Part shown: positions 1-64,000 of the stretch, in pieces
Position numbering within the stretch: position 1 is the stretch's first letter
Layout: each line of letters starts with the position of its first letter
Assembly: GCF_029948125.1 (NCBI RefSeq)
Contig: NZ_JASAMB010000013.1
Location: forward strand, 124,001 to 188,000
Source of the DNA: Catellatospora sp. KI3
GTDB lineage: Bacteria > Actinomycetota > Actinomycetes > Mycobacteriales > Micromonosporaceae
Length of the DNA stretch: 64,000 nt
Direction: 5' to 3'
Made by a program: the position numbers and the translations under genes
Notes under the pieces: generated by a model
Told to the model about the DNA's origin: nothing
The model's input: the letters and a program-made list of their open reading frames with translations, nothing else
The model's database searches: none

Positions 1-639
1 GTGTTCCGGGGCGTGGCCTACATCCTCACCCAGGACGGCCCCAAAACCCTGCCCTACGACCAGATCGGCTCGCCGTTCGTGAAGATCGGCGGACTGAACG
101 TGGCCGGGCTGCCGCTGCCCTTCGTCATCATGCTCGCCGTCTACGGCGGGGCCTGGGTGCTGCTGCGGCGCACCGCCACCGGGCGCCGGGTGCTGGCCTA
201 CGGCTCCTCGCCGGAGGCCGCCCGGTTCTGCGGCATCTCCGCGACCCGGCTGCGGTTCTTCGTCTTCGCCCTGGTGGGGCTCAGCGTCGGGATCGCCGCG
301 CTGACCTACATCACCCGGGTGTGGACCGCCGACGGCTCCGCCCAGGACGGGTTCGAACTCAAAGTCATCGCCGCGGTCGTCCTCGGGGGCACCAGCCTCA
401 AGGGCGGCAAGGGCACGCTCATCGGCACCTTCTCCGCGGTGCTGCTGGTCAGCGTGCTCAACGACATGCTCGTCAGTCAGGGGGTGCCGTCGGCCTACCA
501 GCGCATCGTGCTGGGCGGCGTACTCATCGTCGCCCTGACCATCGACGGGCTCCGTACCCGCTTCGCCGCGCCCGGATCCCTGCGGCGCGCGGTGACCGGA
601 CAGGGCGGGCGAACGCCCAGACCGGGCCTGGCCCGGTGA
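1..639 (+). CDS. Sugar ABC transporter permease, 5' end outside window (probably L-rhamnose)
   Basis: This is the C-terminal part (about 212 residues) of a RbsC/RhaP-type inner-membrane permease. Several hydrophobic helices are visible, and the family signature is the stretch around residues 122-140 (VIAAVVLGGTSLKGGKGT), which is typical of CUT2 monosaccharide importers. The frame is open at base 1, so the GTG there is probably an internal codon of a longer gene. It precedes a binding lipoprotein and three L-rhamnose catabolic genes on the same strand, so rhamnose is the inferred substrate. The matching ATPase and second permease would lie to the left. Confidence 0.85.
   Translation: MFRGVAYILTQDGPKTLPYDQIGSPFVKIGGLNVAGLPLPFVIMLAVYGGAWVLLRRTATGRRVLAYGSSPEAARFCGISATRLRFFVFALVGLSVGIAALTYITRVWTADGSAQDGFELKVIAAVVLGGTSLKGGKGTLIGTFSAVLLVSVLNDMLVSQGVPSAYQRIVLGGVLIVALTIDGLRTRFAAPGSLRRAVTGQGGRTPRPGLAR
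607..637 (+). other. Two short hairpins at the permease/binding-protein junction
   Basis: Bases 607-618 read GGGCGAACGCCC, a 5-bp stem with an AA loop. Bases 621-637 hold an 8-bp inverted repeat (ACCGGGCC, one base, GGCCCGGT) that runs into the permease stop codon. Hairpins upstream of a binding-protein gene often shape transcript processing so that this gene is expressed more than the permeases. That role is inferred here. Confidence 0.35.
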
Positions 640-680
640 ACCACAGCGCGGCGCCCCGGCGTCGCGTGCACGGCGAAATT

Positions 681-714
681 GAAACGTACTAACCCACGTA
701 TCCGTCCACGTTTC
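681..714. promoter_or_regulatory. Inverted repeat GAAACGT-N20-ACGTTTC upstream of the rhamnose-binding protein gene
   Basis: GAAACGT at 681-687 is mirrored by ACGTTTC at 708-714. The repeat ends just before the Shine-Dalgarno AAGGAG (721-726). It is locally AT-rich compared with its surroundings. It could be a repressor-binding pair or an internal promoter element. No regulator gene is adjacent in the window, so the function is unproven. Confidence 0.3.
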
Positions 715-732
715 GCACGGAAGGAGCATCGC

Positions 733-1710
733 ATGATGCTCAAAAAGGTCTTCGTCCCGCTCGTGGCGGTCGGCGCGCTGGTCCTGGCGGGCTGCACCGA
801 CTCCAACGCCGACAACCCCGGCGCCCCCAAGGACGACAAGATCGTCGTCGGCTTCTCCGTCTACGACATGCAGTACGAGTTCTTCCAGAAGATGGAGAAG
901 GGCACCCGCGAGGCGGCCACCGCCAAGGGCTGGGAGTTCAAGCTGCACGACGAGAAGAGCGACGAGAACGAGATGGTCACCGGCGCCCAGGCGCTCATCG
1001 ACCAGGGCGTCGACGTGCTGATCATCAGCCCGTTCAAGCCCAGCGCGCTCGGCCCGATCATCGCCAAGGCCAAGGCCAAGGGCGTGCCGGTGATCGTCGA
1101 CGACATCGGCGGCGGCGGCGCGCCGTACGACGCGATCGTCATCTCCGACAACGCCGGGGGCGGCAAGCTCGCCGCCGAGTACATGGCCAAGCAGATCGCG
1201 GCCAACGGCAAGACCAGCAAGAACGTCGCCTCGATCACTTGCGAGCCGTCGGCGGTCTACGCCGCCCGCCGCAACGCCGGGTTCAAGGAGGCGATCGAGG
1301 CGGCCGGGTTCAAGGTCGTCGCCGAGCTGTCGGGCAACTCCAAGGCCGAAGAGGGCTACAAGGTCATGAAGGACATCATGGCCAAGAACCCCGACGTCGC
1401 CGGGGTGTTCTCCTGCAACGACCCGATGGGTGTCGCCGCCGCCAACGCGGTCAAGGACGCCGGGAAGAACCCGGTCACCGACATCGTCACCGTCGGCTTC
1501 AACGCCGACCCGGAGGCGCTGACCGCGATCAAGGGCGGCGGCCTGGCCGCCACCGTCGCGCAGGACCCCACCGCGATGGGCGCCCTGACCGTGAAGCTCG
1601 CCGGGCAGGCCCTGAACAAGGAGGCGATCACCTTCGGCAACGCGGCCGAGCGGGAGGTCTTCAACCCGGTCCTGCTGGTCACCAAGGAAAACGTCGCCAC
1701 CATCAAGTAA
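733..1710 (+). CDS. rhaS: L-rhamnose ABC transporter substrate-binding lipoprotein
   Basis: A 325-residue periplasmic-binding-protein family 4 (ribose/RhaS-like) lipoprotein that captures sugar outside the membrane and delivers it to the permease. The N-terminus has a short charged region, a hydrophobic stretch and the lipobox LAGC with Cys21, so it should be lipid-anchored. The start is the ATG at 733, preceded by AAGGAG at 721-726; an in-frame upstream ATG at 679 lacks a ribosome site. It sits between a sugar permease and the rhamnose isomerase gene, which supports rhamnose as ligand. The assignment to rhamnose rests on this context rather than on ligand residues. Confidence 0.85.
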   Translation: MMLKKVFVPLVAVGALVLAGCTDSNADNPGAPKDDKIVVGFSVYDMQYEFFQKMEKGTREAATAKGWEFKLHDEKSDENEMVTGAQALIDQGVDVLIISPFKPSALGPIIAKAKAKGVPVIVDDIGGGGAPYDAIVISDNAGGGKLAAEYMAKQIAANGKTSKNVASITCEPSAVYAARRNAGFKEAIEAAGFKVVAELSGNSKAEEGYKVMKDIMAKNPDVAGVFSCNDPMGVAAANAVKDAGKNPVTDIVTVGFNADPEALTAIKGGGLAATVAQDPTAMGALTVKLAGQALNKEAITFGNAAEREVFNPVLLVTKENVATIK

Positions 1711-1718
1711 CGCGGGCC

Positions 1719-1755
1719 GTGGTGCGGGCGGCGCGAGCCGCACCGCCCGCACCAC
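1719..1755 (+). other. Strong intergenic hairpin downstream of the binding-protein gene
   Basis: A perfect 13-bp stem (GTGGTGCGGGCGG at 1719-1731, complement at 1743-1755) encloses an 11-base loop. No T-run follows, and the next gene's ribosome site starts only 25 bases later. It is more likely a 3'-end stabiliser or partial terminator that raises binding-protein mRNA relative to the enzyme genes than a full terminator. Confidence 0.5.
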
Positions 1756-1787
1756 CTCCTGCCCCGTTCGGCGTAGCACAGGAGACG

Positions 1788-2957
1788 ATGATGAACGACC
1801 ACGCTGCCGTCAAAGCGGCCCTGCGGGCCATGCCGATCGAGACGCCGTCCTGGGCGTACGGCAACTCGGGCACCCGGTTCAAGGTGTTCGCCCAGCAGGG
1901 GGTGCCCCGCGACGCGTACGAGAAGATCGCCGACGCGGCGGTGGTGCACCGGCTGACCGGCGCCGCGCCAAGCGTGGCGTTGCACATCCCGTGGGACCGG
2001 GTGGACGACTTCGCCGACCTGGCCCGCTTCGCCGCCGACCAGGGCATCGCCATCGGCGCGATCAACCCGAACGTGTTCCAGGACAACGACTACAAGCTGG
2101 GCAGCGTCTGCCACCCCGACCCCCGGGTCCGCCGCAAGGCCCTCGACCACCTGCTCGAATGCGTCGACATCATGGACGCCACCGGCTCGTCGATCCTGTC
2201 GCTGTGGTTCGCCGACGGCACCAACTACGCTGGCCAGGACTCCATCGCCGCCCGCCAGGACCGCCTGGCCGACGCGCTGTCGCAGACCTACGACCGCCTC
2301 GGCCCCGATCAGCGGATGCTGGTGGAGTACAAGCTGTTCGAACCGCACTTCTACAGCATGGACCTGCCCGACTGGGGCACCTCCTACGCGCACTGCGTCG
2401 CCCTGGGCGACCGGGCGCAGGTGCTGGTCGACACCGGCCACCACGCCCCGGGCACCAACATCGAGTTCCTGGTCACCGTGCTGCGCCGCTTCGGCAAGCT
2501 GGGCGGCTTCCACTTCAACAGCCGCAACTACGCCGACGACGACCTGATGGTCGGCGCGGCCGACCCGTTCCAGCTGTTCCGGATCATGCACGAGCTGGTG
2601 CGGGCCGACGCCATCGCGCCCGAGGCGAACGTCGCGTTCATGCTCGACCAGTGCCACAACCTGGAAGCCAAGGTGCCCGCGCTGATCCGCTCGGTCCTCA
2701 ACGTCCAGGAGGCCACCGCCAAGGCGCTGCTCGTGGACGCCGACGCGCTCGCCGCCGCGCAGTCCGGCGGCGACGTGCTGGCCGCGCACGCGGTGCTCAT
2801 GGACGCCTACGCCACCGACGTACGCCCGCTGCTGGCCGAGATGCGGGCCGAGGCGGGCCTGGACCCCGACCCGATCGCCGCCTACCACCGCAGCGGCTAC
2901 CAGCAGCGGATCGAGACCGAGCGCGTGGGCGGCCAGCAGGCCGGATGGGGAGCCTGA
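1788..2957 (+). CDS. rhaI: L-rhamnose isomerase
   Basis: A 389-residue TIM-barrel isomerase of the Pseudomonas stutzeri/Rhizobium RhaI type, which interconverts L-rhamnose and L-rhamnulose in the cytoplasm. Typical family stretches are seen: the metal- and substrate-binding barrel strands around LVEYKLFEPHFYSMD, LVDTGHHAPGTN and FHFNSRNYADDDLM. Two ATG codons lie in tandem at 1788 and 1791, preceded by AGGAG at 1780-1784. The second has better spacing, so the true start may be 1791. The next gene begins 3 bases after the stop, so the two are co-translated within one operon with the aldolase and kinase genes. Confidence 0.93.
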   Translation: MMNDHAAVKAALRAMPIETPSWAYGNSGTRFKVFAQQGVPRDAYEKIADAAVVHRLTGAAPSVALHIPWDRVDDFADLARFAADQGIAIGAINPNVFQDNDYKLGSVCHPDPRVRRKALDHLLECVDIMDATGSSILSLWFADGTNYAGQDSIAARQDRLADALSQTYDRLGPDQRMLVEYKLFEPHFYSMDLPDWGTSYAHCVALGDRAQVLVDTGHHAPGTNIEFLVTVLRRFGKLGGFHFNSRNYADDDLMVGAADPFQLFRIMHELVRADAIAPEANVAFMLDQCHNLEAKVPALIRSVLNVQEATAKALLVDADALAAAQSGGDVLAAHAVLMDAYATDVRPLLAEMRAEAGLDPDPIAAYHRSGYQQRIETERVGGQQAGWGA

Positions 2958-2960
2958 CCG

Positions 2961-5000
2961 ATGCCGTACGACAGCACGCCCGCCGAACTCGTCGCCCGCT
3001 CCAACCGGCTCGGCGCCGACCCCCGCAACACCAACTACGCGGGCGGCAACACCTCCGCCAAGGGCACCGACCGCGACCCGGTCACCGGCACCGACGTCGA
3101 CCTGCTCTGGGTCAAGGGCTCCGGCGGTGACCTGGGCACGCTCACCCCGGCCGGGCTCGCCGTGCTGCGCCTGGACCGGGTACGGGCGCTGGCCGACGTC
3201 TACCCGGGCGTCGAGCGCGAGGACGAGATGGTCGCCGCGTTCGACTACTGCCTGCACGGGCGCGGCGGCGCGGCACCGTCGATCGACACCGCGATGCACA
3301 GCCTCGTCGACGCCGCGCACGTCGACCACCTGCACCCCGACGCCGGGATCGCGTTCGCCGCCGCCGCCGACGGCCAGGCGCTGACCCAGGAGTGCTTCGG
3401 CGACCGGGTGCTGTGGACGCCGTGGCGGCGCCCCGGCTTCCAGCTCGGCCTCGACATCGCCCAGCTGCACCGGGACAACCCGCAGGCCATCGGCGTGATC
3501 CTCGGCGGGCACGGCATCACCGCCTGGGGTGCCACCAGCGACGAGTGCGAAGCGAACACGCTGGAGATCATCACCCGAGCGCAGGCGTTCCTCGACGAAC
3601 GGGGCAAGCCGGAGCCGTTCGGCGCCATCGTGCCCGGCTATGAGCCGCTGCCCGAGCAGGAGCGGCTGGCACGCGCGGCCGCCCTCGCGCCCGTCGTCAG
3701 GGGCCTGGTCAGCACCGACCGGCCGCAGGTCGGACACTTCAACGGCAGCGACGTCGTGCTCGACTTCCTGTCCCGCGAGGGCCACCCCCGGCTGGCGGGC
3801 CTGGGCACGTCGTGTCCGGACCACTTCCTGCGTACCAAGGTGAAGCCCCTGGTCCTCGACCTGGCGCCCACGGCGTCGCTGGAAGAGACGACCGCGCGCC
3901 TCACGGAGCTGCACGCCGACTACCGCCAGGAGTACGCGCGCTACTACGCCCGCCACGCCGCACCCGACTCGCCGCCGATGCGCGGCGCCGACCCCGCCAT
4001 CGTGCTGGTCCCGGGCGTGGGCATGTTCTCGTTCGGCGCCACCAAGCAGACCGCCCGCGTCGCGGGCGAGTTCTACGTCAACGCGATCAACGTGATGCGC
4101 GGCGCCGAAGCCGTCTCCACCTACCAGCCCATCGACGAGTCGGAGAAGTTCCGCATCGAGTACTGGGCGCTGGAGGAGGCCAAACTCGCCCGGCTGCCCA
4201 AACCCGCACCGCTGGCCGCCCGGATCGCGCTGGTCACCGGCGGCGGCTCCGGCATCGGCCGCGCCATCGCGCACCGGCTGGCCGCGCAGGGCGCCTGCGT
4301 CGTCGTCGCCGACCGCGATGCGGACGCCGCGCACCGCGTCGCCGCCGAGATCGGCGGTACGGACGTCGCGGTGGGCGTGGGCGCCGACGTCACCGACGCG
4401 CACGCCGTCACCGCGATGGTCGACGCGTGCGCGCTGGCCTTCGGCGGCGTCGACCTCGTCGTCAACAACGCCGGGCTGTCGATCTCCAAACCGCTGCTGG
4501 AGACCACGGAGGCGGACTGGGACCTGCAGCACGACGTGATGGCCAAGGGGTCGTTCCTGGTCGCCCGCGAAGCCGTCCGTACCATGATCGACCAGGGCAT
4601 GGGCGGCGACATCGTCTACATCTCCAGCAAGAACTCCGTCTTCGCCGGGCCCAACAACATCGCCTACAGCGCGGCGAAGGCAGACCAGGCCCACCAGGTG
4701 CGGCTGCTCGCGGCCGAACTCGGCGAGCACCGCATCCGGGTCAACGGCGTCAACCCCGACGGGGTCGTCCGCGGCTCCGGGATCTTCGCCGGGGGCTGGG
4801 GCGCGCAGCGGGCCGCCGTCTACGGCGTACCCGAGTCCGAACTCGGCGCCTTCTACGCCCAGCGGACGCTGCTCAAACGCGAAGTGCTGCCAGAGCATGT
4901 GGCCAACGCCGTGTTCGCCCTCGTCGCCGGTGACCTCTCGCACACCACCGGCCTGCACGTACCCGTCGACGCCGGCGTCGCCGCCGCATTCCTGCGCTGA
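2961..5000 (+). CDS. rhaD: Bifunctional rhamnulose-1-phosphate aldolase / lactaldehyde (short-chain) dehydrogenase
   Basis: A 679-residue fusion. The N-terminal ~410 residues are a class II (zinc) aldolase, including the GGHGITAWG segment, expected to split L-rhamnulose-1-phosphate into DHAP and L-lactaldehyde. The C-terminal ~255 residues are an SDR dehydrogenase with the NAD-binding motif VTGGGSGIGRA, an ISS segment and the catalytic YSAAK, which should oxidise the lactaldehyde to lactate. The same fusion is known in actinobacteria, Bacillus and Rhizobium rhamnose operons (RhaE/RhaD/RhaEW). Fusing the two steps avoids releasing a reactive aldehyde. It lies between the isomerase gene (3-base gap) and the kinase gene (3-base gap). 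Confidence 0.94.
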   Translation: MPYDSTPAELVARSNRLGADPRNTNYAGGNTSAKGTDRDPVTGTDVDLLWVKGSGGDLGTLTPAGLAVLRLDRVRALADVYPGVEREDEMVAAFDYCLHGRGGAAPSIDTAMHSLVDAAHVDHLHPDAGIAFAAAADGQALTQECFGDRVLWTPWRRPGFQLGLDIAQLHRDNPQAIGVILGGHGITAWGATSDECEANTLEIITRAQAFLDERGKPEPFGAIVPGYEPLPEQERLARAAALAPVVRGLVSTDRPQVGHFNGSDVVLDFLSREGHPRLAGLGTSCPDHFLRTKVKPLVLDLAPTASLEETTARLTELHADYRQEYARYYARHAAPDSPPMRGADPAIVLVPGVGMFSFGATKQTARVAGEFYVNAINVMRGAEAVSTYQPIDESEKFRIEYWALEEAKLARLPKPAPLAARIALVTGGGSGIGRAIAHRLAAQGACVVVADRDADAAHRVAAEIGGTDVAVGVGADVTDAHAVTAMVDACALAFGGVDLVVNNAGLSISKPLLETTEADWDLQHDVMAKGSFLVAREAVRTMIDQGMGGDIVYISSKNSVFAGPNNIAYSAAKADQAHQVRLLAAELGEHRIRVNGVNPDGVVRGSGIFAGGWGAQRAAVYGVPESELGAFYAQRTLLKREVLPEHVANAVFALVAGDLSHTTGLHVPVDAGVAAAFLR

Positions 5001-5003
5001 GCC

Positions 5004-6470
5004 ATGGCCACCGTAACCGTCGCCGCGGCCGACCTCGGCGCCTCCAGCGGCCGGGTCATCCTCGCCCAGGTCGGCCCGGACCGGCTCGACCTCACCGAGG
5101 TCCACCGCTTCACCAACCGGCCCGTCCGCCTCGGCGCGACCCTGCACTGGGACGCCCTGGCCCTCTACCAGGGCGTCCTCGACGGGCTCACCGCGGCTGC
5201 CCGCACGGCCGACGGACTGGACGGGATCGGCATCGACTCGTGGGCCGTCGACTACGGGCTGCTCGACGGCACCGGAGCCCTGATCGGCAACCCGGTCAGC
5301 TACCGGGACCGCCGCACCGCCGGGGTGATGGAGGCAGTCCACGCCCAGGTCGGCGCCCAGCACCTCTACCGCACCACCGGGCTGCAGAACCTGCCGTTCA
5401 ACACGGTCTACCAGCTCGTGGCGGCCCGGGACACCCCGGCGTTCGCGCAGGCGCGGCGGGTCCTGCTGCTGCCGGACCTGCTGGCCTACTGGCTGACCGG
5501 CAACGGCGGCGCGGAGATCACCAACGCGTCCACGACGGGACTGCTGGACGCGACCTCGCGTACCTGGTCCAGGGAGCTGCTGGCCGCGCTGGGGCTGGAC
5601 CCGGCGCTGCTGGGGCGGCTGCGGCAGCCGGGCGAGGAGATCGGGCGGCTGCTGCCCGCGGTGGCCGAGGAGACGGGGCTGTCCAGCGCGGTGCCGGTGA
5701 TCGCGGTGGGCTCGCACGACACCGCGTCGGCGGTGGCGGCCGTCCCGGCGGCGACGCCGCGGTTCGCGTACGTGTCCTGCGGAACCTGGTCGCTGGTCGG
5801 GGTCGAACTGCGGGCACCGGTGCTCAGCGAGGCCAGCCGGGCCGCGAACTTCACCAATGAGACCGGCGTCGACGGGACCGTCCGCTACCTGCGCAACGTC
5901 ATGGGCCTGTGGCTCCTGCAGGAGTCGGTGCGCACCTGGGACGCGGCGGGGACCGCGACGGACCTCGACGCGCTCCTGCGGGCGGCGGCGGGCGAGCCCG
6001 CGCTCGCCGCCGTGATCGACCCGGACGACCCGGTGTTCCTGCCGCCGGGCGACATGCCCGCGCGGATCCGGGAGGCCTGCCGGCGTACGGGCCAGCCGGT
6101 GCCCGGGTCGCCCGCCGCCGTGACCCGGTGCATCCTGGACAGCCTGGCGCTCGCGCACGCCCGGGCGGTGCGCCAGGCGCGCGCGCTGTCCGGGCAGGAC
6201 GTCGAGGTCGTGCACGTCGTCGGGGGCGGGGCGCGCAACGCGCTGCTGTGCCAGCTCACCGCGGACGCCTGCGGGCTGCCGGTGCTGGCCGGGCCGGTGG
6301 AGGCCACCGCGCTGGGCAACACGCTGGTCCAGGCGCGGGCGCTCGGGGCGGTGACCGGCGGGCTGGACGAGCTGCGCGGCCTGGTCCGCGCGCACACGTC
6401 GGTGGTCGCGTACACGGCCAGCGGTGACGCGCAGGCCTGGCAGCTCGCCGAAGCCAGAATCCACCTGTAG
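5004..6470 (+). CDS. rhaB: Rhamnulokinase (FGGY family)
   Basis: A 488-residue FGGY carbohydrate kinase that phosphorylates L-rhamnulose at C1 with ATP, feeding the aldolase encoded just upstream. The N-terminal phosphate motif DLGASSGRV (residues ~10-18), the central GSHDTASAV, the CGTWSLVG segment and the C-terminal adenosine motif VVGGGARN are all visible, and length matches the family. It is the last gene of the rhamnose operon; a strong hairpin follows at 6483-6510. Start ATG 5004 lies three bases after the upstream stop. Confidence 0.94.
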   Translation: MATVTVAAADLGASSGRVILAQVGPDRLDLTEVHRFTNRPVRLGATLHWDALALYQGVLDGLTAAARTADGLDGIGIDSWAVDYGLLDGTGALIGNPVSYRDRRTAGVMEAVHAQVGAQHLYRTTGLQNLPFNTVYQLVAARDTPAFAQARRVLLLPDLLAYWLTGNGGAEITNASTTGLLDATSRTWSRELLAALGLDPALLGRLRQPGEEIGRLLPAVAEETGLSSAVPVIAVGSHDTASAVAAVPAATPRFAYVSCGTWSLVGVELRAPVLSEASRAANFTNETGVDGTVRYLRNVMGLWLLQESVRTWDAAGTATDLDALLRAAAGEPALAAVIDPDDPVFLPPGDMPARIREACRRTGQPVPGSPAAVTRCILDSLALAHARAVRQARALSGQDVEVVHVVGGGARNALLCQLTADACGLPVLAGPVEATALGNTLVQARALGAVTGGLDELRGLVRAHTSVVAYTASGDAQAWQLAEARIHL

Positions 6471-6482
6471 CGGACCGGAGCA

Positions 6483-6510
6483 CCGCCGCCGGGCGACCAC
6501 CCGGCGGCGG
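6483..6510. terminator. Bidirectional terminator-like hairpin between rhaB and the phospholipase gene
   Basis: An 11-bp perfect stem (CCGCCGCCGGG / CCCGGCGGCGG) with a 6-base loop lies between two convergent genes. It has no clear U-tract on either side, as is common for actinomycete terminators. Confidence 0.65.
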
Positions 6511-6516
6511 CGTGCC

Positions 6517-7746
6517 TCAGCGGCAGGGGTAGTTGCTCTTCGTACAGGTCACGCCGGTGTTGTACGCCTCGTTGAAGTGCGTGTAGTACGCGTCGTAGAG
6601 CGGGTGGACGCTGCCGGTCTCCGGGCCCATCTTGACGAAGATCTCGTCGTTCTCGTTGAGCGCGTCCTGGGTCCAGTTCTGCGAGCCGGTGTAGACGCGG
6701 TACTGGTAGGTGCCGCCGTAGCTGCCGTACGCGAGGAAGAACTTGTTGTGGATGTCGTCCTTGCGCCGGATGTTGACCCCGGCGGTGAGCAGGTCGTTGT
6801 AGACCGACTGGGTCATCGCGACACCGCCTGCGGAGTCGGTCCCGACGGCCATCCAGACGGCGCAGCCGCCCGCCCGGTACGCCTTCACGACGTCGACGAC
6901 CTTGGGGCGGCCGCTGGTGACCGAGGCCATGCCGACGCGCAGCCGGCAGTTGCTGTTCGGGGTCAGGTCGTTCAGCCGGGTCGCGATCGTGTCGGTCTGG
7001 CCCTCGCCCTCGGGCGAGGCGTACGCGTCGGCGGCGGTCGCCTGGTAGTAGCCGCGGCCGGAGGCGCTGTCGTAGTAGTCGTCGCCGGAGTAGTGGCGGC
7101 GGTTCCACAGGTCGGAGAAGTTGGCGTTCAGGCCGTTCATCAGCGCGGCGTCGCCGTACACGGTGATGGTGTTGTTGAAGGCGTCGGTGCCGGTGGCGTA
7201 GGTGAGGTTGGCCGACCCGAACCAGGAGACGCTGCTGCGCGCGACACCGGCCGGATCGACGGTGGCGGTGAAGGTGAACATCTTGGTGTGCATGTCGCCG
7301 TCGGCGCTGGTGCTGATGCACCCGTTGCCGCCGCTGGCGTTGGTGCAGAACCTGTGGTTGGCGAGCTTCTTGATCGTGGTGACGGCCGGGTCGGTCGAGG
7401 GCGCGTTCTTGCCGTCGATGACGACCATGACCGTCACCCCTCGGGTCTGCGCCCGCAGCAGCGCGTCGGCCACCGAGTCGATGCTGAGGGAGTGGATCGT
7501 GCCTTTGATGGTGGACCCGGCCGGGGCGCGGTCGATGAGCCGCTGCAGCTCGTTGATGATCGTGTAGTCCCGCCCTGCGGTCGGGTTGGTGAAGTGGGCC
7601 CACACCGGGTAGCCGCCGATGGTGGCCGACGCGCTGTGGACCGCGGCCGCGGCCGGTGCCGCGACGAGCAGGGTGCCGGCGACGGTGACCGTCGCCAGCA
7701 CGGCTGCCGCCCGGCGGGCGCGACCTGCGGATGAGAAAAGCTTCAT
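6517..7746 (-). CDS. Secreted phospholipase-D-like protein
   Basis: A 409-residue exported protein with an N-terminal signal peptide ending near AAPAAAAV (residues ~30-38). Two PLD-type HxK motifs are present in separate halves: HTKMF (about residue 151) and HNKFF (about residue 335), each followed by the strand and GS-x-N region (GSANL, GSQNW) typical of phosphatidyltransferase/PLD active sites. The HxK halves should join into one catalytic site cleaving phosphodiester bonds, on phospholipid or possibly nucleic acid. It is transcribed alone, convergent with rhaB. The exact substrate cannot be read from the sequence. Confidence 0.8.
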   Translation of the reverse strand: MKLFSSAGRARRAAAVLATVTVAGTLLVAAPAAAAVHSASATIGGYPVWAHFTNPTAGRDYTIINELQRLIDRAPAGSTIKGTIHSLSIDSVADALLRAQTRGVTVMVVIDGKNAPSTDPAVTTIKKLANHRFCTNASGGNGCISTSADGDMHTKMFTFTATVDPAGVARSSVSWFGSANLTYATGTDAFNNTITVYGDAALMNGLNANFSDLWNRRHYSGDDYYDSASGRGYYQATAADAYASPEGEGQTDTIATRLNDLTPNSNCRLRVGMASVTSGRPKVVDVVKAYRAGGCAVWMAVGTDSAGGVAMTQSVYNDLLTAGVNIRRKDDIHNKFFLAYGSYGGTYQYRVYTGSQNWTQDALNENDEIFVKMGPETGSVHPLYDAYYTHFNEAYNTGVTCTKSNYPCR

Positions 7747-7801
7747 GGTGATCGATCTTGTGAAAAAAAGCTTCGCCTGTCAATCCTCGCCGGTGGCGGC
7801 G

Positions 7802-8566
7802 TCAGTACTTCGTGTAGGTGACCGAGTCGTAGCGGGCGGTCAGCGGTGTGCCCGGGTAGCTGAACGGGCCGAGCCAGCCGTCGACGCCGATGCCCGGCCA
7901 CAGGTTCGCCATGATGCGCTGGGGACGGGTGGGCAGCGGACCGCGCGACCCGGTCTCCTGGTGGACCAGTCGGCCGTCCACGAACCAGTTGATCGTGCCC
8001 TGGTTCCACCACTCGAAGGCGTAGTTGTGGTATCCGGCGGCGGCGTCGAATCCGAGGTTGATGACCTTCTCGTGTCCGCCCACGCCGTTGGTGAAGTAGT
8101 TGGTCTGCATCTGGGTGGTGTTCTTGCCGAGGATCTCGATGTCGATCTCGTCCCAGGGCTGGTTGTCGCTCGGCCCGGTGTAGGTGAAGAACGAGGTCAC
8201 CGTGCCGGAGCGCTTGACCGCCTTCATCCGTACCTCGAACCGGCCGTAGGAGTACAGGTCGTTGGTCCGGAACTCCCCGGAGGCGTAGGGCTTGCCGGAG
8301 CAGCCGCCTGGGCACGTCGCGGTGTCCAGGTTGATGCCCGTGACGCCGCCGCTGGTCCAGACGTGGTCGGCGCGCCAGCCGACGTTGAACATGCTGCCGT
8401 TGCTCCAGCCGTCCGCCTTGTGCCAGCGGCCGGTGTTGAACGAGTCGAAGTTGTCGGTGAAGCTGCCGCCGATCGCGGCGTAGGCGGGGGACGGGGCGTG
8501 GACCGAGGCGCTGACGGCGGCGAGCGCCAGCGCGGCGGCCACGAGGGTGCGGGTGAGGAGTCTCAT
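7802..8566 (-). CDS. Secreted GH16 beta-glucanase (lichenase/laminarinase-like)
   Basis: A 254-residue exported glycoside hydrolase family 16 protein with a signal peptide ending at SPAYAA. The catalytic signature EIDIE is present (E140 nucleophile, D142, E144 acid/base), followed by the usual W-rich concave beta-sandwich (YAFEWWNQGTINWFVDG). It should cut internal beta-1,3 or mixed-linkage beta-glucan outside the cell. I chose ATG 8566 because GGAG sits at the correct distance; an ATG 12 bases upstream lacks a ribosome site. The upstream region carries a sigma70-like promoter and two LacI-type operators, and the LacI gene is immediately upstream on the same strand. Confidence 0.9.
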   Translation of the reverse strand: MRLLTRTLVAAALALAAVSASVHAPSPAYAAIGGSFTDNFDSFNTGRWHKADGWSNGSMFNVGWRADHVWTSGGVTGINLDTATCPGGCSGKPYASGEFRTNDLYSYGRFEVRMKAVKRSGTVTSFFTYTGPSDNQPWDEIDIEILGKNTTQMQTNYFTNGVGGHEKVINLGFDAAAGYHNYAFEWWNQGTINWFVDGRLVHQETGSRGPLPTRPQRIMANLWPGIGVDGWLGPFSYPGTPLTARYDSVTYTKY

Positions 8567-8661
8567 TGCCTGCTCCATCTCTGGAGGCGACCGCGGGCAA
8601 GCGGTGCGCCATCGACGGGACTGCGGACCGGGGCGGCGGGCGGCCGGGCGGGTGAACGGCT

Positions 8662-8679
8662 ACTGGAAGGGGTTCCAGT
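8662..8679. promoter_or_regulatory. LacI-type operator 1 (downstream of GH16 promoter)
   Basis: ACTGGAAGGGGTTCCAGT is a perfect inverted repeat of 7 bp around four Gs. It lies between the predicted promoter and the GH16 start codon, where a bound repressor would block transcription. Its outer arm ACTGG/CCAGT matches the second operator at 8804-8823. Confidence 0.6.
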
Positions 8680-8709
8680 GGCTTCCGGCGATCCTGCGGC
8701 GTCATCGCA

Positions 8710-8738
8710 ATGATGTGCATGGATTAAAACACTGTCAA
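8710..8738 (-). promoter_or_regulatory. Sigma70-like promoter of the GH16 gene
   Basis: On the minus strand a perfect -35 hexamer TTGACA (8738-8733) is followed after 17 bases by CATCAT (8715-8710), which matches 4 of 6 of the -10 consensus. Transcription would start near 8703, upstream of operator 1 and of the GH16 start at 8566. Confidence 0.5.
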
Positions 8739-8803
8739 GAGCAGCTATGTGTATCGCGACACAACTTGGCACTTGTGCGACGGCGGTACTCCGGTAGCTT
8801 TCA

Positions 8804-8823
8804 GACTGGAAGCGCTACCAGTC
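8804..8823. promoter_or_regulatory. LacI-type operator 2 (upstream of GH16 promoter)
   Basis: GACTGGAAGCGCTACCAGTC matches its reverse complement at 18 of 20 positions. It has the central GCGC of classic LacI/GalR operators. It lies 30 bases after the LacI stop codon and about 65 bases upstream of the -35 element. Paired with 8662-8679 (centres about 143 bp apart), it could allow looping by a LacI-family tetramer or dual dimer. Confidence 0.6.
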
Positions 8824-8853
8824 TTCGTCCGGATCACGTCCACCCTGTGCCGT

Positions 8854-9885
8854 TCAGCCGTGGGCGGCCGGGCGCGTCGAGCCGCGGACGACCAGGCGGT
8901 TCGGCAGGATGAGCGGCGTCGGCTGCGCGCCGTCCAGAATGGACAGCAGCATGCGGGTCATCTCCGCGCCGAGCGCTCCGATGGGCTGATGGACGGTGGT
9001 GAGCTGAGGATCGGTGTGCTGCGCCGTCTGCAGATCGTCGAAGCCGACGACGCCGACGTCGCCGGGGACCGCGCGGCCGTGGGCGCGCAGGATCCGCAGC
9101 GCACCGGCGGCCATGTTGTCCGACGCGGCGAACACGGCGTCGAGGTCCGGATGCGCCTGCAGCAGCCGGGTCATCGCCGCCGCGCCACCTGCCTCGCTGA
9201 AGTCGGCGTGCTCGACCCGCTCGGCCGGCAGCTGCGCGACCGCCATCGCGTCCCGGAAGCCGCGGTAGCGCGCCTCGGCGACTTCGAGGCTGAGCGGCCC
9301 GGTGATGGTGGCGATCCGCCGGTAGCCTGCCTCGACGAGATGCTCGGTGGCCAGCCGTGCCCCGCCCCGGTTGTCGGTGTCGACGTACCAGCGGGGTTCG
9401 CCGCGTAGCGGCCGCCCGCCGAACACGACCGGCACCGTCGTCTGCTCGGCGAGCCCGACCAGTGGATCATCGCCGTGCAGGTTCATCAGCATGATGCCGT
9501 CGGCGCGGCGGGACCGCACGATCTGCCGCAGCTTGTCCCGGCCCTCGGGCCGCCCGGCCAGCACCAGGGTCAACGTGAAGTCGGTGGGCTCCAGCGCGAC
9601 GCTGATGCCGTAGATGACCTGGGCGAAGAAGGCGTCGGCGAAGATGCCCGGCACGTCGGTGGCGACCGCCAGGACCACGGCGCCGACCCGGTTGGTGGCC
9701 AGCGCCCGGGCGGACGGATTCGGGACGTAGCCCAACTCCCGCACCGCGCGCTGCACCGCCGCCCGCTTCGGGGCGCTGACATTGCCGACATTGTTGATCG
9801 CCCGGGACGCCACCGAACGCGACACTCCCGCCCGCTCGGCCACGTCGTCGAGGGTGGGTAGGCGGGCGGGCGGCGCGGTGTCCAT
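8854..9885 (-). CDS. LacI-family transcriptional repressor
   Basis: A 343-residue regulator. Residues ~10-57 form the LacI helix-turn-helix and hinge (TLDDVAERAGVSRSVASRAI, then the YVPNPSARAL hinge). The rest is a periplasmic-binding-protein-like sugar sensor domain (VVLAVATDVPGIF, FGGRPLRGEPR, VGFDDLQ). It is encoded between the sugar epimerase and the GH16 gene, in the same direction. The two palindromes between it and the GH16 gene are its most likely targets, and it may also control the upstream ABC operon. Effector sugar unknown; probably a beta-glucan oligosaccharide or the transported monosaccharide. Confidence 0.88.
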   Translation of the reverse strand: MDTAPPARLPTLDDVAERAGVSRSVASRAINNVGNVSAPKRAAVQRAVRELGYVPNPSARALATNRVGAVVLAVATDVPGIFADAFFAQVIYGISVALEPTDFTLTLVLAGRPEGRDKLRQIVRSRRADGIMLMNLHGDDPLVGLAEQTTVPVVFGGRPLRGEPRWYVDTDNRGGARLATEHLVEAGYRRIATITGPLSLEVAEARYRGFRDAMAVAQLPAERVEHADFSEAGGAAAMTRLLQAHPDLDAVFAASDNMAAGALRILRAHGRAVPGDVGVVGFDDLQTAQHTDPQLTTVHQPIGALGAEMTRMLLSILDGAQPTPLILPNRLVVRGSTRPAAHG

Positions 9886-9963
9886 GAGCGGGACCGGTCC
9901 TTCATCACGGGATCAGCGGACCCATCGTAGGGCAGCCGCGGCAGGCCCGGCGCCTGCGGACCG

Positions 9964-10827
9964 TCAGGGATGGAGCGCGGCGGTCACCTGGCGCAGGTAG
10001 GCGAGGCCCGCGGTGGCCAGAGCGTCCTGGGTGGGGGCCAGAGGGCGCCAGATGGCGGCGGCCACCGCGATGGCCTCGTTCTCGCCGGTGAAGGACTCGA
10101 TGCAGATCGGGCCGCGGTAGCCGGTCGCGGCCAGCGCACCCAGCCAGCGCGGCCAGTCGAGGTGGTCGCTGCCGGGCGCGCCCCGGTCGCTGCCGGACAC
10201 CTGGACGTGGACGATCCGCGGCCCGGCGAGGGCGACCGCGGCGTACGGATCGGACTCCTCGATGTTCATGTGGTAGCTGTCGAGCATGATCCCGATGTGG
10301 CCGGGCAGGCCGTCGATCGCCTCCAACGTCTGTGCCATGGTGTTGACGACCGAGGTCTCGTACCGGTTCAGCGCCTCGATCCCGATCGCGACGCCCCGCT
10401 CGCCGGCGTACTCCGCGACCGGCTCCAGCGCCGAGCGCAGCTGCCGGTAGCAGTCCGACCGCTCGTCGGGCGACATGCGCCAGAGCCGCCCCACGGCGGC
10501 GTACACCGGCCCGCACACGCTGGGCGCGCCGAGGACGGCGGCCGCGTCGACCAGGTGGCGCAGGTAGTCCTGCGAGCCGCGTACCGTCGCGGCGTCGGTG
10601 CAGACCAGGTCCCGGCCGGGCGGGGTGACCGCGAGCACGGCCGCTGCGGCCAGCCCGTGCTCGGCGAGCAGGTCGCGGACCGGGCCGGGGGACCAGTCGC
10701 CCGGATTCTCGACGGGGATCTCCACGGCGTCGAAGCCCCAGGCCGCGATCCGGGGGAGGAGCTCACGCAGGGCGCGGTCGTCGACGGGTGACGTCCAGAT
10801 CCACGGGTTGGCGCCGATGGCGAACAC
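9964..10827 (-). CDS. Sugar phosphate isomerase/epimerase (AP-endonuclease-2 fold)
   Basis: A 287-residue TIM barrel of the D-tagatose/D-psicose 3-epimerase superfamily. Metal-ligand strands are visible: Glu in GIEALNRYE, Asp in IMLDSYHMN, the His-bearing strand near SDHLDW, and Glu in CIESFTGENE. Such enzymes interconvert ketohexoses or act on inositol-type substrates. I start at GTG 10827, which has AGAGGTG just upstream; the open frame further upstream shows no coding character. It lies between the ABC binding-protein gene and the LacI gene, so it probably processes the imported sugar. Exact substrate unknown. Confidence 0.8.
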   Translation of the reverse strand: MFAIGANPWIWTSPVDDRALRELLPRIAAWGFDAVEIPVENPGDWSPGPVRDLLAEHGLAAAAVLAVTPPGRDLVCTDAATVRGSQDYLRHLVDAAAVLGAPSVCGPVYAAVGRLWRMSPDERSDCYRQLRSALEPVAEYAGERGVAIGIEALNRYETSVVNTMAQTLEAIDGLPGHIGIMLDSYHMNIEESDPYAAVALAGPRIVHVQVSGSDRGAPGSDHLDWPRWLGALAATGYRGPICIESFTGENEAIAVAAAIWRPLAPTQDALATAGLAYLRQVTAALHP

Positions 10828-10898
10828 GGTGCACCTCTTTCGCAGGCGAGAAAGGCGGCCGCCCCGCAGGGAGGCGGCCGCCGTGTCGGTACGAGGGG

Positions 10899-12083
10899 TT
10901 ACTTGCCGCCCCAGTCCCCGGGGTAGCCGGGCAGGGTGGCGCAGCCGCACATGGCGTAGTGCAGCGGCGGCATGTCGGCCTGCACGTACTGGCTCAGGTT
11001 GTCCTGGGTGATGGTCGGCTGGGGCAGCTTCCAGGGGCTCGCCACGGCCTCACCGTTGAGGATCCGCAAGGCGGCGATGACCGGGGTGCGCCACTGGTAG
11101 GTGGGGTAGGTCGGGGCGATCGCGGTGAGCTTCTTGTCCTGCCACATCTTGAGGAAGTCCTGCTGGTCCTCCCCGACGATGGCCGGGAACGGCTTGCCCG
11201 CGTCCTCGAACGCCTCGGCGGCCGCGACGGAGGTGGCACCCGCGTCCATCCAGATGCCGTCGATGTCGCCGAAGCGCTGCAGGTAGTTCGTGACGATGGT
11301 CTTGGTCTTGGCCGCGTCACCGTCGGTGAACTCGACGCCGACCACGTCCAGGTCGGACTTGTCGAAGACGACCTTCGCCGCGCCCCAGCGGGCTTCGAGC
11401 ACGTCGACGCCGGGCAGGATGCGCAGCGCCAGGATCTTGCCCTTCGGCTTGACCTTGTCGGCGAGGAACTCCGCACCGGTCGCGCCGAACGCGTACCCGC
11501 CGATGGGGTTGATGAAGGTGACCGGGCACTTGGTGTTGACGCCGCGGTCGAACACGATGACCGGGATCTTCGCGCAGGCCTGCTCGACGGCCGGGGTCAG
11601 GGTCGCGGTCGTGTTCGGGGAGACGATCAGCGCGTCGCAGCCCTTGCCGAGCAGGTCGGTGATGTCGGAGATCTGCTTGTCGTCCTTGCTCTCCGCGTCG
11701 GTGACGGTGAACGTCTTGATCTCCGGGTGCAGCTTCACCTCGGCCTGCATGTTCTTGAAACCGACCTGCCGCCACGGGTTGCCCACCCCCGCGTTGGAGA
11801 AGCACAGGTGGTACGGGCCTGCCTTCTTGTACTTGGCGGTGTCCACGGTCGTCGGCTCGAGGGCCTGCTCCCACGGCTTGTCCGCGGGCCCGGTGGCGGT
11901 CTTGGTACGCAGCGCCAGCTCGTTGTCGTGGTCGGCCTGGACGAAGAACTTCGACGTCTCGCCGGTGCCGGCCCCGGTGGGCCCGGCGCTGGGCGAGGCG
12001 CCGGGCACGTCGCTGGTGCAGGCGGCCAGGCCCACCGCCACGGCGGTGCACACGGCCAGCAGGACGGGTGTGCTTCTCCTCAT
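10899..12083 (-). CDS. Sugar ABC transporter substrate-binding lipoprotein
   Basis: A 394-residue CUT2-type (RbsB-like) binding protein. The lipobox LAAC with Cys22 marks a lipid anchor, followed by a Pro/Ser/Gly linker. The mature part contains typical hinge and sugar-contact regions (CFSNAGVGNPWRQ, CDALIVSPN, IVFDRGVN, GIWMDAGATSVAAAEA). It is longer than ribose-binding proteins (about 300 residues), with an extended N-terminal segment and a C-terminal tail carrying two Cys (CGCATLPGY). It follows two permease genes and precedes the epimerase gene in one operon. The ligand cannot be named from sequence alone. Confidence 0.88.
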   Translation of the reverse strand: MRRSTPVLLAVCTAVAVGLAACTSDVPGASPSAGPTGAGTGETSKFFVQADHDNELALRTKTATGPADKPWEQALEPTTVDTAKYKKAGPYHLCFSNAGVGNPWRQVGFKNMQAEVKLHPEIKTFTVTDAESKDDKQISDITDLLGKGCDALIVSPNTTATLTPAVEQACAKIPVIVFDRGVNTKCPVTFINPIGGYAFGATGAEFLADKVKPKGKILALRILPGVDVLEARWGAAKVVFDKSDLDVVGVEFTDGDAAKTKTIVTNYLQRFGDIDGIWMDAGATSVAAAEAFEDAGKPFPAIVGEDQQDFLKMWQDKKLTAIAPTYPTYQWRTPVIAALRILNGEAVASPWKLPQPTITQDNLSQYVQADMPPLHYAMCGCATLPGYPGDWGGK

Positions 12084-12130
12084 GGGCGTTCCTTTCGGTG
12101 TCAGTTCAGTCAGGCGGTGCGGTGGGGCGT

Positions 12131-13138
12131 TCAGGCGCGGCGGCGCAGCGTGCCGACGGCGACGGCGACGAGGATGATCAGGCCCTGCACGGCGGAGCTG
12201 AGCGCGCCGGCGACGCCGAGCAGGTTGAGCAGCGTGAGCAGGGTCTGCAGGGTGAGCGCCCCGAGCATGGCCCCGGCGACCGAGCCGCGCCCGCCGCCGA
12301 GGACCACCCCGCCGAGCACCACCGCCGTGATCGCGGTGAACTCCAGGCCCTGCCCGACCTGGAAGGACACCCCGCCGAAGCCGCCGAGCAGGATCGCCGC
12401 TACGGCCGCGCACAGGCCGCTGGCCAGGAAAGCGATGGTGCGCACCCGGGCGGTGCGGGCCCCGGTGACCCGGGCCGCCCTCGGGTTGTCGCCGACGGCG
12501 AGCAGCACCTTGCCGAAGTCCGACCGCATCGCCAGCACGGCCAGGACCGCGACGCCGGCCAGCACCAGCACCGCGTACGGGAGCTGTCCCAGCACGGGTA
12601 CGCCGTCGATGCCGCGGCGGCCGAGCATCCGGAACTCCTCCGACAGCGCCCCGCGCGGTGAGCCGCCGGTCCAGGTGTAGACCGCGCCGACGAGGACCAG
12701 GTACATGCCGAGCGTGGTGATGAACGAGGGCACCTGCAGCAGCGTGGTGACGGTGCCGTTGACGAGGCCGACGAGCAGGCCGAAGGCGAGCAGCAGCGCG
12801 ATGACGGGCCAGGTCGCGGCCGGGTCGCCGTCGATGAGCCGGGCGGCGATCACGACCTCGGCGGTGACCAGGGAGCCGACCGACAGGTCGAAGTCGCCCG
12901 CGACGATGACGAAGTACTGCCCGGCGGCCAGGATGATCAGCGGCGCGGCGCGCTTGAGGAAGGCCAGCAGCACCGGCGGGTCGTAGAAGTCGGGCTGGCG
13001 GACGCCTACCGCGATCAGCAGCAGCACCAGGATGATCAGCACGGGCCGGATGCTGCCCGCACCCCAGCCGCTTCGCCCGCCGCGGCCCAGCCCCGGGGCG
13101 ACGGCCGGGGCGGTGGGCGGGGCCAGTTCGGTGCTCAT
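12131..13138 (-). CDS. Sugar ABC transporter permease 2
   Basis: A 335-residue RbsC-family inner-membrane permease with eight or more predicted helices. Family motifs include GDFDLSVGS (residues ~75-85), VNG in the second half and the cytoplasmic ATPase-contact segment ITAVVLGGVVLGGGRGS. Its start codon overlaps the previous gene's stop by 4 bp (13135-13138), indicating translational coupling with permease 1. Confidence 0.9.
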   Translation of the reverse strand: MSTELAPPTAPAVAPGLGRGGRSGWGAGSIRPVLIILVLLLIAVGVRQPDFYDPPVLLAFLKRAAPLIILAAGQYFVIVAGDFDLSVGSLVTAEVVIAARLIDGDPAATWPVIALLLAFGLLVGLVNGTVTTLLQVPSFITTLGMYLVLVGAVYTWTGGSPRGALSEEFRMLGRRGIDGVPVLGQLPYAVLVLAGVAVLAVLAMRSDFGKVLLAVGDNPRAARVTGARTARVRTIAFLASGLCAAVAAILLGGFGGVSFQVGQGLEFTAITAVVLGGVVLGGGRGSVAGAMLGALTLQTLLTLLNLLGVAGALSSAVQGLIILVAVAVGTLRRRA

Positions 13139-14139
13139 GCGGTAACCGCCTTGCGCCGGTCGGAGGTGCGGCGCAGGCGCAGCGCGTACACCGCGACGGC
13201 GGCGACGATGACGACGCCACGCACCATCTGCTTGAAGAAGGAGTCGACTTCGAGCTGGTTGAACACGCCGTCGATGACGGCCAGCAGCAGCACCCCGCCG
13301 ACGGTGCCGGTGACCCCGCCCCGCCCTCCGGCGAGCACGGTGCCGCCGAGCACGACGGCGGCGATCGACTCCAGGTCGTAGCCGCCCTCCGCGCCGACCC
13401 GGGGCGCACCCGCGCCCAGCCGGCTGGCCAGGTAGAGCCCGGCGATCCCGGCACACAGCGAGCAGATGACGTGGGTGCGGATCAGCACCCGGTCGGTGCG
13501 CACCCCGGACAGCCGGGCCACGTCGAGCCCGCCGCCGGTCGCGATGAGGTGGTGGCCGTAGCGGGTGCTGCGCAGCGTGAACCAGGCCGCGGCGGCGACC
13601 GCGGCGAACAGCAGGAACGACAGCGGCACGGGACCGAGGCGGTCGTAGCCCAGGTGCTGGAACGAGACGGGCACGCTGCCGGCCGGTCCGGCGTACCCCT
13701 GCTCCAGGTAGCCCTTGATGAGCAGGCCGACGCCGAGCGTGGCGATGAACGCGTTGATCCGCAGCTTGGTGATCAGCAGTCCGTTGACCAGCCCGATCCC
13801 GGCGGACACGGCCAGCACGAGCAGGATCGCGGGCAGCACCATGCCGTCGGCGCCCGCCATCGTCTCGGCGGCGACCAGCGAGGTCAGGCTGATCACGTAC
13901 GCCACGGACAGGTCGAGGGAGCCGGCCAGGATCGCGATGGTCTGCCCGACCGCGACGATGCCCAGCCCCGCGGCCCGCTGCAGCAGGCTGATGGTGCTGG
14001 ACTCGCTGAACGGCGAGCTGCCGTCGAGGGTGACCAGGACGCCGCCGACGATCAGGGCCACCGCCAGCGCGGGCCATACGCCGTTGGTGGCGTCCAGGTG
14101 GGGCAGCCGAAGCCGGGTGCGGACGGAATCCGTGCTCAT
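13135..14139 (-). CDS. Sugar ABC transporter permease 1
   Basis: A 334-residue RbsC-family permease paralogous to its downstream neighbour. GSLDLSVAYVISL corresponds to the conserved GDIDLSVGS-type motif, and SIAAVVLGGTVLAGGRGGV is the ATPase-coupling loop. The start codon overlaps the ATPase stop by 4 bp (14136-14139). Two different permeases imply a heterodimeric translocation pore, as in rhamnose or autoinducer-2 importers. Confidence 0.9.
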   Translation of the reverse strand: MSTDSVRTRLRLPHLDATNGVWPALAVALIVGGVLVTLDGSSPFSESSTISLLQRAAGLGIVAVGQTIAILAGSLDLSVAYVISLTSLVAAETMAGADGMVLPAILLVLAVSAGIGLVNGLLITKLRINAFIATLGVGLLIKGYLEQGYAGPAGSVPVSFQHLGYDRLGPVPLSFLLFAAVAAAAWFTLRSTRYGHHLIATGGGLDVARLSGVRTDRVLIRTHVICSLCAGIAGLYLASRLGAGAPRVGAEGGYDLESIAAVVLGGTVLAGGRGGVTGTVGGVLLLAVIDGVFNQLEVDSFFKQMVRGVVIVAAVAVYALRLRRTSDRRKAVTA

Positions 14140-15659
14140 GCGGGCGCCTCCGTGCTGGTGGTGGCCCCGGTGGCCAGGCTCATCACGGCCTCCTCGCTCG
14201 CCCCGGCGGGCAGTTCGCCGGCGATCGCGCCGTCGCGCATCACGACGATGCGGTCGCTCATCCCGATCAGCTCCGGCAGCTCCGAAGAGATCATCAGAAC
14301 CGCGGCGCCGTCGTCGGCGAGCCTGCGGATCAGGTCGTGGATCGCGGCCTTCGCGCCGACGTCGATGCCGCGGGTGGGTTCGTCGAACAGCAGCACCCGC
14401 GGGTTCATCGCCAGCCAGCGGGCCAGGATCACCTTCTGCTGGTTGCCGCCGGACAGGTAGCGGATCTCCTGACCGGTGCCCGCGGCGTGCACCTCGACGG
14501 CGTCGAGCAGCTCGCGCACGGTGGTGGTACGAGCCGTGCGGCCGTACCAGCGGGGCCGCACGGCGCGCTGGGCCAGCAGGGCGTTGTCGAGCACCGACTG
14601 GCTGAGTGCCAGGCCCTCGCCCTTGCGGTCCTCGGTGACGTAGGCGATGCCGGCCCGCACCGCCTGCCGGGGCGAGCGCACCCGCGCCGGCACCCCGTCG
14701 AGCAGCAGCTGCCCGGTGCGGAACCCGTCTATGCCGAACACGGCCCGGGCCAGGGCGGACCGGCCGGAGCCCTGCAGCCCGCCGACGCCGAGGACCTCGC
14801 CGGCGCGCAGTTCGAGGTCGACCGGGCGCAGCCGGTCGTTGCCGGCGGCGGTCAGCGTCAGCCGCGCCGCGCCAGCGCGGCCGGGGGCGGCGCGCTCGGG
14901 GAAGTAGTGCGACAGTTCGCGCCCGACCATGTGCCGGACCAGGATGTCCGGGGTGGCCTGGGCGGTGTCGAGGGTGGTCACCCGGCGGCCGTCCTTGAGC
15001 ACCGTGATCCGGCTGGACAGGTCGAAGACCTCGGTGAGCCGGTGCGAGACGTAGAGGATGCCGATGCCGCGCTGCTGCAGGCGGCGGACCAGCCGGTAGA
15101 GCAGCTCGACCTCGTGCTCGGCCAGCGAGGCGGTGGGCTCGTCCATGATGAGCACCCGCGCGTCCAGCGCCAGCGCCTTGACGATCTCGACGACCTGCTG
15201 CTGCGCCACGCTCAGCCGGCCGACCTTCGCCTGCGGCTCGATCGCGGTCTCGCCGACGCCGGCCAGCAGCTCGGCGGTGCGGTCCTGCATGGCCCGGCGG
15301 TCCACCAGCCCGCGGCGCAGCGGCTCGCGGCCCAGGTGGACGTTCTCCGCGACGGTGCGCTCGGGCAGCAGGTTGAACTCCTGGTGGATGATGCCGATCC
15401 CGGCGGTCTGCGCGGCGCGCGGGTCCGGCAGCGTCACCGGCTGCCCGGACAGCTCCAGGGTGCCGGCGTCGGGCTGGTACACCCCGCTGGCGATCTTCAT
15501 GAGGGTGGACTTGCCGGCGCCGTTCTCGCCGACCAGTGCGTGCACCTGGCCGGGGTGCAGGTCGAGGTCGACGCCGTCGAGCACCCGTACCCCGAAGAAC
15601 GCCTTGCCGACCCCGCGCATCCGCAGCAGCGGCCGGTCGCTGTCACTGTCTGGCTGCAC
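14136..15659 (-). CDS. Sugar ABC transporter ATP-binding protein (tandem NBD)
   Basis: A 507-residue RbsA/MglA-type ATPase with two nucleotide-binding domains. The first has a perfect Walker A GENGAGKST and signature LSVAQQQ, with Walker B LIMDEPTAS. The second has a degenerate Walker A GLQGSGRSA, signature LSGGNQQK and Walker B LLFDEPTRG. This asymmetry is normal for the family. I start at GTG 15659, preceded by AGGAGG four bases upstream; the open frame continues much further but reads as non-coding. It is the first gene of the operon, followed by the two permeases. Confidence 0.9.
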   Translation of the reverse strand: MQPDSDSDRPLLRMRGVGKAFFGVRVLDGVDLDLHPGQVHALVGENGAGKSTLMKIASGVYQPDAGTLELSGQPVTLPDPRAAQTAGIGIIHQEFNLLPERTVAENVHLGREPLRRGLVDRRAMQDRTAELLAGVGETAIEPQAKVGRLSVAQQQVVEIVKALALDARVLIMDEPTASLAEHEVELLYRLVRRLQQRGIGILYVSHRLTEVFDLSSRITVLKDGRRVTTLDTAQATPDILVRHMVGRELSHYFPERAAPGRAGAARLTLTAAGNDRLRPVDLELRAGEVLGVGGLQGSGRSALARAVFGIDGFRTGQLLLDGVPARVRSPRQAVRAGIAYVTEDRKGEGLALSQSVLDNALLAQRAVRPRWYGRTARTTTVRELLDAVEVHAAGTGQEIRYLSGGNQQKVILARWLAMNPRVLLFDEPTRGIDVGAKAAIHDLIRRLADDGAAVLMISSELPELIGMSDRIVVMRDGAIAGELPAGASEEAVMSLATGATTSTEAPA

Positions 15660-16110
15660 TGCACCTCCTCGATCAGTTCGGGTTGGGGCCGGAGCGCCGT
15701 CGAACTTTCGCTGGTGTGGCAAGAACTTTTGCTCCGCCGATCGGAAGTCTTGGCGTCGGACGTTAAACGTTGATGCTCGATCTAGCAAGCCCGTAACCAG
15801 CGTGAAATGGTCACGGTTCAGCATTGATGCATCTACCAGGAGCGATGTAGAGCGTTCTCGGTCTTTTCTCCGTGCCGACCGTAGTTTTGCCTGGCGCACA
15901 ACAAACTTTCGTTGATTCTTTTGGAACTGGCATCGACAGAATGTTGACGTCGCCCGCTCGATCGGGCCATGCTCGGCATCGCGCTCCCGTTCAGAACTGA
16001 CGCACGTCGATGTCGAGGCCCGCTTCGGCATCGGAGCGCTGCACGGTCGTGCGTCGCGGCGGACGCATGACGGACCCCGACCGTCCTTTCAGGACCATTA
16101 AGGAGACGGC
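15660..16110. promoter_or_regulatory. Divergent intergenic region with repeated AACTTTCG-like motifs
   Basis: These 451 bases separate the minus-strand sugar importer from the plus-strand ThuA/dehydrogenase gene and are clearly less GC-rich than the flanks. Three related motifs occur in the same orientation: CGAACTTTCG (15701-15710), GAACTTTTG (15723-15731) and CAAACTTTCG (15902-15911). They resemble half or imperfect forms of the CGAAA-TTTCG inverted repeat found upstream of actinomycete xylanase genes. A short palindrome ACGTTAAACGT lies at 15760-15770. A possible plus-strand -35 TTGACG is at 15944-15949 with a weak -10. No gene was seen here. Confidence 0.45.
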
Positions 16111-19100
16111 ATGAGCCGCCGCAAACCTGTCCTCGGCGCGTTGCTGGCGCTGGTCACCGCAGTGGCCGTGAGCGTGGTGCCCACCAGCACCGCCTCGGCC
16201 GCACCGGCCTTCCGGGCACTGGTGTTCAGCGAGACCGCCGGCTACCGGCACGGATCCATCGCCGCGGGCATCACGATGTTCAACCAGCTCGCCGCGGCCA
16301 ACAACTTCGAGGTGGTGTTCAGCGAGGACTCCACCGTGCTGAACACGGCCAACCTCAACACCTTCGACGTGCTGGTCATGTTCCAGACCTCCGGCATGGT
16401 CTTCGACAACGACGCGCAGCGCACGGCCACGCAGAACTTCCTGCGCAGCGGCAAGGGCATCGTCGCCATCCACAACGCCACCGACATGGGCATCGAGTCG
16501 GCGTTCCCGTGGTGGGACGCCACCATCAACGGCGGGGCGCACATGCCCGAGCACTCACCCGGCTCGCTGCAGGGCTGGGCCAGGGTCGCCGACAAGGCCC
16601 ACCCGTCCACCGCCGGCCTGCCGGACAACTGGCAGCGCACCGAGGAGTGGTACAACTTCGACGTCAACGCCCGCGGCCAGGTGCACGTGCTGGTGACCGC
16701 CGACGAGCGCACCTACAACCCGGGCGGCGCGGCGATGGGCCCCGACCACCCGATCTCCTGGTGCCGGCAGGCCGAGGGCGGCAAGGTCTGGGCGACCGCG
16801 ATGGGCCACGACGACGCCTCCTACAGCGAGACCAACTTCCGCAACCACATCCTGGGCGGCGTGCGGTACGCGGCCGGCAACCTGCCCGGCGACTGCGGCG
16901 GCACGGTGTGGAGCAACTTCGAGAAGGTCACCCTGGACTCCAACACCGTCGACCCGATGGCGCTGGACATCGCCGCCGACGGCCGGGTCTTCTACGTGCA
17001 GCGCGGCGGCAAGGTCAACGTGTTCAAGCCCGCCCAGCAGCAGACGGTGCAGGCGGCCCAGCTGTCGGTGTACACCGGCGGCGAGGACGGCCTGGTCGGC
17101 ATGGCGCTCGACCCGAACTTCGCCACCAACAAGTGGATCTACCTGTACTACTCGCCGCTGGCCAGCACCACCGACGTCAACCGGCTGTCCCGGTTCACCG
17201 TCAACGGGGACACCCTGGACCTGGCCAGCGAGAAGGTCCTGCTGAGCGTGCCCGCGTACCGCGACCGCACGTTCAGCGAGCCCGGCCACACCGGCGGCTA
17301 TGTCGCGTTCGGGCCCAACGGCAACCTGTTCCTGTCCACCGGCGACGACTCGCCGCCCAACCTCGATCCGGCCTGGCAGGGCTACGCGCCGCTGGACTGG
17401 CGGGCCGGCAAGAGCTTCCTGGACGCGGCCCGCAGCGCCGGCAACACCAACGACCTGCGCGGCAAGCTGCTGCGGATCCACCCGGAGAGCGGCGGCACCT
17501 ACACCATCCCCAGCGGCAACCTGTTCGCGCCGGGCACCGCCCAGACCAAGCCCGAGATCTACGCGATGGGCTTCCGCAACCCGTTCCGGTTCGAGGTCGA
17601 CATGCAGACCGGCTGGGTGAACCTGGCCGACTACGGACCGGACCGCGGCGGCCCGACCACCAACCGGGGCCCGGAGGGCCTGGTCGAGCTGAACGTGATC
17701 AAGCAGGCGGGCAACTTCGGCTGGCCGTTCTGCCACGGCAACAACCAGGCCTACGCGCCGTACAACCCCGACACCGGCGTGGTGGGGGCGAAGTTCAACT
17801 GCAACGCCCCGGTCAACGACTCGCCGAACAACACCGGCCTGCGCACCCTGCCGCCGCTGGTCCAGCCGCAGATCTGGTACGGCTACGGCGTCTCGCCGAC
17901 GTTCCCGGAACTGGGCGAGGGCGGCGCGGCGCCGATGGGCGGCCCGGTCTACCGGTACAACGCGGCCAGCACCTCGGCGACGAAGTTCCCGGCGTACTAC
18001 AACGGAGTGCACTTCTTCTACGAGTGGTCGCGCAACTACCTCAAGGAGATCCACTTCGACGCCTCGGGCAACCTGGTGAAGATCAACCCGTTCCTGCCGG
18101 GCGGCGGCTTCATCAAGCCGATGGCCATGCGCTTCGGTCCCGACGGCTCGCTGTACGTGCTGGAATGGGGATCGGAGTTCGGCGGCGGCAACAACGACTC
18201 CGGGCTGTACCGCATCGACTACGTGCACGGCGGACGGGCCCCGGTCGCCAAGGCCACCGGCACCCCGACCAACGGGCTCACCCCGCTGAACGTGGCGTTC
18301 TCCAGCGCCGGCTCCTACGACCCGGACGCCGGGGACACCATCTCGTTCGCGTGGGACTTCGACGGCAACGGCAGCACCGACTCCACCGCCGCGAACCCGA
18401 CCCGCACGTACACCACCAACGGCAACTACACCGCGAAGCTGACCGTCACCGACAACACCGGCCGCTCCTCGTTCGTCAACGTGCCGATCACGGTGGGCAA
18501 CAACGCCCCGGTCGTCACCATCACCTCCCCGCCCAACGGCGGCATGCTCGACTTCGGGCAGAACGTCGCCTACACCGTCAGCGTCACCGACGCGCAGGAC
18601 GGCACCATCAACTGCACGCAGGTGTTCACCAACCCGGCGCTCGGCCATGACGACCACGCCCACCCCACCACCGACCTGCCCGGCTGCGCCGGCACCATCG
18701 ACACCGGCAACCTCGGCGGCCACCCGGACGGGGCCAACCTGTTCTACCTGCTCAACTCCCGCTACCAGGACAACGGCAACGGGTCGGTGGCGCGGCTGAC
18801 CGGCTACGCCAACGTGGTGCTCCAGCCCAAGCACAAGCAGGCGGAGTACTTCACCGGCCAGTCCGGCATCCGGGTCGTCGCCCAGGGCGGTGCGGAGAGC
18901 GGCAACCGCATCGGCGACGTCAGCAACAACGACTGGATCATGTTCGATCCGATGAGCGTGCAGGGGATCACCAGCGTCAGCTACCGGGTCTCCTCGCCGA
19001 CCGGCGGCGGCAGCATCGAGCTGCGTGCCGACTCCCCGACCGGCACCCTGCTGGCGACCAACCCGATCGCGGCGACCGGCGGCTGGGACACCTACGTCCA

Positions 19101-19668
19101 GCAGGCGTCGGCGAACGTGGCGGCGCTGTCGGGCACGCACAAGCTGTACATGGTGTTCAAGTCGAGCGTGGACAACAACTTCGACGTCGACTCGTTCACC
19201 TTCGCCGGAGCCGGGGTGGGCACCAACCCGACCGGGATCGCGGGCAAGACGTACACGATGACGGCCCAGCACAGCGGCAAGCTGGCCGACGTCACCGGGG
19301 TGTCCACGGCCGACAACGCGACCGTGGTGCAGTGGCCCGCCACCGGCGGCAACAACCAGCGCTGGCAGGCTGTCGACGCGGGCGGCGGCTACGTCTACCT
19401 CAAGGCGGTGCACAGCGGCAAGTGCCTGGCCGTGTCGGGCGGCTCGACCGCCGACGGGGCGGCCCTGGTGCAGCTCACCTGCACCACCAACAACAACATG
19501 AAGTGGCAGGCGGTGACCACCTCGACCACGGGGGTGTACCAGCTCAAGGCCGTGCACAGCGGCAAGTGCCTGGACGTGAACGGCGCCTCGACCGACGACA
19601 ACGCGGCGGTCATCCAGTGGGCCTGCCACACCGGCGCCAACCAGCAGTGGCGGCTCACCCAGGTATGA
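16111..19668 (+). CDS. Secreted multidomain protein: ThuA - glucose/sorbosone dehydrogenase - PKD - CBM6 - ricin lectin
   Basis: A 1185-residue exported protein with a signal peptide ending near TSTASAAPAF. Domains in order: ThuA-like (about 31-260, FSETAGYRHGSI); PQQ-type glucose/sorbosone dehydrogenase beta-propeller (about 266-707, with GLVGMALDPNF, FSEPGHTGGYVAFGPNG, AMGFRNPFRFEVD); PKD domain (about 710-797, DPDAGDTISFAWDFDG); a linker; CBM6-like beta-sandwich (about 910-1034, NDWIMFD, WDTY, NFDVDSF); and a ricin-type beta-trefoil with three QxW-like repeats (about 1043-1185). ATG 16111 follows AAGGAG. It is probably a polysaccharide-binding sugar oxidoreductase. A terminator-like hairpin follows. 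Confidence 0.88.
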   Translation: MSRRKPVLGALLALVTAVAVSVVPTSTASAAPAFRALVFSETAGYRHGSIAAGITMFNQLAAANNFEVVFSEDSTVLNTANLNTFDVLVMFQTSGMVFDNDAQRTATQNFLRSGKGIVAIHNATDMGIESAFPWWDATINGGAHMPEHSPGSLQGWARVADKAHPSTAGLPDNWQRTEEWYNFDVNARGQVHVLVTADERTYNPGGAAMGPDHPISWCRQAEGGKVWATAMGHDDASYSETNFRNHILGGVRYAAGNLPGDCGGTVWSNFEKVTLDSNTVDPMALDIAADGRVFYVQRGGKVNVFKPAQQQTVQAAQLSVYTGGEDGLVGMALDPNFATNKWIYLYYSPLASTTDVNRLSRFTVNGDTLDLASEKVLLSVPAYRDRTFSEPGHTGGYVAFGPNGNLFLSTGDDSPPNLDPAWQGYAPLDWRAGKSFLDAARSAGNTNDLRGKLLRIHPESGGTYTIPSGNLFAPGTAQTKPEIYAMGFRNPFRFEVDMQTGWVNLADYGPDRGGPTTNRGPEGLVELNVIKQAGNFGWPFCHGNNQAYAPYNPDTGVVGAKFNCNAPVNDSPNNTGLRTLPPLVQPQIWYGYGVSPTFPELGEGGAAPMGGPVYRYNAASTSATKFPAYYNGVHFFYEWSRNYLKEIHFDASGNLVKINPFLPGGGFIKPMAMRFGPDGSLYVLEWGSEFGGGNNDSGLYRIDYVHGGRAPVAKATGTPTNGLTPLNVAFSSAGSYDPDAGDTISFAWDFDGNGSTDSTAANPTRTYTTNGNYTAKLTVTDNTGRSSFVNVPITVGNNAPVVTITSPPNGGMLDFGQNVAYTVSVTDAQDGTINCTQVFTNPALGHDDHAHPTTDLPGCAGTIDTGNLGGHPDGANLFYLLNSRYQDNGNGSVARLTGYANVVLQPKHKQAEYFTGQSGIRVVAQGGAESGNRIGDVSNNDWIMFDPMSVQGITSVSYRVSSPTGGGSIELRADSPTGTLLATNPIAATGGWDTYVQQASANVAALSGTHKLYMVFKSSVDNNFDVDSFTFAGAGVGTNPTGIAGKTYTMTAQHSGKLADVTGVSTADNATVVQWPATGGNNQRWQAVDAGGGYVYLKAVHSGKCLAVSGGSTADGAALVQLTCTTNNNMKWQAVTTSTTGVYQLKAVHSGKCLDVNGASTDDNAAVIQWACHTGANQQWRLTQV

Positions 19669-19673
19669 GACCC

Positions 19674-19707
19674 GCCGGCCCGGTCACCCCTGGGCGCCCG
19701 GGCCGGC
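19674..19707. terminator. Terminator-like hairpin between convergent genes
   Basis: A perfect 10-bp stem (GCCGGCCCGG / CCGGGCCGGC) with a 14-base loop begins five bases after the ThuA/dehydrogenase stop. It could serve both this gene and the convergent N-acyltransferase gene ending at 19724. Confidence 0.6.
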
Positions 19708-19723
19708 GCCCGGGACCGTCACC

Positions 19724-21124
19724 TCATCCGAGCGGTGGTCCCGGGCGCCGTCCGGCGGTGCGGACCGCCAGGGCGGCCAGCAGGGCGGCAGCGGCCGCGC
19801 ACAGCCACGCGAACAGGTCGCCGATGCCGCCGTACACAGTGGAGACCGGAGCCAGCGGGACGTCGACCACCAGCGAGGCGACCCCGTCCGGCCGGTAGTC
19901 CGCCTCGGCGAGCACGGTGCCGCGCGAGTCGCTTACCGTGAGCCGCCCCGACCGTGCCGTCCGGGCGATCGCCAGCCCGCTCTCGACGCCGCGCATGGCC
20001 GCGATCCGGCTGTGCAGCCAGCCGTCGCGGACGAAGTCCCAGGCGGGCGCCGCGAGCAGTCGCGCGCCGTCGCCGCGGTAGGGCCGGACCGCGCTCGGGA
20101 AGTCCAGGTCCTTGCAGATCAGGACCCCGATCCGGGGATCGGCGGCCAGTAGCGCCCGCTCGTGGCCGGGCGTCAGGTGGTCCTCCAGACCGGGGACGAG
20201 ATGCTGCTTGACGTAGCGCTGGAGGCGGCCGTCGGGCTCGATGACCACGGCGGTGTTGGCGCTGCCGATGCTCGCGCCGAAGACCACGGTCACGTGCTCG
20301 GACCTGGCGAGTTCGGACAGCGGGCCGGTGAGCTGCTCCAGTCGTTCCTCGGGCAGGCGGAGCACGTTCTCCGGCAGCACGATCGTCGTGGCGCCCCGGC
20401 GGGCCAGGTTCCGGGCCTCGGTCACGTAGGCGTCGAGCAGTGGTGGACCGGAGGGCGAGTCGAGGCGTACCGGATCAGCGGGCTGGCCGACGGCGAGCAG
20501 CCCCACCCGGACCGTCGGGCCCGCGGGCGCTGTGGCCAGCCGGGCCAGGCCCAGGCCCGCGGCCGTGACCAGCACCACCGCGAGCAGCGTGACGGTGGAC
20601 CGGCGGGCGGCGGCCAGCGCCGCCGGGGTCAGCAGGAGCAGGAACGAGACGGCCCAGACGCCGCCGAACGCCGCCGCCTGGCGGACGATGCTCCAGGAAC
20701 TCTGCGTGTACGCCAGACTCCACCACGCGCCGTGCGGCAGCCCCAGCGAGACCAGCCACTCCACGGTGACCCAGACGGCGGGCACCGCCAGTGCCGCCGC
20801 CACCGGGCGCTCGGCGAGCACCAGCGCCCGGAAGGCCATGGTGGACAGCCCGAGGGTGACGCCGGTGAGCAGGACCAGCCCGGCGGCCAGCGGCACCGGT
20901 GTGGCCAGGTCGCGCATGAAGTACGACCACAGGTTCGTCGCGCCCGCCGCCCCGGCGACCAGCGCCACCAGCAGCGCGCCCCACCAGGGCAGCCGAGGGG
21001 CGGCCCACAGGACGGGCAGTGCGGCGAGCCAGGTGAGCAGCGGGACCGGGTGCAGGCCGGTGCCGAAGTACAGCAGGGCGGCCGTGGCGGCTGCGCAGCC
21101 GACGGCTATCAGGGGTGTCTTCAT
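19724..21124 (-). CDS. lnt: Apolipoprotein N-acyltransferase
   Basis: A 466-residue membrane enzyme that N-acylates the lipid-modified Cys of lipoproteins. The first ~190 residues hold about six membrane helices, followed by an extracytoplasmic nitrilase-like domain and one C-terminal helix. The Glu-Lys-Cys triad regions are visible: Glu in LPENVLRLP, Lys in RYVKQHLVPG and nucleophile Cys337 in VLICKDLDFP. ATG 21124 lies two bases after the stop of the TetR gene, so the pair forms an operon. The nitrilase part is less similar to E. coli Lnt than canonical orthologues, so the acyl acceptor could differ. Confidence 0.85.
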   Translation of the reverse strand: MKTPLIAVGCAAATAALLYFGTGLHPVPLLTWLAALPVLWAAPRLPWWGALLVALVAGAAGATNLWSYFMRDLATPVPLAAGLVLLTGVTLGLSTMAFRALVLAERPVAAALAVPAVWVTVEWLVSLGLPHGAWWSLAYTQSSWSIVRQAAAFGGVWAVSFLLLLTPAALAAARRSTVTLLAVVLVTAAGLGLARLATAPAGPTVRVGLLAVGQPADPVRLDSPSGPPLLDAYVTEARNLARRGATTIVLPENVLRLPEERLEQLTGPLSELARSEHVTVVFGASIGSANTAVVIEPDGRLQRYVKQHLVPGLEDHLTPGHERALLAADPRIGVLICKDLDFPSAVRPYRGDGARLLAAPAWDFVRDGWLHSRIAAMRGVESGLAIARTARSGRLTVSDSRGTVLAEADYRPDGVASLVVDVPLAPVSTVYGGIGDLFAWLCAAAAALLAALAVRTAGRRPGPPLG

Positions 21125-21126
21125 GT

Positions 21127-21696
21127 CTAGCCGGCGATCCCTTCGCGGATGCGGTCGAGGCAGCGGTGGCACAGCGCGCGGAACTGCGGCTCGGTCAGGT
21201 TGATCCGGCCGCCGTGGTACAGCTGGATGAGCCCGTGCAGTTGGGCGCTCAGCGTCAGCGCGACCTCGTGCACGTCGTCGTTCCTGAGGCGGCCCGCCGC
21301 CATGTCGCGTTCGATCGCGGCGGCGAGGATGGCGCCGGTGGGGGAGCGGCCTTCCCGGAAGTCCTCCGGGTACTGCCGGGCGCCTTCGCGGCGGGCGGTG
21401 AACATGAACTCGTACAGGCGCGGTCGGGCCAGGGCGAAGTCGATGAGGGCGTCGGCCGCCTCGACCAGGGTGGGTCGTTCGATGAGCGCCCACTGCCGCG
21501 CGGCCTGGGCGAAGCTGGCGGTGGCGACGTGGGCCAGCAGCTCCTCCCGGTTGGGGAAGTGGCGGTACAGCGCCATCGGGGTGACGCCGACCTCGGCGGC
21601 GATGCGGCGCACGCTGACCGCCTCGGCCCCCTCCTGCTCCAGGATCCGGGTCGCGACCTCGATGACACGCTGCTTGGTACTCGTTCGGTCCGGCAC
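21127..21696 (-). CDS. TetR-family regulator
   Basis: A 189-residue regulator. The N-terminal helix-turn-helix is clear (TKQRVIEVATRILEQEG, then RRIAAEVGVTPMALYRHFPN, residues ~6-50), followed by an alpha-helical ligand domain of the TetR_C type. The start is uncertain. GTG 21696 is chosen because the upstream open frame translates only a palindromic operator (YVYTVYVYG), and no ribosome site is seen, so the mRNA may be leaderless. The start codon overlaps the 34-bp palindrome at 21695-21728, strongly implying autorepression. The gene precedes lnt in an operon and is divergent from a methyltransferase gene. Confidence 0.85.
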   Translation of the reverse strand: MPDRTSTKQRVIEVATRILEQEGAEAVSVRRIAAEVGVTPMALYRHFPNREELLAHVATASFAQAARQWALIERPTLVEAADALIDFALARPRLYEFMFTARREGARQYPEDFREGRSPTGAILAAAIERDMAAGRLRNDDVHEVALTLSAQLHGLIQLYHGGRINLTEPQFRALCHRCLDRIREGIAG

Positions 21697-21728
21697 GTGT
21701 ACACCGTATACGTATACGGTGTACACGT
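21695..21728. promoter_or_regulatory. Perfect 34-bp palindromic operator between TetR and methyltransferase genes
   Basis: The left half ACGTGTACACCGTATAC (21695-21711) is exactly mirrored in 21712-21728. It contains nested GTATAC and GTGTACAC palindromes. TetR-family operators are typically 14-30 bp palindromes next to their own gene, so this is probably the binding site for two TetR dimers. It would control both the TetR-lnt operon and the divergent methyltransferase gene. Confidence 0.75.
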
Positions 21729-21796
21729 AAAGGTCCGCCGGGGCACCGTTCCAAATTGGGTGGCGGGCACCGGGCAGGGTGGCCAAGCTCGGACGC

Positions 21797-22540
21797 ATGA
21801 CGAGTAGCGATCTGTGGACCGAGGACGACGCCGAGCACTACGACGACCTGTCGGCCGAGAAGTTCGACCCGAACGTGCTCGGACCCACCGTGGACTTCCT
21901 CGCCCGGTTGGCGGGGTCCGGACCCGCACTGGAGTTCGCGATCGGCACCGGACGCGTGGCGGTCCCGCTCGCCGCTCGCGGCGTCCCCGTCGCCGGCATC
22001 GAGCTGTCGCAGCCGATGGCCGACCGGGTGCGGCGCAAGATGACCGAGGCGGACCTGCCGGTCGTCGTCGGCGACATGGCCACCGCGACCGTGCCCGGCA
22101 GCTTCTCGCTGGTCTACGTCGTGTACAACAGCATCGGCAACCTGCGCACCCAGGACGAGCAGGTCGAGTGCTTCCGCAACGCCGCCCGGCACCTGGCACC
22201 GGGCGGCCGCTTCGTGATCGAGCTGTGGGTGCCCGGCATCCGGCGGTTCCCGCCGGGCCAGGCGGCCGTGCCGTTCGAGGTGGCCGACCACCACGTCGGC
22301 TTCGACACCTACGACATGGTCACCCAGCAGGGCACCTCGCACCACTACCGACGGTTCGCCGACGGCAGGACCAGCTACGGCTACAGCAACTTCCGCTACA
22401 TCTGGCCCGCCGAGTGCGACCTGATGGCGCGGCTGGCCGGGCTGGAGTTCGAGCAGCGGGTGGCCGACTGGGACGGATCCCCGTTCACCTCCGACAGCGA
22501 GAGCCACGTCTCGGTATGGCGCAAACCGCTCGACGGCTAG
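21797..22540 (+). CDS. Class I SAM-dependent methyltransferase
   Basis: A 247-residue Rossmann-fold methyltransferase. Motif I is ALEFAIGTGRVAVPLA (residues ~44-59), where the acidic Glu and GTG match the SAM-binding loop; motif II region is VAGIELSQPM; VVVGDM is the next acidic strand; and LAPGGRFVIEL is the typical post-motif strand. The gene is divergent from a TetR gene with a shared palindromic operator. Start ATG 21797 is preferred over an upstream in-frame ATG (21779) because the protein begins naturally there (MTSSDLWTEDDAEHYDD). Substrate unknown. Confidence 0.85.
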   Translation: MTSSDLWTEDDAEHYDDLSAEKFDPNVLGPTVDFLARLAGSGPALEFAIGTGRVAVPLAARGVPVAGIELSQPMADRVRRKMTEADLPVVVGDMATATVPGSFSLVYVVYNSIGNLRTQDEQVECFRNAARHLAPGGRFVIELWVPGIRRFPPGQAAVPFEVADHHVGFDTYDMVTQQGTSHHYRRFADGRTSYGYSNFRYIWPAECDLMARLAGLEFEQRVADWDGSPFTSDSESHVSVWRKPLDG

Positions 22541-22625
22541 CACCTCATCGGCGGCAGCTCACCGGGGGTCGGGTCCAGCCGGGCGCGGCCCCCACGAGAT
22601 GCGTCCGTATCCGACACTGGACCGC

Positions 22626-23054
22626 GTGAGCACACCTGACCACGACCTCGACGCGTTACCCGCCGAGCCGCTGAACTATCGGGCCGGAGCCTTTTACGTG
22701 CTGGCTTTCCTGCTGGTTCCGGTGTGGCTCTACGCGGCGAACCGGTTCCTTCTGCAGGGGATGTTCGGCATCAGCAGGAACGCCCTCGACCCGAGCAGCG
22801 TGGTGCCCTTCGAGGAGAGTCTGCGCAGGCATGGGAACCTGGTGCTCGCCCTGAACGTGATGCTGGGCGCGCAGGCGGCCGGAGCACTGGCGACGTGGCT
22901 GCTGCGGGGCTGGCGGCGTAGCGCGGCCGTGCTTGCGGGGCTGACAGTGGTGCTCGCGCTGTGCACGTTCGGCGCGAGGACCCCACCCGCGCCGCAGCGG
23001 GCGCAGGCGTCGATCGGGCTGACCGGCGGTGCGGGTGTCGTCGTCGCAGTCTGA
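22626..23054 (+). CDS. Small membrane protein of unknown function
   Basis: A 142-residue protein with about three predicted membrane helices (near FYVLAFLLVPVWLYAANRF, LVLALNVMLGAQAAGALATW and AAVLAGLTVVLALCTF) and a short hydrophilic C-terminal tail. I do not recognise the family. The GTG at 22626 gives a natural start; an in-frame ATG at 22599 would add nine residues. It stands alone between the methyltransferase gene and a convergent APH-fold gene. Confidence 0.55.
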   Translation: MSTPDHDLDALPAEPLNYRAGAFYVLAFLLVPVWLYAANRFLLQGMFGISRNALDPSSVVPFEESLRRHGNLVLALNVMLGAQAAGALATWLLRGWRRSAAVLAGLTVVLALCTFGARTPPAPQRAQASIGLTGGAGVVVAV

Positions 23055-23071
23055 GTTCGGCGGATGGACCG

Positions 23072-24001
23072 TCAGGCCGCGCCGACGCGGTCGGTGATCA
23101 GGCGGGTGACCAGCGGGCGTAGCGCCCGCACTCGCTCGCGGCGCCAGGCCGAGATCGTCGGCAGCACGCTGTGCTGGGGCGTCGCGGCCCGGATCCGCCA
23201 CATGCCGGTCAGTGCCACCACGTAGCGGGCGGCTTCGGGGGGCAGGGTCTGGATCAGCCGGTACGCACGGTCCGCGGCCACCTGCCCGCCGAGCATGTGG
23301 CCGGTCGCGACGATGTCCGCCGCCAACTGCGCCAGATCCAGCCAGGGCGCCCCGGCGGCGGCGTACGCCCAGTCCAGCAGAGTCGCCGAGCCGGTCGCCG
23401 TGTCCACCGCCGTGTTGTCGGCCCGGATGTCGCGGTGGACCAGCGCGTCACCGGCCGTCCACCGCGCCCAGCCGACGGCCAGGTCGGCGGCCCGTCGCGC
23501 GTACGCCGCCTCCCACTCGTCGGCCGGTCCGGCCGCCACGACGCGCTCCCAGCCGTCGAAGTCGTAGATCCGCTCCACGACCGGGCGCAGACCCTCCGGG
23601 GCGCGGTGCCCGCTCGTAGTTCGGCACGCGGCCACGACGGCGTCGATCGACGCGTCGCTCCACAGCTCGCCGGCGGCTCCGGCGGCCCAGGTGGTGACGA
23701 GCGCGATCCAGGCTCCTGATTCGACGGTCGCCAGGCGGCGGGGCGCCGGGACGGACTCCGGCAGCAGGTCCAGGACCACCGACTCCCGGCCGACCAGCAG
23801 GTGGTTATGCGCCCGGACCTCGGCCGACATCGCCTTGACGAACACCGTGCGGCCGTCGGTCAACCGCAGCGCGGCGGCAGGTCCGGGCGACATGCCGCCC
23901 TGCAGATCCGTATGCCCGGTGATGGCGCAGCCGAGCGCGTCGGCTACGGCCGCCCGCAGCTGCTCCGGTGCGTCGGTCCAGGCGGCACGAGGTGTGAACA
24001 C
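23072..24001 (-). CDS. Aminoglycoside phosphotransferase-fold protein
   Basis: A 309-residue APH/choline-kinase-family protein. The Brenner-like catalytic loop ALVHRDIRADNTAV contains HxDxxxxN-type residues, and the following LLDWAYAAAGAPWLDLA gives the metal-binding Asp and the usual post-DFG helix. The N-lobe has a Lys in VFVKAM. Such proteins phosphorylate small hydroxylated molecules, and only some confer antibiotic resistance. The start is a GTG at 24001 with no clear ribosome site. Neighbours give no substrate clue. Confidence 0.78.
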   Translation of the reverse strand: MFTPRAAWTDAPEQLRAAVADALGCAITGHTDLQGGMSPGPAAALRLTDGRTVFVKAMSAEVRAHNHLLVGRESVVLDLLPESVPAPRRLATVESGAWIALVTTWAAGAAGELWSDASIDAVVAACRTTSGHRAPEGLRPVVERIYDFDGWERVVAAGPADEWEAAYARRAADLAVGWARWTAGDALVHRDIRADNTAVDTATGSATLLDWAYAAAGAPWLDLAQLAADIVATGHMLGGQVAADRAYRLIQTLPPEAARYVVALTGMWRIRAATPQHSVLPTISAWRRERVRALRPLVTRLITDRVGAA

Positions 24002-24037
24002 GCCGCATTCTCGCAGGTTCGGCCGTCTGTCGCAGAC

Positions 24038-25240
24038 TCAGTCGCGGGTGCGGATGGACCAGGTGTAGATCAGTGCGGCGAGCGCGACCAGCGACAGCAG
24101 CAGCAGGCCGACGCCGTACTGGCCCATGGCGCCGTAGACCGCGCCCATGACCAGGGGCGGCACGAAGCCGCCGAGGCCGCCGACGGCACCGACGATGCCG
24201 GTGACCGAGCCGATCTTCGCGTTGGGGACGACCTTGGCGACCAGCGCGAACACCGCACCCGCCCCGGCGCCGAGCGCACCGGCCATGATCAGCAGGGTCA
24301 GCGTCGCCCACGGGTACAGCGCCGGGGTGAACGCCTGCCAGGCGGCCATGACCACCACCACGGCCAGGCACCCGGCCAGCACCCGCGCCGGGCCGACCCG
24401 GTCGGACAGCCAGCCGCCGGGCGGCCGCAGCACCACCGCGACCAGCGTGAACCCGGCCGCCTTCAAGGAGGCGTCGCCCTGTTCCAGGCCGTACGCGGTC
24501 TGCAGGTAGGTGACCAGGTACACGGCGAACGAGACGTAGCCGCCGAAGGTGACCGCGTACAGCAGGGCCAGCGGCCAGGTCATCGGCTGCCGGGCGGCGT
24601 CGGTGAAGCGCTGCGTGAACGGCTCGGCGGGCACGGTGCGCCCTGGCGGGTCCCGCAGGACCAGCCACGCCACCACCCCGTAGATCGCCAGCACCGCCGC
24701 GGCCAGGTAGAACTGGGCGTTCGGGCCGATCTGGAGCATCGGCTTGGTCAGCAGCGCGGCGATGGCGGTGCCGCCCATGCCCATGCCGATGACGCCCAGG
24801 GCCATGCCGCGCTTGGCGGGCGGGAACCAGCCGTTGCCGTGCGGGATCGCCGCCGCGAACGGGGTGCCGCCCAGGCCCAGGAAGAACCCGGTGACCAGCA
24901 GCGCCGGGTACGACTTCCCGGCGACCGTGAGCGCCAGCACCGGCAGGATGGTGAGCAGCGCGATCGCGGGCAGCACCTTGCGCGCGCCGAGCACGTCGGT
25001 CAGTGCGCCCACCGGGATGCGGCCGAGCGAGCCGACCAGCACCGGCACCGCCACCAGGACGGACTGCTGGAACGAGGTCAGGCCGAGGGTCTGCTTGTAG
25101 TACGCCGACAGCGGCGAGATCAGACCCCACGCCCACGCGGTGATCAGAAAGCCCAGCGCCGCGAGGATGAGGTTCAGGTACGCCCCGCGCGGCACGATCT
25201 GGACCGGCGTCACCGCGCCGGTCCGGCTCGGGGCGCTCAC
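24038..25240 (-). CDS. Nitrate/nitrite transporter (MFS, NNP family)
   Basis: A 400-residue, 12-helix major facilitator protein of the NarK/NasA nitrate-nitrite porter family. The nitrate signature region appears as GMALGVIGMGMGGTAIAAL and as a second glycine-rich stretch in helix 11 (GIVGAVGGLGGFVPP). WFPPAKRGMA is a typical NNP loop. It is the last gene of the nitrate operon; its GTG start overlaps the previous stop by 4 bp. It should import nitrate for the cytoplasm-facing reductase encoded upstream, or export nitrite. Confidence 0.9.
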   Translation of the reverse strand: MSAPSRTGAVTPVQIVPRGAYLNLILAALGFLITAWAWGLISPLSAYYKQTLGLTSFQQSVLVAVPVLVGSLGRIPVGALTDVLGARKVLPAIALLTILPVLALTVAGKSYPALLVTGFFLGLGGTPFAAAIPHGNGWFPPAKRGMALGVIGMGMGGTAIAALLTKPMLQIGPNAQFYLAAAVLAIYGVVAWLVLRDPPGRTVPAEPFTQRFTDAARQPMTWPLALLYAVTFGGYVSFAVYLVTYLQTAYGLEQGDASLKAAGFTLVAVVLRPPGGWLSDRVGPARVLAGCLAVVVVMAAWQAFTPALYPWATLTLLIMAGALGAGAGAVFALVAKVVPNAKIGSVTGIVGAVGGLGGFVPPLVMGAVYGAMGQYGVGLLLLSLVALAALIYTWSIRTRD

Positions 25241-25539
25241 CGGTCGCGCCGATCGCCGATGCGCCACGCCCCCAGCGCGACCAGGAACGACGCGACGCTG
25301 AACGCGGCGGTCCACCAGGCGGTGCGGGTCTGGCCCATCATCCAGGCGTTGAGTCCGACCCCGATCGCCCACAACTGCCCGACCAGGATGGACAGCACCA
25401 GCGCCACCCGACCCGACAGCATCGCCGAGCGCTCCGGATCGGTCTCGGCGCCTGCGCCGGGTCCGGGTCCGGTGCTGCGCACGCGCGGGTCGCCGTACCC
25501 GCTGGTCGGTCTGATCAGGGGATAACGCTGCTCGCTCAC
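25237..25539 (-). CDS. Small two-helix membrane protein of the nitrate operon
   Basis: A 100-residue protein with a Gly/Pro-rich hydrophilic N-terminus (about 40 residues) and two membrane helices (VALVLSILVGQLWAIGVGL and TAAFSVASFLVALGAW). Both ends overlap neighbouring genes by 4 bp, so it is translated together with the Rieske and transporter genes. The family is not recognised. It could be an accessory or anchor subunit of the reductase complex. Confidence 0.7.
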   Translation of the reverse strand: MSEQRYPLIRPTSGYGDPRVRSTGPGPGAGAETDPERSAMLSGRVALVLSILVGQLWAIGVGLNAWMMGQTRTAWWTAAFSVASFLVALGAWRIGDRRDR

Positions 25540-26057
25540 GCCGACTCCTGTCCCGATCGCAGCGTGCCGACGGCCCAGATGCCGTCGCCGCGCTCCTCCA
25601 GCAGCACCCGCGGCAGCGGCCGCGGCGGCGGACCGGCCATGACCTGGCCGGTCCGCGGGTCGAACACGCCCTCGTGGCAGGGGCAGTACAGCTCACCCTG
25701 CTCACCCTGGTCGGCCCGCCACAGCACCGCGCAGGCCAGGTGCGTGCAGACCGACGAGTACGCGGCCAGCGTCCCGTCGGCCATCCGCAGCGCCACCGCC
25801 CGGTCCTCCTCGCCGGGGTAGCTGAACGCCACCGACTGGCCCGGTTCGAGCCGCTCGGCGACGAGCTTGGGCGCGGCGGTGCCGTCGCCGTGCCGGTGGA
25901 ACAGCCCGGACGCGACCGCGGCCGTGCCGACGGCCAGGCCGCCGGAGACGGTGACGGCCAGGCGCAGGTAGTCGCGGCGGCTGGTCAGCGAGTCGGCGGC
26001 GATGCGTTCGCGCAGCTGCGCCACGCTCTCGGCGGGTGCCTGCTCGTCGAGGCTCAC
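25536..26057 (-). CDS. Rieske [2Fe-2S] protein with Tat-type anchor
   Basis: A 173-residue protein. Both Rieske ligand boxes are complete: CTHLAC (about residue 106) and CPCHEG (about residue 129). The N-terminus holds SRRDYL followed by a hydrophobic stretch, a twin-arginine export/anchor signal, so the cluster should sit outside the membrane. The start is GTG 26057, overlapping the ferredoxin stop by 4 bp. In this operon it probably joins the quinol-to-nitrate electron chain, though Rieske proteins are not part of classical Nar or Nas enzymes. Confidence 0.9.
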   Translation of the reverse strand: MSLDEQAPAESVAQLRERIAADSLTSRRDYLRLAVTVSGGLAVGTAAVASGLFHRHGDGTAAPKLVAERLEPGQSVAFSYPGEEDRAVALRMADGTLAAYSSVCTHLACAVLWRADQGEQGELYCPCHEGVFDPRTGQVMAGPPPRPLPRVLLEERGDGIWAVGTLRSGQESA

Positions 26058-26704
26058 AGGGGCTCTCCCAGCACGTTGTCGGCGGAGGTGGGCACAGAAC
26101 CGAACGGCTGCGGGCCGGGGGTCGGCCCGGCGGGCTGCCCGACGCCGCCGGGCACGGGCACGTCGCCCCGGTCGGCGGGGACCACCATGGCCACGCCGGT
26201 GGTGAGCAGGTTGCCTCCGAAGTCGAACGTGCTGGCCACGGCCACGTTCGGGCGCTCGGCGCGCAGCTCCTCGACGGTGCCGTAGAAGATCGAGCCGGTC
26301 GGGCAGACAGTGGCGCACATCGGCGCCAGGCCGTACGAGGTCCGGTCGTAGCAGAGGTTGCACTTGAACTGGAGCTTCGCCTTCAGGTCGATCTTCGGTA
26401 CGCCCATCGGGCAGGCGTTGACGCAGTTGCCGCAGCCGATGCAGCGGCTCTTGTCCGCGTCGTGCACCACCCCGTCCGGGGTGACCAGGATCGCCTCGGC
26501 CGGGCACACCTGCGCGCACGGTGCGAGGGGGTCCTCGCAGTGCATGCAGACGGTCGGCATGGACGCGACGCTGTGCCCGGCGTCCAAGTAGTCCAGGTGG
26601 ATCATCGACTTGCCGCGGTGCGAGTCGCACTCCCGGCACGCGGACACGCATGCCTGACAGCCGATGCAGCGGCCCGGGTCGATGATGATGGTGCGTCCCA
26701 TCAT
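26054..26704 (-). CDS. Four-cluster ferredoxin-like electron-transfer subunit (DmsB/NrfC/FdhB type)
   Basis: A 216-residue iron-sulfur protein with four Cys-rich groups: CIGCQACVSACREC (residues ~13-26), CMHCEDPLAPCAQVCP (~53-68), CIGCGNCVNACP (~88-99) and CNLCYDRTSYGLAPMCATVCP (~115-135). This is the pattern of molybdoenzyme beta subunits holding four [4Fe-4S] clusters. A Gly/Pro-rich C-terminal tail of about 50 residues is unusual. It overlaps the catalytic-subunit gene by 4 bp and should carry electrons from the membrane subunit to the Mo site. Confidence 0.9.
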   Translation of the reverse strand: MMGRTIIIDPGRCIGCQACVSACRECDSHRGKSMIHLDYLDAGHSVASMPTVCMHCEDPLAPCAQVCPAEAILVTPDGVVHDADKSRCIGCGNCVNACPMGVPKIDLKAKLQFKCNLCYDRTSYGLAPMCATVCPTGSIFYGTVEELRAERPNVAVASTFDFGGNLLTTGVAMVVPADRGDVPVPGGVGQPAGPTPGPQPFGSVPTSADNVLGEPL

Positions 26705-28986
26705 GGTTCTGACGTGCCCCTTCCCTGGGACGAGGTGGGCGGGTGCTGGTCGCCGCGCGATACCTGCGTCGCGGCGTACGACTCGTGGCCCGGCGGCACC
26801 GGCGGCGCGGGCACGGCGGTGACGTGCGCGGCGGGCTGGATCCGGCACGCGCACACCTTGTACTCGGGGATCTTCGAGCGCGGGTCGAGCGCGTCGATGG
26901 TCAGCTCGTTGGCGGCCACCGGGTACGGCCAGTGGTACGGCACGAACACCGTGTCGGGCCGGATCGCGTCGGTGACCAGCGCCGGGAACGTCGCCGCACC
27001 GCGCCGGGTGACCACGGTGACCGGGTCCCCGGAGGCGTAGCCGTGCGACGGGTGCACCTCCACCCACGGGCGCGGCGTCTGCTCGACCAGCCCGCCCAGC
27101 CGCCGGGTCTGGTTGCCCGACAGGAAGTGCGCCACGGTACGGCCCGTGGTCAGCGTCATCGGGTACTCGTCGTCGTACGGGTCGGCCGGCGGATGCCACC
27201 GCACCGCCTGCATGTGGATCTTCTTGTCCGCGTGCCAGGTCTGCCCGTCCTCGAACAGCCGGGGCGTGCCCGGATGGTCCACCGTCGGGCACGGCCAGCT
27301 GATCCCGCCGGTCTCGTCGAGCCGGGCGTAGGTGATGCCGTAGTAGTCGTTGACGGTGCCCCGCGAGGCGACGCGCAGCTCCTCGAACACCTGCTCGGAG
27401 CCGGTGAAGGCGAACTTGTCGCCGACGCCGAGGCGGCGGGCCAGCTCGCACATGACCCACGTGTCCGTGCGTACCCCCGGCAGGGGCTCCTGGGCCTTGC
27501 GGTGGCGCACCACGCGCGCCTCGGCGTTGGCCATCACCCCGTCGTCCTCGGCCCAGGTGGTCACCGGCAGCACCAGGTGCGCGTTGGCGGAGGTCTCGGA
27601 CAGGAAGAAGTCGCACTGGGCGTGGAAGTCCAGGGCGTCGTACCCGGCCTTGACCACGGCGTAGTTGGGCAGCGACACGAACGGGTTGTTGCAGATGCCC
27701 AGCAGGCCGCGGATCTCGCCGCGGCCCATCTGGTGCACCATCTCCATCATCGAGGTGCCCGCCTGCGGCAGGTCCGCCTCGTCGATGCCCCAGATCCGTG
27801 CCACCTGCGCCCGGTGCACGGGGTCGCTGATGGACCGTCCGCCGGGCAGCATGTCGGACTTCTGGCCGTGCTCGCGGCCGCCCTGGCCGTTGCCCTGCCC
27901 GGTGATGGTGCCGTAGCCGGCGCCGGGCCGGCCGAGGTTGCCGGTGGCCACGCACAGGTTGATGACGGTCAGGCAGTTCTCCACGCCCTGGGTGTGGTGC
28001 TCGATGCCGCGCGCGTGCCAGGCCATCGCCTTGGGCGCGGTGGCGAACATGCGGGCCACCTCGGTGATCTGCGCGGCCGGGATGCCGCAGATCTGCGCCG
28101 CCCGCTCGGGCGGGTACTCGGCGGCGGCTTGACGGACCTCCTCCCAGCCGGTGGCGTGCGCGGCGACGTACGCCTCGTCGGCCAGGCCCTCGGTGACCAC
28201 CACGTGCAGCACCGAGCTGAAGAACGCCGAGTCGGTGCCTGGGCGCAGCGCCACGTGGATGTCGGCGGTGCGGGCGATGCTGGTCTCGCGCGGGTCGACC
28301 ACGATCAGCGTCGCACCCCGGTCCCGGGCGCCCCACAGGTACTGCGTCATCACCGGGAAGCACTCGCCCACGTTCGACCCGGCGATGAGCAGGCAGTCGG
28401 TGAGCAGGATGTCGGCGAACGGGTTGGCGGCCCGGTCGATGCCGAACGACAGCTTGTTCGCCCCGGCCGCGCTGACCATGCACAGCCGCCCGTTGTAGTC
28501 CACGTGCCGGGTCCGCAGCGCCACCCGGGCGAACTTGCCGACCAGGTACGTCTTCTCGCTGAACAGGCTCGCCCCGCCCAGCATCCCGAACGCGTCGCGG
28601 CCGTACGCGGCCTGGACGCGCTGGATCTGGTCGGCGGCGTGGTCCAGGGCCTGCTCCCAGGAGACCGGGCGCAGGTCGTCGGTGCGGCTGCGCCGCAGCA
28701 GCGGAGCGGTGAGCCGGTCCGGGTGATTGACCTGCTGGTACGCGTTGAGCCCCTTCGGGCACAGCCGCATCCGGTTGATGTCGTGGTCGCGCGGTTCGAC
28801 GCCGAACACCTTGCCGTCGTGCACCCGCAGGTACATCCCGCACTGCACACCGCAGAAGCAGCAGTGCGTGGCGACCAGCGTCTCCTCGCCGCGCACGGCC
28901 CGCCACCGGTCGGCGGGGACCCCGCCCGCGTCGCGGAAGCGCGACGTGCCCGGCGGGGTGATCGTCGGATCGAGTGGGATGGTCAC
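26701..28986 (-). CDS. Molybdopterin nitrate reductase catalytic subunit
   Basis: A 761-residue Mo-bis-MGD oxidoreductase. The N-terminal [4Fe-4S] motif is CCFCGVQCG...RLCPKG (residues ~42-78), followed by Mo-cofactor domains (VSWEQALDHAADQI, GSNVGECFPVMTQYL, GNLGRPGAGYG) and a C-terminal molydopterin-binding domain (LTTGRTVAHFLSGNQTRR). No Tat signal is present, so it should be cytoplasmic. Similarity is to NasA/NarB/NapA-type nitrate reductases rather than NarG. A GTG start at 28986 lies one base from the upstream stop. Nitrate as substrate is inferred from the NarK-type transporter in the operon; formate dehydrogenase is an alternative, but the context argues against it. Confidence 0.85.
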   Translation of the reverse strand: MTIPLDPTITPPGTSRFRDAGGVPADRWRAVRGEETLVATHCCFCGVQCGMYLRVHDGKVFGVEPRDHDINRMRLCPKGLNAYQQVNHPDRLTAPLLRRSRTDDLRPVSWEQALDHAADQIQRVQAAYGRDAFGMLGGASLFSEKTYLVGKFARVALRTRHVDYNGRLCMVSAAGANKLSFGIDRAANPFADILLTDCLLIAGSNVGECFPVMTQYLWGARDRGATLIVVDPRETSIARTADIHVALRPGTDSAFFSSVLHVVVTEGLADEAYVAAHATGWEEVRQAAAEYPPERAAQICGIPAAQITEVARMFATAPKAMAWHARGIEHHTQGVENCLTVINLCVATGNLGRPGAGYGTITGQGNGQGGREHGQKSDMLPGGRSISDPVHRAQVARIWGIDEADLPQAGTSMMEMVHQMGRGEIRGLLGICNNPFVSLPNYAVVKAGYDALDFHAQCDFFLSETSANAHLVLPVTTWAEDDGVMANAEARVVRHRKAQEPLPGVRTDTWVMCELARRLGVGDKFAFTGSEQVFEELRVASRGTVNDYYGITYARLDETGGISWPCPTVDHPGTPRLFEDGQTWHADKKIHMQAVRWHPPADPYDDEYPMTLTTGRTVAHFLSGNQTRRLGGLVEQTPRPWVEVHPSHGYASGDPVTVVTRRGAATFPALVTDAIRPDTVFVPYHWPYPVAANELTIDALDPRSKIPEYKVCACRIQPAAHVTAVPAPPVPPGHESYAATQVSRGDQHPPTSSQGRGTSEP

Positions 28987-28987
28987 G

Positions 28988-29989
28988 TCAGAAGCCTCGT
29001 TTCACCTCGGTCCGGTACGCCTGGCCCCGCTGCAGCCGTTTGCACCGGGGACAGGTCAGGGCCATCGCGTCGAAGCGCAGATCCAGGTCGCGCATGGTGG
29101 CGCGCAGGTTGTCGACGTACTCGGCGGTGTCGATCGGCTCGCCGCAGACCCGGCAGGGCTGCACCTGCCCGGCGCCGGTGTACTTGAACAGCTGCATGCC
29201 GACCGCGGCCGGGCGCTGCACGATGTGGAAGAACTTCCCGAACGGCAGGTAGAGCAGCGTCAGCACCACCGCCGCCATGTGCAGCACGGCCAGGAACTCG
29301 TAGCCGCCGCCGTGCAGCAGCGTGCTGGAGAAGGTGAGCAGCAGCCCGGTGACCGAGATGACGATCAGCGCCAGCAGCGGCACGAAGTCGTAGCCGAACC
29401 GCTGGCCGGTGCTCGCCTCGCGGTCGCGCATGCGCCGGACCAGGAAGTACGTCGCCCCGGCGATGACCAGCACGGCGGCGATGTCCAGGCCGTGGAACAG
29501 CAGCCAGCCCAGGATCGACAGCGCGTCGAAGCGCAGCACCCCGAAACCCCAGACGTTCATCGTGTACGTCGGCCCGGCCCCGGTGTCGGAGGTGAAGGTG
29601 AACCAGCCCCAGACCAGCGGGAACGTGATCGCCGCGGCGAGCAGGCAGCCCCAGAACAGCAGCTGGTGCGCGGCCCAGCGCGCCCGCGACCGGGCCCCGA
29701 GGAACTTCTGGAACCCCAGGTATGTCGCGATCATGCGGGGCAGCGCGGTGGGCGCCCGGCGCAGGTTCCGCCACGACAGCGCCGCGCCCCAGCCCTTGCG
29801 GAACAGCCGGCGCGCGCCCGGTGAGGAGATCCACACGGTGTACCGGTAGGCGATCCCGAAGGCGAGGAAGACACTGGCCACGGCGTAGGGGACCAGGGCG
29901 GAGTCGAAGCTGCGCAGTCCGCGGCTGCCCGTGTAGACCGCCGCGCACAGGACCAGTGCTGTCACGATGCCGGCGATCACGGGACGCAT
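28988..29989 (-). CDS. Cytochrome-b-like membrane subunit with C-terminal zinc-ribbon
   Basis: A 333-residue protein with about six membrane helices. Several His lie in or next to helices (RWAAHQLLFWG, WLLFHGLDIA, STLLHGGGYEFLAVLHMAA, FGKFFHIVQ), consistent with two b-type hemes and a quinol site as in NarI or HdrE proteins. The C-terminal ~60 residues carry CRVCGEP and CPRCKR, a rubredoxin/zinc-ribbon-like pair of CxxC motifs not found in NarI. It is the first gene of the nitrate operon and likely feeds quinol electrons to the ferredoxin subunit. Confidence 0.72.
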   Translation of the reverse strand: MRPVIAGIVTALVLCAAVYTGSRGLRSFDSALVPYAVASVFLAFGIAYRYTVWISSPGARRLFRKGWGAALSWRNLRRAPTALPRMIATYLGFQKFLGARSRARWAAHQLLFWGCLLAAAITFPLVWGWFTFTSDTGAGPTYTMNVWGFGVLRFDALSILGWLLFHGLDIAAVLVIAGATYFLVRRMRDREASTGQRFGYDFVPLLALIVISVTGLLLTFSSTLLHGGGYEFLAVLHMAAVVLTLLYLPFGKFFHIVQRPAAVGMQLFKYTGAGQVQPCRVCGEPIDTAEYVDNLRATMRDLDLRFDAMALTCPRCKRLQRGQAYRTEVKRGF

Positions 29990-30155
29990 AACCAGATCGT
30001 ATTAAAACGGCTTCTTCTGGACATGCGCTTTGTGAACCGAAGTCCCGGACCGAGCCGGTCATGCGCCGGTACGGGCTTCGCCACCCGGACCTGATGGCCG
30101 ACATTTCGTGCACAATTGTAGAAGGGGGATTTTCCACGCAGCAGTCAAGGAGATC

Positions 30156-32294
30156 GTGACGACCGGCGAAGAGGCGAGCACGGCCCCGTCGCGCCATCCA
30201 GCCGTCGACCGGGTCGAGCTGGGCACTGCCCTGGCCGGGGCTGCCTGGCTGGTGCTCTATGCCCTGCTGCTGATCGCCACCCGGCACTCGCCTGACGCGT
30301 CCCGCTTCGTCGGCGAGGTGCTCTACCTCGGGCCCATCGCGGTGGCTGCGGGGCTGAGCATCTGGGCCGCCCGCCGCACCCGCCAGCGGGTCCGGACCGC
30401 GTGGCGGCTGCTGGTCGGGTCGAACCTCCTGTGGCTGCTGGGCGAGTCCATCTGGGCGGTCTACACGTACGTCAGCCCTGACGGCGCCCCGGTTCCGTCG
30501 GTCGCCGACGCGGCCTACCTCGGGTCATACGTGTGCGCGCTGTCGGCGATCGTCATCGGCCTGGGGCTGGTGCTGGTGGGCCGCACCCAGGGCCTCATCG
30601 ACGCGCTGCTGGTGGCGGCCGGGGCCGCCGCCATCGGCTGGCAGCTGGTCATCGGGCCGCTGCTGCCCAGCGACTGGAACGCCGCCACCCTGGTCACCTT
30701 CATCTATCCGGTGCTGTCCGTGAGCATCGTCAGCATCCTGGTCGCGGTGCTGCTCAGCGGGTCCAAGGGCATCCCGACCTCGATGATCCTGGTCGGTGCG
30801 GGGTTCGGCGTGTCGGCGGTGACCGACGCGTCCTACGCCTACATCACCGTGGTGCGCGAGTACGCCAGCTCCAGCTGGGTCAACCTCGGCTGGCAGGCCG
30901 AGGCGGTGCTGCTGTGCCTGGCCGCCGTGGTGGCAGCCCGCCGCAGGGAGACCGAGAAGCCCGGCATCCTCGACCCCGACATCACCCTGCTGCCCGCCGT
31001 GGTGGCGGTGCTGGCCGTCGGCGGGCTGGCCGCCGCCGACCTGATCCTCGTCGGCAGGCTCAGCGAGGTCACGCTCACCGTGTCGGTCCTGCTGCTGCTG
31101 GGGCTGCTGGTGCGCCAGGTCGTCGCGGCCCGCGACCGCACCCGGCTGACCCAGCAGCTGCGTACCGCCGCCGTCACCGACCAGCTCACCGGACTGCACA
31201 ACCGGCGGTTCTTCCAGGAGATGATCGGGCTGGAGGCCGAGCGGGCGACCCGCCGACGCACCCCGCTCAGCCTGGTCCTGGTCGACCTGGACCACTTCAA
31301 AGCGGTCAACGACACCTACGGGCACCTGGTCGGCGACGCCGTACTGATTGACATAGCGCAGCGGCTGCGCCGGGCCTCCCGGGCCAGCGACCTGGTCTGC
31401 CGCTACGGCGGGGAGGAGTTCGTCTGCCTGCTGCCGGGCACCGACGAGGCGGGCGCGGTGGAGTTGGCCGAGCGGATGCGCGCGACGGTCGCCGGCGCCC
31501 CCGTGACGGTGCCCGGCGGCGACCGCATCGGCCTAACCGCCTCCGTCGGCGTCGCGACCGCCGAGCCGGCCGACGACGGCCACGTCGACATCGACGCCCT
31601 GGTCAACGCCGCGGACACGGCCGTGTACCGGGCCAAGGACTTCGGCCGCGACCAGGTCGTCACCTCGGCCTGGCAGCCCCCGCAGGTCTTCGACACCGAC
31701 CTGCGGCTGCCCGCCGCGCTGGTGTGGATGTCGGACCGGATCGACCGCGCGCTCGGCGACGGCAGCCCCGGCGCCGCGGTCTCGCACTGGGCCCGGCTGA
31801 CCGCCCGGCGGCTGGGGCTCGACGAGACGGCGCAGCGCAACACGGCCGCCGCCGCCCGGGTCCGCGACATCGGCCGGATCCTCGACCTCGCCGCCCCGGG
31901 CGCCGCCCCGGCGGACCCCGACTCCGGCGGGCGGGACGCCCAGTGCGCCGCCCGGCTGCTGGTCGAACTCGCCGACCGCCCGGACCTCGCCCAGCTGGTC
32001 GCGGCCCGCCGCGAGTGGTACGACGGCTCCGGCGCCCCGACCGGCAGCGCCGGGGCCGACATCCCGATCGAGGCCCGGATCATCGCCGTCTGCGACGCGT
32101 GGGCGCTGGGGGCCACCGCCGCGCCCGGCGGCGAGGCGCGCGTCCAGTCCCGGCGGCGCCTGCTGCGCGACCGCGGCGTCCGCTTCGACCCGGTCGTCGT
32201 CGACGCCTTCCTCGCGCTCGTCGACGAGGGGCTGATCGAGGCGTCCCCGGCGCCCGGCCCGCCCGCCGATCTCGGCACGCCCGCCTCGCCCTGA
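30156..32294 (+). CDS. Membrane diguanylate cyclase with degenerate HD-GYP-like C-terminus
   Basis: A 712-residue protein. About nine membrane helices occupy residues ~15-310. A GGDEF domain follows (residues ~325-500) with active-site GGEEF at 418-422 and an intact inhibitory I-site RASD five residues upstream, so c-di-GMP synthesis is expected. The last ~200 residues align with an HD-GYP phosphodiesterase, but the HD pair is lost (VRDIGRI) and GYP reads GAP (WYDGSGAPTG), so this part is probably a sensor or regulatory domain. The start is GTG 30156 with AAGGAG close upstream. Divergent from the nitrate operon. Confidence 0.86.
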   Translation: MTTGEEASTAPSRHPAVDRVELGTALAGAAWLVLYALLLIATRHSPDASRFVGEVLYLGPIAVAAGLSIWAARRTRQRVRTAWRLLVGSNLLWLLGESIWAVYTYVSPDGAPVPSVADAAYLGSYVCALSAIVIGLGLVLVGRTQGLIDALLVAAGAAAIGWQLVIGPLLPSDWNAATLVTFIYPVLSVSIVSILVAVLLSGSKGIPTSMILVGAGFGVSAVTDASYAYITVVREYASSSWVNLGWQAEAVLLCLAAVVAARRRETEKPGILDPDITLLPAVVAVLAVGGLAAADLILVGRLSEVTLTVSVLLLLGLLVRQVVAARDRTRLTQQLRTAAVTDQLTGLHNRRFFQEMIGLEAERATRRRTPLSLVLVDLDHFKAVNDTYGHLVGDAVLIDIAQRLRRASRASDLVCRYGGEEFVCLLPGTDEAGAVELAERMRATVAGAPVTVPGGDRIGLTASVGVATAEPADDGHVDIDALVNAADTAVYRAKDFGRDQVVTSAWQPPQVFDTDLRLPAALVWMSDRIDRALGDGSPGAAVSHWARLTARRLGLDETAQRNTAAAARVRDIGRILDLAAPGAAPADPDSGGRDAQCAARLLVELADRPDLAQLVAARREWYDGSGAPTGSAGADIPIEARIIAVCDAWALGATAAPGGEARVQSRRRLLRDRGVRFDPVVVDAFLALVDEGLIEASPAPGPPADLGTPASP

Positions 32295-32318
32295 ACACCG
32301 TCGGCGGCGGGCATCGGC

Positions 32319-35120
32319 TCAGCCGGTGACCCCGGCCAGGCGCCGCCGTGCCTCGTCCGCCGCCGGGTCGCCCAGCTCCTCGAAGATCGACAGCGCCTCC
32401 CGCCAGGCCTGCGCCGCCGCGGCGAGATCGGCCGCCGCCTCGTGCGCCGCACCGAGCCGGAAGAGCGTCAGCGCCTGGTGGTACCGGTTGCCGGAGTCGC
32501 GGAAGCGTTCGATCGACTGCTCGAAGCACTCGACGGCGCGGCCGGGATCGCCCAGCCGCAGGTGCACGAAGCCGAGGCTGTCCAGCGTCGCCGCCTGGCC
32601 GACCCGGTCGCCCATCTGCCGCTGCTCGGCCAGCGCCCGCGCGCAGTCCTCGGCCGCCTGCCGGTAGTCGCCGTTGAGGGCGCGCAGGTAGCCCATGGTG
32701 TTGCGCGCCCGCGCCTCGGCGTAGCGGTTGCCCAGCAGCTGCGACACCCGCAGCGCCTCGACGCTGTGCGCCAGCGCCTCCTCCAGCCGCCCCCGCTCGG
32801 TGCAGTGCTCGGTGTAGTGCCGCAGGGTCAGGGCCAGGCCGTCGAGGTCACCCAGCTCCTCGTACAGCTCCAGCGCCCGGCGCACCCGGTGCTCGGCGGC
32901 GTCGTGCTCGCCCAGGCGCATCAGCGCGCGGGCGAGCATCCGGTTGGCCAGGGCCTGCGCCTCGCGGTCGCCGATCCGCTCGGCCGCGGCCAGCGCCGCC
33001 TGCTGGGCCGCCAGCTGCTCCTGGAAGAGGCCGTGCGGGGCCAGGTACGCCGCCAGCGCCCAGGCGAGCTGGCAGGCGTACCGCTCGAAGCCGGTCTCGG
33101 CGGCCTGCCGCAGCACCCGCAGCAGCACGGCGTGCTCGGCGTGGAACCAGGCCGCCGCGGCGGCGCGGTCGGTGGCGGCGACGTAGGCGTCCGACAGCGG
33201 CGGCAGCGGCACGACCGGGGTCCACGTGGGCTGGAGCAGCACCGCGGCCGGGTGGGCGCTGTGCAGGTAGTGGTCGTACATGCGGGCGTGGCCGACCTGC
33301 CGCTCGTCGACCTGCTCGCGCGAGCGCGCCAGCTCCGACGCGTACGAGCGCAGCAGGTCGTGCACGCTGTAGCGCCCCGGCAGGTGCTCGGCGAGCAGGT
33401 GCAGCCGGGTCAGCTCGCCCAGCAGCGGCAGCACCGCCGCGCGGGTGACGCCCAGCAGCGCGGCGGCCGCGTCACCGGTCAGGTCCGGCCCCGGGTGCAG
33501 CCCGAGCAGCCGCAGCAGCCGCGCCGCCTGCTCGCTCAGCGCCCGGTACGACCACGAGAACACGCGCCGGACGTCACCGTCGGCCAGCGCCCCCAGCCGG
33601 TCCTCGGCCGGGCGCAGCTGCGCGGCGACGGTCTCCAGCGCGAACGCCGGTTTGGCGGCCACCCGCGCGGCCACCATGGACAGCGCCAGCGGAAGGCGCC
33701 CGGTCGCCTCCACCATCTCGGCGGTGGCCGCCGGTTCGGCGGCGACGCGGGCGGCGCCGATCCTGCTGCTGAGCATGCTCACCGACTCGGCGGCGGTGAG
33801 CACGTCCAGGGTGAGCGGCCGCGCGCCCGCCGCGGCCACCAGGTCGCCGAGCTGGTCCCGGCTGGTCACCACGACGACGCACCGGCCCGCGCCGGGCAGC
33901 AGCGGGCGCACCTGCGCGCCGTCGCGGGCGTTGTCCAGCACGATGAGCATCCGGGCCGGGGCGAGCAGCCCGCGGTAGAGCCCGGCGCGGGCGTCGGTGC
34001 TGCTCGGGATCCGGTTGACCGGCACCCCGAGCGCCTCCAGGAAGGCGACCAGGGCGTCGGCCGGGGACACGGCGTCGGCGTCGTCGTATCCGCGCAGGTT
34101 CACGTACAGCTGGCCGTCGGGGAAGCGGTCGACCACGCGGTGGGCCCAGTGCAGGGCGAGCGTGGTCTTGCCGACGCCCGCCATGCCGCTGATGGCGGTG
34201 ATGTCCACCGCGGCCGGTCCGCCCGCCGGGGCGGCCAGGGCGTCGTCGAGCCGGGCGAGCTCGGCGGCGCGGCCCACGAAGCCGGGTGGGGCCAGCGGGA
34301 GCTGGCGCGGCGGGGCCTGCGCCGTCGGCGGCCCGACGGGCTCCGGCTTCGGCGCGGCGGCCCGGGGCACGATGCGCTGGTGCAGGATGTCGTCGTGCAG
34401 GCGGACGAGTTCCGGTCCGGGGTCCATCCCGGTCTGCTCGGCGAGCACCTGCCGGGCCTGCCGGAACGCGGCCAGCGCGGCTGACACGTCGCCGATGCCG
34501 TAGAGCCCGGTCATCAGCTGCGCCCAGGCCCGCTGGCGCAGCGGATGCCGCTCCAGCAGGGCCCGCAGCCGCGGGATCACCGCGGCCGGTTCGCCCAGTG
34601 CCAGCCGGGTCGCGGCGTAGTCCTCCTCGGCGAGCAGGCGCCGCTCCTCCAGCTGGGCCACCCGCCCGGTCAGCAGCCGGGGCAGCGGCAGCCCGGCGAA
34701 AGCGGGTCCGCGCCACACGCCCAGGGCCGCGGCCAGCTCCGGCTGCGCGCCCGCCGGGTCGTCGGCGGCCAGCGCCGCCCGGCCCCGTGCGGCGGCGGCG
34801 TCGAACCGGTCCAGGTCCCGTTCGTTCGGCTCCACCCGCAGCAGGTAGCCGCCGGGGGTGGTGACCAGGCGGCGCTCGCCGGGCTGCCCCTCGTCGAGCG
34901 CCTGGCGCAGGCCGCGCACGTAGGTGCGGACGTTGGCGGCCGCCGACACCGGGGGCTGGTCGCCCCAGAGCAGCACGACCAGTTCGTCGGTGCTGACCGC
35001 CTCGGTCGGCCGCAGCAGCAGCGCGGCGAGGATCTGCTGCTGCTTGGTCGGGCCGAGCGCGACCGGGTGGCCGTCGCGGGACACCGTCAGCGGGCCGAGA
35101 AGGTCGAAGTGGACGGACAT
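32319..35120 (-). CDS. AfsR/SARP-type regulator (OmpR-DBD, BTAD, NB-ARC, TPR)
   Basis: A 933-residue regulator. Residues 1-95 form an OmpR-like winged helix (VHFDLLGPLTVSRDG, TDELVVLLWGDQPP), ~100-245 the bacterial transcriptional activation domain (DRFDAAAARGRAAL...), ~280-600 an NB-ARC ATPase with P-loop SGMAGVGKTT and LIVLDNARD as the Walker B region, and ~720-930 tetratricopeptide repeats (ARALMRLGEHDAAEHR, TMGYLRALNGDYRQAAED). This is the AfsR layout of antibiotic-linked global regulators. ATG 35120 has GAGG five bases upstream. It is not next to a biosynthetic cluster, so its target is unclear. Confidence 0.9.
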   Translation of the reverse strand: MSVHFDLLGPLTVSRDGHPVALGPTKQQQILAALLLRPTEAVSTDELVVLLWGDQPPVSAAANVRTYVRGLRQALDEGQPGERRLVTTPGGYLLRVEPNERDLDRFDAAAARGRAALAADDPAGAQPELAAALGVWRGPAFAGLPLPRLLTGRVAQLEERRLLAEEDYAATRLALGEPAAVIPRLRALLERHPLRQRAWAQLMTGLYGIGDVSAALAAFRQARQVLAEQTGMDPGPELVRLHDDILHQRIVPRAAAPKPEPVGPPTAQAPPRQLPLAPPGFVGRAAELARLDDALAAPAGGPAAVDITAISGMAGVGKTTLALHWAHRVVDRFPDGQLYVNLRGYDDADAVSPADALVAFLEALGVPVNRIPSSTDARAGLYRGLLAPARMLIVLDNARDGAQVRPLLPGAGRCVVVVTSRDQLGDLVAAAGARPLTLDVLTAAESVSMLSSRIGAARVAAEPAATAEMVEATGRLPLALSMVAARVAAKPAFALETVAAQLRPAEDRLGALADGDVRRVFSWSYRALSEQAARLLRLLGLHPGPDLTGDAAAALLGVTRAAVLPLLGELTRLHLLAEHLPGRYSVHDLLRSYASELARSREQVDERQVGHARMYDHYLHSAHPAAVLLQPTWTPVVPLPPLSDAYVAATDRAAAAAWFHAEHAVLLRVLRQAAETGFERYACQLAWALAAYLAPHGLFQEQLAAQQAALAAAERIGDREAQALANRMLARALMRLGEHDAAEHRVRRALELYEELGDLDGLALTLRHYTEHCTERGRLEEALAHSVEALRVSQLLGNRYAEARARNTMGYLRALNGDYRQAAEDCARALAEQRQMGDRVGQAATLDSLGFVHLRLGDPGRAVECFEQSIERFRDSGNRYHQALTLFRLGAAHEAAADLAAAAQAWREALSIFEELGDPAADEARRRLAGVTG

Positions 35121-35161
35121 CCTCACCTCAGCGTGCAGGGCGCCGGTGGCCGTGGCCAGCC

Positions 35162-35189
35162 GGTTGTACGGCGATGTGCACGGGTTGTA
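35162..35189. promoter_or_regulatory. Direct repeat GGTTGTA, 21 bp apart, upstream of the AfsR-type gene
   Basis: GGTTGTA occurs at 35162-35168 and at 35183-35189, on the same helical face (about two turns). SARP proteins bind heptameric direct repeats spaced by whole turns, so this could be an autoregulatory site of the AfsR-type gene. It lies 42-69 bases upstream of that gene's start, between it and the divergent M23 gene. Confidence 0.35.
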
Positions 35190-35318
35190 GGCCGGTCACC
35201 GTACCATCCGGCGCGCCCGACATCCCGGGCCGTATCGATGTGTACGCGGGCGCTCCGACGTCCTGCCTCCCTTCGGTGGTCAGGCCGGTGGCCGCGGCCT
35301 GAACGAAAGGCGACCCCC

Positions 35319-36659
35319 ATGTCCCGAAGAGTCACGCGCGCCCTCGCCGGGGTGTGCGCCGTGCTGCTGGCCGTACCGGCCGTCGGCGCCGGCCCGGCCC
35401 GCGCGGCCGGTCCGATGCCCTTCTTCCAGCTGCCGTTCCCGTGTGGAGAGACGTGGCGGCTGGCCACCTACCACGGTCACGACGACTACGACATCGACAT
35501 GACGTTCACCGGCGGCGGCAGCAGCGGCCGCGCCATCCTCGCCTCGGCGGCCGGCACGGTCGCGTTCGCGGGCTGGGGCAGCGGCGGCGGCAATTACGTG
35601 GTCGTCGATCACGGCGGCGGCTGGCGCAGCACGTACCTGCACATGATCGAGTCGCCGATGGTCGGCACAGGCCAGTCCGTGGCGCAGGGCCAGCAGCTCG
35701 GCCGGGTCGGCAGCACCGGCAACTCGACCGGCCCGCACCTGCACTACGAGGTGAGCCGCGACGGCGGCAAGACCGAGGCGTACTTCAACGGCTCACCGTC
35801 GGGCATCACCTCCGACGGCAGCTCCGCGACCGGGCCCATCTACGTCGAGGGCGCGGTGTCGGCGGCGCGCAACGCGACCAGCGCCAACTGCCAGAACGGC
35901 ACGCAGGTGTACGAGGCCAGCAGCGCCAACGGCTGGCGGATGCTGCCGGTCTCCGGCGGCTACGGCCCGGTGACCGGCACCGCGACCGCCGCGATCCAGC
36001 TCAACGGCGTGAAGATCCTCTACAGCCTCAAGAACGGCCAGGTCTTCGAGGCCGCGAGCAACGCGGGCTGGGCGAACCTGAACAGCGGCATCAACGGCGC
36101 GCAGGGCACCGCGCTGGCCGCGATCACCCTGGACGGGGTCAAGTACGTCTACACCGTCATCGGCGGCTACGTGCACGAGGCCAGCAGCGCCAACGGGTGG
36201 CGCAACCTCAACACCGGCATCGGCGGGGTGGGCAGCTCGTCCATCTCGGTGATCCAGCTGGGCGGGGTGAAGTACATCTACAGCATCGTCGGCGGCTACG
36301 TGCACGAGGCGCACAGCGCCAACGGCTGGCGCAACCTCAACACCGGGGTGCCCGGCTCCGCCGTGGCCGCCATCGCCGCCGGCAACGTGAAGATCCTCTA
36401 CGTGGTCAACGGCGGCTCCGTGTACGAGGCGGCCAGCAACGCCGGCTGGGCGAACAACTGGACCGGCATCTCCGGGGTGTCCAGTGCGACCATCGCCGCC
36501 GCGTACAGCAACGGCGAGAAGCTGATCTACACGATGGCGGGCGGCTACGTGCACGAGGCGAGCAGCTACAACGGCTGGCGCAACCTCAACTCCGGCGTCA
36601 CCGGCTCGCGTACCAGCGTGCTCGCCCTGAACGGCGTGAAGTACCTCTACCCGAACTGA
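35319..36659 (+). CDS. Secreted M23 (LytM) peptidase-like protein with six C-terminal repeats
   Basis: A 446-residue exported protein. A signal peptide ends near GPARAAG. Residues ~40-170 form an M23/LytM domain with metal-ligand motifs HGHDDYDID and HLHYE, plus TYLHM, so zinc-dependent peptidoglycan hydrolysis is likely. From residue 197 the protein consists of six tandem units of about 38-45 residues, each starting VxEAxSxxGWxN and ending G-x-K-x-x-Y. These probably fold as a beta-propeller or lectin-like cell-wall-binding module. Start ATG 35319 follows GAAAGG. Confidence 0.85.
   Translation: MSRRVTRALAGVCAVLLAVPAVGAGPARAAGPMPFFQLPFPCGETWRLATYHGHDDYDIDMTFTGGGSSGRAILASAAGTVAFAGWGSGGGNYVVVDHGGGWRSTYLHMIESPMVGTGQSVAQGQQLGRVGSTGNSTGPHLHYEVSRDGGKTEAYFNGSPSGITSDGSSATGPIYVEGAVSAARNATSANCQNGTQVYEASSANGWRMLPVSGGYGPVTGTATAAIQLNGVKILYSLKNGQVFEAASNAGWANLNSGINGAQGTALAAITLDGVKYVYTVIGGYVHEASSANGWRNLNTGIGGVGSSSISVIQLGGVKYIYSIVGGYVHEAHSANGWRNLNTGVPGSAVAAIAAGNVKILYVVNGGSVYEAASNAGWANNWTGISGVSSATIAAAYSNGEKLIYTMAGGYVHEASSYNGWRNLNSGVTGSRTSVLALNGVKYLYPN
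35907..36656 (+). repeat. Six tandem protein repeats (about 120-135 bp each)
   Basis: The units begin with VYEASSANGW, VFEAASNAGW, VHEASSANGW, VHEAHSANGW, VYEAASNAGW and VHEASSYNGW and end with a (V/E)K-x-(I/L)Y strand. The fifth and second units share NAGWAN, and the third, fourth and sixth share NGWRNLN, suggesting internal duplication of pairs. Confidence 0.8.
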
Positions 36660-36757
36660 GCCGGCCCGCCGTCCGGTCCCGCCGGGGGCCGGGCGGCGGC
36701 CGCCACCACCGGGTGACCCGGCAGGCGGGGGAGCGCGTCAACGAGCCGAAGTATGAC

Positions 36758-36790
36758 ATTCATGTGACAATCGTCCGTTATCACATGAAT
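36758..36790. promoter_or_regulatory. Inverted repeat ATTCATGTGA-N13-TCACATGAAT plus tandem palindromes
   Basis: ATTCATGTGA (36758-36767) is exactly mirrored at 36781-36790. Immediately downstream are two adjacent perfect palindromes, GGCACCGCGGTGCC (36795-36808) and GCACCGGTGC (36809-36818). The region is AT-rich for this genome and lies about 105 bases upstream of the membrane-protein gene at 36894, so it is probably its control region. No cognate regulator can be named. Confidence 0.45.
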
Positions 36791-36893
36791 TATCGGCACC
36801 GCGGTGCCGCACCGGTGCGACAGTGGCTGGCGCTGGGCCACCGCCGTGTCCGCACCGGACGCGGCCGCCGCCCGCTGAAGCCAGGAGGCAGGA

Positions 36894-37676
36894 ATGGACA
36901 TCGGACTCCCGCACGCGGACCGGCTGGTACGCCGGCTGCTGATCGCGGTGGCGGTGCTGCACGTCCTGAGCCTCGGCAGCAACGCGATCTACCACGGCCT
37001 GGGCATCCACGACCCCTTCCCGCGGTTCGGCTGGTTCACCATGTTCTTCAACGTGGACAAGGAGAAGAACCTGCCGACCTGGTTCTCCTCGGCGGTGCTG
37101 ATGCTCGCCGCGTGCGTGCTGTGGCAGATCGGCACCGAGGCCAGGACCGCCGGACGGCGGTACGTGCGGCACTGGCGGGCGCTGAGCCTGGTCTTCGCCG
37201 TGCTGTCGCTGGACGAGGTCGCCCAGGCGCACGAGGTGGCCAGCCGGTCCGGCGTGCTCGAACTGGGCTCGGCGTCGTACCTGTCGTGGATGGTGTTCGT
37301 CGCCCCGCTGGTGCTGGCGTTCGCGGTGTCGTACCTGCGCTTCCTCTTCCATCTGCCCGTGCGTACCCGGTGGCTGATCGTGCTGGCCGGCTGCGTCTAC
37401 GTCGGCGGCGCGATGGGTATGGAGGCCGTCGGCGCGTTCCTGGGCCGCGATCCCGACACCGGCGAGATGCAGGCGGGCCTGCCGTACCTGCAGTACCTGC
37501 TGGCGGCCTCGGCCGAGGAGCTGATGGAGATGCTCGGCGCGGTCCTGTTCGCCTACGCGGCCACCGACTACCTGCAGCGCCGCCTCGCCGAGGCCGGAAG
37601 CGGAGCCGAAGCGGCGCTGCCCGTCCCGGCGCGCCCGTCGCGCCCGGTGCGGACCCGGGTCGGCGCGTCCCGCTGA
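36894..37676 (+). CDS. Multi-helix membrane protein of unknown function
   Basis: A 260-residue protein with about seven predicted membrane helices. Conserved-looking charged residues lie at helix ends: LDEVAQAHEV, MGMEAVGAF and ASAEELMEMLG. This acid/His pattern is reminiscent of intramembrane metal-dependent hydrolases, but I do not recognise the family and claim no activity. ATG 36894 follows AGGAGG with good spacing. A terminator-like hairpin lies downstream. Confidence 0.65.
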   Translation: MDIGLPHADRLVRRLLIAVAVLHVLSLGSNAIYHGLGIHDPFPRFGWFTMFFNVDKEKNLPTWFSSAVLMLAACVLWQIGTEARTAGRRYVRHWRALSLVFAVLSLDEVAQAHEVASRSGVLELGSASYLSWMVFVAPLVLAFAVSYLRFLFHLPVRTRWLIVLAGCVYVGGAMGMEAVGAFLGRDPDTGEMQAGLPYLQYLLAASAEELMEMLGAVLFAYAATDYLQRRLAEAGSGAEAALPVPARPSRPVRTRVGASR

Positions 37677-37689
37677 TCCGCCGCCGGGG

Positions 37690-37727
37690 TGCCCGGGGCG
37701 AACCGCGGTGGCGGCCCGCCCCGGGCA
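37690..37727. terminator. Terminator-like hairpin between convergent membrane-protein genes
   Basis: An 11-bp perfect stem (TGCCCGGGGCG / CGCCCCGGGCA) with a 16-base loop lies 13 bases after one stop codon and 4 bases before the stop of the convergent gene. Confidence 0.6.
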
Positions 37728-37731
37728 TTGA

Positions 37732-38259
37732 TCACGCGGCGGCGGCCAGGCCGGGTTCGGGCGCTTCGGCCGGCCGGTACCGGGCGGCCAGCAGCGCGAA
37801 CCAGACGATGATCAGCAGCCCGGCCGGGTAGATGACCTCCTCGGGCGCGATGTCGGCGACGAAGGAGTACCCGCCCAGCCACACGCCGGTGAGTACGCCG
37901 ACGGCGCGGATGGCGGCGTGGCGGGCGTAGACGGAGCTGAGGGCGATCCAGATCCCGGCGAAGACGTGGCCGCCGAGGCGGACCGGCCAGGTGGTCTCGT
38001 ATGGCACGCCGTTGATGGCCATGATGCCCGTGAGCACGTCGAGGGTGATCCAGCCGTAGCCGGCGGCCTTGGCCCAGACGGGTGCGTCCATCCGCGCGAT
38101 GAGGAACAGGATCGCCAGGTGGAAGAAGACGCCGGAGTACTCCGGCCAGACGACGCCGGGCTCGCTGACGGCGAAGGAGACCAGTGACGGCAGGAACAGG
38201 ACGATCGGCAGGATGGCCGCCGTCCGGAAGCTGAAGTAGGGCTTGTCGGGGTCGCGCAT
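37732..38259 (-). CDS. Five-helix membrane protein of unknown function
   Basis: A 175-residue protein with about five membrane helices (AAILPIVLFLPSLVSFAV, GVFFHLAILFLIA, YGWITLDVLTGIMAING, GHVFAGIWIALSSVYA, LLIIVWFALLAARY). I do not recognise the family. The start ATG 38259 is preceded by GAAAGG. It lies 68 bases downstream of a TetR gene in the same direction, so it is probably that regulator's target or co-transcribed partner. Confidence 0.68.
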   Translation of the reverse strand: MRDPDKPYFSFRTAAILPIVLFLPSLVSFAVSEPGVVWPEYSGVFFHLAILFLIARMDAPVWAKAAGYGWITLDVLTGIMAINGVPYETTWPVRLGGHVFAGIWIALSSVYARHAAIRAVGVLTGVWLGGYSFVADIAPEEVIYPAGLLIIVWFALLAARYRPAEAPEPGLAAAA

Positions 38260-38327
38260 GGCGGGGGGCCTTTCGTGAGGGGTCGTGCCGGGCCGGACGA
38301 CCGGGCGGTGGTGCGGTCGGACGCGGA

Positions 38328-38918
38328 TCAGGCCGCCCCGGCCAGCAGGTCGCCGTCTGTCGGGCCGTGGCCGCCGCCGGACTCGGCGGACAGGGCGCTG
38401 CGGATGAGCTGAGCCTGGTAGAGAGCCATGAGCTGGCGGGCCAGCCCGGCCGCGCGGGCGGGCACCTCGGCCGGGTCGCCGCCGTGGACCTTCACCAGCC
38501 AGGCCGCGCAGGCGGCGGCGATCGCGTCGCGCATGCGGTCGGTCATCGTGACGACGATGTCGCGGATGGCGGGGTCGGTCGTGGCCTCGCCCCAGGTCTG
38601 CAGGCCGACGCGGGCCTCGTCCGGGTCGATCGCGGCGGCGAGGTGGTCCAGCAGCCGCGCCGGGCTCGGCGGCACGTCGCTGGCGGCGAATCCGGTCAGG
38701 GTGTCGAGCCGTCGTTGCAGCAGGTGCTGGGCGCTGGCCTGCACGATCTCGGCCTTGCTGCGGTAGTGCGCGTAGATCGAACCGGGTGACAGGCCCGACT
38801 CGGCCGTGATGTCGGCGATGGAGGTGCGCTCTATGCCGTTGCGCACGAAGCAGCGCAGAGCGGCCTGGTTGATCTGACCGCGCCGCATCTGTCGGCGCGC
38901 GTCGGTGAGCTTGGGCAC
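38328..38918 (-). CDS. TetR-family regulator
   Basis: A 196-residue regulator. The helix-turn-helix is clear at residues ~10-55 (INQAALRCFVRNGIERTSIA, ESGLSPGSIYAHYRSKAEI). The C-terminal helical domain includes RDIVVTMTDRMRDAIAAA and would bind an unknown effector. The GTG start at 38918 follows GGAGG. An inverted repeat 20 bases upstream (38938-38963) is its probable operator. The downstream membrane protein gene (37732-38259) is the likely target. Confidence 0.87.
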   Translation of the reverse strand: MPKLTDARRQMRRGQINQAALRCFVRNGIERTSIADITAESGLSPGSIYAHYRSKAEIVQASAQHLLQRRLDTLTGFAASDVPPSPARLLDHLAAAIDPDEARVGLQTWGEATTDPAIRDIVVTMTDRMRDAIAAACAAWLVKVHGGDPAEVPARAAGLARQLMALYQAQLIRSALSAESGGGHGPTDGDLLAGAA

Positions 38919-38937
38919 GTCCACCTCCGGTACGGAT

Positions 38938-38997
38938 ACAAACAGAATGATTACTCTGTTTGTCGCGATCCGCAAGGAGAGGAGCCATTCTGTTTGT
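38938..38997. promoter_or_regulatory. TetR operator: 9-bp inverted repeat plus a third half-site
   Basis: ACAAACAGA (38938-38946) is mirrored by TCTGTTTGT (38955-38963) with an 8-base spacer. A third exact copy of TCTGTTTGT lies at 38989-38997. The repeat sits immediately upstream of the TetR gene and upstream of the small secreted-peptide gene on the other strand, so the regulator may control both directions. Confidence 0.6.
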
Positions 38998-39101
38998 GCG
39001 AGGCGGCCTGGCGTGATCTTCGCGGATGCGGCGCCATACCCATATGCATCGATGCATGCGAGGATATGTTTGCCTGGGGGAATACTTTCGAGGAGGTCGA
39101 T

Positions 39102-39296
39102 GTGCGTACCCTGCGGTTGCTGCTCATCGTTGTCGTCACCGCCGTGGCCGGACTGACCGCCACCACGGTCCCGGCGCAGGCGGGAAAGCCCGCGACCATG
39201 TGCGAATGGAACGGCGCCTGGTATCCGCACGGTTGGGCGGGCGAGCTCAGCGGCCGCTACATGGAGTGCTCGTACGGCGTCTGGCACATGATGTGA
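39102..39296 (+). CDS. Small secreted Trp/Cys-containing peptide
   Basis: A 64-residue precursor. The first ~27 residues are a signal peptide (RTLRLLLIVVVTAVAGL, cleavage near PAQAG). The mature part of about 36 residues has two Cys (MCEWNGAWYPHG and YMECSYGVW), many aromatics and Gly. AGGAGG (39091-39096) lies five bases before the GTG start at 39102, good evidence that the gene is real. The C-x-W-x-G ... C-x-x-G-x-W pattern recalls tiny single-disulfide domains, but no family is recognised. Its stop lies 5 bases from the stop of a convergent lipoprotein gene. Confidence 0.62.
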   Translation: MRTLRLLLIVVVTAVAGLTATTVPAQAGKPATMCEWNGAWYPHGWAGELSGRYMECSYGVWHMM

Positions 39297-39300
39297 CGGC

Positions 39301-39864
39301 TCACCAGGTGAGCAGGCTGGTGTAGTCGGCGCAGGTCAGCGGGGTGTCGGTGAGCGCGCCGTCGGCGCGCGGCACGCCGACCGGGTGGCCCTCCCGGGTG
39401 AAGGCCACCCGCTTCACCCCCGGCCTGGCGGTGAGGGTGCACACGACCTGGGCGAAGGCCAGCACGTCGTCGTTGCGGCCGGTGTCCTCGCGGGTGCTGG
39501 ACAGGTCGACCACGGCCGTGGTGGCCCTGGCCTCGACCGCGCCGATGATGTGGGTGCCCAGCAGGGCACTGGTGAACCCAACGTCCTCCTCGGCCTCGGT
39601 CGGGCCGGCCATCAGATCCGACACCAGCTGCTGGATCGAGGGCGGCGCCGACAGTTTGCGCTCGACCCTGATCAAGGAACCGTTGTTGACCAGGTACAGG
39701 TGCTCGCTGGCCGGTCCGGCGGCGCGGGCGACGGGCTCGGTGAACGCCTGGGCGTCACCGGTCGGGGCCAGCGGACGGGCGCTGTCCTCGGTCGGCACGC
39801 CGCAGGCCGCGGCGGACAGGGCCAGGCCGCTCAGCCAGGCCGCGGTGGCGTACGCGCGGATCAT
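39301..39864 (-). CDS. GerMN-domain lipoprotein linked to a two-component system
   Basis: A 187-residue lipoprotein with the anchor Cys21 in SAAAC. Residues ~55-165 match the sporulation/germination GerMN domain (LYLVNNGSLIRVERKL, IQQLVSDLMAGPTEAE, TTAVVDLSS, FAQVVCTLTARPGVKRVAF). It overlaps the kinase gene by 4 bp. Lipoproteins of this type accompany MtrAB (LpqB) and CseBC (CseA) systems, where they tune kinase signalling at the cell surface. It lacks the beta-propeller of LpqB. Confidence 0.85.
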   Translation of the reverse strand: MIRAYATAAWLSGLALSAAACGVPTEDSARPLAPTGDAQAFTEPVARAAGPASEHLYLVNNGSLIRVERKLSAPPSIQQLVSDLMAGPTEAEEDVGFTSALLGTHIIGAVEARATTAVVDLSSTREDTGRNDDVLAFAQVVCTLTARPGVKRVAFTREGHPVGVPRADGALTDTPLTCADYTSLLTW

Positions 39865-41216
39865 CGCCGCTCCTGAGGCAGTTCGATACGGAACCGGGCG
39901 CCGCCGCCGGGGCGCTCGCCCACGCTGACCCGGCCGCCGTGCGCGGTGACGTGCTGGGCGACCAGCGCCAGGCCCAGACCGGTGCCGTCGCTGCCGCCCC
40001 GGGCGCCCGCCGACGCGCCCCGCACGAACCGGCCGAAGATCACATCCCGGTCGGCCGGGCACACCCCGGGCCCGGCGTCGTCGACCTCCAGCACCCGCGT
40101 GCCGCGCTGGTGCCCGATGCGCAGCGCGACCGCGCCGCCGCCGTGGGCGTGGGCGTTGTCGAGCAGGTTCGCCAGCACCTGGGTGAACCTGCGGCGGTCC
40201 ACCCGCCACTGCGGGTCGGCCCCGGCCTCGACCGTGACCAGGTCCGCGGCCAGCCCCCGCGCCCGGCAGACCTGCCGGGCCAGCGCCGCGACGTCGACCG
40301 GGGCCACCTCCGGCGGCTGGTCGCCCCGGGCCAGTTCCAGCAGGTCGGTGACGAGCGCCTGGAACCGGCCCACCTCGTCGGTGAGCAGCCCGACCGCCGT
40401 GGCCGTGCGCTCGTCCAGACTGGTGCGGCGGTTGTGCAGCACGCTCGCGGCCGCGGCGATGGTCTGCAGTGGAGAGCGCAGCTCGTGGCTCACGTCGGCG
40501 GCGAAGCGCCGGTCGCGCTCCACCCGACGGGCCAGCTGCTCGACCATCTGGTTGAACGACGCGGTCAACCGGGCCAGCTCGGGTTCGGTGTCGGGGTCGA
40601 GGCGGGCGCTGAAGTCACCGGCGGCGATCTCGCGGGCGGCGTCGGCCACGGTCGCCAGCGGCCGCAGCACTCGCCGCGCGGCGTACCAGCCCAGCAGGGC
40701 GCCCGCGCCGGTGGTGGCGGTGGCCAGCAGGGCGAGGATCAGGGCCAGGATCTTCAGTGAGCGGTCCAGCTCCTGCATGAAGTCGATCTCGTACAGCGTG
40801 ATCGTCGCCCCGGCCGGCACCCCGACCACCAGCGCGGTACGCCCGCTGATCCGGGTCCGCTGCACCCCGCCCCGCCCGTGCTCGGCCAGCGCCACCAGGC
40901 TGGCCGGGATGCTGGTGGTCAGGCCCGCGTCGACGGTACGCGAGTAGAAGTGCCCGTCGCGGCGGATCAGCACCCGCCGGTTGCCCCCGGTGTCCAGCGA
41001 CCGCAGCACCTGCAGCACCCCCGGGTCGTCCCCGTCCACGGCCGCCTGCACGATCCCGACGTCGACCATGGCGGTGCGCACCGCCGCGTCCTCCCGCTCG
41101 GCCAGCAGGAAACGCTGCGTGAGCTGGTACGACCCGACCGCGATCGCCGCCGACACCAGCAGCGCGCCGACGGCGAACCCGCCGGTGACCTTCGCCCGCA
41201 GCCCGGGGCGCCTCAT
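39861..41216 (-). CDS. HAMP sensor histidine kinase
   Basis: A 451-residue membrane kinase. Two membrane helices (residues ~10-32 and ~170-195) flank a ~140-residue extracytoplasmic sensor. HAMP follows (RRVLRPLATVADAAREIAAGDF), then the His box FAADVSHELRSPLQT and the ATPase boxes N (NLLDNAHAHGG), G1 (VDDAGPGV) and G2 (GTGLGLALV). It overlaps the response regulator gene upstream and the lipoprotein gene downstream by 4 bp each, so all three are co-translated. An envelope-stress role is inferred from the lipoprotein partner. Confidence 0.92.
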   Translation of the reverse strand: MRRPGLRAKVTGGFAVGALLVSAAIAVGSYQLTQRFLLAEREDAAVRTAMVDVGIVQAAVDGDDPGVLQVLRSLDTGGNRRVLIRRDGHFYSRTVDAGLTTSIPASLVALAEHGRGGVQRTRISGRTALVVGVPAGATITLYEIDFMQELDRSLKILALILALLATATTGAGALLGWYAARRVLRPLATVADAAREIAAGDFSARLDPDTEPELARLTASFNQMVEQLARRVERDRRFAADVSHELRSPLQTIAAAASVLHNRRTSLDERTATAVGLLTDEVGRFQALVTDLLELARGDQPPEVAPVDVAALARQVCRARGLAADLVTVEAGADPQWRVDRRRFTQVLANLLDNAHAHGGGAVALRIGHQRGTRVLEVDDAGPGVCPADRDVIFGRFVRGASAGARGGSDGTGLGLALVAQHVTAHGGRVSVGERPGGGARFRIELPQERR

Positions 41217-41893
41217 CGGACGAGTTTGTAGCCCAGGCCCCGGACCGTGACGATGAGCCGGGGCACGCCCGGATCGTCCTCGATCTTCTGGCGCAGCCGG
41301 GCGATGTGGACGTCCACCAGGCGCTCGTCGCCGAAGTCGTACTCCCACACCCGCTCCAGCAGCTGCTGGCGGCTGAGCACGTGCCCGGCGTTGGCGGCCA
41401 GCTCGCACAGCAGCCGCAGTTCGGTCCGGGTCAGCGCGATCGCCCGCCCGCGCCGGGACACCTCACCGGCGGCGGGGCGCAGCTGCAGGTCGCCGAAGAC
41501 CAGCGCCTGCTCGATCCGGGGCGCGGGCAGCCCGGCGCGGCGGCGCAGCGCCCGCAGCCGGGCCGACAGCTCGGGGGTGGCGACCGGTTTGACCAGGTAG
41601 TCGTCGGCGCCGGCCTCCAGCGCAGCGACGATGTCGCCGGTGTCCTGCCGGGCGCTGACCACCACGATCGGCACGTCGTCGTCGCGGCGCAGCCTGCGGA
41701 TGCACTCGATGCCGTCCAGGCCGGGCAGCATCAGGTCGACCAGCACGGTGTCGGCGGGTTCGCGCCGCTGCCGGGCCAGGCCGTCCTCGGCGGTGGCGGT
41801 GGCCCGGACCGCGTACCCCTCGTCCTCCAGCGCCATCGCCAGCGCGAGCCGGATCCGGTCGTCATCCTCGATCACCAGCACAGCCGCCACCAC
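41213..41893 (-). CDS. OmpR-family response regulator
   Basis: A 226-residue regulator. The receiver domain shows the acidic pair VIEDDDR, the phosphorylation Asp in VLVDLMLPGLDG and Lys in DYLVKP. The C-terminal winged helix is typical (LTRTELRLLCELAANAGHVLSRQQLLERVW, VDVHIARLRQKIE). The start is uncertain because no ribosome site is visible: tandem GTGs at 41893/41890 are chosen, while an ATG at 41956 would add 21 residues. It is the first gene of the regulator-kinase-lipoprotein operon. Confidence 0.88.
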   Translation of the reverse strand: MVAAVLVIEDDDRIRLALAMALEDEGYAVRATATAEDGLARQRREPADTVLVDLMLPGLDGIECIRRLRRDDDVPIVVVSARQDTGDIVAALEAGADDYLVKPVATPELSARLRALRRRAGLPAPRIEQALVFGDLQLRPAAGEVSRRGRAIALTRTELRLLCELAANAGHVLSRQQLLERVWEYDFGDERLVDVHIARLRQKIEDDPGVPRLIVTVRGLGYKLVR

Positions 41894-42233
41894 CGCATCA
41901 TGACCCGGTGGTGTCGGCCCGGACTGACGCCGGGCCGAGTTGCCGGTAATTGTCATGAAATAGTCATAGGACCTGATTCGGTTGCGAAGATCACTGTTAA
42001 TGACATTGACACATCTGCTCATATGATCGAGACTGCATGGCGGGAGCGTTCCCACATCGGGGTGGAACGACGTCTCTTTGCGACCGCAGTACTGCTGCGG
42101 ACTCCACTTCCCAGGTCGGCTGCCTCGACGCCGTGCGCAGAGAACCGAGCACCGCGCGGCGGTTGCCCTCGCCTGCCTCGCCGCCCACGTACGCCGCCTG
42201 GCCTCGCCATGTCCGGTCGCCGAAGGTGGGAAC
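41894..42233. promoter_or_regulatory. Divergent promoter region between two-component operon and NRPS cluster
   Basis: These 340 bases hold no gene I can support. Bases ~41940-42030 are AT-rich for this genome. GTCAT is directly repeated at 41952-41956 and 41963-41967 (11-bp period), a spacing used by OmpR-family regulators. A TTGACA hexamer lies at 42006-42011 and TATGAT at 42022-42027, but they are too close together to form one promoter. The right half is GC-rich untranslated leader for the cluster's first gene. Confidence 0.4.
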
Positions 42234-44018
42234 GTGAGACGAACGACGAAACTCGACCAGTGGAGCCAGGAGCTGGGCGACGTGCGCGACGCCGCCGCGC
42301 TGTTCGGCGGCAGCGCCCAGGCCGCGGTGCTGCGCCTGCTCACGATGGGCGGCAAGATTCCGTTCCGCTCCGCGTTCGACGGCCTCACCCTGCGGGAACA
42401 GGCGATCGTCCGGCACCTGCTCGGCCGCCCGCAGCTGCGGCTGACCGCGCCGGGCGCCGACGCGCCGCCCGCCCAGTTCGTGCTGTGCCACTCGGCACTG
42501 GGCAAGCTGTCCGTCCACGAACCCGGTGAGGCGCCCGCCGACGAGGTGGTCGCCGAACTCGCGCTGCCGCAGTGGATCATCGAGATGATCGACGAGGAGT
42601 ACCTCCCGGCACAGGCCGAAGAGGACCACCAGCGGCACGAGCTCGACCACATGCTGCACACCTGGCACGCCGAGGGCACCCTGCCCGAGCGGCTGGAAGA
42701 GGTCGTCGACTGGGTCGAACGGGTCGAGACCGTCCTGGTCTACATCCAGCGGCGGGTCTTCTCCCGCTCCGACTCCGGTTCCAGCACCCTCATCCGCGAC
42801 GGCGTGCTGCCCGCGCTGCGCGGGCGGCCGCCGGCCGACTGGAGCCCGGAGGAGCGGCTGTTCGTCGCCGCGATCCAGCTGCTGTTCCGGACGGGACGGG
42901 CGGTCCGGTTCGAGGAGTTCAACGGACGCCAGCTCAGCGCCGTCGGCCTGCGCCGGACCCTGACCACCCGCTGCGCCGCGTACCTGAACGCCCTCGGCGA
43001 GCAGGCCGACGGCCGGCTGAGCACCGCGACCCTGGCCGAGCTGGCGGCGCTCGCGGGCGACCTCGTCGAACTCGTCGACGGCGGCGGCCAGATGCGCTAC
43101 CGGCGCGTCAACGGCCTGACCTACGCCAAGGACGAGTACCTGATGCCCTGGGACCAGGGCCAGCGCACCCAGGCGGAGCTGCCCGAGACGCTGCTCTCGC
43201 TGGCCGGGGGCCTGGACGGCCCGGCCGCCGACACCGACGCGGCCACCTGGGTGCGGCAGGCCACCGCCGCCGCGCTGCGGACCGCCCACGCCGTCGGCGA
43301 CGACGGCGAACTGGCGCGGATCCTGGAAGGCATCGTGCTCGGCGCGGTCATCGACGGCCGGGCCGACTACGGCATGTCCAGCGGGGTGCGGGACCTGTCC
43401 CGCCTGGACGGAGCCGCCGGAGAGTACGGCCAGGAGGTGGCCGAGCTGAAGAAGCCCGACTTCTTCTGCTGCGTGCTGCCCAGCCCCGACATGGCCGCCG
43501 ACCTGCCCGCCCCGGCCGTCACCGACATCCTCTGGCAGGTCGCCCAGCGCATGATGTACAACCGCTGGCACTTCGTGCCCGGCAACTTCGACCGGGCGCA
43601 GGTACCCCGCCAGCGGCACTACTTCTTCCCGCCGCTGGTGCCCGACATCGGCGAATGGGGCGACCTGCGCCACGGCGGCCACACCACCGCCCGGGTCCGC
43701 TACACGCTGCGGGCGCCCGGCGCCGCGATGTGGCGCCAGCCCTTCACCGTCGGGGGACGCCAGTACCGCGGCGCGTTCGACATCCGGCTGGTGCGGATGG
43801 AAGGCCCGCCGTTCACCCTCGCCGACCTGCGGGTCGCCTGCCGCTACTCGGCGCTGGTGGACGTGTTCTGGCGCGAGATCGCCGCCTACGCCGACGCCCA
43901 CGGCGGCTGGACCCCGACGATCACGGCCTTCAGCGGCGACTGGTACGCCAAGGAGTCCTGGCGCGAACCCGTCGACCGGCTGGCCGCCGCGGAGCGGGCG
44001 ATCGGCGCGCCGGCGTGA
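42234..44018 (+). CDS. Unrecognised 594-residue protein, first gene of the NRPS cluster
   Basis: A 594-residue soluble protein with no signal peptide or membrane segment. I do not recognise its family. Visible features are a mixed alpha-helical N-terminal two thirds and a C-terminal part rich in aromatic residues and His (NRWHFVPGNFD, RQRHYFFPPLVPDIGEW, LRHGGHTTARVRY, DFFCCVLPSPDM), which could hold a metal or cofactor site. The start is GTG 42234 with AGGTGGG upstream. Its stop overlaps the NRPS start (GTGA), so the two proteins are made together and probably act in one pathway, perhaps supplying or modifying the NRPS substrate. Confidence 0.75.
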   Translation: MRRTTKLDQWSQELGDVRDAAALFGGSAQAAVLRLLTMGGKIPFRSAFDGLTLREQAIVRHLLGRPQLRLTAPGADAPPAQFVLCHSALGKLSVHEPGEAPADEVVAELALPQWIIEMIDEEYLPAQAEEDHQRHELDHMLHTWHAEGTLPERLEEVVDWVERVETVLVYIQRRVFSRSDSGSSTLIRDGVLPALRGRPPADWSPEERLFVAAIQLLFRTGRAVRFEEFNGRQLSAVGLRRTLTTRCAAYLNALGEQADGRLSTATLAELAALAGDLVELVDGGGQMRYRRVNGLTYAKDEYLMPWDQGQRTQAELPETLLSLAGGLDGPAADTDAATWVRQATAAALRTAHAVGDDGELARILEGIVLGAVIDGRADYGMSSGVRDLSRLDGAAGEYGQEVAELKKPDFFCCVLPSPDMAADLPAPAVTDILWQVAQRMMYNRWHFVPGNFDRAQVPRQRHYFFPPLVPDIGEWGDLRHGGHTTARVRYTLRAPGAAMWRQPFTVGGRQYRGAFDIRLVRMEGPPFTLADLRVACRYSALVDVFWREIAAYADAHGGWTPTITAFSGDWYAKESWREPVDRLAAAERAIGAPA

Positions 44019-47000
44019 ACCAGAGCCAGCGGCACGTGGTCGTCAACGGCCAGGACCAGTACTCCCTGTGGCCGACGGACCGGCCGGTGCCGGGCGGATG
44101 GACACCTGTCTTCACCGGCGAGACCGAGGTGTGCCTGGAGCACATCACCCGGCTGTGGACCGACCTGCGGCCGGCCGCGCTGCGCCCAGCCGGCGTCGGC
44201 ACGGTCGCCGGTGCGCGGCCCCAGCCGGCCGACGCCGCGGTCGACTCCGTGCTGTCGATCGCCGCCGGGCCGCGCCGCCCGGTCGACCAGACGCCGCTGC
44301 ACGTGCTGATCGACCGGGCGCTGGCGGCCGATCCCGGCCGGATCGCGGTGCGCTGCGCCGGAGTCGAGGTCACCGCCGGTGAGCTGCTGGCGCGGGTACG
44401 CCGTACCGCGCGGGTGCTGCGGACGCACGGCGCCGGCCCCGAGACACCGGTCGCGGTGCTGCTGCCCCGCTCGGTCGAGGCCGTCGTGGCGATCCTCGCG
44501 GTGCTGGCGTCCGGGTCGGCGTACCTGCCGCTGTCCGTGCACGACCCCGCCGACCGGCGGGCCCGGATCCTGGCCGACGCCGGCGACCCGGTCCTGCTCA
44601 CCGGCCCGGCGCACGCCGCGCTGGTGCCGGCCGGCTACCCGGCGGCGGTGCTGGACGTCACCGACCTGCCCGACCCGTCCGGTGACGGCGGTGACGGCGG
44701 CTGCCAGGTCGAGAACCTGGCGTTCATCATGTACACCTCCGGCACCAGCGGCGCGCCCAAGGGCGTGCTCGGCACCCACCGGCAGCTGGTCAACTACGTG
44801 GCCTGGTGCGCCGAGGAGTTCGCGTTCCAGCCGGGCGAGCGCGCCGTGCTGCACGCCCCGCTGTACTTCGTCGGCTCGGTGATGACGCTGTTCACCGCAC
44901 TCGTCGCGGACTGGGAACTGGAGGTCGCCCCGGAGCCGGTCGCGTTCGACGACCTGATCGCCCTGACCGCCTCGGCCCCGTGCGGCTTCCTGAAGCTGAC
45001 CCCCTCGCACGTACGGGCGATGACCGCCCTGGGCGGCGTCGACGACGTGGCCCGGCAAGTGATGATCGGCAGCGAGCCGCTCTACCTCACCCCCGAGTTC
45101 GACAAGTGGATCACCGGCAGCCCGATGTCCGGGTTCGGCAACCACTACGGCATGAGCGAGACCGTCGGCGCGACGTGGTACTGGATCGGCGCCGACCGCA
45201 GCGTCGGGCGGCGGCTGCCCGTCGGCGCGCCGATCCCCAACGCCGAGGTGCACATCGTCGACGAGCAGGGCCTGCCCGTGGCGCTGGGCGAGGCGGGCGA
45301 GATCTGCCTGGGCGGGGCCGTCATCGGCCGCGGCTACCACGGCCAGCCCGCGCTGACGGCCCAGCGGTGGATCCCGCACCCGGCCGGCGACGGCACCCGG
45401 CTGCTGCGCACCGGCGACCTCGGCCGGATGCGACCCGACGGGGTGCTGGACGTCCTGGGCCGGGCCGACCGGCAGGTGAAGATCCGCGGCCAGCGCGTCG
45501 AACCGCCCGCCGTCGAGGACGCGCTGCGCCGCTGTCCGGGCGTCGCCGAAGCGGTCGTGATCGCCGAGCCCGACGGCCACGACCTGCAACTGGTCGCCTA
45601 CCTGCGCTCGGAGGAGCAGCCGCCACCCGCGGCGGCCACCCTGCGCGCCCACGCGGCCGGGCTGCTGCCCGAGGCGTCGGTGCCGAGCCGCTTCCTGTAC
45701 GTGGCGCGGTATCCGCTCACCCCGAACGGCAAGGTCGACACCCGGCGGCTGCCGGACACCCCGACGGTGCGCCCCGCGCTGAGCACCGTGTACACGGCCC
45801 CGGCGGGTGACCTGGAGACGGCGGTCGCGGCGGTGGTCGCCCGGGTGCTGCGCGTGGACCGGCTGGGCGCCGACGACGACTTCTTCGAACTGGGTGGGGA
45901 CTCGATGCGGGTCGTCGAGGTCGTCACCCGGCTCGACGAGGAGCTCGGCCTGTCGGTCGGCATCGCCGACCTGTTCGACCGCCGTACCGTCCGGTCGCTG
46001 GCCGCCGCGCTGGACGCCGACCCGGCGCCCGCCCCGGCGGTCGGCACCGTGAACCGGGCGGAGCAGCCCACCGACTCCGCGGCCGTGACACCGGTGGTCT
46101 CCGGCGCGGCGATCCAGGCCCGGTTCAGCGGCACGTCGGCCGCCTCCGCCCCGCTGACCTGGGGCCAGACGGCCATGTTCCGGCCCATGCAGTGGTTCGG
46201 CGAGGCCAGCGCGAACTTCAACATCAAACGGGTGCTGCGGCTGTCGGCCCCGGTCCCGGCCGAACGGGTCGCCACCGCCTGGTCCCAGCTGATCCTGCGG
46301 CACCAGGTGCTCCGCAGCCTGATGACCGACGGCCCCGACGGCCCCCACCAGCACCTGCGGCCCGAAGGCGCGTACGAGCCGCAGATCGTCGACACCACCG
46401 CCGCCGAACTCGACGCGACCGCCGAGGCCACCGCCGCTGAACTGGCCGCCGCGGCGTTCCACCTGGACCGGCAGTGGCCGGTGCGGTTCGCGCTGCTGCG
46501 CGTCGACGGCCAGGTCGAAGCCGTCGCCGTGGCCGCCTCCCACGTGTCGCTGGACGGCTGGTCGCTGGAGCTGCTGCTGGCCGAGCTGCGCGTCCTCGTC
46601 GAAGGCGAACGGGCCCTGCCCGCGCCGGGCTGGCAGCCACTGGACCAGGCCGCCTACGAGGCGTCACCGGCCGGGCAGCGCCGCGCCCGGCAGTCCCTGG
46701 ACCACTGGCGGCAACGGCTGCCCCTGGTACCGCATCGGATCTTCGACGGCCCGGACCACGACGGCGGCGAGCTGCCCGTGGTCACCTGGCGGATGGAGTC
46801 GGCGGCCGTGGCCGCTGCCGCATCCGAACTGGCCGTGCGCACCGGAGCGTCGACGTCCACGGTGGTGCTGACCGCGGTGCTGCTGACCCAGGCGGCGCTG
46901 ACCGGCAGGGACCGGGCCGTGGTCAAACTCATCGCGGGCAACCGCAACACCCCCCGGCAGCGGGAACTGGCCACGGGCATCGCCCAGAACGCGCTGCTGG

Positions 47001-47458
47001 TCTTCGACGTCGGCGACGGCGACCTGGAGGACGCCGTCCGCCGCTGCTACCGCGACTCCACCGAGTCCTACTTCCACGCCACCTACCCGCCGCAGGCCCT
47101 GGACGACCTGATCGCGGCCGAGGGCCCGCAGGCCGACCAGTCGGTGTACTTCAACGACTCCCGGATGGGCCGCGACTTCGACCCGGTGCCCGGCCCTCGC
47201 GACCGGGCGGCACTGGCGGAGCTGGCGCGGCACACCACGGTGCGGCAGGTCGCCGCCGTCGCCCGCCACGACATGACGTTCTTCGTGGCGATGCCCCACC
47301 TGGCCGGCGGCTGCGCCCTGCACCTGCTGGCCGACACCCGGCGGGTCCCCGCCGAGACGTGCCTGCGGGCGCTGCGGGGCATCGAGACCCTGCTGTGCGA
47401 GGCAGTGTCGCGTCCCGTACCGGTCAAAGACGTCGCCGCCCTGCTCGCCCTCGACTGA
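44015..47458 (+). CDS. Single-module NRPS: MbtH - adenylation - thiolation - condensation
   Basis: A 1147-residue nonribosomal peptide synthetase. Residues 1-65 form a fused MbtH-like domain (QYSLWPTDRPVPGGW, WTDLRPAALRP). The adenylation domain (~95-580) has YTSGTSGAPKG at 240, NHYGMSET, RTGDLGRMRPDG and NGKVD. The carrier domain (~600-670) has GGDS with phosphopantetheine Ser630. The condensation domain (~710-1145) has SHVSLDG, keeping catalytic His843. At the substrate pocket LYFVGSVM replaces the usual F-D-x-S-x-W, so the amino-binding Asp is Val286: the substrate may not be an ordinary alpha-amino acid. There is no thioesterase, so the condensation domain probably passes the product to a separate amine or alcohol. 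Confidence 0.93.
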   Translation: MNQSQRHVVVNGQDQYSLWPTDRPVPGGWTPVFTGETEVCLEHITRLWTDLRPAALRPAGVGTVAGARPQPADAAVDSVLSIAAGPRRPVDQTPLHVLIDRALAADPGRIAVRCAGVEVTAGELLARVRRTARVLRTHGAGPETPVAVLLPRSVEAVVAILAVLASGSAYLPLSVHDPADRRARILADAGDPVLLTGPAHAALVPAGYPAAVLDVTDLPDPSGDGGDGGCQVENLAFIMYTSGTSGAPKGVLGTHRQLVNYVAWCAEEFAFQPGERAVLHAPLYFVGSVMTLFTALVADWELEVAPEPVAFDDLIALTASAPCGFLKLTPSHVRAMTALGGVDDVARQVMIGSEPLYLTPEFDKWITGSPMSGFGNHYGMSETVGATWYWIGADRSVGRRLPVGAPIPNAEVHIVDEQGLPVALGEAGEICLGGAVIGRGYHGQPALTAQRWIPHPAGDGTRLLRTGDLGRMRPDGVLDVLGRADRQVKIRGQRVEPPAVEDALRRCPGVAEAVVIAEPDGHDLQLVAYLRSEEQPPPAAATLRAHAAGLLPEASVPSRFLYVARYPLTPNGKVDTRRLPDTPTVRPALSTVYTAPAGDLETAVAAVVARVLRVDRLGADDDFFELGGDSMRVVEVVTRLDEELGLSVGIADLFDRRTVRSLAAALDADPAPAPAVGTVNRAEQPTDSAAVTPVVSGAAIQARFSGTSAASAPLTWGQTAMFRPMQWFGEASANFNIKRVLRLSAPVPAERVATAWSQLILRHQVLRSLMTDGPDGPHQHLRPEGAYEPQIVDTTAAELDATAEATAAELAAAAFHLDRQWPVRFALLRVDGQVEAVAVAASHVSLDGWSLELLLAELRVLVEGERALPAPGWQPLDQAAYEASPAGQRRARQSLDHWRQRLPLVPHRIFDGPDHDGGELPVVTWRMESAAVAAAASELAVRTGASTSTVVLTAVLLTQAALTGRDRAVVKLIAGNRNTPRQRELATGIAQNALLVFDVGDGDLEDAVRRCYRDSTESYFHATYPPQALDDLIAAEGPQADQSVYFNDSRMGRDFDPVPGPRDRAALAELARHTTVRQVAAVARHDMTFFVAMPHLAGGCALHLLADTRRVPAETCLRALRGIETLLCEAVSRPVPVKDVAALLALD

Positions 47459-47488
47459 ACCCGCCCACCCCGACCGCCTGGAGCCAAC

Positions 47489-48463
47489 ATGACCGACCCG
47501 TACCCGCTGCTGCATCGCCTGGCCGCCGACGGCGACGCCGCCCTGGGCGGCACCCCGCTGCCACCCGACGGCCGCTACCAGGTCGTCACCACCACCGTCG
47601 ACGAGGTCACGGCCCAGATCGTGCGCACCCTGCGCGACGGGTTCGCCGGGCGCGCCCCGGGCGACTACCCGCTGCTGGTGCTCGGCTGGGGACGGTGCCG
47701 GGTCGGGTCGACGGCGGTCACGAACCTGTTCGGCATGGCCGGAGCCAGCGCCTACTACCAGCCGGTCAAGACCATCGGCCGGTTCGCGCTGACCGGCGGC
47801 GAGGGGTCGCCGTGGAAGCTGCCCGACGGCGAACCGGTGCTGTTCGCCAAGGAGATGGCCGGGCCGTACGTGCCGTTCGAGGCGCTGTTCAACCCGGCCC
47901 GCTGCCTCATCGAAGCCGGCTGGCCGGTCGACCGGCTGCGACTGCTGGTGCTCGACCGGCAGCCGCGGGCCAGCCTCGACTCGTGGATGGCCAAGTGGGC
48001 GGGCAAGATCGGCCGGACCCGGGTGGTGGAGAACTTCGTGCTCAGCACCCTGAACTACGCGCGGATGCGCACCTACGCCGAGGCGGAGGGCCTGGCGGTG
48101 ACGCACTTCCCGTACGAGTGCAGCCGCGCCCCCGAGCAGACGGTGTCGCGGCTGTTCGACCGCCTCGGCATCGGCCACCTGTACCGGCCGCAGATGCTCA
48201 CCGGCTGGGGCGCGGCCGGTGACCTCAACTCCGACCAGTCGAAGATCCACCACCCGGTCGAGCCGGAGCCCTACATCGTCCCCGGCCTGCACGGCAACGC
48301 CGACGAGTACCGCTTCCGGGACCGGCCGGTGACGGTGCTGACCGACGCGGAACTCGCCGCCGCCGACAGCCCCGAGGTCACCGAGTCCTACGAGGTGTCG
48401 ATGCGTCGCTGCGCCCGGGAGCTGGAGCTGCCCGCGCCCCTGCGGGACGAGATCTTCGGCTGA
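47489..48463 (+). CDS. Sulfotransferase-like P-loop protein
   Basis: A 324-residue protein with the P-loop LGWGRCRVGSTAVTNLFG (residues ~65-83), resembling the 5'-phosphosulfate-binding loop of PAPS-dependent sulfotransferases, and LLVLDRQPRASLDSWMAKW matching the 3'-phosphate-binding strand-helix with Arg/Ser. The rest is poorly conserved. It should move a sulfuryl group from PAPS onto an NRPS product, or act as a relative with altered donor use. GGAG lies upstream of ATG 47489, 30 bases after the NRPS stop. Confidence 0.72.
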   Translation: MTDPYPLLHRLAADGDAALGGTPLPPDGRYQVVTTTVDEVTAQIVRTLRDGFAGRAPGDYPLLVLGWGRCRVGSTAVTNLFGMAGASAYYQPVKTIGRFALTGGEGSPWKLPDGEPVLFAKEMAGPYVPFEALFNPARCLIEAGWPVDRLRLLVLDRQPRASLDSWMAKWAGKIGRTRVVENFVLSTLNYARMRTYAEAEGLAVTHFPYECSRAPEQTVSRLFDRLGIGHLYRPQMLTGWGAAGDLNSDQSKIHHPVEPEPYIVPGLHGNADEYRFRDRPVTVLTDAELAAADSPEVTESYEVSMRRCARELELPAPLRDEIFG

Positions 48464-48468
48464 CCGCG

Positions 48469-50355
48469 GTGACCACTTCCACCACCAGCGCCGGGCAGCT
48501 GCGCGAGGCCGCCGCCGCCCGGCTGCGCATCGCCCGGCAGCTGCCCGCCGCCGGGGCGGCCGGGACCGCCGTGGCGCTGGCGCTCAGCGTGTTCCGCGGC
48601 GTGCTGCCGGTCGTGTTCGCCGTCGCCGTCAGCACGACCGTCGGCCGGATCGGCCCGGTGCTGCGCGGCACCGCCGGGCAGGCCGAACTGTGGTGGCCGC
48701 TGGCCGCCGCCGGCGGCGCGCTGATCGCGCTGCAACTGGCCGAGGCGGCGCAGAAGGCCATCGGCGAGCAGCTCAGCCGCCGCGTCGACGGGCACATGTA
48801 CCGGCGGCTCATCCACGCGTCGCTGTCGACCCGCGAGATCACGCCGCTGGAGGACCCGGCGGTGCTCGACGAGCTGGGCGAGGCCGGGCACGAGCTGCGG
48901 TTCGCGTTCCGCACCCCGGGCGCGGCCTACGCCGGGCTGATCGCGCTGGTCGGGCCGTACACGCAGGTCGCCGGGTTCACGGTGGTGGTCGCGCTGGTGC
49001 TGGGGCCGTGGGCGGCGCTGGCGATGCTGGCGGTGGTGCTGCTGTTCCGCCACGGTCAGCGCGGCGGCCTGCGCCGCTACGCCCGCGTCATCCGCGGCGT
49101 CGCCGCCATCCGCCGGGAGAGCCGCTACCTGCGCGGGCTGGCGATGGGCCCGGCCGCGGCCAAGGAGCTGCGGGTCTTCGGCCTCACCGGCTGGCTCACC
49201 GAACGCTACCGGCAGGTCTACCAGCGGGCACTGGCCCCCGTATGGTCTGAACGCCGCCGCATCTACCTGCGGCCCTACCTGGCGTACACGGCTGCCGGGC
49301 TCGTCGGCGTCGCCGCCGTCCTGGCGCTGGCCGCGACGCGCGCCGCCGCCGGAGCGCTGGACCTGGCCGCCCTCGCACTGGTGCTGCAGGCGGTGATGGC
49401 GCTGATCCGGCTGGGCGAGTTCTACCCAGACTCCGACACCCAGACGCAGTACGGCATGAACGCCGAGACCGCCATCACCGCGTTCGAGACGGCCATGGCC
49501 GGCTACACCGAACCCGCCGACTCCGGCCGGGTCGCCCCGGCCGCCACCGCCGCCCCGGCCATCGACTTCGCCGGGGTGCGCTTCGCCTACCCCGGCGCCG
49601 CCGATCCGGTGTTCGACGGGCTTGATCTGCACATTCCCGCCGGGCAGTGCACCGCCCTGGTCGGCGTCAACGGCGCGGGCAAGACCACCCTGGTCAAGCT
49701 CCTGGCCCGGCTCTACTCGCCCGGCGCCGGGACGGTGCGGGCCGACGGCGTCGACGTGGCCGACCTGCCTGCCCGCGACTGGCAGCGCCGCATCGCCGTG
49801 GTGTTCCAGGACTTCGTCCGCTACGAACTGTCCGCGGCGGCCAACATCGGGTTCGGCGCCGTCGAGCACCTCGACGACCGGGCCGGCATCCGCCGCGCGG
49901 CGCAGGCGGCGGGGCTGCTGGACAGCCTCGACCGGCTGCCCGCCGGTCTGGACACGCTCCTGTCGCGCGGCTACGACGGCGGGGTCGACCTGTCCGGCGG
50001 CCAGTGGCAGCGCATCGCCATCGCCCGGGCCCTGTTCGCCCTGTACCACGGCAGCACCGTGCTCGTGCTGGACGAGCCGACCGCCGCCCTGGACGTACGC
50101 GCCGAAGCCGAGTTCTTCGCCCGGTTCGCCGAGCTGACCCGCGGCCGTACCACCGTCCTGATCTCGCACCGGCTGTCCAGCGTGCGCCTGGCCGACCGGA
50201 TCGTCCTGCTCGAACACGGGCAGGTCGTCGAGCAGGGCAGCCACGACGAACTCATGGCCGCTAACGGCCGGTACGCCGCGATGTTCACGCTGCAGGCCGA
50301 ACGCTTCGCCGCCGCCGACGCCGGCGGCGATCCGGTGGCGGGGAAGGTGGGATGA
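48469..50355 (+). CDS. ABC exporter half-transporter 1
   Basis: A 628-residue fused membrane/ATPase protein. About six helices lie in residues ~25-330. The ATPase has Walker A GVNGAGKTTL (399), Q-loop VFQDFVRY, signature LSGGQWQRIAIARAL, Walker B LVLDEPTAALD and ISHRLSSVR. The complete motifs indicate full ATPase activity. It begins 5 bases after the sulfotransferase-like gene and is followed after 3 bases by a second half-transporter, so the two probably form a heterodimer that exports the cluster's product. Confidence 0.92.
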   Translation: MTTSTTSAGQLREAAAARLRIARQLPAAGAAGTAVALALSVFRGVLPVVFAVAVSTTVGRIGPVLRGTAGQAELWWPLAAAGGALIALQLAEAAQKAIGEQLSRRVDGHMYRRLIHASLSTREITPLEDPAVLDELGEAGHELRFAFRTPGAAYAGLIALVGPYTQVAGFTVVVALVLGPWAALAMLAVVLLFRHGQRGGLRRYARVIRGVAAIRRESRYLRGLAMGPAAAKELRVFGLTGWLTERYRQVYQRALAPVWSERRRIYLRPYLAYTAAGLVGVAAVLALAATRAAAGALDLAALALVLQAVMALIRLGEFYPDSDTQTQYGMNAETAITAFETAMAGYTEPADSGRVAPAATAAPAIDFAGVRFAYPGAADPVFDGLDLHIPAGQCTALVGVNGAGKTTLVKLLARLYSPGAGTVRADGVDVADLPARDWQRRIAVVFQDFVRYELSAAANIGFGAVEHLDDRAGIRRAAQAAGLLDSLDRLPAGLDTLLSRGYDGGVDLSGGQWQRIAIARALFALYHGSTVLVLDEPTAALDVRAEAEFFARFAELTRGRTTVLISHRLSSVRLADRIVLLEHGQVVEQGSHDELMAANGRYAAMFTLQAERFAAADAGGDPVAGKVG

Positions 50356-50358
50356 GCG

Positions 50359-52137
50359 ATGCTCGAAGCGATCACTGGGCTGCTGCGGCTGTCCTGGCGG
50401 CAGGACCGCCGCAAGATGTCCGTGGCACTCGCGCTGATGGGCGCCAACGCCGTCGCAGTGCCGCTGGGGGCGCTGGCGCTCAAACACCTCACCGACGCGG
50501 CGGCGGCCGCCGACACCACCGCGGCCGCCTGGTCCGCCCTCGCCGTCGCGGTCGCCGCGATCGGGGCGCTGACCTGCGCGCACTTCGCGCACATCGCCTA
50601 CTTCGAAGTGTCCGAACTCAACGTCCTGAGCACCGACGAGCAGCTCATCGAGATCAGCAACGGCACACCGTACCTCGACCACCACGAGCGGCCCGACCAC
50701 GCCGACCGGATGGCCCTGGCCCAGGACGAACTGCAGCGCATCGGTGAGGGACTGCAGGCGCTGCTGACGGGCGGGTCGCTGGCCGTCAGCCTGCTGCTGA
50801 CGACCGTGCTGCTCACCATGGCCCACCCGGCGCTGGTGGTGCTGCCGCTGCTGGCCGCGCTGCCGCTGCTGGCCGGACGCCGGGCCCAGGCCGCGGTCGA
50901 CCGGGCCCGCGAGGACAGCACCGTGGACACCCGGCAGGGCCGGCACCTGTTCGAGCTGACCACCGACGCGGCGTCGGCGAAGGAACTGCGCCTGCTCGGC
51001 CTGGTCGACCACCTGCAACGGCGCTACGCCGGACACTGGCGGGCCGCCACCGACCGGATCTGGCGCGGCGAGCTGACCGCCGGGCTGTGGCGCGCGGCCG
51101 GACAGGCCGTGTTCGCCCTCGGCTACGTCGCGGCCCTGGTCCTGGTCGTGCGCGAGGCGGTACGCGGCGACGCGGGCGTCGGCGACGTCGTCCTCTCGAT
51201 CATCCTGGCCTCGCAGCTCAACCAGCAGGTCGCCGCCGCCGTGACGATCACGCAGCAGCTCGCGCGCAGCGGCCGCTCACTGCGCCGCCTCGACGAACTG
51301 AGGGCCCTAGTGCCGCAGCCGCCCGCCGGACCGGCCGCGCCGCTCACCCCGCCGTCGCGACTGCTGGAGGGCATCCGCCTGCGGCACGTCACGTTCACCT
51401 ACCCCGGCGCGGACGGGCCCGTGCTGCGCGACGTGGACCTGCTGCTGCCCGCCGGGAGCACGGTGGCGGTCGTGGGCGAGAACGGTGCGGGCAAGACGAC
51501 CCTGGTCAAGCTCCTCAACCGGTTCTACGAACCCGACCGCGGCGCGATCCTCGTCGACGGAGTCGACCTGCGCGACTTCGACCTGGCCGCGTGGCGGGCC
51601 CGGACCACGGCCGCGTTCCAGGACTACGCCCGCCCGGAGCTGACGGCCCGGCTGGCCGTCGGCGTCGGCGACCTGCCCCGCGCGCACGACGACGACGCGG
51701 TGCGCGCCGGTCTGGCCAGGGCGCATGCCACCGTCGTCGACCGGCTGCCGTACGGACTGGACACCCGGCTGGGCCGCAGCCACGCCGACGGGGGCGTCGA
51801 CGCCTCCGGCGGGCAGTGGCAGCAGCTCGCGCTCGGCCGGGCGATGATGCGCGACGCCCCGCTGCTGATGGTGCTCGACGAACCGGCGTCGGCGCTGGAC
51901 GCCGAGGCTGAGCACCGGCTGTTCCAGCGGTACGCCGACGGCGCGGCGCGGGTCGCCGCCGACAGCGGCGGCGTCACGGTGTTCGTGTCGCACCGGTTCT
52001 CCACCGTCCGCGACGCCGACCTGATCATCGTCATCGGCGACGGAGGAGTCCGCGAGATGGGCACCCACGACGAGCTGATCCGGTCGGACGGCGTCTACGC
52101 CGCCCTGTACGGCACGCAGGCGGCGGCCTACCGCTGA
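50359..52137 (+). CDS. ABC exporter half-transporter 2
   Basis: A 592-residue partner of the preceding gene. Six helices precede an ATPase with Walker A GENGAGKTTL (373), Q-loop AFQDYARP, signature ASGGQWQQLALGRAM, Walker B LMVLDEPASALD and VSHRFSTVRDAD. The Ser in its signature is shifted (ASGGQ for LSGGQ), a mild deviation. It is the last gene of the cluster, followed by a 20-bp-stem terminator. Confidence 0.92.
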   Translation: MLEAITGLLRLSWRQDRRKMSVALALMGANAVAVPLGALALKHLTDAAAAADTTAAAWSALAVAVAAIGALTCAHFAHIAYFEVSELNVLSTDEQLIEISNGTPYLDHHERPDHADRMALAQDELQRIGEGLQALLTGGSLAVSLLLTTVLLTMAHPALVVLPLLAALPLLAGRRAQAAVDRAREDSTVDTRQGRHLFELTTDAASAKELRLLGLVDHLQRRYAGHWRAATDRIWRGELTAGLWRAAGQAVFALGYVAALVLVVREAVRGDAGVGDVVLSIILASQLNQQVAAAVTITQQLARSGRSLRRLDELRALVPQPPAGPAAPLTPPSRLLEGIRLRHVTFTYPGADGPVLRDVDLLLPAGSTVAVVGENGAGKTTLVKLLNRFYEPDRGAILVDGVDLRDFDLAAWRARTTAAFQDYARPELTARLAVGVGDLPRAHDDDAVRAGLARAHATVVDRLPYGLDTRLGRSHADGGVDASGGQWQQLALGRAMMRDAPLLMVLDEPASALDAEAEHRLFQRYADGAARVAADSGGVTVFVSHRFSTVRDADLIIVIGDGGVREMGTHDELIRSDGVYAALYGTQAAAYR

Positions 52138-52156
52138 GACATGCGCGGCCACCCTG

Positions 52157-52205
52157 CCGCCCCTGGTCGGACCCGGCCGGAAAGACCGGGTCCGACCAGG
52201 GGCGG
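52157..52205. terminator. Very strong hairpin at the end of the NRPS/exporter operon
   Basis: A perfect 20-bp stem (52157-52176 with 52186-52205) encloses a 9-base loop. It lies 20 bases after the exporter stop and 4 bases before the stop of the convergent isoamylase gene, so it should work in both directions. Confidence 0.85.
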
Positions 52206-52208
52206 AGT

Positions 52209-54509
52209 TCACTTCGCGAGCAGCAGCAGGACCGCCCGGCCGTGCAGGACGTACGCCGTCCCGCCGCCGCCGAGCAGGGCCTCGGTGCCGGGCGTGGCCA
52301 CCTGGCCCGAGCCCTCGGCCCAGGTGGAGGTGTCGGTCACCCGGTACCAGCTCTTGCCCGCCGGGGGAGCGGGCAGCGTGAACGTCACGTCCCCCGACCA
52401 GCCGTTGTACGCCGTGTAGAGCGCGGCTGCGGAGTCGCCGAACTCGGTGCCGTCCAGGCGCCAGGCCAGCGCGTGGTTGTTCGCGTTGCCCCAGTACGCC
52501 CCGTCCGGCGCCGTCCCGGCCGGGGTGAACCACTCCAGCTGCCCCAGCCCGTTGCCGTTGCCGTCGGCAGCGGTGTAGAAGTTCGCCGGGCGCAGCGCCG
52601 GGTGCGCCTTGCGGAAGGCGACCATCCGAGCAGTGAACGTCTGGAAGTTCGACTCGTCGGTGGTCAGCGACCAGTCCAGCCAGTTGGCGCTGGAGTCGAG
52701 GTTGTACGGGTTGTTGTTGCAGTTCACCGACCGCAGCGTCTCGTCGCCGCCGGTGAACATCGGCACCCCGCCCGACAGCAGCACCAGCGCCATCCCGTTG
52801 CGGGCGGCCTTGCGCTGGTCGGCGGCGATCCCGCCCTGGTCCCAGGAGATGTTGTCGTCGCTGCCGCCGTCCGACGGTCCGTACGGCCAGGCCTGACCGT
52901 TGTTCTTGGCGTTGCACGAGTACAGGTCCTTGAGGGTGAACCCGTCGTGGACCACCATGAAGTCGATCGAGTGGAAGGGCCTGCGGCCGTCGTCGCCGTA
53001 CAGGTCGGACGAGCCGGCGAACCGGGTGGCCAGGTCGCTCGGGGTGACCGCGTCCACGCCCATCTTGTTCTGGTCGCGCCGGACCGTGTCGCGGTAGATG
53101 CCGTTCCACTCGGCCCAGGCGGCCGGGAAGTTGCCGACCTGGTACGTCCCGGCGCCCAGCGCCCACGGCTCGGCGATCCAGTCCACGCCGGAGCCGCCGC
53201 CCGCCGGGCGCCCGGGCATCTCGGTGGTGAGCCGGTTGAGCGCGGTGTTCGGATCCGTCCTGCTGTAGCTGAAGCAGCCGTGCTGGCAGGTGTTGCCCAG
53301 CACCGGGGCCAGGTCGAACCGGAACCCGTCCACCCCGAGCGTGTTCTTCCAGTACGCGACGGAGTCGACGATGAGGTTCTGCGCGACGGTGTTGCGGGTG
53401 TTGTAGTTGTGCAGCAACCCGGTGTTGTCCATGGACCCCTGCATGTCGCTGGTCAGCGAGTAGTAGGTCGGGTTGTCCAGGCCGCGCCAGGAGAAGATGT
53501 TGTACGTGTTCTTGTCGCCGAGCGTGCCGCCCTCGGCGGTGTGGTTGTAGACGACGTCGATGTACACCTTGATCCCGGCGTCGTGGTAGGCCTTGACCAT
53601 GGCCTTGAACTCGCGCGTCGGCCCGCCCGCGGTCTTGTCGGAGGAGTAGCGGCGGTCCGGGGCGAAGTAGTTCTCGGTCATGTAGCCCCAGTAGTTGTCG
53701 CCGCTGGTGCTGGTCGGGTTGGTGTCGTTGGCGTCGTTCTGGGTCTCCTGCACCGGCAGGAACTCCACCGCGGTCACCCCGAGCGAGGCCAGCGCGGCGG
53801 CCTTGAGCCCGGCACCCTTGTACGTGCCCCGGTAGGCGGCCGCGATCGAGGTGTCGGACTTGGTCAGGCCGCGCGGGTGCACCTCGTACACCACCTCGTC
53901 CTTGAAGGCGCGGGTCGGCTTGGTGCCGGTGCTGGTGGCGTCGGCGGCCAGCACGAGTCCCTTGGGCGCGATGGTGCCCGTGTCGACGGCGCGTCTGGCC
54001 GGGCCGGAGGAGTAGTCGGAGGCGACGCCGTCGGTGAAGGCGGTGTCGTGGCTGACCTCGCGGGCGTACGGGTCGAGCAGCAGCTTGTTGGGGTTGAAGC
54101 GGTTGCCGGCGGCGTCGACGTCGGCGACGAACCCGGTCGACGACCCCTTGGTCCAGCTCGCGCTGTAGGGCCAGTTCGGACCCCAGGCGCGGTAGCCGTA
54201 GTAGACGGTGCCGGTGACCCCGGCCGCCTGGAGGGTGGCCGTGCCGACCGTGGCGGCCCAGACGTCGCCGGTGCCCTTGGTCAGCACATAGCTGGCCTTC
54301 TCCTGCGCGCCGGTGGCGGCGGCGTAGACGTACACGGCGATGCGGGTGGCGCGGGAGGAGTAGACGCGGAAGGTGACGTTGGACGCGGTGGCGTCGTAGC
54401 GGCCGCCCAGGGCCTGGGTGTCGATGCCTGCTCGGGCGGCGGGGGAGACGAGGGTGAGACCGGCGGTGACCAGTGCGGCCGCCAGCGTCACTCTCCAGAA
54501 GCTGCGCAT
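52209..54509 (-). CDS. Secreted isoamylase-type glycogen/starch debranching enzyme (GH13)
   Basis: A 766-residue exported protein, close in length to Pseudomonas isoamylase. A signal peptide ends near SPAARAG. An N-terminal CBM48-like domain (~35-180) precedes the GH13 barrel with region I DVVYNHTAEG, region II GFRFDLAP (nucleophile D399), region III DWIAEPW (acid/base Glu) and region IV VVHDGF. It should cleave alpha-1,6 branches of starch or glycogen outside the cell. The ribosome site GGAAGGA precedes ATG 54509. A MalR-like operator lies 41-56 bases upstream of the start. Confidence 0.9.
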   Translation of the reverse strand: MRSFWRVTLAAALVTAGLTLVSPAARAGIDTQALGGRYDATASNVTFRVYSSRATRIAVYVYAAATGAQEKASYVLTKGTGDVWAATVGTATLQAAGVTGTVYYGYRAWGPNWPYSASWTKGSSTGFVADVDAAGNRFNPNKLLLDPYAREVSHDTAFTDGVASDYSSGPARRAVDTGTIAPKGLVLAADATSTGTKPTRAFKDEVVYEVHPRGLTKSDTSIAAAYRGTYKGAGLKAAALASLGVTAVEFLPVQETQNDANDTNPTSTSGDNYWGYMTENYFAPDRRYSSDKTAGGPTREFKAMVKAYHDAGIKVYIDVVYNHTAEGGTLGDKNTYNIFSWRGLDNPTYYSLTSDMQGSMDNTGLLHNYNTRNTVAQNLIVDSVAYWKNTLGVDGFRFDLAPVLGNTCQHGCFSYSRTDPNTALNRLTTEMPGRPAGGGSGVDWIAEPWALGAGTYQVGNFPAAWAEWNGIYRDTVRRDQNKMGVDAVTPSDLATRFAGSSDLYGDDGRRPFHSIDFMVVHDGFTLKDLYSCNAKNNGQAWPYGPSDGGSDDNISWDQGGIAADQRKAARNGMALVLLSGGVPMFTGGDETLRSVNCNNNPYNLDSSANWLDWSLTTDESNFQTFTARMVAFRKAHPALRPANFYTAADGNGNGLGQLEWFTPAGTAPDGAYWGNANNHALAWRLDGTEFGDSAAALYTAYNGWSGDVTFTLPAPPAGKSWYRVTDTSTWAEGSGQVATPGTEALLGGGGTAYVLHGRAVLLLLAK

Positions 54510-54549
54510 GGGGAGTCCTTCCCGGAACGTGCGCGCGGGGACGAAGCAT

Positions 54550-54565
54550 CTGCAAGTTCTTGCAG
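54550..54565. promoter_or_regulatory. MalR-like operator CTGCAAG-TT-CTTGCAG upstream of the isoamylase gene
   Basis: A perfect 7-bp inverted repeat with a 2-base centre. The CTTGCAG heptamer resembles the repeats found upstream of amylase and maltose-uptake genes of Streptomyces, where the LacI-family MalR/Reg1 repressor acts. Its position just upstream of the isoamylase gene fits repression in the absence of malto-oligosaccharides. Confidence 0.55.
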
Positions 54566-54667
54566 GAGTTGACCCAGATTACGAGCAAGTTTCAGAAGCG
54601 TAAAGGCCTGTCCGCGCACCCCGGCAAACCGTCCGCGCGGCGGCAGCTCACGGCGCACGATGGAGTC

Positions 54668-55318
54668 GTGCACCCGCCGACGATCACCGAGTTGACCCTG
54701 CCGGTGACCGGCCGCGCCCTGCCCGGCACGCTCGCCGTCCCCGAGCAGCCCGTCGGGCTGGTCGTGTTCGCCCACGGCAGCGGCAGCAGCCGGACCAGCC
54801 CCCGCAACCGGTACGTCGCCGGACTGCTGCACCACGCGGGCCTGGCCACCCTGCTGTTCGACCTGCTCACCGAGGACGAGGAGAGCGAACGGGGCAACGT
54901 CTTCGACATCGAGCTGCTCGCCGGGCGGCTGGCCGAGGTGCTCACCTGGCGGCGGACCCGCCCCGAGCTCGCCGACCTGCCGCTGGGCCTGTTCGGCGCC
55001 AGCACCGGCGCCGCCGCCGCGCTGTGGGCCGCCGCCGACGGCGACCTGGGCGTACGCGCCGTGGTCAGCCGGGGCGGCCGTCCCGACCTCGCTGCGGCCC
55101 TGCTGCCCGGGGTGCGCGCGGCCACGCTGCTCATCGTCGGCGGCCTCGACACGGCGGTGCTCGCGCTCAACCAGGAGGCCGCCGCGGAACTCGGCGGCGA
55201 GCACGCGGTGGCGGTCGTGCCCGGGGCCACGCACCTGTTCGAGGAGCCCGGCACCCTGCACCACGCGGGCGAGCTCGCCCGCGACTGGCTGCTGCGCCAC
55301 CTCAGTCCCACAGGCTGA
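54668..55318 (+). CDS. Alpha/beta hydrolase (dienelactone hydrolase-like)
   Basis: A 216-residue alpha/beta hydrolase. The oxyanion region VVFAHGSGSSRTS, nucleophile elbow GASTG (Ser), acid strand IVGGLD and catalytic His in VPGATHLFEEPG are all present. It is related to the small dienelactone-hydrolase proteins often fused to phosphoribosyltransferase domains; here it stands alone. The start is GTG 54668 with GGAG close upstream. The 3' end overlaps the convergent GAF gene by 17 bp. Substrate unknown. Confidence 0.8.
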   Translation: MHPPTITELTLPVTGRALPGTLAVPEQPVGLVVFAHGSGSSRTSPRNRYVAGLLHHAGLATLLFDLLTEDEESERGNVFDIELLAGRLAEVLTWRRTRPELADLPLGLFGASTGAAAALWAAADGDLGVRAVVSRGGRPDLAAALLPGVRAATLLIVGGLDTAVLALNQEAAAELGGEHAVAVVPGATHLFEEPGTLHHAGELARDWLLRHLSPTG

Positions 55319-56351
55319 CGCCGGTGTGGTGCGCCGGGCGCCGCCGCTTGTCGGTGGGCACGCCGTCGTACTCCAGCGCCAGGCCCGCCTGCGCGGCGAA
55401 GGCGCCGACCATCTCCTGGTCGATGGGCTCGAACGGGTCCGCGGCGCACCGGCGGGCGATGGTGAGCGCCCCGAACGCCCGCTGCGCGCCGAGCACCGGT
55501 GCGATCAGCACCCGGCCCACGTCCGTACCGAGGACCAGGGGCGCGCTGGTCGGATGCTGGTGCGGGTCGAACTGGAACGGCTGGCCGACCCGGATCGCCC
55601 GCTGCGCGAACGAACCCTCCAGCGGCGTCGACAGCTGCTCGAACGGGGCCAGCACCCCCATCGCCACGGCGACCCGCACGTGGCGGCCCCGGCGGCTCAG
55701 CAGCGACAGGCTCGCGCCGTCGGCGCCGCTGGCGCGCCAGGTGTGGTAGACCAGCTCCCGCAGCAGCGCCGGAGTGTGCACGCCCGCCAGCGCCCGCGTG
55801 GTCACCCCGATCATGGCCTCCTGCCAGGCGTGGCGGCGGCGCACCTCGGCGAACAGGCTGGCGTTGTCGATCGCGACCGCGGCCGTGGCCGCCAGGGTCA
55901 CCGCCATCCGCTCGTCCTGCTCGGTGAACTCGACCCCATCGGGGCGGCCGGTCAGGTCCAGGTGGCCGAGCGTACGGCCGCCCAGCACGATCGGCACGCT
56001 CAGCAGGGGTCCGCGCAGCGCGTGCCCGTCCAGCAGCCGGGTGGCGGCCGGCAGGGCGCCGAAGTCGGGCACGCGCACCGGGCCGCCGCCCCACTCGACC
56101 TGCCGGAACAGGGCGGCCGCACCGGCCATCCGGGCCAGCAGCCGCTCGTCGCCGGCCGACTGGACCAGCCGCTCGGGCTGCCCGTCCGGGGTGACGGTGA
56201 GTGCCGCGTAGCCCGCCCCCACCAGCGCCCGCGCGGCGTCCACCAGGTGATGCAGCACCTGGTCGAGATCGACGCCCCGGGCCACCTCCAGGTTCGCCCG
56301 CAGCAGCACCTGAGCTCGATCCATCGCACGCGCCTCAGTCGACCGCTCCAT
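55302..56351 (-). CDS. Tandem GAF-domain protein without an output domain
   Basis: A 349-residue cytoplasmic protein with two GAF domains (~20-170 and ~185-335; e.g. VPIVLGGRTLGHLDLTGRP, APVLGAQRAFGALTIARR). The layout matches the sensor half of DosS/DevS-type kinases, but the protein stops after the second GAF with no HisKA or ATPase. It might be a partner sensor for another regulator, or a truncated kinase. An internal ATG at 56324 has a better ribosome site (GAGG). The 3' end overlaps the convergent hydrolase gene. Confidence 0.78.
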   Translation of the reverse strand: MERSTEARAMDRAQVLLRANLEVARGVDLDQVLHHLVDAARALVGAGYAALTVTPDGQPERLVQSAGDERLLARMAGAAALFRQVEWGGGPVRVPDFGALPAATRLLDGHALRGPLLSVPIVLGGRTLGHLDLTGRPDGVEFTEQDERMAVTLAATAAVAIDNASLFAEVRRRHAWQEAMIGVTTRALAGVHTPALLRELVYHTWRASGADGASLSLLSRRGRHVRVAVAMGVLAPFEQLSTPLEGSFAQRAIRVGQPFQFDPHQHPTSAPLVLGTDVGRVLIAPVLGAQRAFGALTIARRCAADPFEPIDQEMVGAFAAQAGLALEYDGVPTDKRRRPAHHTGVSLWD

Positions 56352-56451
56352 ACGCTCAAGCCCATTATGCCCTGTATGTAACCGCCTGGTCCGGCGGCCG
56401 CGGCGGCCCGGCGGGACAGCCGCCCGCGACCGTCGCCGTTAGGCTCGCGGT

Positions 56452-57279
56452 ATGCGTTTGGCGAGCATCCACCTGTATCCGGTCAAGTCGCTGGGCGGCG
56501 TGGACGTGGCCGAGGCGACGGTGGAGCCCTGGGGGCTGCGGGGTGACCGCCGCTGGCTCGCGCTCAACCCCGACGGGACCTACCTGACCGCCCGCACCGC
56601 CCACCGCATGCTGGGCATCACCGCCGCCCCGCGCCCCGACGGCGGTCTGGAGCTGACCGACCGCGACGGCGCCACCCTGCTGGTCGACCCGCCGCACGGC
56701 GGCGAACCGGCCATGACGACCATGACCCGGTTGGACAAGGTAGTGCTCGCCGGGCAGCAGGCACACGACTGGCTGTCGGCCCGGCTGGGGCAGCCGCTGC
56801 GGCTGGCCTGGCTGGACGACCCGCGCCGCCGCACGGTCGCCCTCGACCACGGCGGCGAGCCCGGCGACCTGCTCAACCTGTCCGACGCCGGGCCGCTGCT
56901 GCTGGCCACGACCGCGTCGCTGCGGCGGCTGAACGACTGGATCGCCGAGGGCGCGGTCGAGCGCGGGGAGGACCTGCCCGAGCCGCTGCCGATGGCCCGG
57001 TTCCGGCCCAACGTGGTCATCGACGGCGTCGCCGAGCCGTTCGCCGAGGACGGCTGGCGCCAGGTCACTATCGGCGCGGCGCGGTTCCGGTGCACCGAGC
57101 AGTGCGACCGGTGCGCGCTGACCCTCATCGACACCGAAACGCTGGTCAGCGGCCGGGAGCCTATCCGGACCCTGTCCCGGCACCGCCGCCGCGACGGCAA
57201 GACGTGGTTCGCGATCCGCCTGGTGCCGATCGGCGACCCGGCCGTCGTCCGCGTCGGCGACCCGGTCACCGCCGCCTGA
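56452..57279 (+). CDS. MOSC-domain protein (YcbX-like)
   Basis: A 275-residue protein. The N-terminal MOSC_N beta-barrel (about 1-95, LYPVKSLGGVDVAEATVEPWGLRGDRRW) is followed by the MOSC domain (~130-270, MARFRPNVVIDG, FRCTEQCDRCALT, RLVPIGDPAVVRVGD). Cys residues in CDRC could bind the molybdenum cofactor, as in proteins that reduce N-hydroxylated compounds. Transcribed alone, divergent from the GAF gene. Confidence 0.88.
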   Translation: MRLASIHLYPVKSLGGVDVAEATVEPWGLRGDRRWLALNPDGTYLTARTAHRMLGITAAPRPDGGLELTDRDGATLLVDPPHGGEPAMTTMTRLDKVVLAGQQAHDWLSARLGQPLRLAWLDDPRRRTVALDHGGEPGDLLNLSDAGPLLLATTASLRRLNDWIAEGAVERGEDLPEPLPMARFRPNVVIDGVAEPFAEDGWRQVTIGAARFRCTEQCDRCALTLIDTETLVSGREPIRTLSRHRRRDGKTWFAIRLVPIGDPAVVRVGDPVTAA

Positions 57280-57315
57280 ACCGGTCCGCCGAGGCCCTGC
57301 CGCGAGGCCGAAGCC

Positions 57316-57522
57316 TCAGGCCACGCGGACCTGCTGGCCGTCGATGCCGACGACGTCGCCGCGGAACAGCTGGCGTCCGCGCCGGGTGTCGACCTCGCCG
57401 TTGACCGTCACGTCGCCCGCCGTAACCCGCAGCTTCGCCTCACCGCCGGTCTCGATCACTCCGGCGAGCTTCAGGAACTGGCCGAGCCGGATCATGTCGT
57501 CACTGATCGCCACGTCTCTCAC
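57316..57522 (-). CDS. S4-domain RNA-binding protein
   Basis: A 68-residue single S4 domain (IRLGQFLKLAGVIETGGEAK, then VTVNGEVDTRRGRQLFRGD), of the YaaA/RqcP-like small type that binds structured RNA or ribosomes. The likely start is GTG 57522; another GTG is at 57513. It lies 14 bases downstream of the M20 peptidase gene end on the same strand, so the two are possibly independent. Confidence 0.8.
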   Translation of the reverse strand: MRDVAISDDMIRLGQFLKLAGVIETGGEAKLRVTAGDVTVNGEVDTRRGRQLFRGDVVGIDGQQVRVA

Positions 57523-57536
57523 GAGGCCATTCTTAC

Positions 57537-58646
57537 CTACAGGGCGAGCAGGAACTGCCGCAGTGCCCGGTAGTAGGGCTCGATGGTGGTGACGTCGACG
57601 TACTCCTGCGGGCCGTGCAGGCCGCCGCCGCCGATCCCGAAGATCACCGCCGGGATGCCGCGCTGGGAGTAGTACCGTCCGTCGGCCGCGCCGTGCTTGC
57701 GCAGGAACCCGGCCGGGAAGCCCTGGGCCTGCGCCGCGGCCCGCAGCGCCAGCACGTCGGGCAGCGTCCGGTCGGCCCAGTGCGGCGCGTCGGCCTGCGC
57801 GACCGCGACCTCCACCCCCGGGCCGCACACCTCCAGCAGATGCGCCCCGACCTGCTCGGCGTCGCGCCCGTCGAAGCCGGTCGCGCCGGGCGGGAACCGG
57901 ATGTCCAGCCACGCCTGCGCGGTGGCGGGCACCTGGTTGAACGCCCGGTTGTCGGTCTCGATCCGGGCCACGTTGACCGTGGTCACCCACGCCTCACCGG
58001 TCGGCAGCGGATACGCCGCGAGCAGCTTGTCCACCGCCCGCACCACGGTGACCAGCGCGTTGTCGCCCTGCCATGGGTACGCGCTGTGCCCGGTGCGCCC
58101 GGTCGCCGACAGCCGCACCTGCGCGATGCCCTTGGAGTCGGTGACCAGCTCCAGCCCGCTCTGCTCGCCGATGACCACGAACTGCCCCGTGACGCCCTGC
58201 CCGACCTGGTGACCGGTGCCGTCCCGGCCGCCGACCTCCTCGTCGGTGACCAGCTGCAGCGCCACCGGGAAGGGCAGCGTCGGCGCCAGCTCGGCGAAGA
58301 CCAGCGCCTCGACCAGCGCCGCGACCTTCATGTCGTGGGTGCCGCGCCCGTACAGCCGGTCGCCCTCGCGGCGGGCGGTGAACTGGTGCGGCTCGGCCGG
58401 GACCACGTCGACATGGCCGTTGAGGATGACCCGGAACTCCGGCCGGACCCCGCCCGCGTCGCGGTAGACCAGCGCGCTCGGCTTGCCCCGCGAGGCGAAC
58501 CGCTCCACGGTGAACCCGGGGCCGACCCGGTCGAGCACCTGTTCGAGCACCAGGTCCAGGGCGCGGTGCAGCTCATCGGGGCGGTCGGCGGTCGACGGCA
58601 CGGCGATCAGGCGGGCGGCCGTACCGAGGAAGGTCTCCAGGTCCAC
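57537..58646 (-). CDS. M20-family zinc peptidase/deacylase
   Basis: A 369-residue ArgE/DapE-type enzyme. Zinc ligands are seen in GHVDVVP (His, Asp), GRGTHDMK (Asp), the catalytic pair TDEEVGG, the dimerisation-lid GRTGHSAYPW and the late KHGAADGRY and GGGGLHGPQEY (His). It should hydrolyse amide bonds of small acylated amino acids or peptides; substrate is not fixed by the sequence. The GTG start at 58646 follows AGGATGGG. It is divergent from the AlkZ-like gene. Confidence 0.86.
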   Translation of the reverse strand: MDLETFLGTAARLIAVPSTADRPDELHRALDLVLEQVLDRVGPGFTVERFASRGKPSALVYRDAGGVRPEFRVILNGHVDVVPAEPHQFTARREGDRLYGRGTHDMKVAALVEALVFAELAPTLPFPVALQLVTDEEVGGRDGTGHQVGQGVTGQFVVIGEQSGLELVTDSKGIAQVRLSATGRTGHSAYPWQGDNALVTVVRAVDKLLAAYPLPTGEAWVTTVNVARIETDNRAFNQVPATAQAWLDIRFPPGATGFDGRDAEQVGAHLLEVCGPGVEVAVAQADAPHWADRTLPDVLALRAAAQAQGFPAGFLRKHGAADGRYYSQRGIPAVIFGIGGGGLHGPQEYVDVTTIEPYYRALRQFLLAL

Positions 58647-58722
58647 GGACCCATCCTGGCAGCGCGCCGCCACCCGGGCCAGCGCGGCGCCGATGTCGGC
58701 CGGTGCGGTTAGCATCCGGCGG

Positions 58723-59808
58723 GTGGACGCTCGCAGCCTCGCCTTCTGGCGCATGCGCAACCTCGGCCTGCTCGACCCGCCTGCGACCGACGCCGTCGCG
58801 ACGGTCGGCGGGCTGGTCGCGGTGCAGTCGCAGGACTTCGGCCCGGCGAAGTGGTCGCTGGGCGACCGCGACGGCGACGCGACCGACGCGCACCTGGACG
58901 CCGCGTTCGCGCGCGGCGAGTTCCTGCGCACCCATGTGCTGCGGCCGACCTGGCACTTCGTCGCACCCGACGACATCCGGTGGCTGCTGGCGCTGACCGG
59001 CCCGCGCGTGCACCAGTTCCTCGGCTACTACTACCGCCAGCAGGGACTCGACGAGGCCGTCCTGGCGCGCGGCGACGAGGTGCTGGTCGCGGCGCTGTCC
59101 GGCGGGCCGCAGCTGACCCGCAAAGACCTGGTGCCGCACCTGGCCGCCGCCGGCCTGCCGACGGGCAACCTCGCCGTCACGCACCTGGCCATGCACGCCG
59201 AGCTGGAAGGGCTTATCTGCAGCGGCGCCCCGCAGGGCAAGCAGCAGACGTACGCGCTGCTGGCCGACCGCGCCCCCGACGCCTGGGTGCTCGACGCCGA
59301 CCAGGCGCTGGCGGAGCTGACGCTGCGCTACTTCACCAGCCACGGCCCGGCCACCGCCAAGGACTTCCGCTGGTGGTCCAGCCTCACCCTGGCCGACATC
59401 CGGCGCGGCCTGGACCTGGTCGGCGACCGGCTGCACAGCCTGACCGCCGACGGGCTGACGTACTGGTTCGCCGGGTCGCCGCCCGAGGCGGTCCCGGACC
59501 GGCCGGTGGTGCATCTGCTGCAGGGCTACGACGAGTACATCGTGGGCTACAGCGAGAGCAAGTTCCTGCTGGACCTGGCCAAACGGGGCGGCTCGCGCCT
59601 GGACCGGCCCGCCGCCAACGGGGTGCTGCTGGTCGACGGCCAGTTCACCGGCCACTGGCGCCGCACCGTGACCCGCCGCGACGTCGCCTTCGACCTGGAG
59701 GTGTACGCCGAACTCGGCCCCGCCGAGCACGCGGCCCTGCAAGCGACCGCCGACCGGCACGGCCGGTTCCTCGGCCTGCCCGCGCGGGTCAGCGTCGCGC
59801 CGCGCTGA
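58723..59808 (+). CDS. AlkZ/YcaQ-type winged-helix DNA glycosylase
   Basis: A 361-residue protein of the HTH_42 family. The catalytic QxQ motif (VQSQDFGPAKWSL, residues ~28-40) is present as in AlkZ enzymes that unhook DNA interstrand crosslinks. Other family stretches are LRPTWHFVAPDDIRWLL, LTRKDL and GYDEYIVGYSESK. In Streptomyces, AlkZ protects against azinomycin; whether this copy is general repair or self-resistance is unclear. The GTG start at 58723 is natural; the upstream open frame is non-coding. Confidence 0.8.
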   Translation: MDARSLAFWRMRNLGLLDPPATDAVATVGGLVAVQSQDFGPAKWSLGDRDGDATDAHLDAAFARGEFLRTHVLRPTWHFVAPDDIRWLLALTGPRVHQFLGYYYRQQGLDEAVLARGDEVLVAALSGGPQLTRKDLVPHLAAAGLPTGNLAVTHLAMHAELEGLICSGAPQGKQQTYALLADRAPDAWVLDADQALAELTLRYFTSHGPATAKDFRWWSSLTLADIRRGLDLVGDRLHSLTADGLTYWFAGSPPEAVPDRPVVHLLQGYDEYIVGYSESKFLLDLAKRGGSRLDRPAANGVLLVDGQFTGHWRRTVTRRDVAFDLEVYAELGPAEHAALQATADRHGRFLGLPARVSVAPR

Positions 59809-59811
59809 GCC

Positions 59812-60855
59812 TCACCCGGCGACCGCGCCGGAGTCGCGGTCGCCGATCAGCTTCGACACGTCGACCGCCTCGAAGTCGGCGCCCCGCAGGTTCTTCAGCG
59901 CGCGCAGCGCGTCGTTGGACCAGCGCTCGTCCGGGGCGCCGGACAGGTACCAGGGCGAGCCGTTGTCGGCCACGATCACGCCGTAGCGCTGCATCGCCTC
60001 GGCGACGATCCGTGCCTGCTTCGGGAACTTCGACACGTCTACGCCCGCCTTGAGCCGCAGCCGCAGCCCCATCGGCGGCAGCGACGCGTCGGAGCGGTCG
60101 GAGGCGGCGTGGCGGGCGGGCCACAGGTACGTGTCCCGCGAGCGCGGCACGGTGATCCGCAGCGCGTGGTCGATGCGGCCCCTGGCGACCTCCTCGTAGC
60201 GGACCAGCCCGGCGAAGACCGACAGCCCGGCCGCGTCGGCCGAGGTCCAGCCGGCCGGGCGAAGGCGGTTGGAGCGCAGGTCGAAGACCGCCCCCGACCC
60301 GGCGCGCCAGGTCGCGCCGTTCGGGTGGGCGGCGTACAGCTCGTAGACCTTGCACGCGGCGGGGTCGTACAGGATGACGTGCCGGTCGCCGTCGCCGCCG
60401 CGCCCGCCCTCGACCTTCACGTCGGCGGGGATCGGGTACGGCCCCTTGTCGCTCTCGTCGGCGTACTCGAACGACACCTTCACCTTGGCCTGGTTCGGCT
60501 TGACCGTGGTGACCGGGATGCCGATCGGGGCGCCCTCCCACAGGCCGGAGCCGAAGTCGGGGTGCATGCGCGCGTCGGTGCCGATGCTGCCGACGTAGGC
60601 GGCCGACGAGCGGTGCACGGGCAGCTTCGACACGTCCAGGCGCCAGACGCTGTCGGCGGGGAAGACCCCGCACGCCGCTGTCGCCGACGGGCTGGGCGAA
60701 CCGGCCGGGGTCGGCGAGGCGCCGGTGGCGGCCACCGCCGACGGGGTCGGGGCGGCCACGAACGACGGTCGCGGGTCCGGGGCGGTGTCGCAGGCGCCGA
60801 GCAGGGCGGCGGCGATCAGCGCCGCGGCGGCGAGGGCGATCGGGCGGTGGGGCAC
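59812..60855 (-). CDS. Lipoprotein of unknown function
   Basis: A 347-residue protein with a lipobox Cys22 in LLGAC, then a Pro/Thr/Ser-rich linker and a globular domain with many Tyr/Trp (SVWRLDVSKLPVHRSSA, YPIPADVKVEGGRGGDGDRH, HALRITVPRSRDTYLWPARHA). The HALRIT-x-P and DYG/NGSPWYL pattern is seen in other actinobacterial secreted proteins of unknown role. GTG start 60855. Convergent with the AlkZ-like gene (3-base gap). Confidence 0.75.
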   Translation of the reverse strand: MPHRPIALAAAALIAAALLGACDTAPDPRPSFVAAPTPSAVAATGASPTPAGSPSPSATAACGVFPADSVWRLDVSKLPVHRSSAAYVGSIGTDARMHPDFGSGLWEGAPIGIPVTTVKPNQAKVKVSFEYADESDKGPYPIPADVKVEGGRGGDGDRHVILYDPAACKVYELYAAHPNGATWRAGSGAVFDLRSNRLRPAGWTSADAAGLSVFAGLVRYEEVARGRIDHALRITVPRSRDTYLWPARHAASDRSDASLPPMGLRLRLKAGVDVSKFPKQARIVAEAMQRYGVIVADNGSPWYLSGAPDERWSNDALRALKNLRGADFEAVDVSKLIGDRDSGAVAG

Positions 60856-60954
60856 CCGGGCAATGTAGTGGAGTGGCGGTGGGCCCACACTTCGAGTGCC
60901 CCGCCGTATCCGGTATCGACCATACGACCCGTTTCGTCCACGTAGCCTCGAAAC

Positions 60955-62067
60955 ATGGTCAACCTCGCCAGGTCGGTGCCGTGGTACCTGGTGATCCCGC
61001 CCGTCACCGCACTGGTCCTGATCGGCACCTGGCACCGTGAGCTCGGCATCGCCGCCCTGATCGTCGTCGCCGCGGCGCTGATCGCCGCGGTCCTCACCGC
61101 CGTGCACCACGCCGAGATCGTCGCGCACAGGGTCGGCGAGCCGTTCGGCACGCTGATCCTGGCGGTCGCGGTGACCGTCATCGAGGTCGGACTGATCATC
61201 ATGCTGATGACCTCGGCGGGGGAGGGGCCGTCCAGCCTGGCCCGCGACACCGTCTTCGCCGCCATCATGATCGTCTGCAACGGTGTGATGGGCCTGTGCC
61301 TGCTGCTCGGCGCACTGCGCCACGGCGAGGTCGAATTCCGGGTGGAGGGCGTCACCGCAGCCCTGGCCACCCTCGCCGCCGTGGCGACCCTGGCGCTGGT
61401 GCTGCCGTTCTTCACCACCAGCAGCCCCGGGCCGACGTTCACCGGGGCGCAGCTGGCCTTCGACGGCGTCGCCTCGCTGGTGCTGTACGGCTCGTTCGTG
61501 TTCATCCAGACCCGACGGCACCGCCAGTACTTCCTGCCGCTGAAGACCCGGGAGGACCGCACCGCGCCGCTATCGGACGACGACGAGGAGGAGCACGGCG
61601 ACCGGCCGACGACGCGGGCCACCGCGATCAGCCTCGGCCTGCTGTTCCTGTGCCTGGTCGTGGTGGTCGGGCTGGCCAAGTCGGCCGCACCGGCCATCGA
61701 GCACGCCGTCGTCGCCGCGGGCGCCCCGCGCGCCGTCGTCGGGGTCGCGATCGCGCTGCTGGTGCTCGCCCCCGAGACCGTCGCCGCCGTACGGGCGGCC
61801 CGCCGCAACCACATCCAGACCAGCTTCAACCTGGCGCTGGGCTCGGCACTGGCCAGCATCGGCCTCACCATCCCGGTGCTCGCGCTGGCCTCGATCTGGC
61901 TCAAGAACACGCTGGTCCTGGGCCTGAGCCCGAAGGACATGGTGCTGCTGGCCCTCACCATCACGATCACCACGCTGACCGTCGCACCCGGTCGCGCCAC
62001 CCTGATGCAGGGCGCGGTGCACCTGACCCTGTTCGGCGTGTTCCTGTTCCTGTCCCTGGTGCCGTGA
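60955..62067 (+). CDS. Calcium/cation:proton antiporter (ChaA type)
   Basis: A 370-residue, about 11-helix CaCA-family antiporter. The two conserved alpha-repeats are visible: GEPFGTLILAVAVTVIEVG (residues ~62-80) and LLVLAPETVAAVRAARRNH with SFNLALGSALASIGLTIPV (~265-315). An acidic cytoplasmic loop (SDDDEEEHGD) lies between the halves. It should exchange Ca2+ (or Na+/K+) for protons across the membrane. Transcribed alone. Confidence 0.9.
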   Translation: MVNLARSVPWYLVIPPVTALVLIGTWHRELGIAALIVVAAALIAAVLTAVHHAEIVAHRVGEPFGTLILAVAVTVIEVGLIIMLMTSAGEGPSSLARDTVFAAIMIVCNGVMGLCLLLGALRHGEVEFRVEGVTAALATLAAVATLALVLPFFTTSSPGPTFTGAQLAFDGVASLVLYGSFVFIQTRRHRQYFLPLKTREDRTAPLSDDDEEEHGDRPTTRATAISLGLLFLCLVVVVGLAKSAAPAIEHAVVAAGAPRAVVGVAIALLVLAPETVAAVRAARRNHIQTSFNLALGSALASIGLTIPVLALASIWLKNTLVLGLSPKDMVLLALTITITTLTVAPGRATLMQGAVHLTLFGVFLFLSLVP

Positions 62068-62088
62068 CCAGGCGGAGCCGGCCGAGCG

Positions 62089-62541
62089 TCAGTGCAGGCA
62101 GAACTCGTTGCCCTCGGGGTCGTGCAGGGTGACTCCGTAATGGTCCATGCCCTCGGGCGAGGCGACCCTGAGGACCCGCGCGCCTAGGGCCGTCAGCCGC
62201 TCGACCTCCGCGTCCACCCGCTCGCGTCGGACCTCCAGCGGCACGCTGCGGCCGCCTCCGGCGTCTAGGTCCAGATGCAGCCGGTTCTTGACCGACTTGT
62301 GCTCGGGCACCTGCTGGAACCAGATCCGGGGACCCGCGCCGTCAGGGTCGACGATGCGGTCGACGCCCTCGCCCATCTCGGCCAGTTCCTCCTCGTCGAC
62401 CCCGACCGAGGCGTAGAAGTCGCGCCAGGTCTGGTGGCCGTCGGGCGGGGGAGCGAGCCGGTAGCCGAGGGCCTGGGCCCAGAACACGGCCTGGGCGTCG
62501 GGGTCGGCGCAGTCGATGGTCAGCTGGAAGCGTACGGGCAT
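62089..62541 (-). CDS. VOC (glyoxalase/bleomycin-resistance) family protein
   Basis: A 150-residue protein with two beta-alpha-beta-beta-beta halves (FQLTIDCADPDAQAVFWAQALGY; RLHLDLDAGG; VTLHDPEGNEFCLH). His, Glu and the terminal Glu are at metal-ligand positions. Such proteins can be small-molecule binders, dioxygenases or resistance proteins; this one is like the Glo-EDI-BRP-like type of actinobacteria. ATG 62541; the start has no strong ribosome site. Confidence 0.85.
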   Translation of the reverse strand: MPVRFQLTIDCADPDAQAVFWAQALGYRLAPPPDGHQTWRDFYASVGVDEEELAEMGEGVDRIVDPDGAGPRIWFQQVPEHKSVKNRLHLDLDAGGGRSVPLEVRRERVDAEVERLTALGARVLRVASPEGMDHYGVTLHDPEGNEFCLH

Positions 62542-62608
62542 GCGGCCGAGTCTATGGCCACCGGCGCCCACCGCGCGCGCCGAGGCCGAGGCGGTGGGCG
62601 CCGAGCGG

Positions 62609-63478
62609 TCAGGGTGCGCAGATGGCGGTCAGCATCACGTGCCAGTTCCCGGCGTAGCCGGTCTCGTCCTCGTGAGCGGCCAGGTCGGCACCGGACAGCG
62701 CCCCCGGTCCCCAGAAGCCGATCCGGTTGAGGTGCACCTGCCGCCAGACGGTGCCGCCGTTGATGAACGCACCGGCCCCGTGGACGGTCGTCCCCGCCGG
62801 GCAGGCCGCGGTCACCGCCTTGTTGCTCGACGAGTAGCCGCTGTCCACGTCGACCAGCACCTGCCCGATCGGGTCGGTGCAGATCGCGTACGCGCGGGCG
62901 CCGAAGCTGCCCGACGCGGTCTCGTCAGGCGAGACCCCGACCAGCACATGGTCGTAGGTGGGGTGGACGGCGACCAGCCGGAACCGGTAGCCGCCGATCG
63001 TGACGCCGCCGGTGCCGATCACCTTCTTCCCCGCCGGGCACACCGCGACCGCCTGGACGGTGTCGGAGGTGGTGCTGGCGGCCGCCTTGTACGTCGAGAC
63101 GACCTCCCAGCCGGGAACCGGGTTCCCGCAGATCGCCCACGCGTAGACCGTCCAGTTCCCGGCGTAGCCGCCGTCCTCCATCGCCACGGCGTAGTAGGAG
63201 TGCGTGGGGTACACGGCCCAGGTCGGCTCGATCGAGGTGAGCCGTACCTCGTTGCCGCCGTCGACGATGTCGGCGCCGCCGCCCAGGACCACCTTGCCCG
63301 CCGGGCACAGCGCATTGGCCGTCTTGATCGGCTCCGACCCGGTCAGCGTGCTCCAGCCGACCGTCACGATCTGGCCGGACACGGCCTGGGCGGGCGAGGC
63401 GGCTGCCAGCGACACCGACGCGCCGAGGACGACCGCGGCCAATGCGGTCAGCAGCTTCGACCGATGGAATGCGTGCAC
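62609..63478 (-). CDS. Secreted protein with three Cys-containing repeats
   Basis: A 289-residue exported protein (signal peptide ending at SPAQAVSG). The mature part has three units of about 80-90 residues, each with CPAG(K/T)xVxGxG, an RL-x-x-xxPT-type strand, and A-x-AIC near the end (NALCPAGKVVLGGG, AVCPAGKKVIGTGG, AACPAGTTVHGAG). Each unit keeps a pair of Cys that could form a disulfide. Function unknown; a surface or spore-coat beta-structure is plausible. The GTG start at 63478 follows AGAGGTGG. Confidence 0.8.
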   Translation of the reverse strand: MHAFHRSKLLTALAAVVLGASVSLAAASPAQAVSGQIVTVGWSTLTGSEPIKTANALCPAGKVVLGGGADIVDGGNEVRLTSIEPTWAVYPTHSYYAVAMEDGGYAGNWTVYAWAICGNPVPGWEVVSTYKAAASTTSDTVQAVAVCPAGKKVIGTGGVTIGGYRFRLVAVHPTYDHVLVGVSPDETASGSFGARAYAICTDPIGQVLVDVDSGYSSSNKAVTAACPAGTTVHGAGAFINGGTVWRQVHLNRIGFWGPGALSGADLAAHEDETGYAGNWHVMLTAICAP

Positions 63479-63586
63479 GCGCCACCTCTCAGGGTTCGGC
63501 GCCCCGGCAGTGCGGGGCATCGACCGCCGACGCTAGGAACTCCAAGCGCCGAGCGCACCCGTTGCGCGCCAAACCGACACCTGCGG

Positions 63587-64000
63587 TCAGTGCGCGCCGG
63601 TCAGCGCGTGCCACCGGTCGGCGGTGACGCGCCACAGGACGTGGCGGCGCAGGGGGCTGCCCTCGGGCACCGAAGGGTGGTCGAAGCCGTCGGCCGGATC
63701 GCAGGTCATCCCGATCCGGGCCATCACCGCCTGCGACCGGAGGTTCGTCGTGGCGGTGAAGGACAGGACCTCGTCCAGCCGGACCTCGTCGAAGGCGAAT
63801 GCCAGCGCGCGGCGGGCGGCCTCGGTGGCGTACCCGTGGCCCCAGAACGGGCGGGCCAGCCGCCACCCGATCTCCACGCCCGGCAGGAACGGCGCCTCGA
63901 ACCGGGGCACCGACAGGCCGGTGAACCCGATGAACTGCCCGGTCGCGGCGACCTCCACCGCCCACAGCCCGAAGCCGCGCTCGTCGAACCCGGCCTCGAT
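63587..64000 (-). CDS. GNAT-family acetyltransferase, 5' end outside window
   Basis: At least 138 residues of a RimJ/RimL-type GNAT protein. The frame remains open to base 64000, so its start lies outside. Typical stretches are FIGFTGLSVPRF, IGWRLARPFWGHGYATEAARRALAFAF (acetyl-CoA loop) and ATTNLRSQAVMARIGM. It would acetylate an amine of a protein N-terminus or small molecule. Confidence 0.85.
   Translation of the reverse strand: MEAGFDERGFGLWAVEVAATGQFIGFTGLSVPRFEAPFLPGVEIGWRLARPFWGHGYATEAARRALAFAFDEVRLDEVLSFTATTNLRSQAVMARIGMTCDPADGFDHPSVPEGSPLRRHVLWRVTADRWHALTGAH

What the first reader, a model, noticed from the sequence alone, without database searches (positions are those of the whole stretch)
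42234..52137. Compact NRPS/sulfotransferase/exporter cluster led by an unrecognised protein
Five co-directional genes with 4-bp overlaps or 3-30 bp gaps: a 594-residue protein of unknown family, an MbtH-A-T-C NRPS, a sulfotransferase-like protein and two complementary ABC half-exporters, closed by a 20-bp-stem terminator. One module plus tailoring and export suggests a small amide or ester natural product, possibly sulfated. It is flanked by a divergent two-component operon whose intergenic region is shared. Seen: gene order, motifs, overlaps. Inferred: that all five act in one pathway.
Basis: partly seen in the sequence, partly recalled or inferred. Interest (0 to 1): 0.78.

Follow-up and report, generated by a model that had tools for sequence, protein, structure and literature searches.

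The report
Hydrazine-making enzyme heads small NRPS cluster
A five-gene actinomycete cluster is headed not by an unknown protein but by a relative of a newly described family of heme enzymes that join two nitrogen atoms, so it probably makes and exports a small hydrazine-containing peptide-like compound.

Summary
In detail: five co-directional genes, one 4-bp overlap, 3-30 bp gaps, a perfect 20-bp hairpin. The 'unrecognised' 594-residue protein is a homologue of the KinJ/FzmP/NegJ heme hydrazine synthases (2025 preprint), 44% identical to the homologue in the negamycin producer K. purpeofusca NRRL B-1817. Nine residues named for the KinJ active site map to columns invariant in 44 of 44 sequences. 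The five genes stay together, in order, in the 11 genomes of this clade that I found. A twelfth genome keeps the NRPS, the sulfotransferase-like protein and both exporters but has, in place of the heme enzyme, an unrelated set that resembles cupin/MetRS hydrazine synthetases; the ten NRPS specificity positions are identical in 12 of 12. This looks like a natural swap of one N-N source for another, and ties the pathway to a hydrazino acid, most likely hydrazinoacetate. Activity, product, order of steps and sulfotransfer are inferred, and the swap is seen once.

The parts
42234..44018 (+). P0001, 594 aa, KinJ/FzmP/NegJ-family protein (predicted heme hydrazine synthase), GTG start
   Evidence: the orthologue in L010 starts with ATG at the same place
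44015..47458 (+). P0002, 1147 aa, MbtH-A-T-C NRPS
44033..44149 (+). MbtH-like domain of P0002
   Evidence: PF03621
44312..45733 (+). A domain of P0002, ten specificity positions read as VGMKMGHGAK
   Evidence: identical in 12 of 12 clusters; positions set by an alignment to LgrA and by motif anchors with recalled PheA numbering, 299/301 beside a one-residue gap
45821..46012 (+). Carrier (T) domain of P0002, LGGDS
46190..47116 (+). C domain of P0002, SHxxxDG
   Evidence: first His of HHxxxDG is Ser in 12 of 12
47489..48463 (+). P0003, 324 aa, sulfotransferase-like protein
48469..50355 (+). P0004, ABC half-transporter
50359..52137 (+). P0005, ABC half-transporter
52157..52205 (.). Perfect 20-bp hairpin between this operon and a convergent gene

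Best explanation
The cluster makes and exports a small N-N-containing peptide-like compound. P0001 is a NegJ/KinJ-type heme protein; [quoted passage not shown] The MbtH-A-T-C NRPS activates an acid, and its terminal C domain passes it to a free nucleophile: either a partner acid without a free alpha-ammonium group is coupled to the hydrazino acid to give a hydrazide, or the hydrazino acid itself (perhaps capped) is loaded and coupled to an amine or alcohol. P0003 probably adds a sulfo group, and the two ABC half-transporters export the product. Shown here: homology, residue conservation, the conserved five-gene unit, and the replacement of P0001 by a different hydrazine-synthetase-like set in a related cluster. 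Inferred: the activity, glycine as substrate, the coupling partner, the sulfo transfer and its timing.
For: P0001 is 44% identical to the homologue of K. purpeofusca NRRL B-1817, the strain named for NegJ in PMC12154649. Nine KinJ residues, heme ligand H541 included, map to columns invariant in 44 of 44 rows. The tree puts the window clade (100/100) on the NegJ side of a 100/100 split from the KinJ side. Foldseek finds GAF domains, weakly, as reported for KinJ. The five genes are conserved in 11 of 11 genomes. Of the 12 genomes with a P0003 orthologue, 11 have P0001's orthologue beside it and 1 has a lysine N-hydroxylase-cupin fusion, a MetRS-like protein and a DAO-type oxidase. The A-domain code is identical in 12 of 12. 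Two FdxA-family ferredoxins lie elsewhere in the genome.
Against: No biochemical data. No ferredoxin gene in the cluster, and a KinI-like query found none in the genome (the tool warns that an empty answer shows little). The swap is seen in one genome only. The window's own genome has a second hydrazine-synthetase-like set on another contig, so P0001 is not its only possible hydrazine source. The fold hits are weak, none with E of 0.001 or less. The nitrite source was not searched for. The KinJ numbering was mapped through L063, not KinJ itself.
Confidence: 0.65

Rival explanations
1. Azaserine-like order: hydrazinoacetate is first N-sulfonated by P0003 (a sulfo cap where azaserine and triacsin use a succinyl cap). 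The capped acid is what the A domain loads, with K278/H322 meeting the sulfonate and Val235 in place of the Asp that normally holds an alpha-ammonium; the C domain transfers it to an amine or alcohol.
For: P0003 accompanies an N-N-forming or N-N-like system in 12 of 12 genomes. Succinyl-HAA loading on a carrier is shown for azaserine (PMC10445470, passages). The A code keeps K278 and H322 and lacks Asp235.
Against: Sulfotransferase activity unproven; no hydrolase to remove the cap among the five genes; code reading by analogy only.
Confidence: 0.25
2. P0001 works on L-aspartate, like KinJ and FzmP, and the Asp-like A domain loads hydrazinosuccinate.
For: The A code agrees with the Asp code DLTKVGHVGK (PMC10391617 table) at K278, G301, H322 and K517, 4 of 10 positions. 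KinJ and FzmP use aspartate (PMC12154649).
Against: P0001 lies on the NegJ side of the tree and has the NegJ-side residue in 3 of 3 diagnostic columns. The cupin/MetRS enzymes that the L075 set resembles are reported with glycine, alanine, serine, glutamate or tyrosine, aspartate not listed (PMC11705231 passage).
Confidence: 0.17
3. P0001 has kept the fold but does another heme reaction, and the product has no N-N bond.
For: No biochemical data; no ferredoxin gene among the five.
Against: Nine of nine implicated residues are kept, and in L075 an independent N-N-type gene set stands beside the same NRPS.
Confidence: 0.1

Closest known systems
NegJ and the negamycin-type cluster (homologue L021:9959-11803, K. 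purpeofusca NRRL B-1817)
   Same: 44% identity over 585 columns; same side of the tree; no ferredoxin gene recognised nearby
   Different: Negamycin-type loci carry a lysine-aminomutase-like, a preATP-grasp and a SET-domain gene; the window cluster has an NRPS, P0003 and ABC exporters instead
KinJ/FzmP/Lom29 (kinamycin, fosfazinomycin, lomaiviticin)
   Same: Same family; nine active-site residues shared
   Different: 32% identity to the kin-type homologue L063; ferredoxin and hydrazino cassette absent from the window cluster
Cupin/MetRS hydrazine synthetase systems (Spb38-40; azaserine, triacsin)
   Same: In L075 such a set stands with the same NRPS, P0003 and exporters
   Different: Unrelated to P0001; absent from the window cluster; in L075 the cupin is fused to the hydroxylase, whereas in Spb40 it is fused to the MetRS-like part (PMC10445470 passage)
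Curacin sulfotransferase domain (PDB 4gbm)
   Same: Highest Foldseek probability (0.91) among the 50 rows listed for the P0003 model
   Different: E-value 0.15, 122 aligned columns, 21% identity, model pLDDT 51; P0003 is stand-alone

Membership tests
KinJ/FzmP/NegJ heme hydrazine synthases | Full-length sequence homology to a characterised member | tested here: met
   44% over 585 columns to L021, the homologue of the NegJ strain; the NegJ record itself was not fetched
KinJ/FzmP/NegJ heme hydrazine synthases | KinJ residues K356, C468, R497, M498, N501, H504, H541, R551, R570 | tested here: met
   P0001 K299, C412, R439, M440, N443, H446, H483, R493, R518; 29 of 29 and 44 of 44; numbering mapped through L063
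KinJ/FzmP/NegJ heme hydrazine synthases | GAF-like C-terminal fold | tested here: inconclusive
   GAF/phytochrome hits dominate the list, best E 0.028, DosS rank 29, DosT rank 34
KinJ/FzmP/NegJ heme hydrazine synthases | Partner ferredoxin | tested here: inconclusive
   None recognised in the cluster; KinI-like query empty in the genome; two FdxA-family genes elsewhere
KinJ/FzmP/NegJ heme hydrazine synthases | Heme b binding and nitrite-dependent hydrazine formation | not testable with these tools
   Needs purified protein
NRPS module | MbtH, A, T and C domains over curated cut-offs | tested here: met
   LGGDS and SHxxxDG in 12 of 12
PAPS-dependent sulfotransferase | Match to a sulfotransferase sequence family | tested here: not met
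   P0003 no Pfam family at E up to 10; 7 homologues scanned, best chance hit E 0.095; remote relative L116 at 15.3 bits against a cut-off of 22 for PF00685
PAPS-dependent sulfotransferase | Sulfotransferase fold | tested here: inconclusive
   4gbm rank 5, probability 0.91, E 0.15, poor model
Negamycin-type cluster | Lysine-aminomutase-like, preATP-grasp and SET-domain genes beside the synthase | tested here: not met
   Present in 7 loci, absent from the window stretch compared
Hydrazinoacetate set (Spb38-40 type) | Lysine N-hydroxylase, cupin, MetRS-like protein and FAD oxidase beside the NRPS | tested here: not met
   Not among the window's five genes; present in L075 and on another contig of the window's genome

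The most novel reading that the evidence does not exclude
The NRPS, the sulfotransferase-like protein and the exporters are a plug-in unit for hydrazino acids that has been supplied, in different lineages, by two unrelated N-N-forming systems: a heme/nitrite enzyme, and an N-hydroxylase-cupin/MetRS-like set. P0003 sulfonates the hydrazine or its acyl partner, giving a sulfo-hydrazide class of natural product not yet described.
Probability: 0.3. Interest if true: 0.8.

Novelty: new variant of a known kind. Interest (0 to 1): 0.66.

Why it matters
The heme hydrazine synthases were described only recently (preprint of May 2025, which also cites the NegJ report), with aspartate and glycine as the substrates it names. 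[quoted passage not shown] The G176 locus is a concrete candidate for such a swap inside one otherwise conserved cluster, and gives a prediction: both systems should deliver the same hydrazino acid, and either should restore the product. The five-gene unit is small enough to express whole, so substrate, carrier loading and the role of P0003 are directly testable.

Tried and rejected
The two-component operon as part of the system: rejected; its response-regulator family (F14) occurs in none of the other 10 clusters of this kind within the stretches fetched.

The idea that the protein family always goes with such an NRPS: rejected; the family occurs in 18 of 300 genomes, 10 of them with this cluster, 3 with negamycin-type loci and 5 with other contexts; two of the 18 (G088, G276) hold a second copy. 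In Streptomyces it occurs in 20 of 295 genomes, none of the 16 stretches taken from there holding this cluster (4 of the 20 genomes were not added: two already fetched, G481 and G492, and two weak matches, G712 and G943).

PDB sequence search with the P0001 profile: three hits, E 1 or worse. With the P0003 profile: two hits, E 0.042 (8fjf_A, molecule H10) and 1. The P0003 model has low confidence, so its fold search is a lead only. Sulfotransfer_1 in the own genome: six places, none of them P0003, which lies at C5:171489-172460.

Wider search for P0003: one remote homologue in 290 Streptomyces genomes, in a cluster with AMP-binding and carrier genes and no N-N gene that I recognised, counted apart from the 12; in 231 genomes of the class only G000 and G013.

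Aspartate as substrate of P0001 is kept as a rival. Literature: the listings showed me no paper on this cluster; the four-term search returned 0 papers. The library lacks most subscription journals. The NegJ paper was not seen; what is said of NegJ comes from PMC12154649.
Full report
What is there. A perfect 20-bp hairpin follows at 52157-52205; it has no T-run and lies between this operon and a convergent isoamylase-like gene. The window is part of an 8.2-Mb genome; at this locus the tree pairs it with Catellatospora methionotrophica (L010, 95/99). Pfam and NCBIfam see an MbtH-A-T-C NRPS and two ABC half-transporters, and nothing in the first and third proteins.

The first protein. One scan of genome contigs with P0001 gave 13 loci. 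Five carry the whole five-gene set, the last gene of L009 cut by the contig end; eight are 39-47% identical and have no such set. Seven loci, six of these eight plus L054 from a later search, share a lysine-aminomutase-like gene, a methyltransferase, a preATP-grasp gene and a SET-domain gene (L014, L015, L016, L017, L019, L021, L054; domains of the aminomutase-like, preATP-grasp and SET genes checked on L014 only, and of the SET gene also on L021). L021 is from Kitasatospora purpeofusca NRRL B-1817, the strain named in PMC12154649 as the source of NegJ. Nine more distant loci, 27-34% identical, have a GS-like gene near the homologue in 8 of 9 and a ferredoxin in 7 of 9, mostly with amidase, lyase-like and GNAT genes, which resembles the hydrazino cassette of kinamycin and lomaiviticin; of 15 further Streptomyces loci 13 have the GS-like gene and 13 a ferredoxin. 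That preprint (abstract, introduction, results, conclusions and legends read) shows that KinJ binds heme b and, with the ferredoxin KinI, makes L-hydrazinosuccinate from nitrite and L-aspartate, at low turnover; it cites NegJ as making hydrazinoacetate from glycine. [quoted passage not shown]

Tests of membership. P0001 aligns to L021 at 44% over 585 columns and to a kin-type homologue, L063, at 32% over 400. The nine KinJ residues named in the preprint fall, at one constant offset in L063, on P0001 K299, C412, R439, M440, N443, H446, H483, R493 and R518. All are invariant in 29 of 29 rows and, with 15 more Streptomyces rows, in 44 of 44. The AlphaFold2 model (pLDDT 80.8) gives no Foldseek hit at E 0.001 or less; the weak hits are mostly phytochrome and other GAF domains, with heme-binding DosS at rank 29 and DosT at rank 34, as the preprint reports for KinJ. 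In a tree of 44 rows the 11 window-type proteins form one group at 100/100, on the NegJ side of a 100/100 split from the KinJ side (the tool flags long branches that meet). Three columns separate the 7 negamycin-type rows from at least 90% of the 24 KinJ-side rows; the window clade has the NegJ state in all 3.

Conservation of the unit. The five genes occur in the same order and strand in 11 genomes: the window, L009-L013, L046, L048, L049, L050 and L052. Five of these (L011, L012, L013, L048, L050) share flanking genes; the other six show no common flanking order, though one gene family (F41) lies near both the window's cluster and L010's at different distances. In 300 genomes of the bacterial family the P0001 family occurs in 18 and P0003 in 11; ten genomes have both, in this cluster. 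In 160 genomes of one genus P0003 occurs in 9, one of them (G987) new and by its coordinates the genome of L009. In all, 12 genomes hold P0003 at 58% identity or more: 11 with P0001's orthologue and one, G176, without. G176 was first numbered in the sample, which found no P0001 relative in it. The Streptomyces sample gave one remote P0003 homologue in 290, and the class sample, 231 genomes, only G000 and G013.

The exception. At L075 (G176:C2) the sulfotransferase-like protein (58%), the NRPS (45%) and both ABC proteins (50-51%) are kept, and tblastn finds no P0001 relative. Before and between them lie a DAO-type FAD oxidase, a MetRS-like protein and a lysine/ornithine N-hydroxylase fused to a cupin. 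The MetRS-like protein scores far below the cut-offs for true MetRS, and G176 has another MetRS-type match elsewhere. A set of this kind, Spb38, Spb39 and Spb40, makes hydrazinoacetate from lysine and glycine (PMC10445470, passages); relatives use glycine, alanine, serine, glutamate or tyrosine (PMC11705231, passages). A 2010 analysis found MetRS paralogues without exception beside a cupin and a lysine N-monooxygenase (PMC2922099, passages). The ten A-domain specificity positions, VGMKMGHGAK, are identical in all 12 clusters. The simplest reading is that two unrelated systems deliver the same kind of hydrazino acid to the same NRPS. Glycine is a substrate reported for both kinds, hence hydrazinoacetate as first choice. 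PMC12154649 had raised such interchangeability from other clusters.

What the NRPS may do. Position 235 is Val, not Asp. In keto-acid A domains Asp235 is typically replaced by an aliphatic residue while the rest of the code matches the amino acid (PMC10949194, passages). K278, G301, H322 and K517 agree with the Asp code DLTKVGHVGK (PMC10391617, table within passages), 4 of 10 positions. So the acid loaded probably lacks a free alpha-ammonium and may carry an acidic group: a partner acid for the hydrazino acid, a capped hydrazino acid, or hydrazinosuccinate. I cannot tell which. The C domain has SHxxxDG in 12 of 12 and P0002 has no thioesterase domain, so release by condensation with a free nucleophile is the likely end (inference). 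The position numbers rest on an alignment to LgrA and on recalled PheA numbering.

The third protein. P0003 has a conserved GRCRVGSTA loop and a DRxPRxSxDSW stretch that look like PAPS-binding motifs (recalled). P0003 itself has no Pfam match, and among 7 homologues the best hit is at E 0.095. The most probable fold hit is the curacin sulfotransferase domain, at E 0.15 on a poor model, and a remote Streptomyces relative hits Sulfotransfer_1 below cut-off. I treat it as sulfotransferase-like, not as a proven member.

Electron source. No ferredoxin gene was recognised in the cluster. The genome has two FdxA-family ferredoxins over the cut-off; according to PMC12154649 a 7Fe ferredoxin from outside the cluster served NegJ (that FdxA is of the 7Fe type is recalled). 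The nitrite source was not searched for.

Results against the reading. The window's own genome has, on another contig, a second hydrazine-synthetase-like set (DAO-type, MetRS-like, stand-alone cupin, lysine N-hydroxylase), so a hydrazino acid might be available without P0001. The swap is seen in one genome only. No activity was tested.

Verdict. A conserved, minimal N-N natural-product cluster type built around a known but very young enzyme family. Membership of P0001 in the KinJ/NegJ family I hold at about 0.93, the pathway as stated at 0.65.

Noticed in passing
L117:7540-11906 (G000:C23, the window's own genome): A second hydrazine-synthetase-like set: DAO-type oxidase, MetRS-like protein, stand-alone cupin and lysine N-hydroxylase.
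   Followed up: partly
L075:5114-17786 (G176:C2): Cluster with the same NRPS, P0003 and ABC genes but a cupin-fused N-hydroxylase, MetRS-like and DAO set in place of P0001; an aminotransferase follows at 17922-18995.
   Followed up: yes
L016 (Dictyobacter arantiisoli, Chloroflexota): A negamycin-type gene set in another phylum, with the synthase homologue first in order.
   Followed up: no
L020 (Streptomyces sp. CBMA291): A NegJ-like homologue in a different context: condensation-like protein, MFS-type and other genes unlike either main type.
   Followed up: no
L107 and L109 (Streptomyces G855, G879), L061 (G150): KinJ-side homologues with a ferredoxin and repeated genes of one family (F21, ATP-grasp-like by eye) but no GS-like gene found in the stretch.
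   Followed up: no
L116:9178-10035 (Streptomyces G825): A remote P0003 homologue in an unrelated cluster with AMP-binding and carrier genes, DAHP-synthase-like and aminotransferase-like by eye.
   Followed up: partly
window 41213-41905 (-) and downstream: OmpR-type response regulator and a HAMP-containing partner, divergent from the cluster but not conserved with it.
   Followed up: partly
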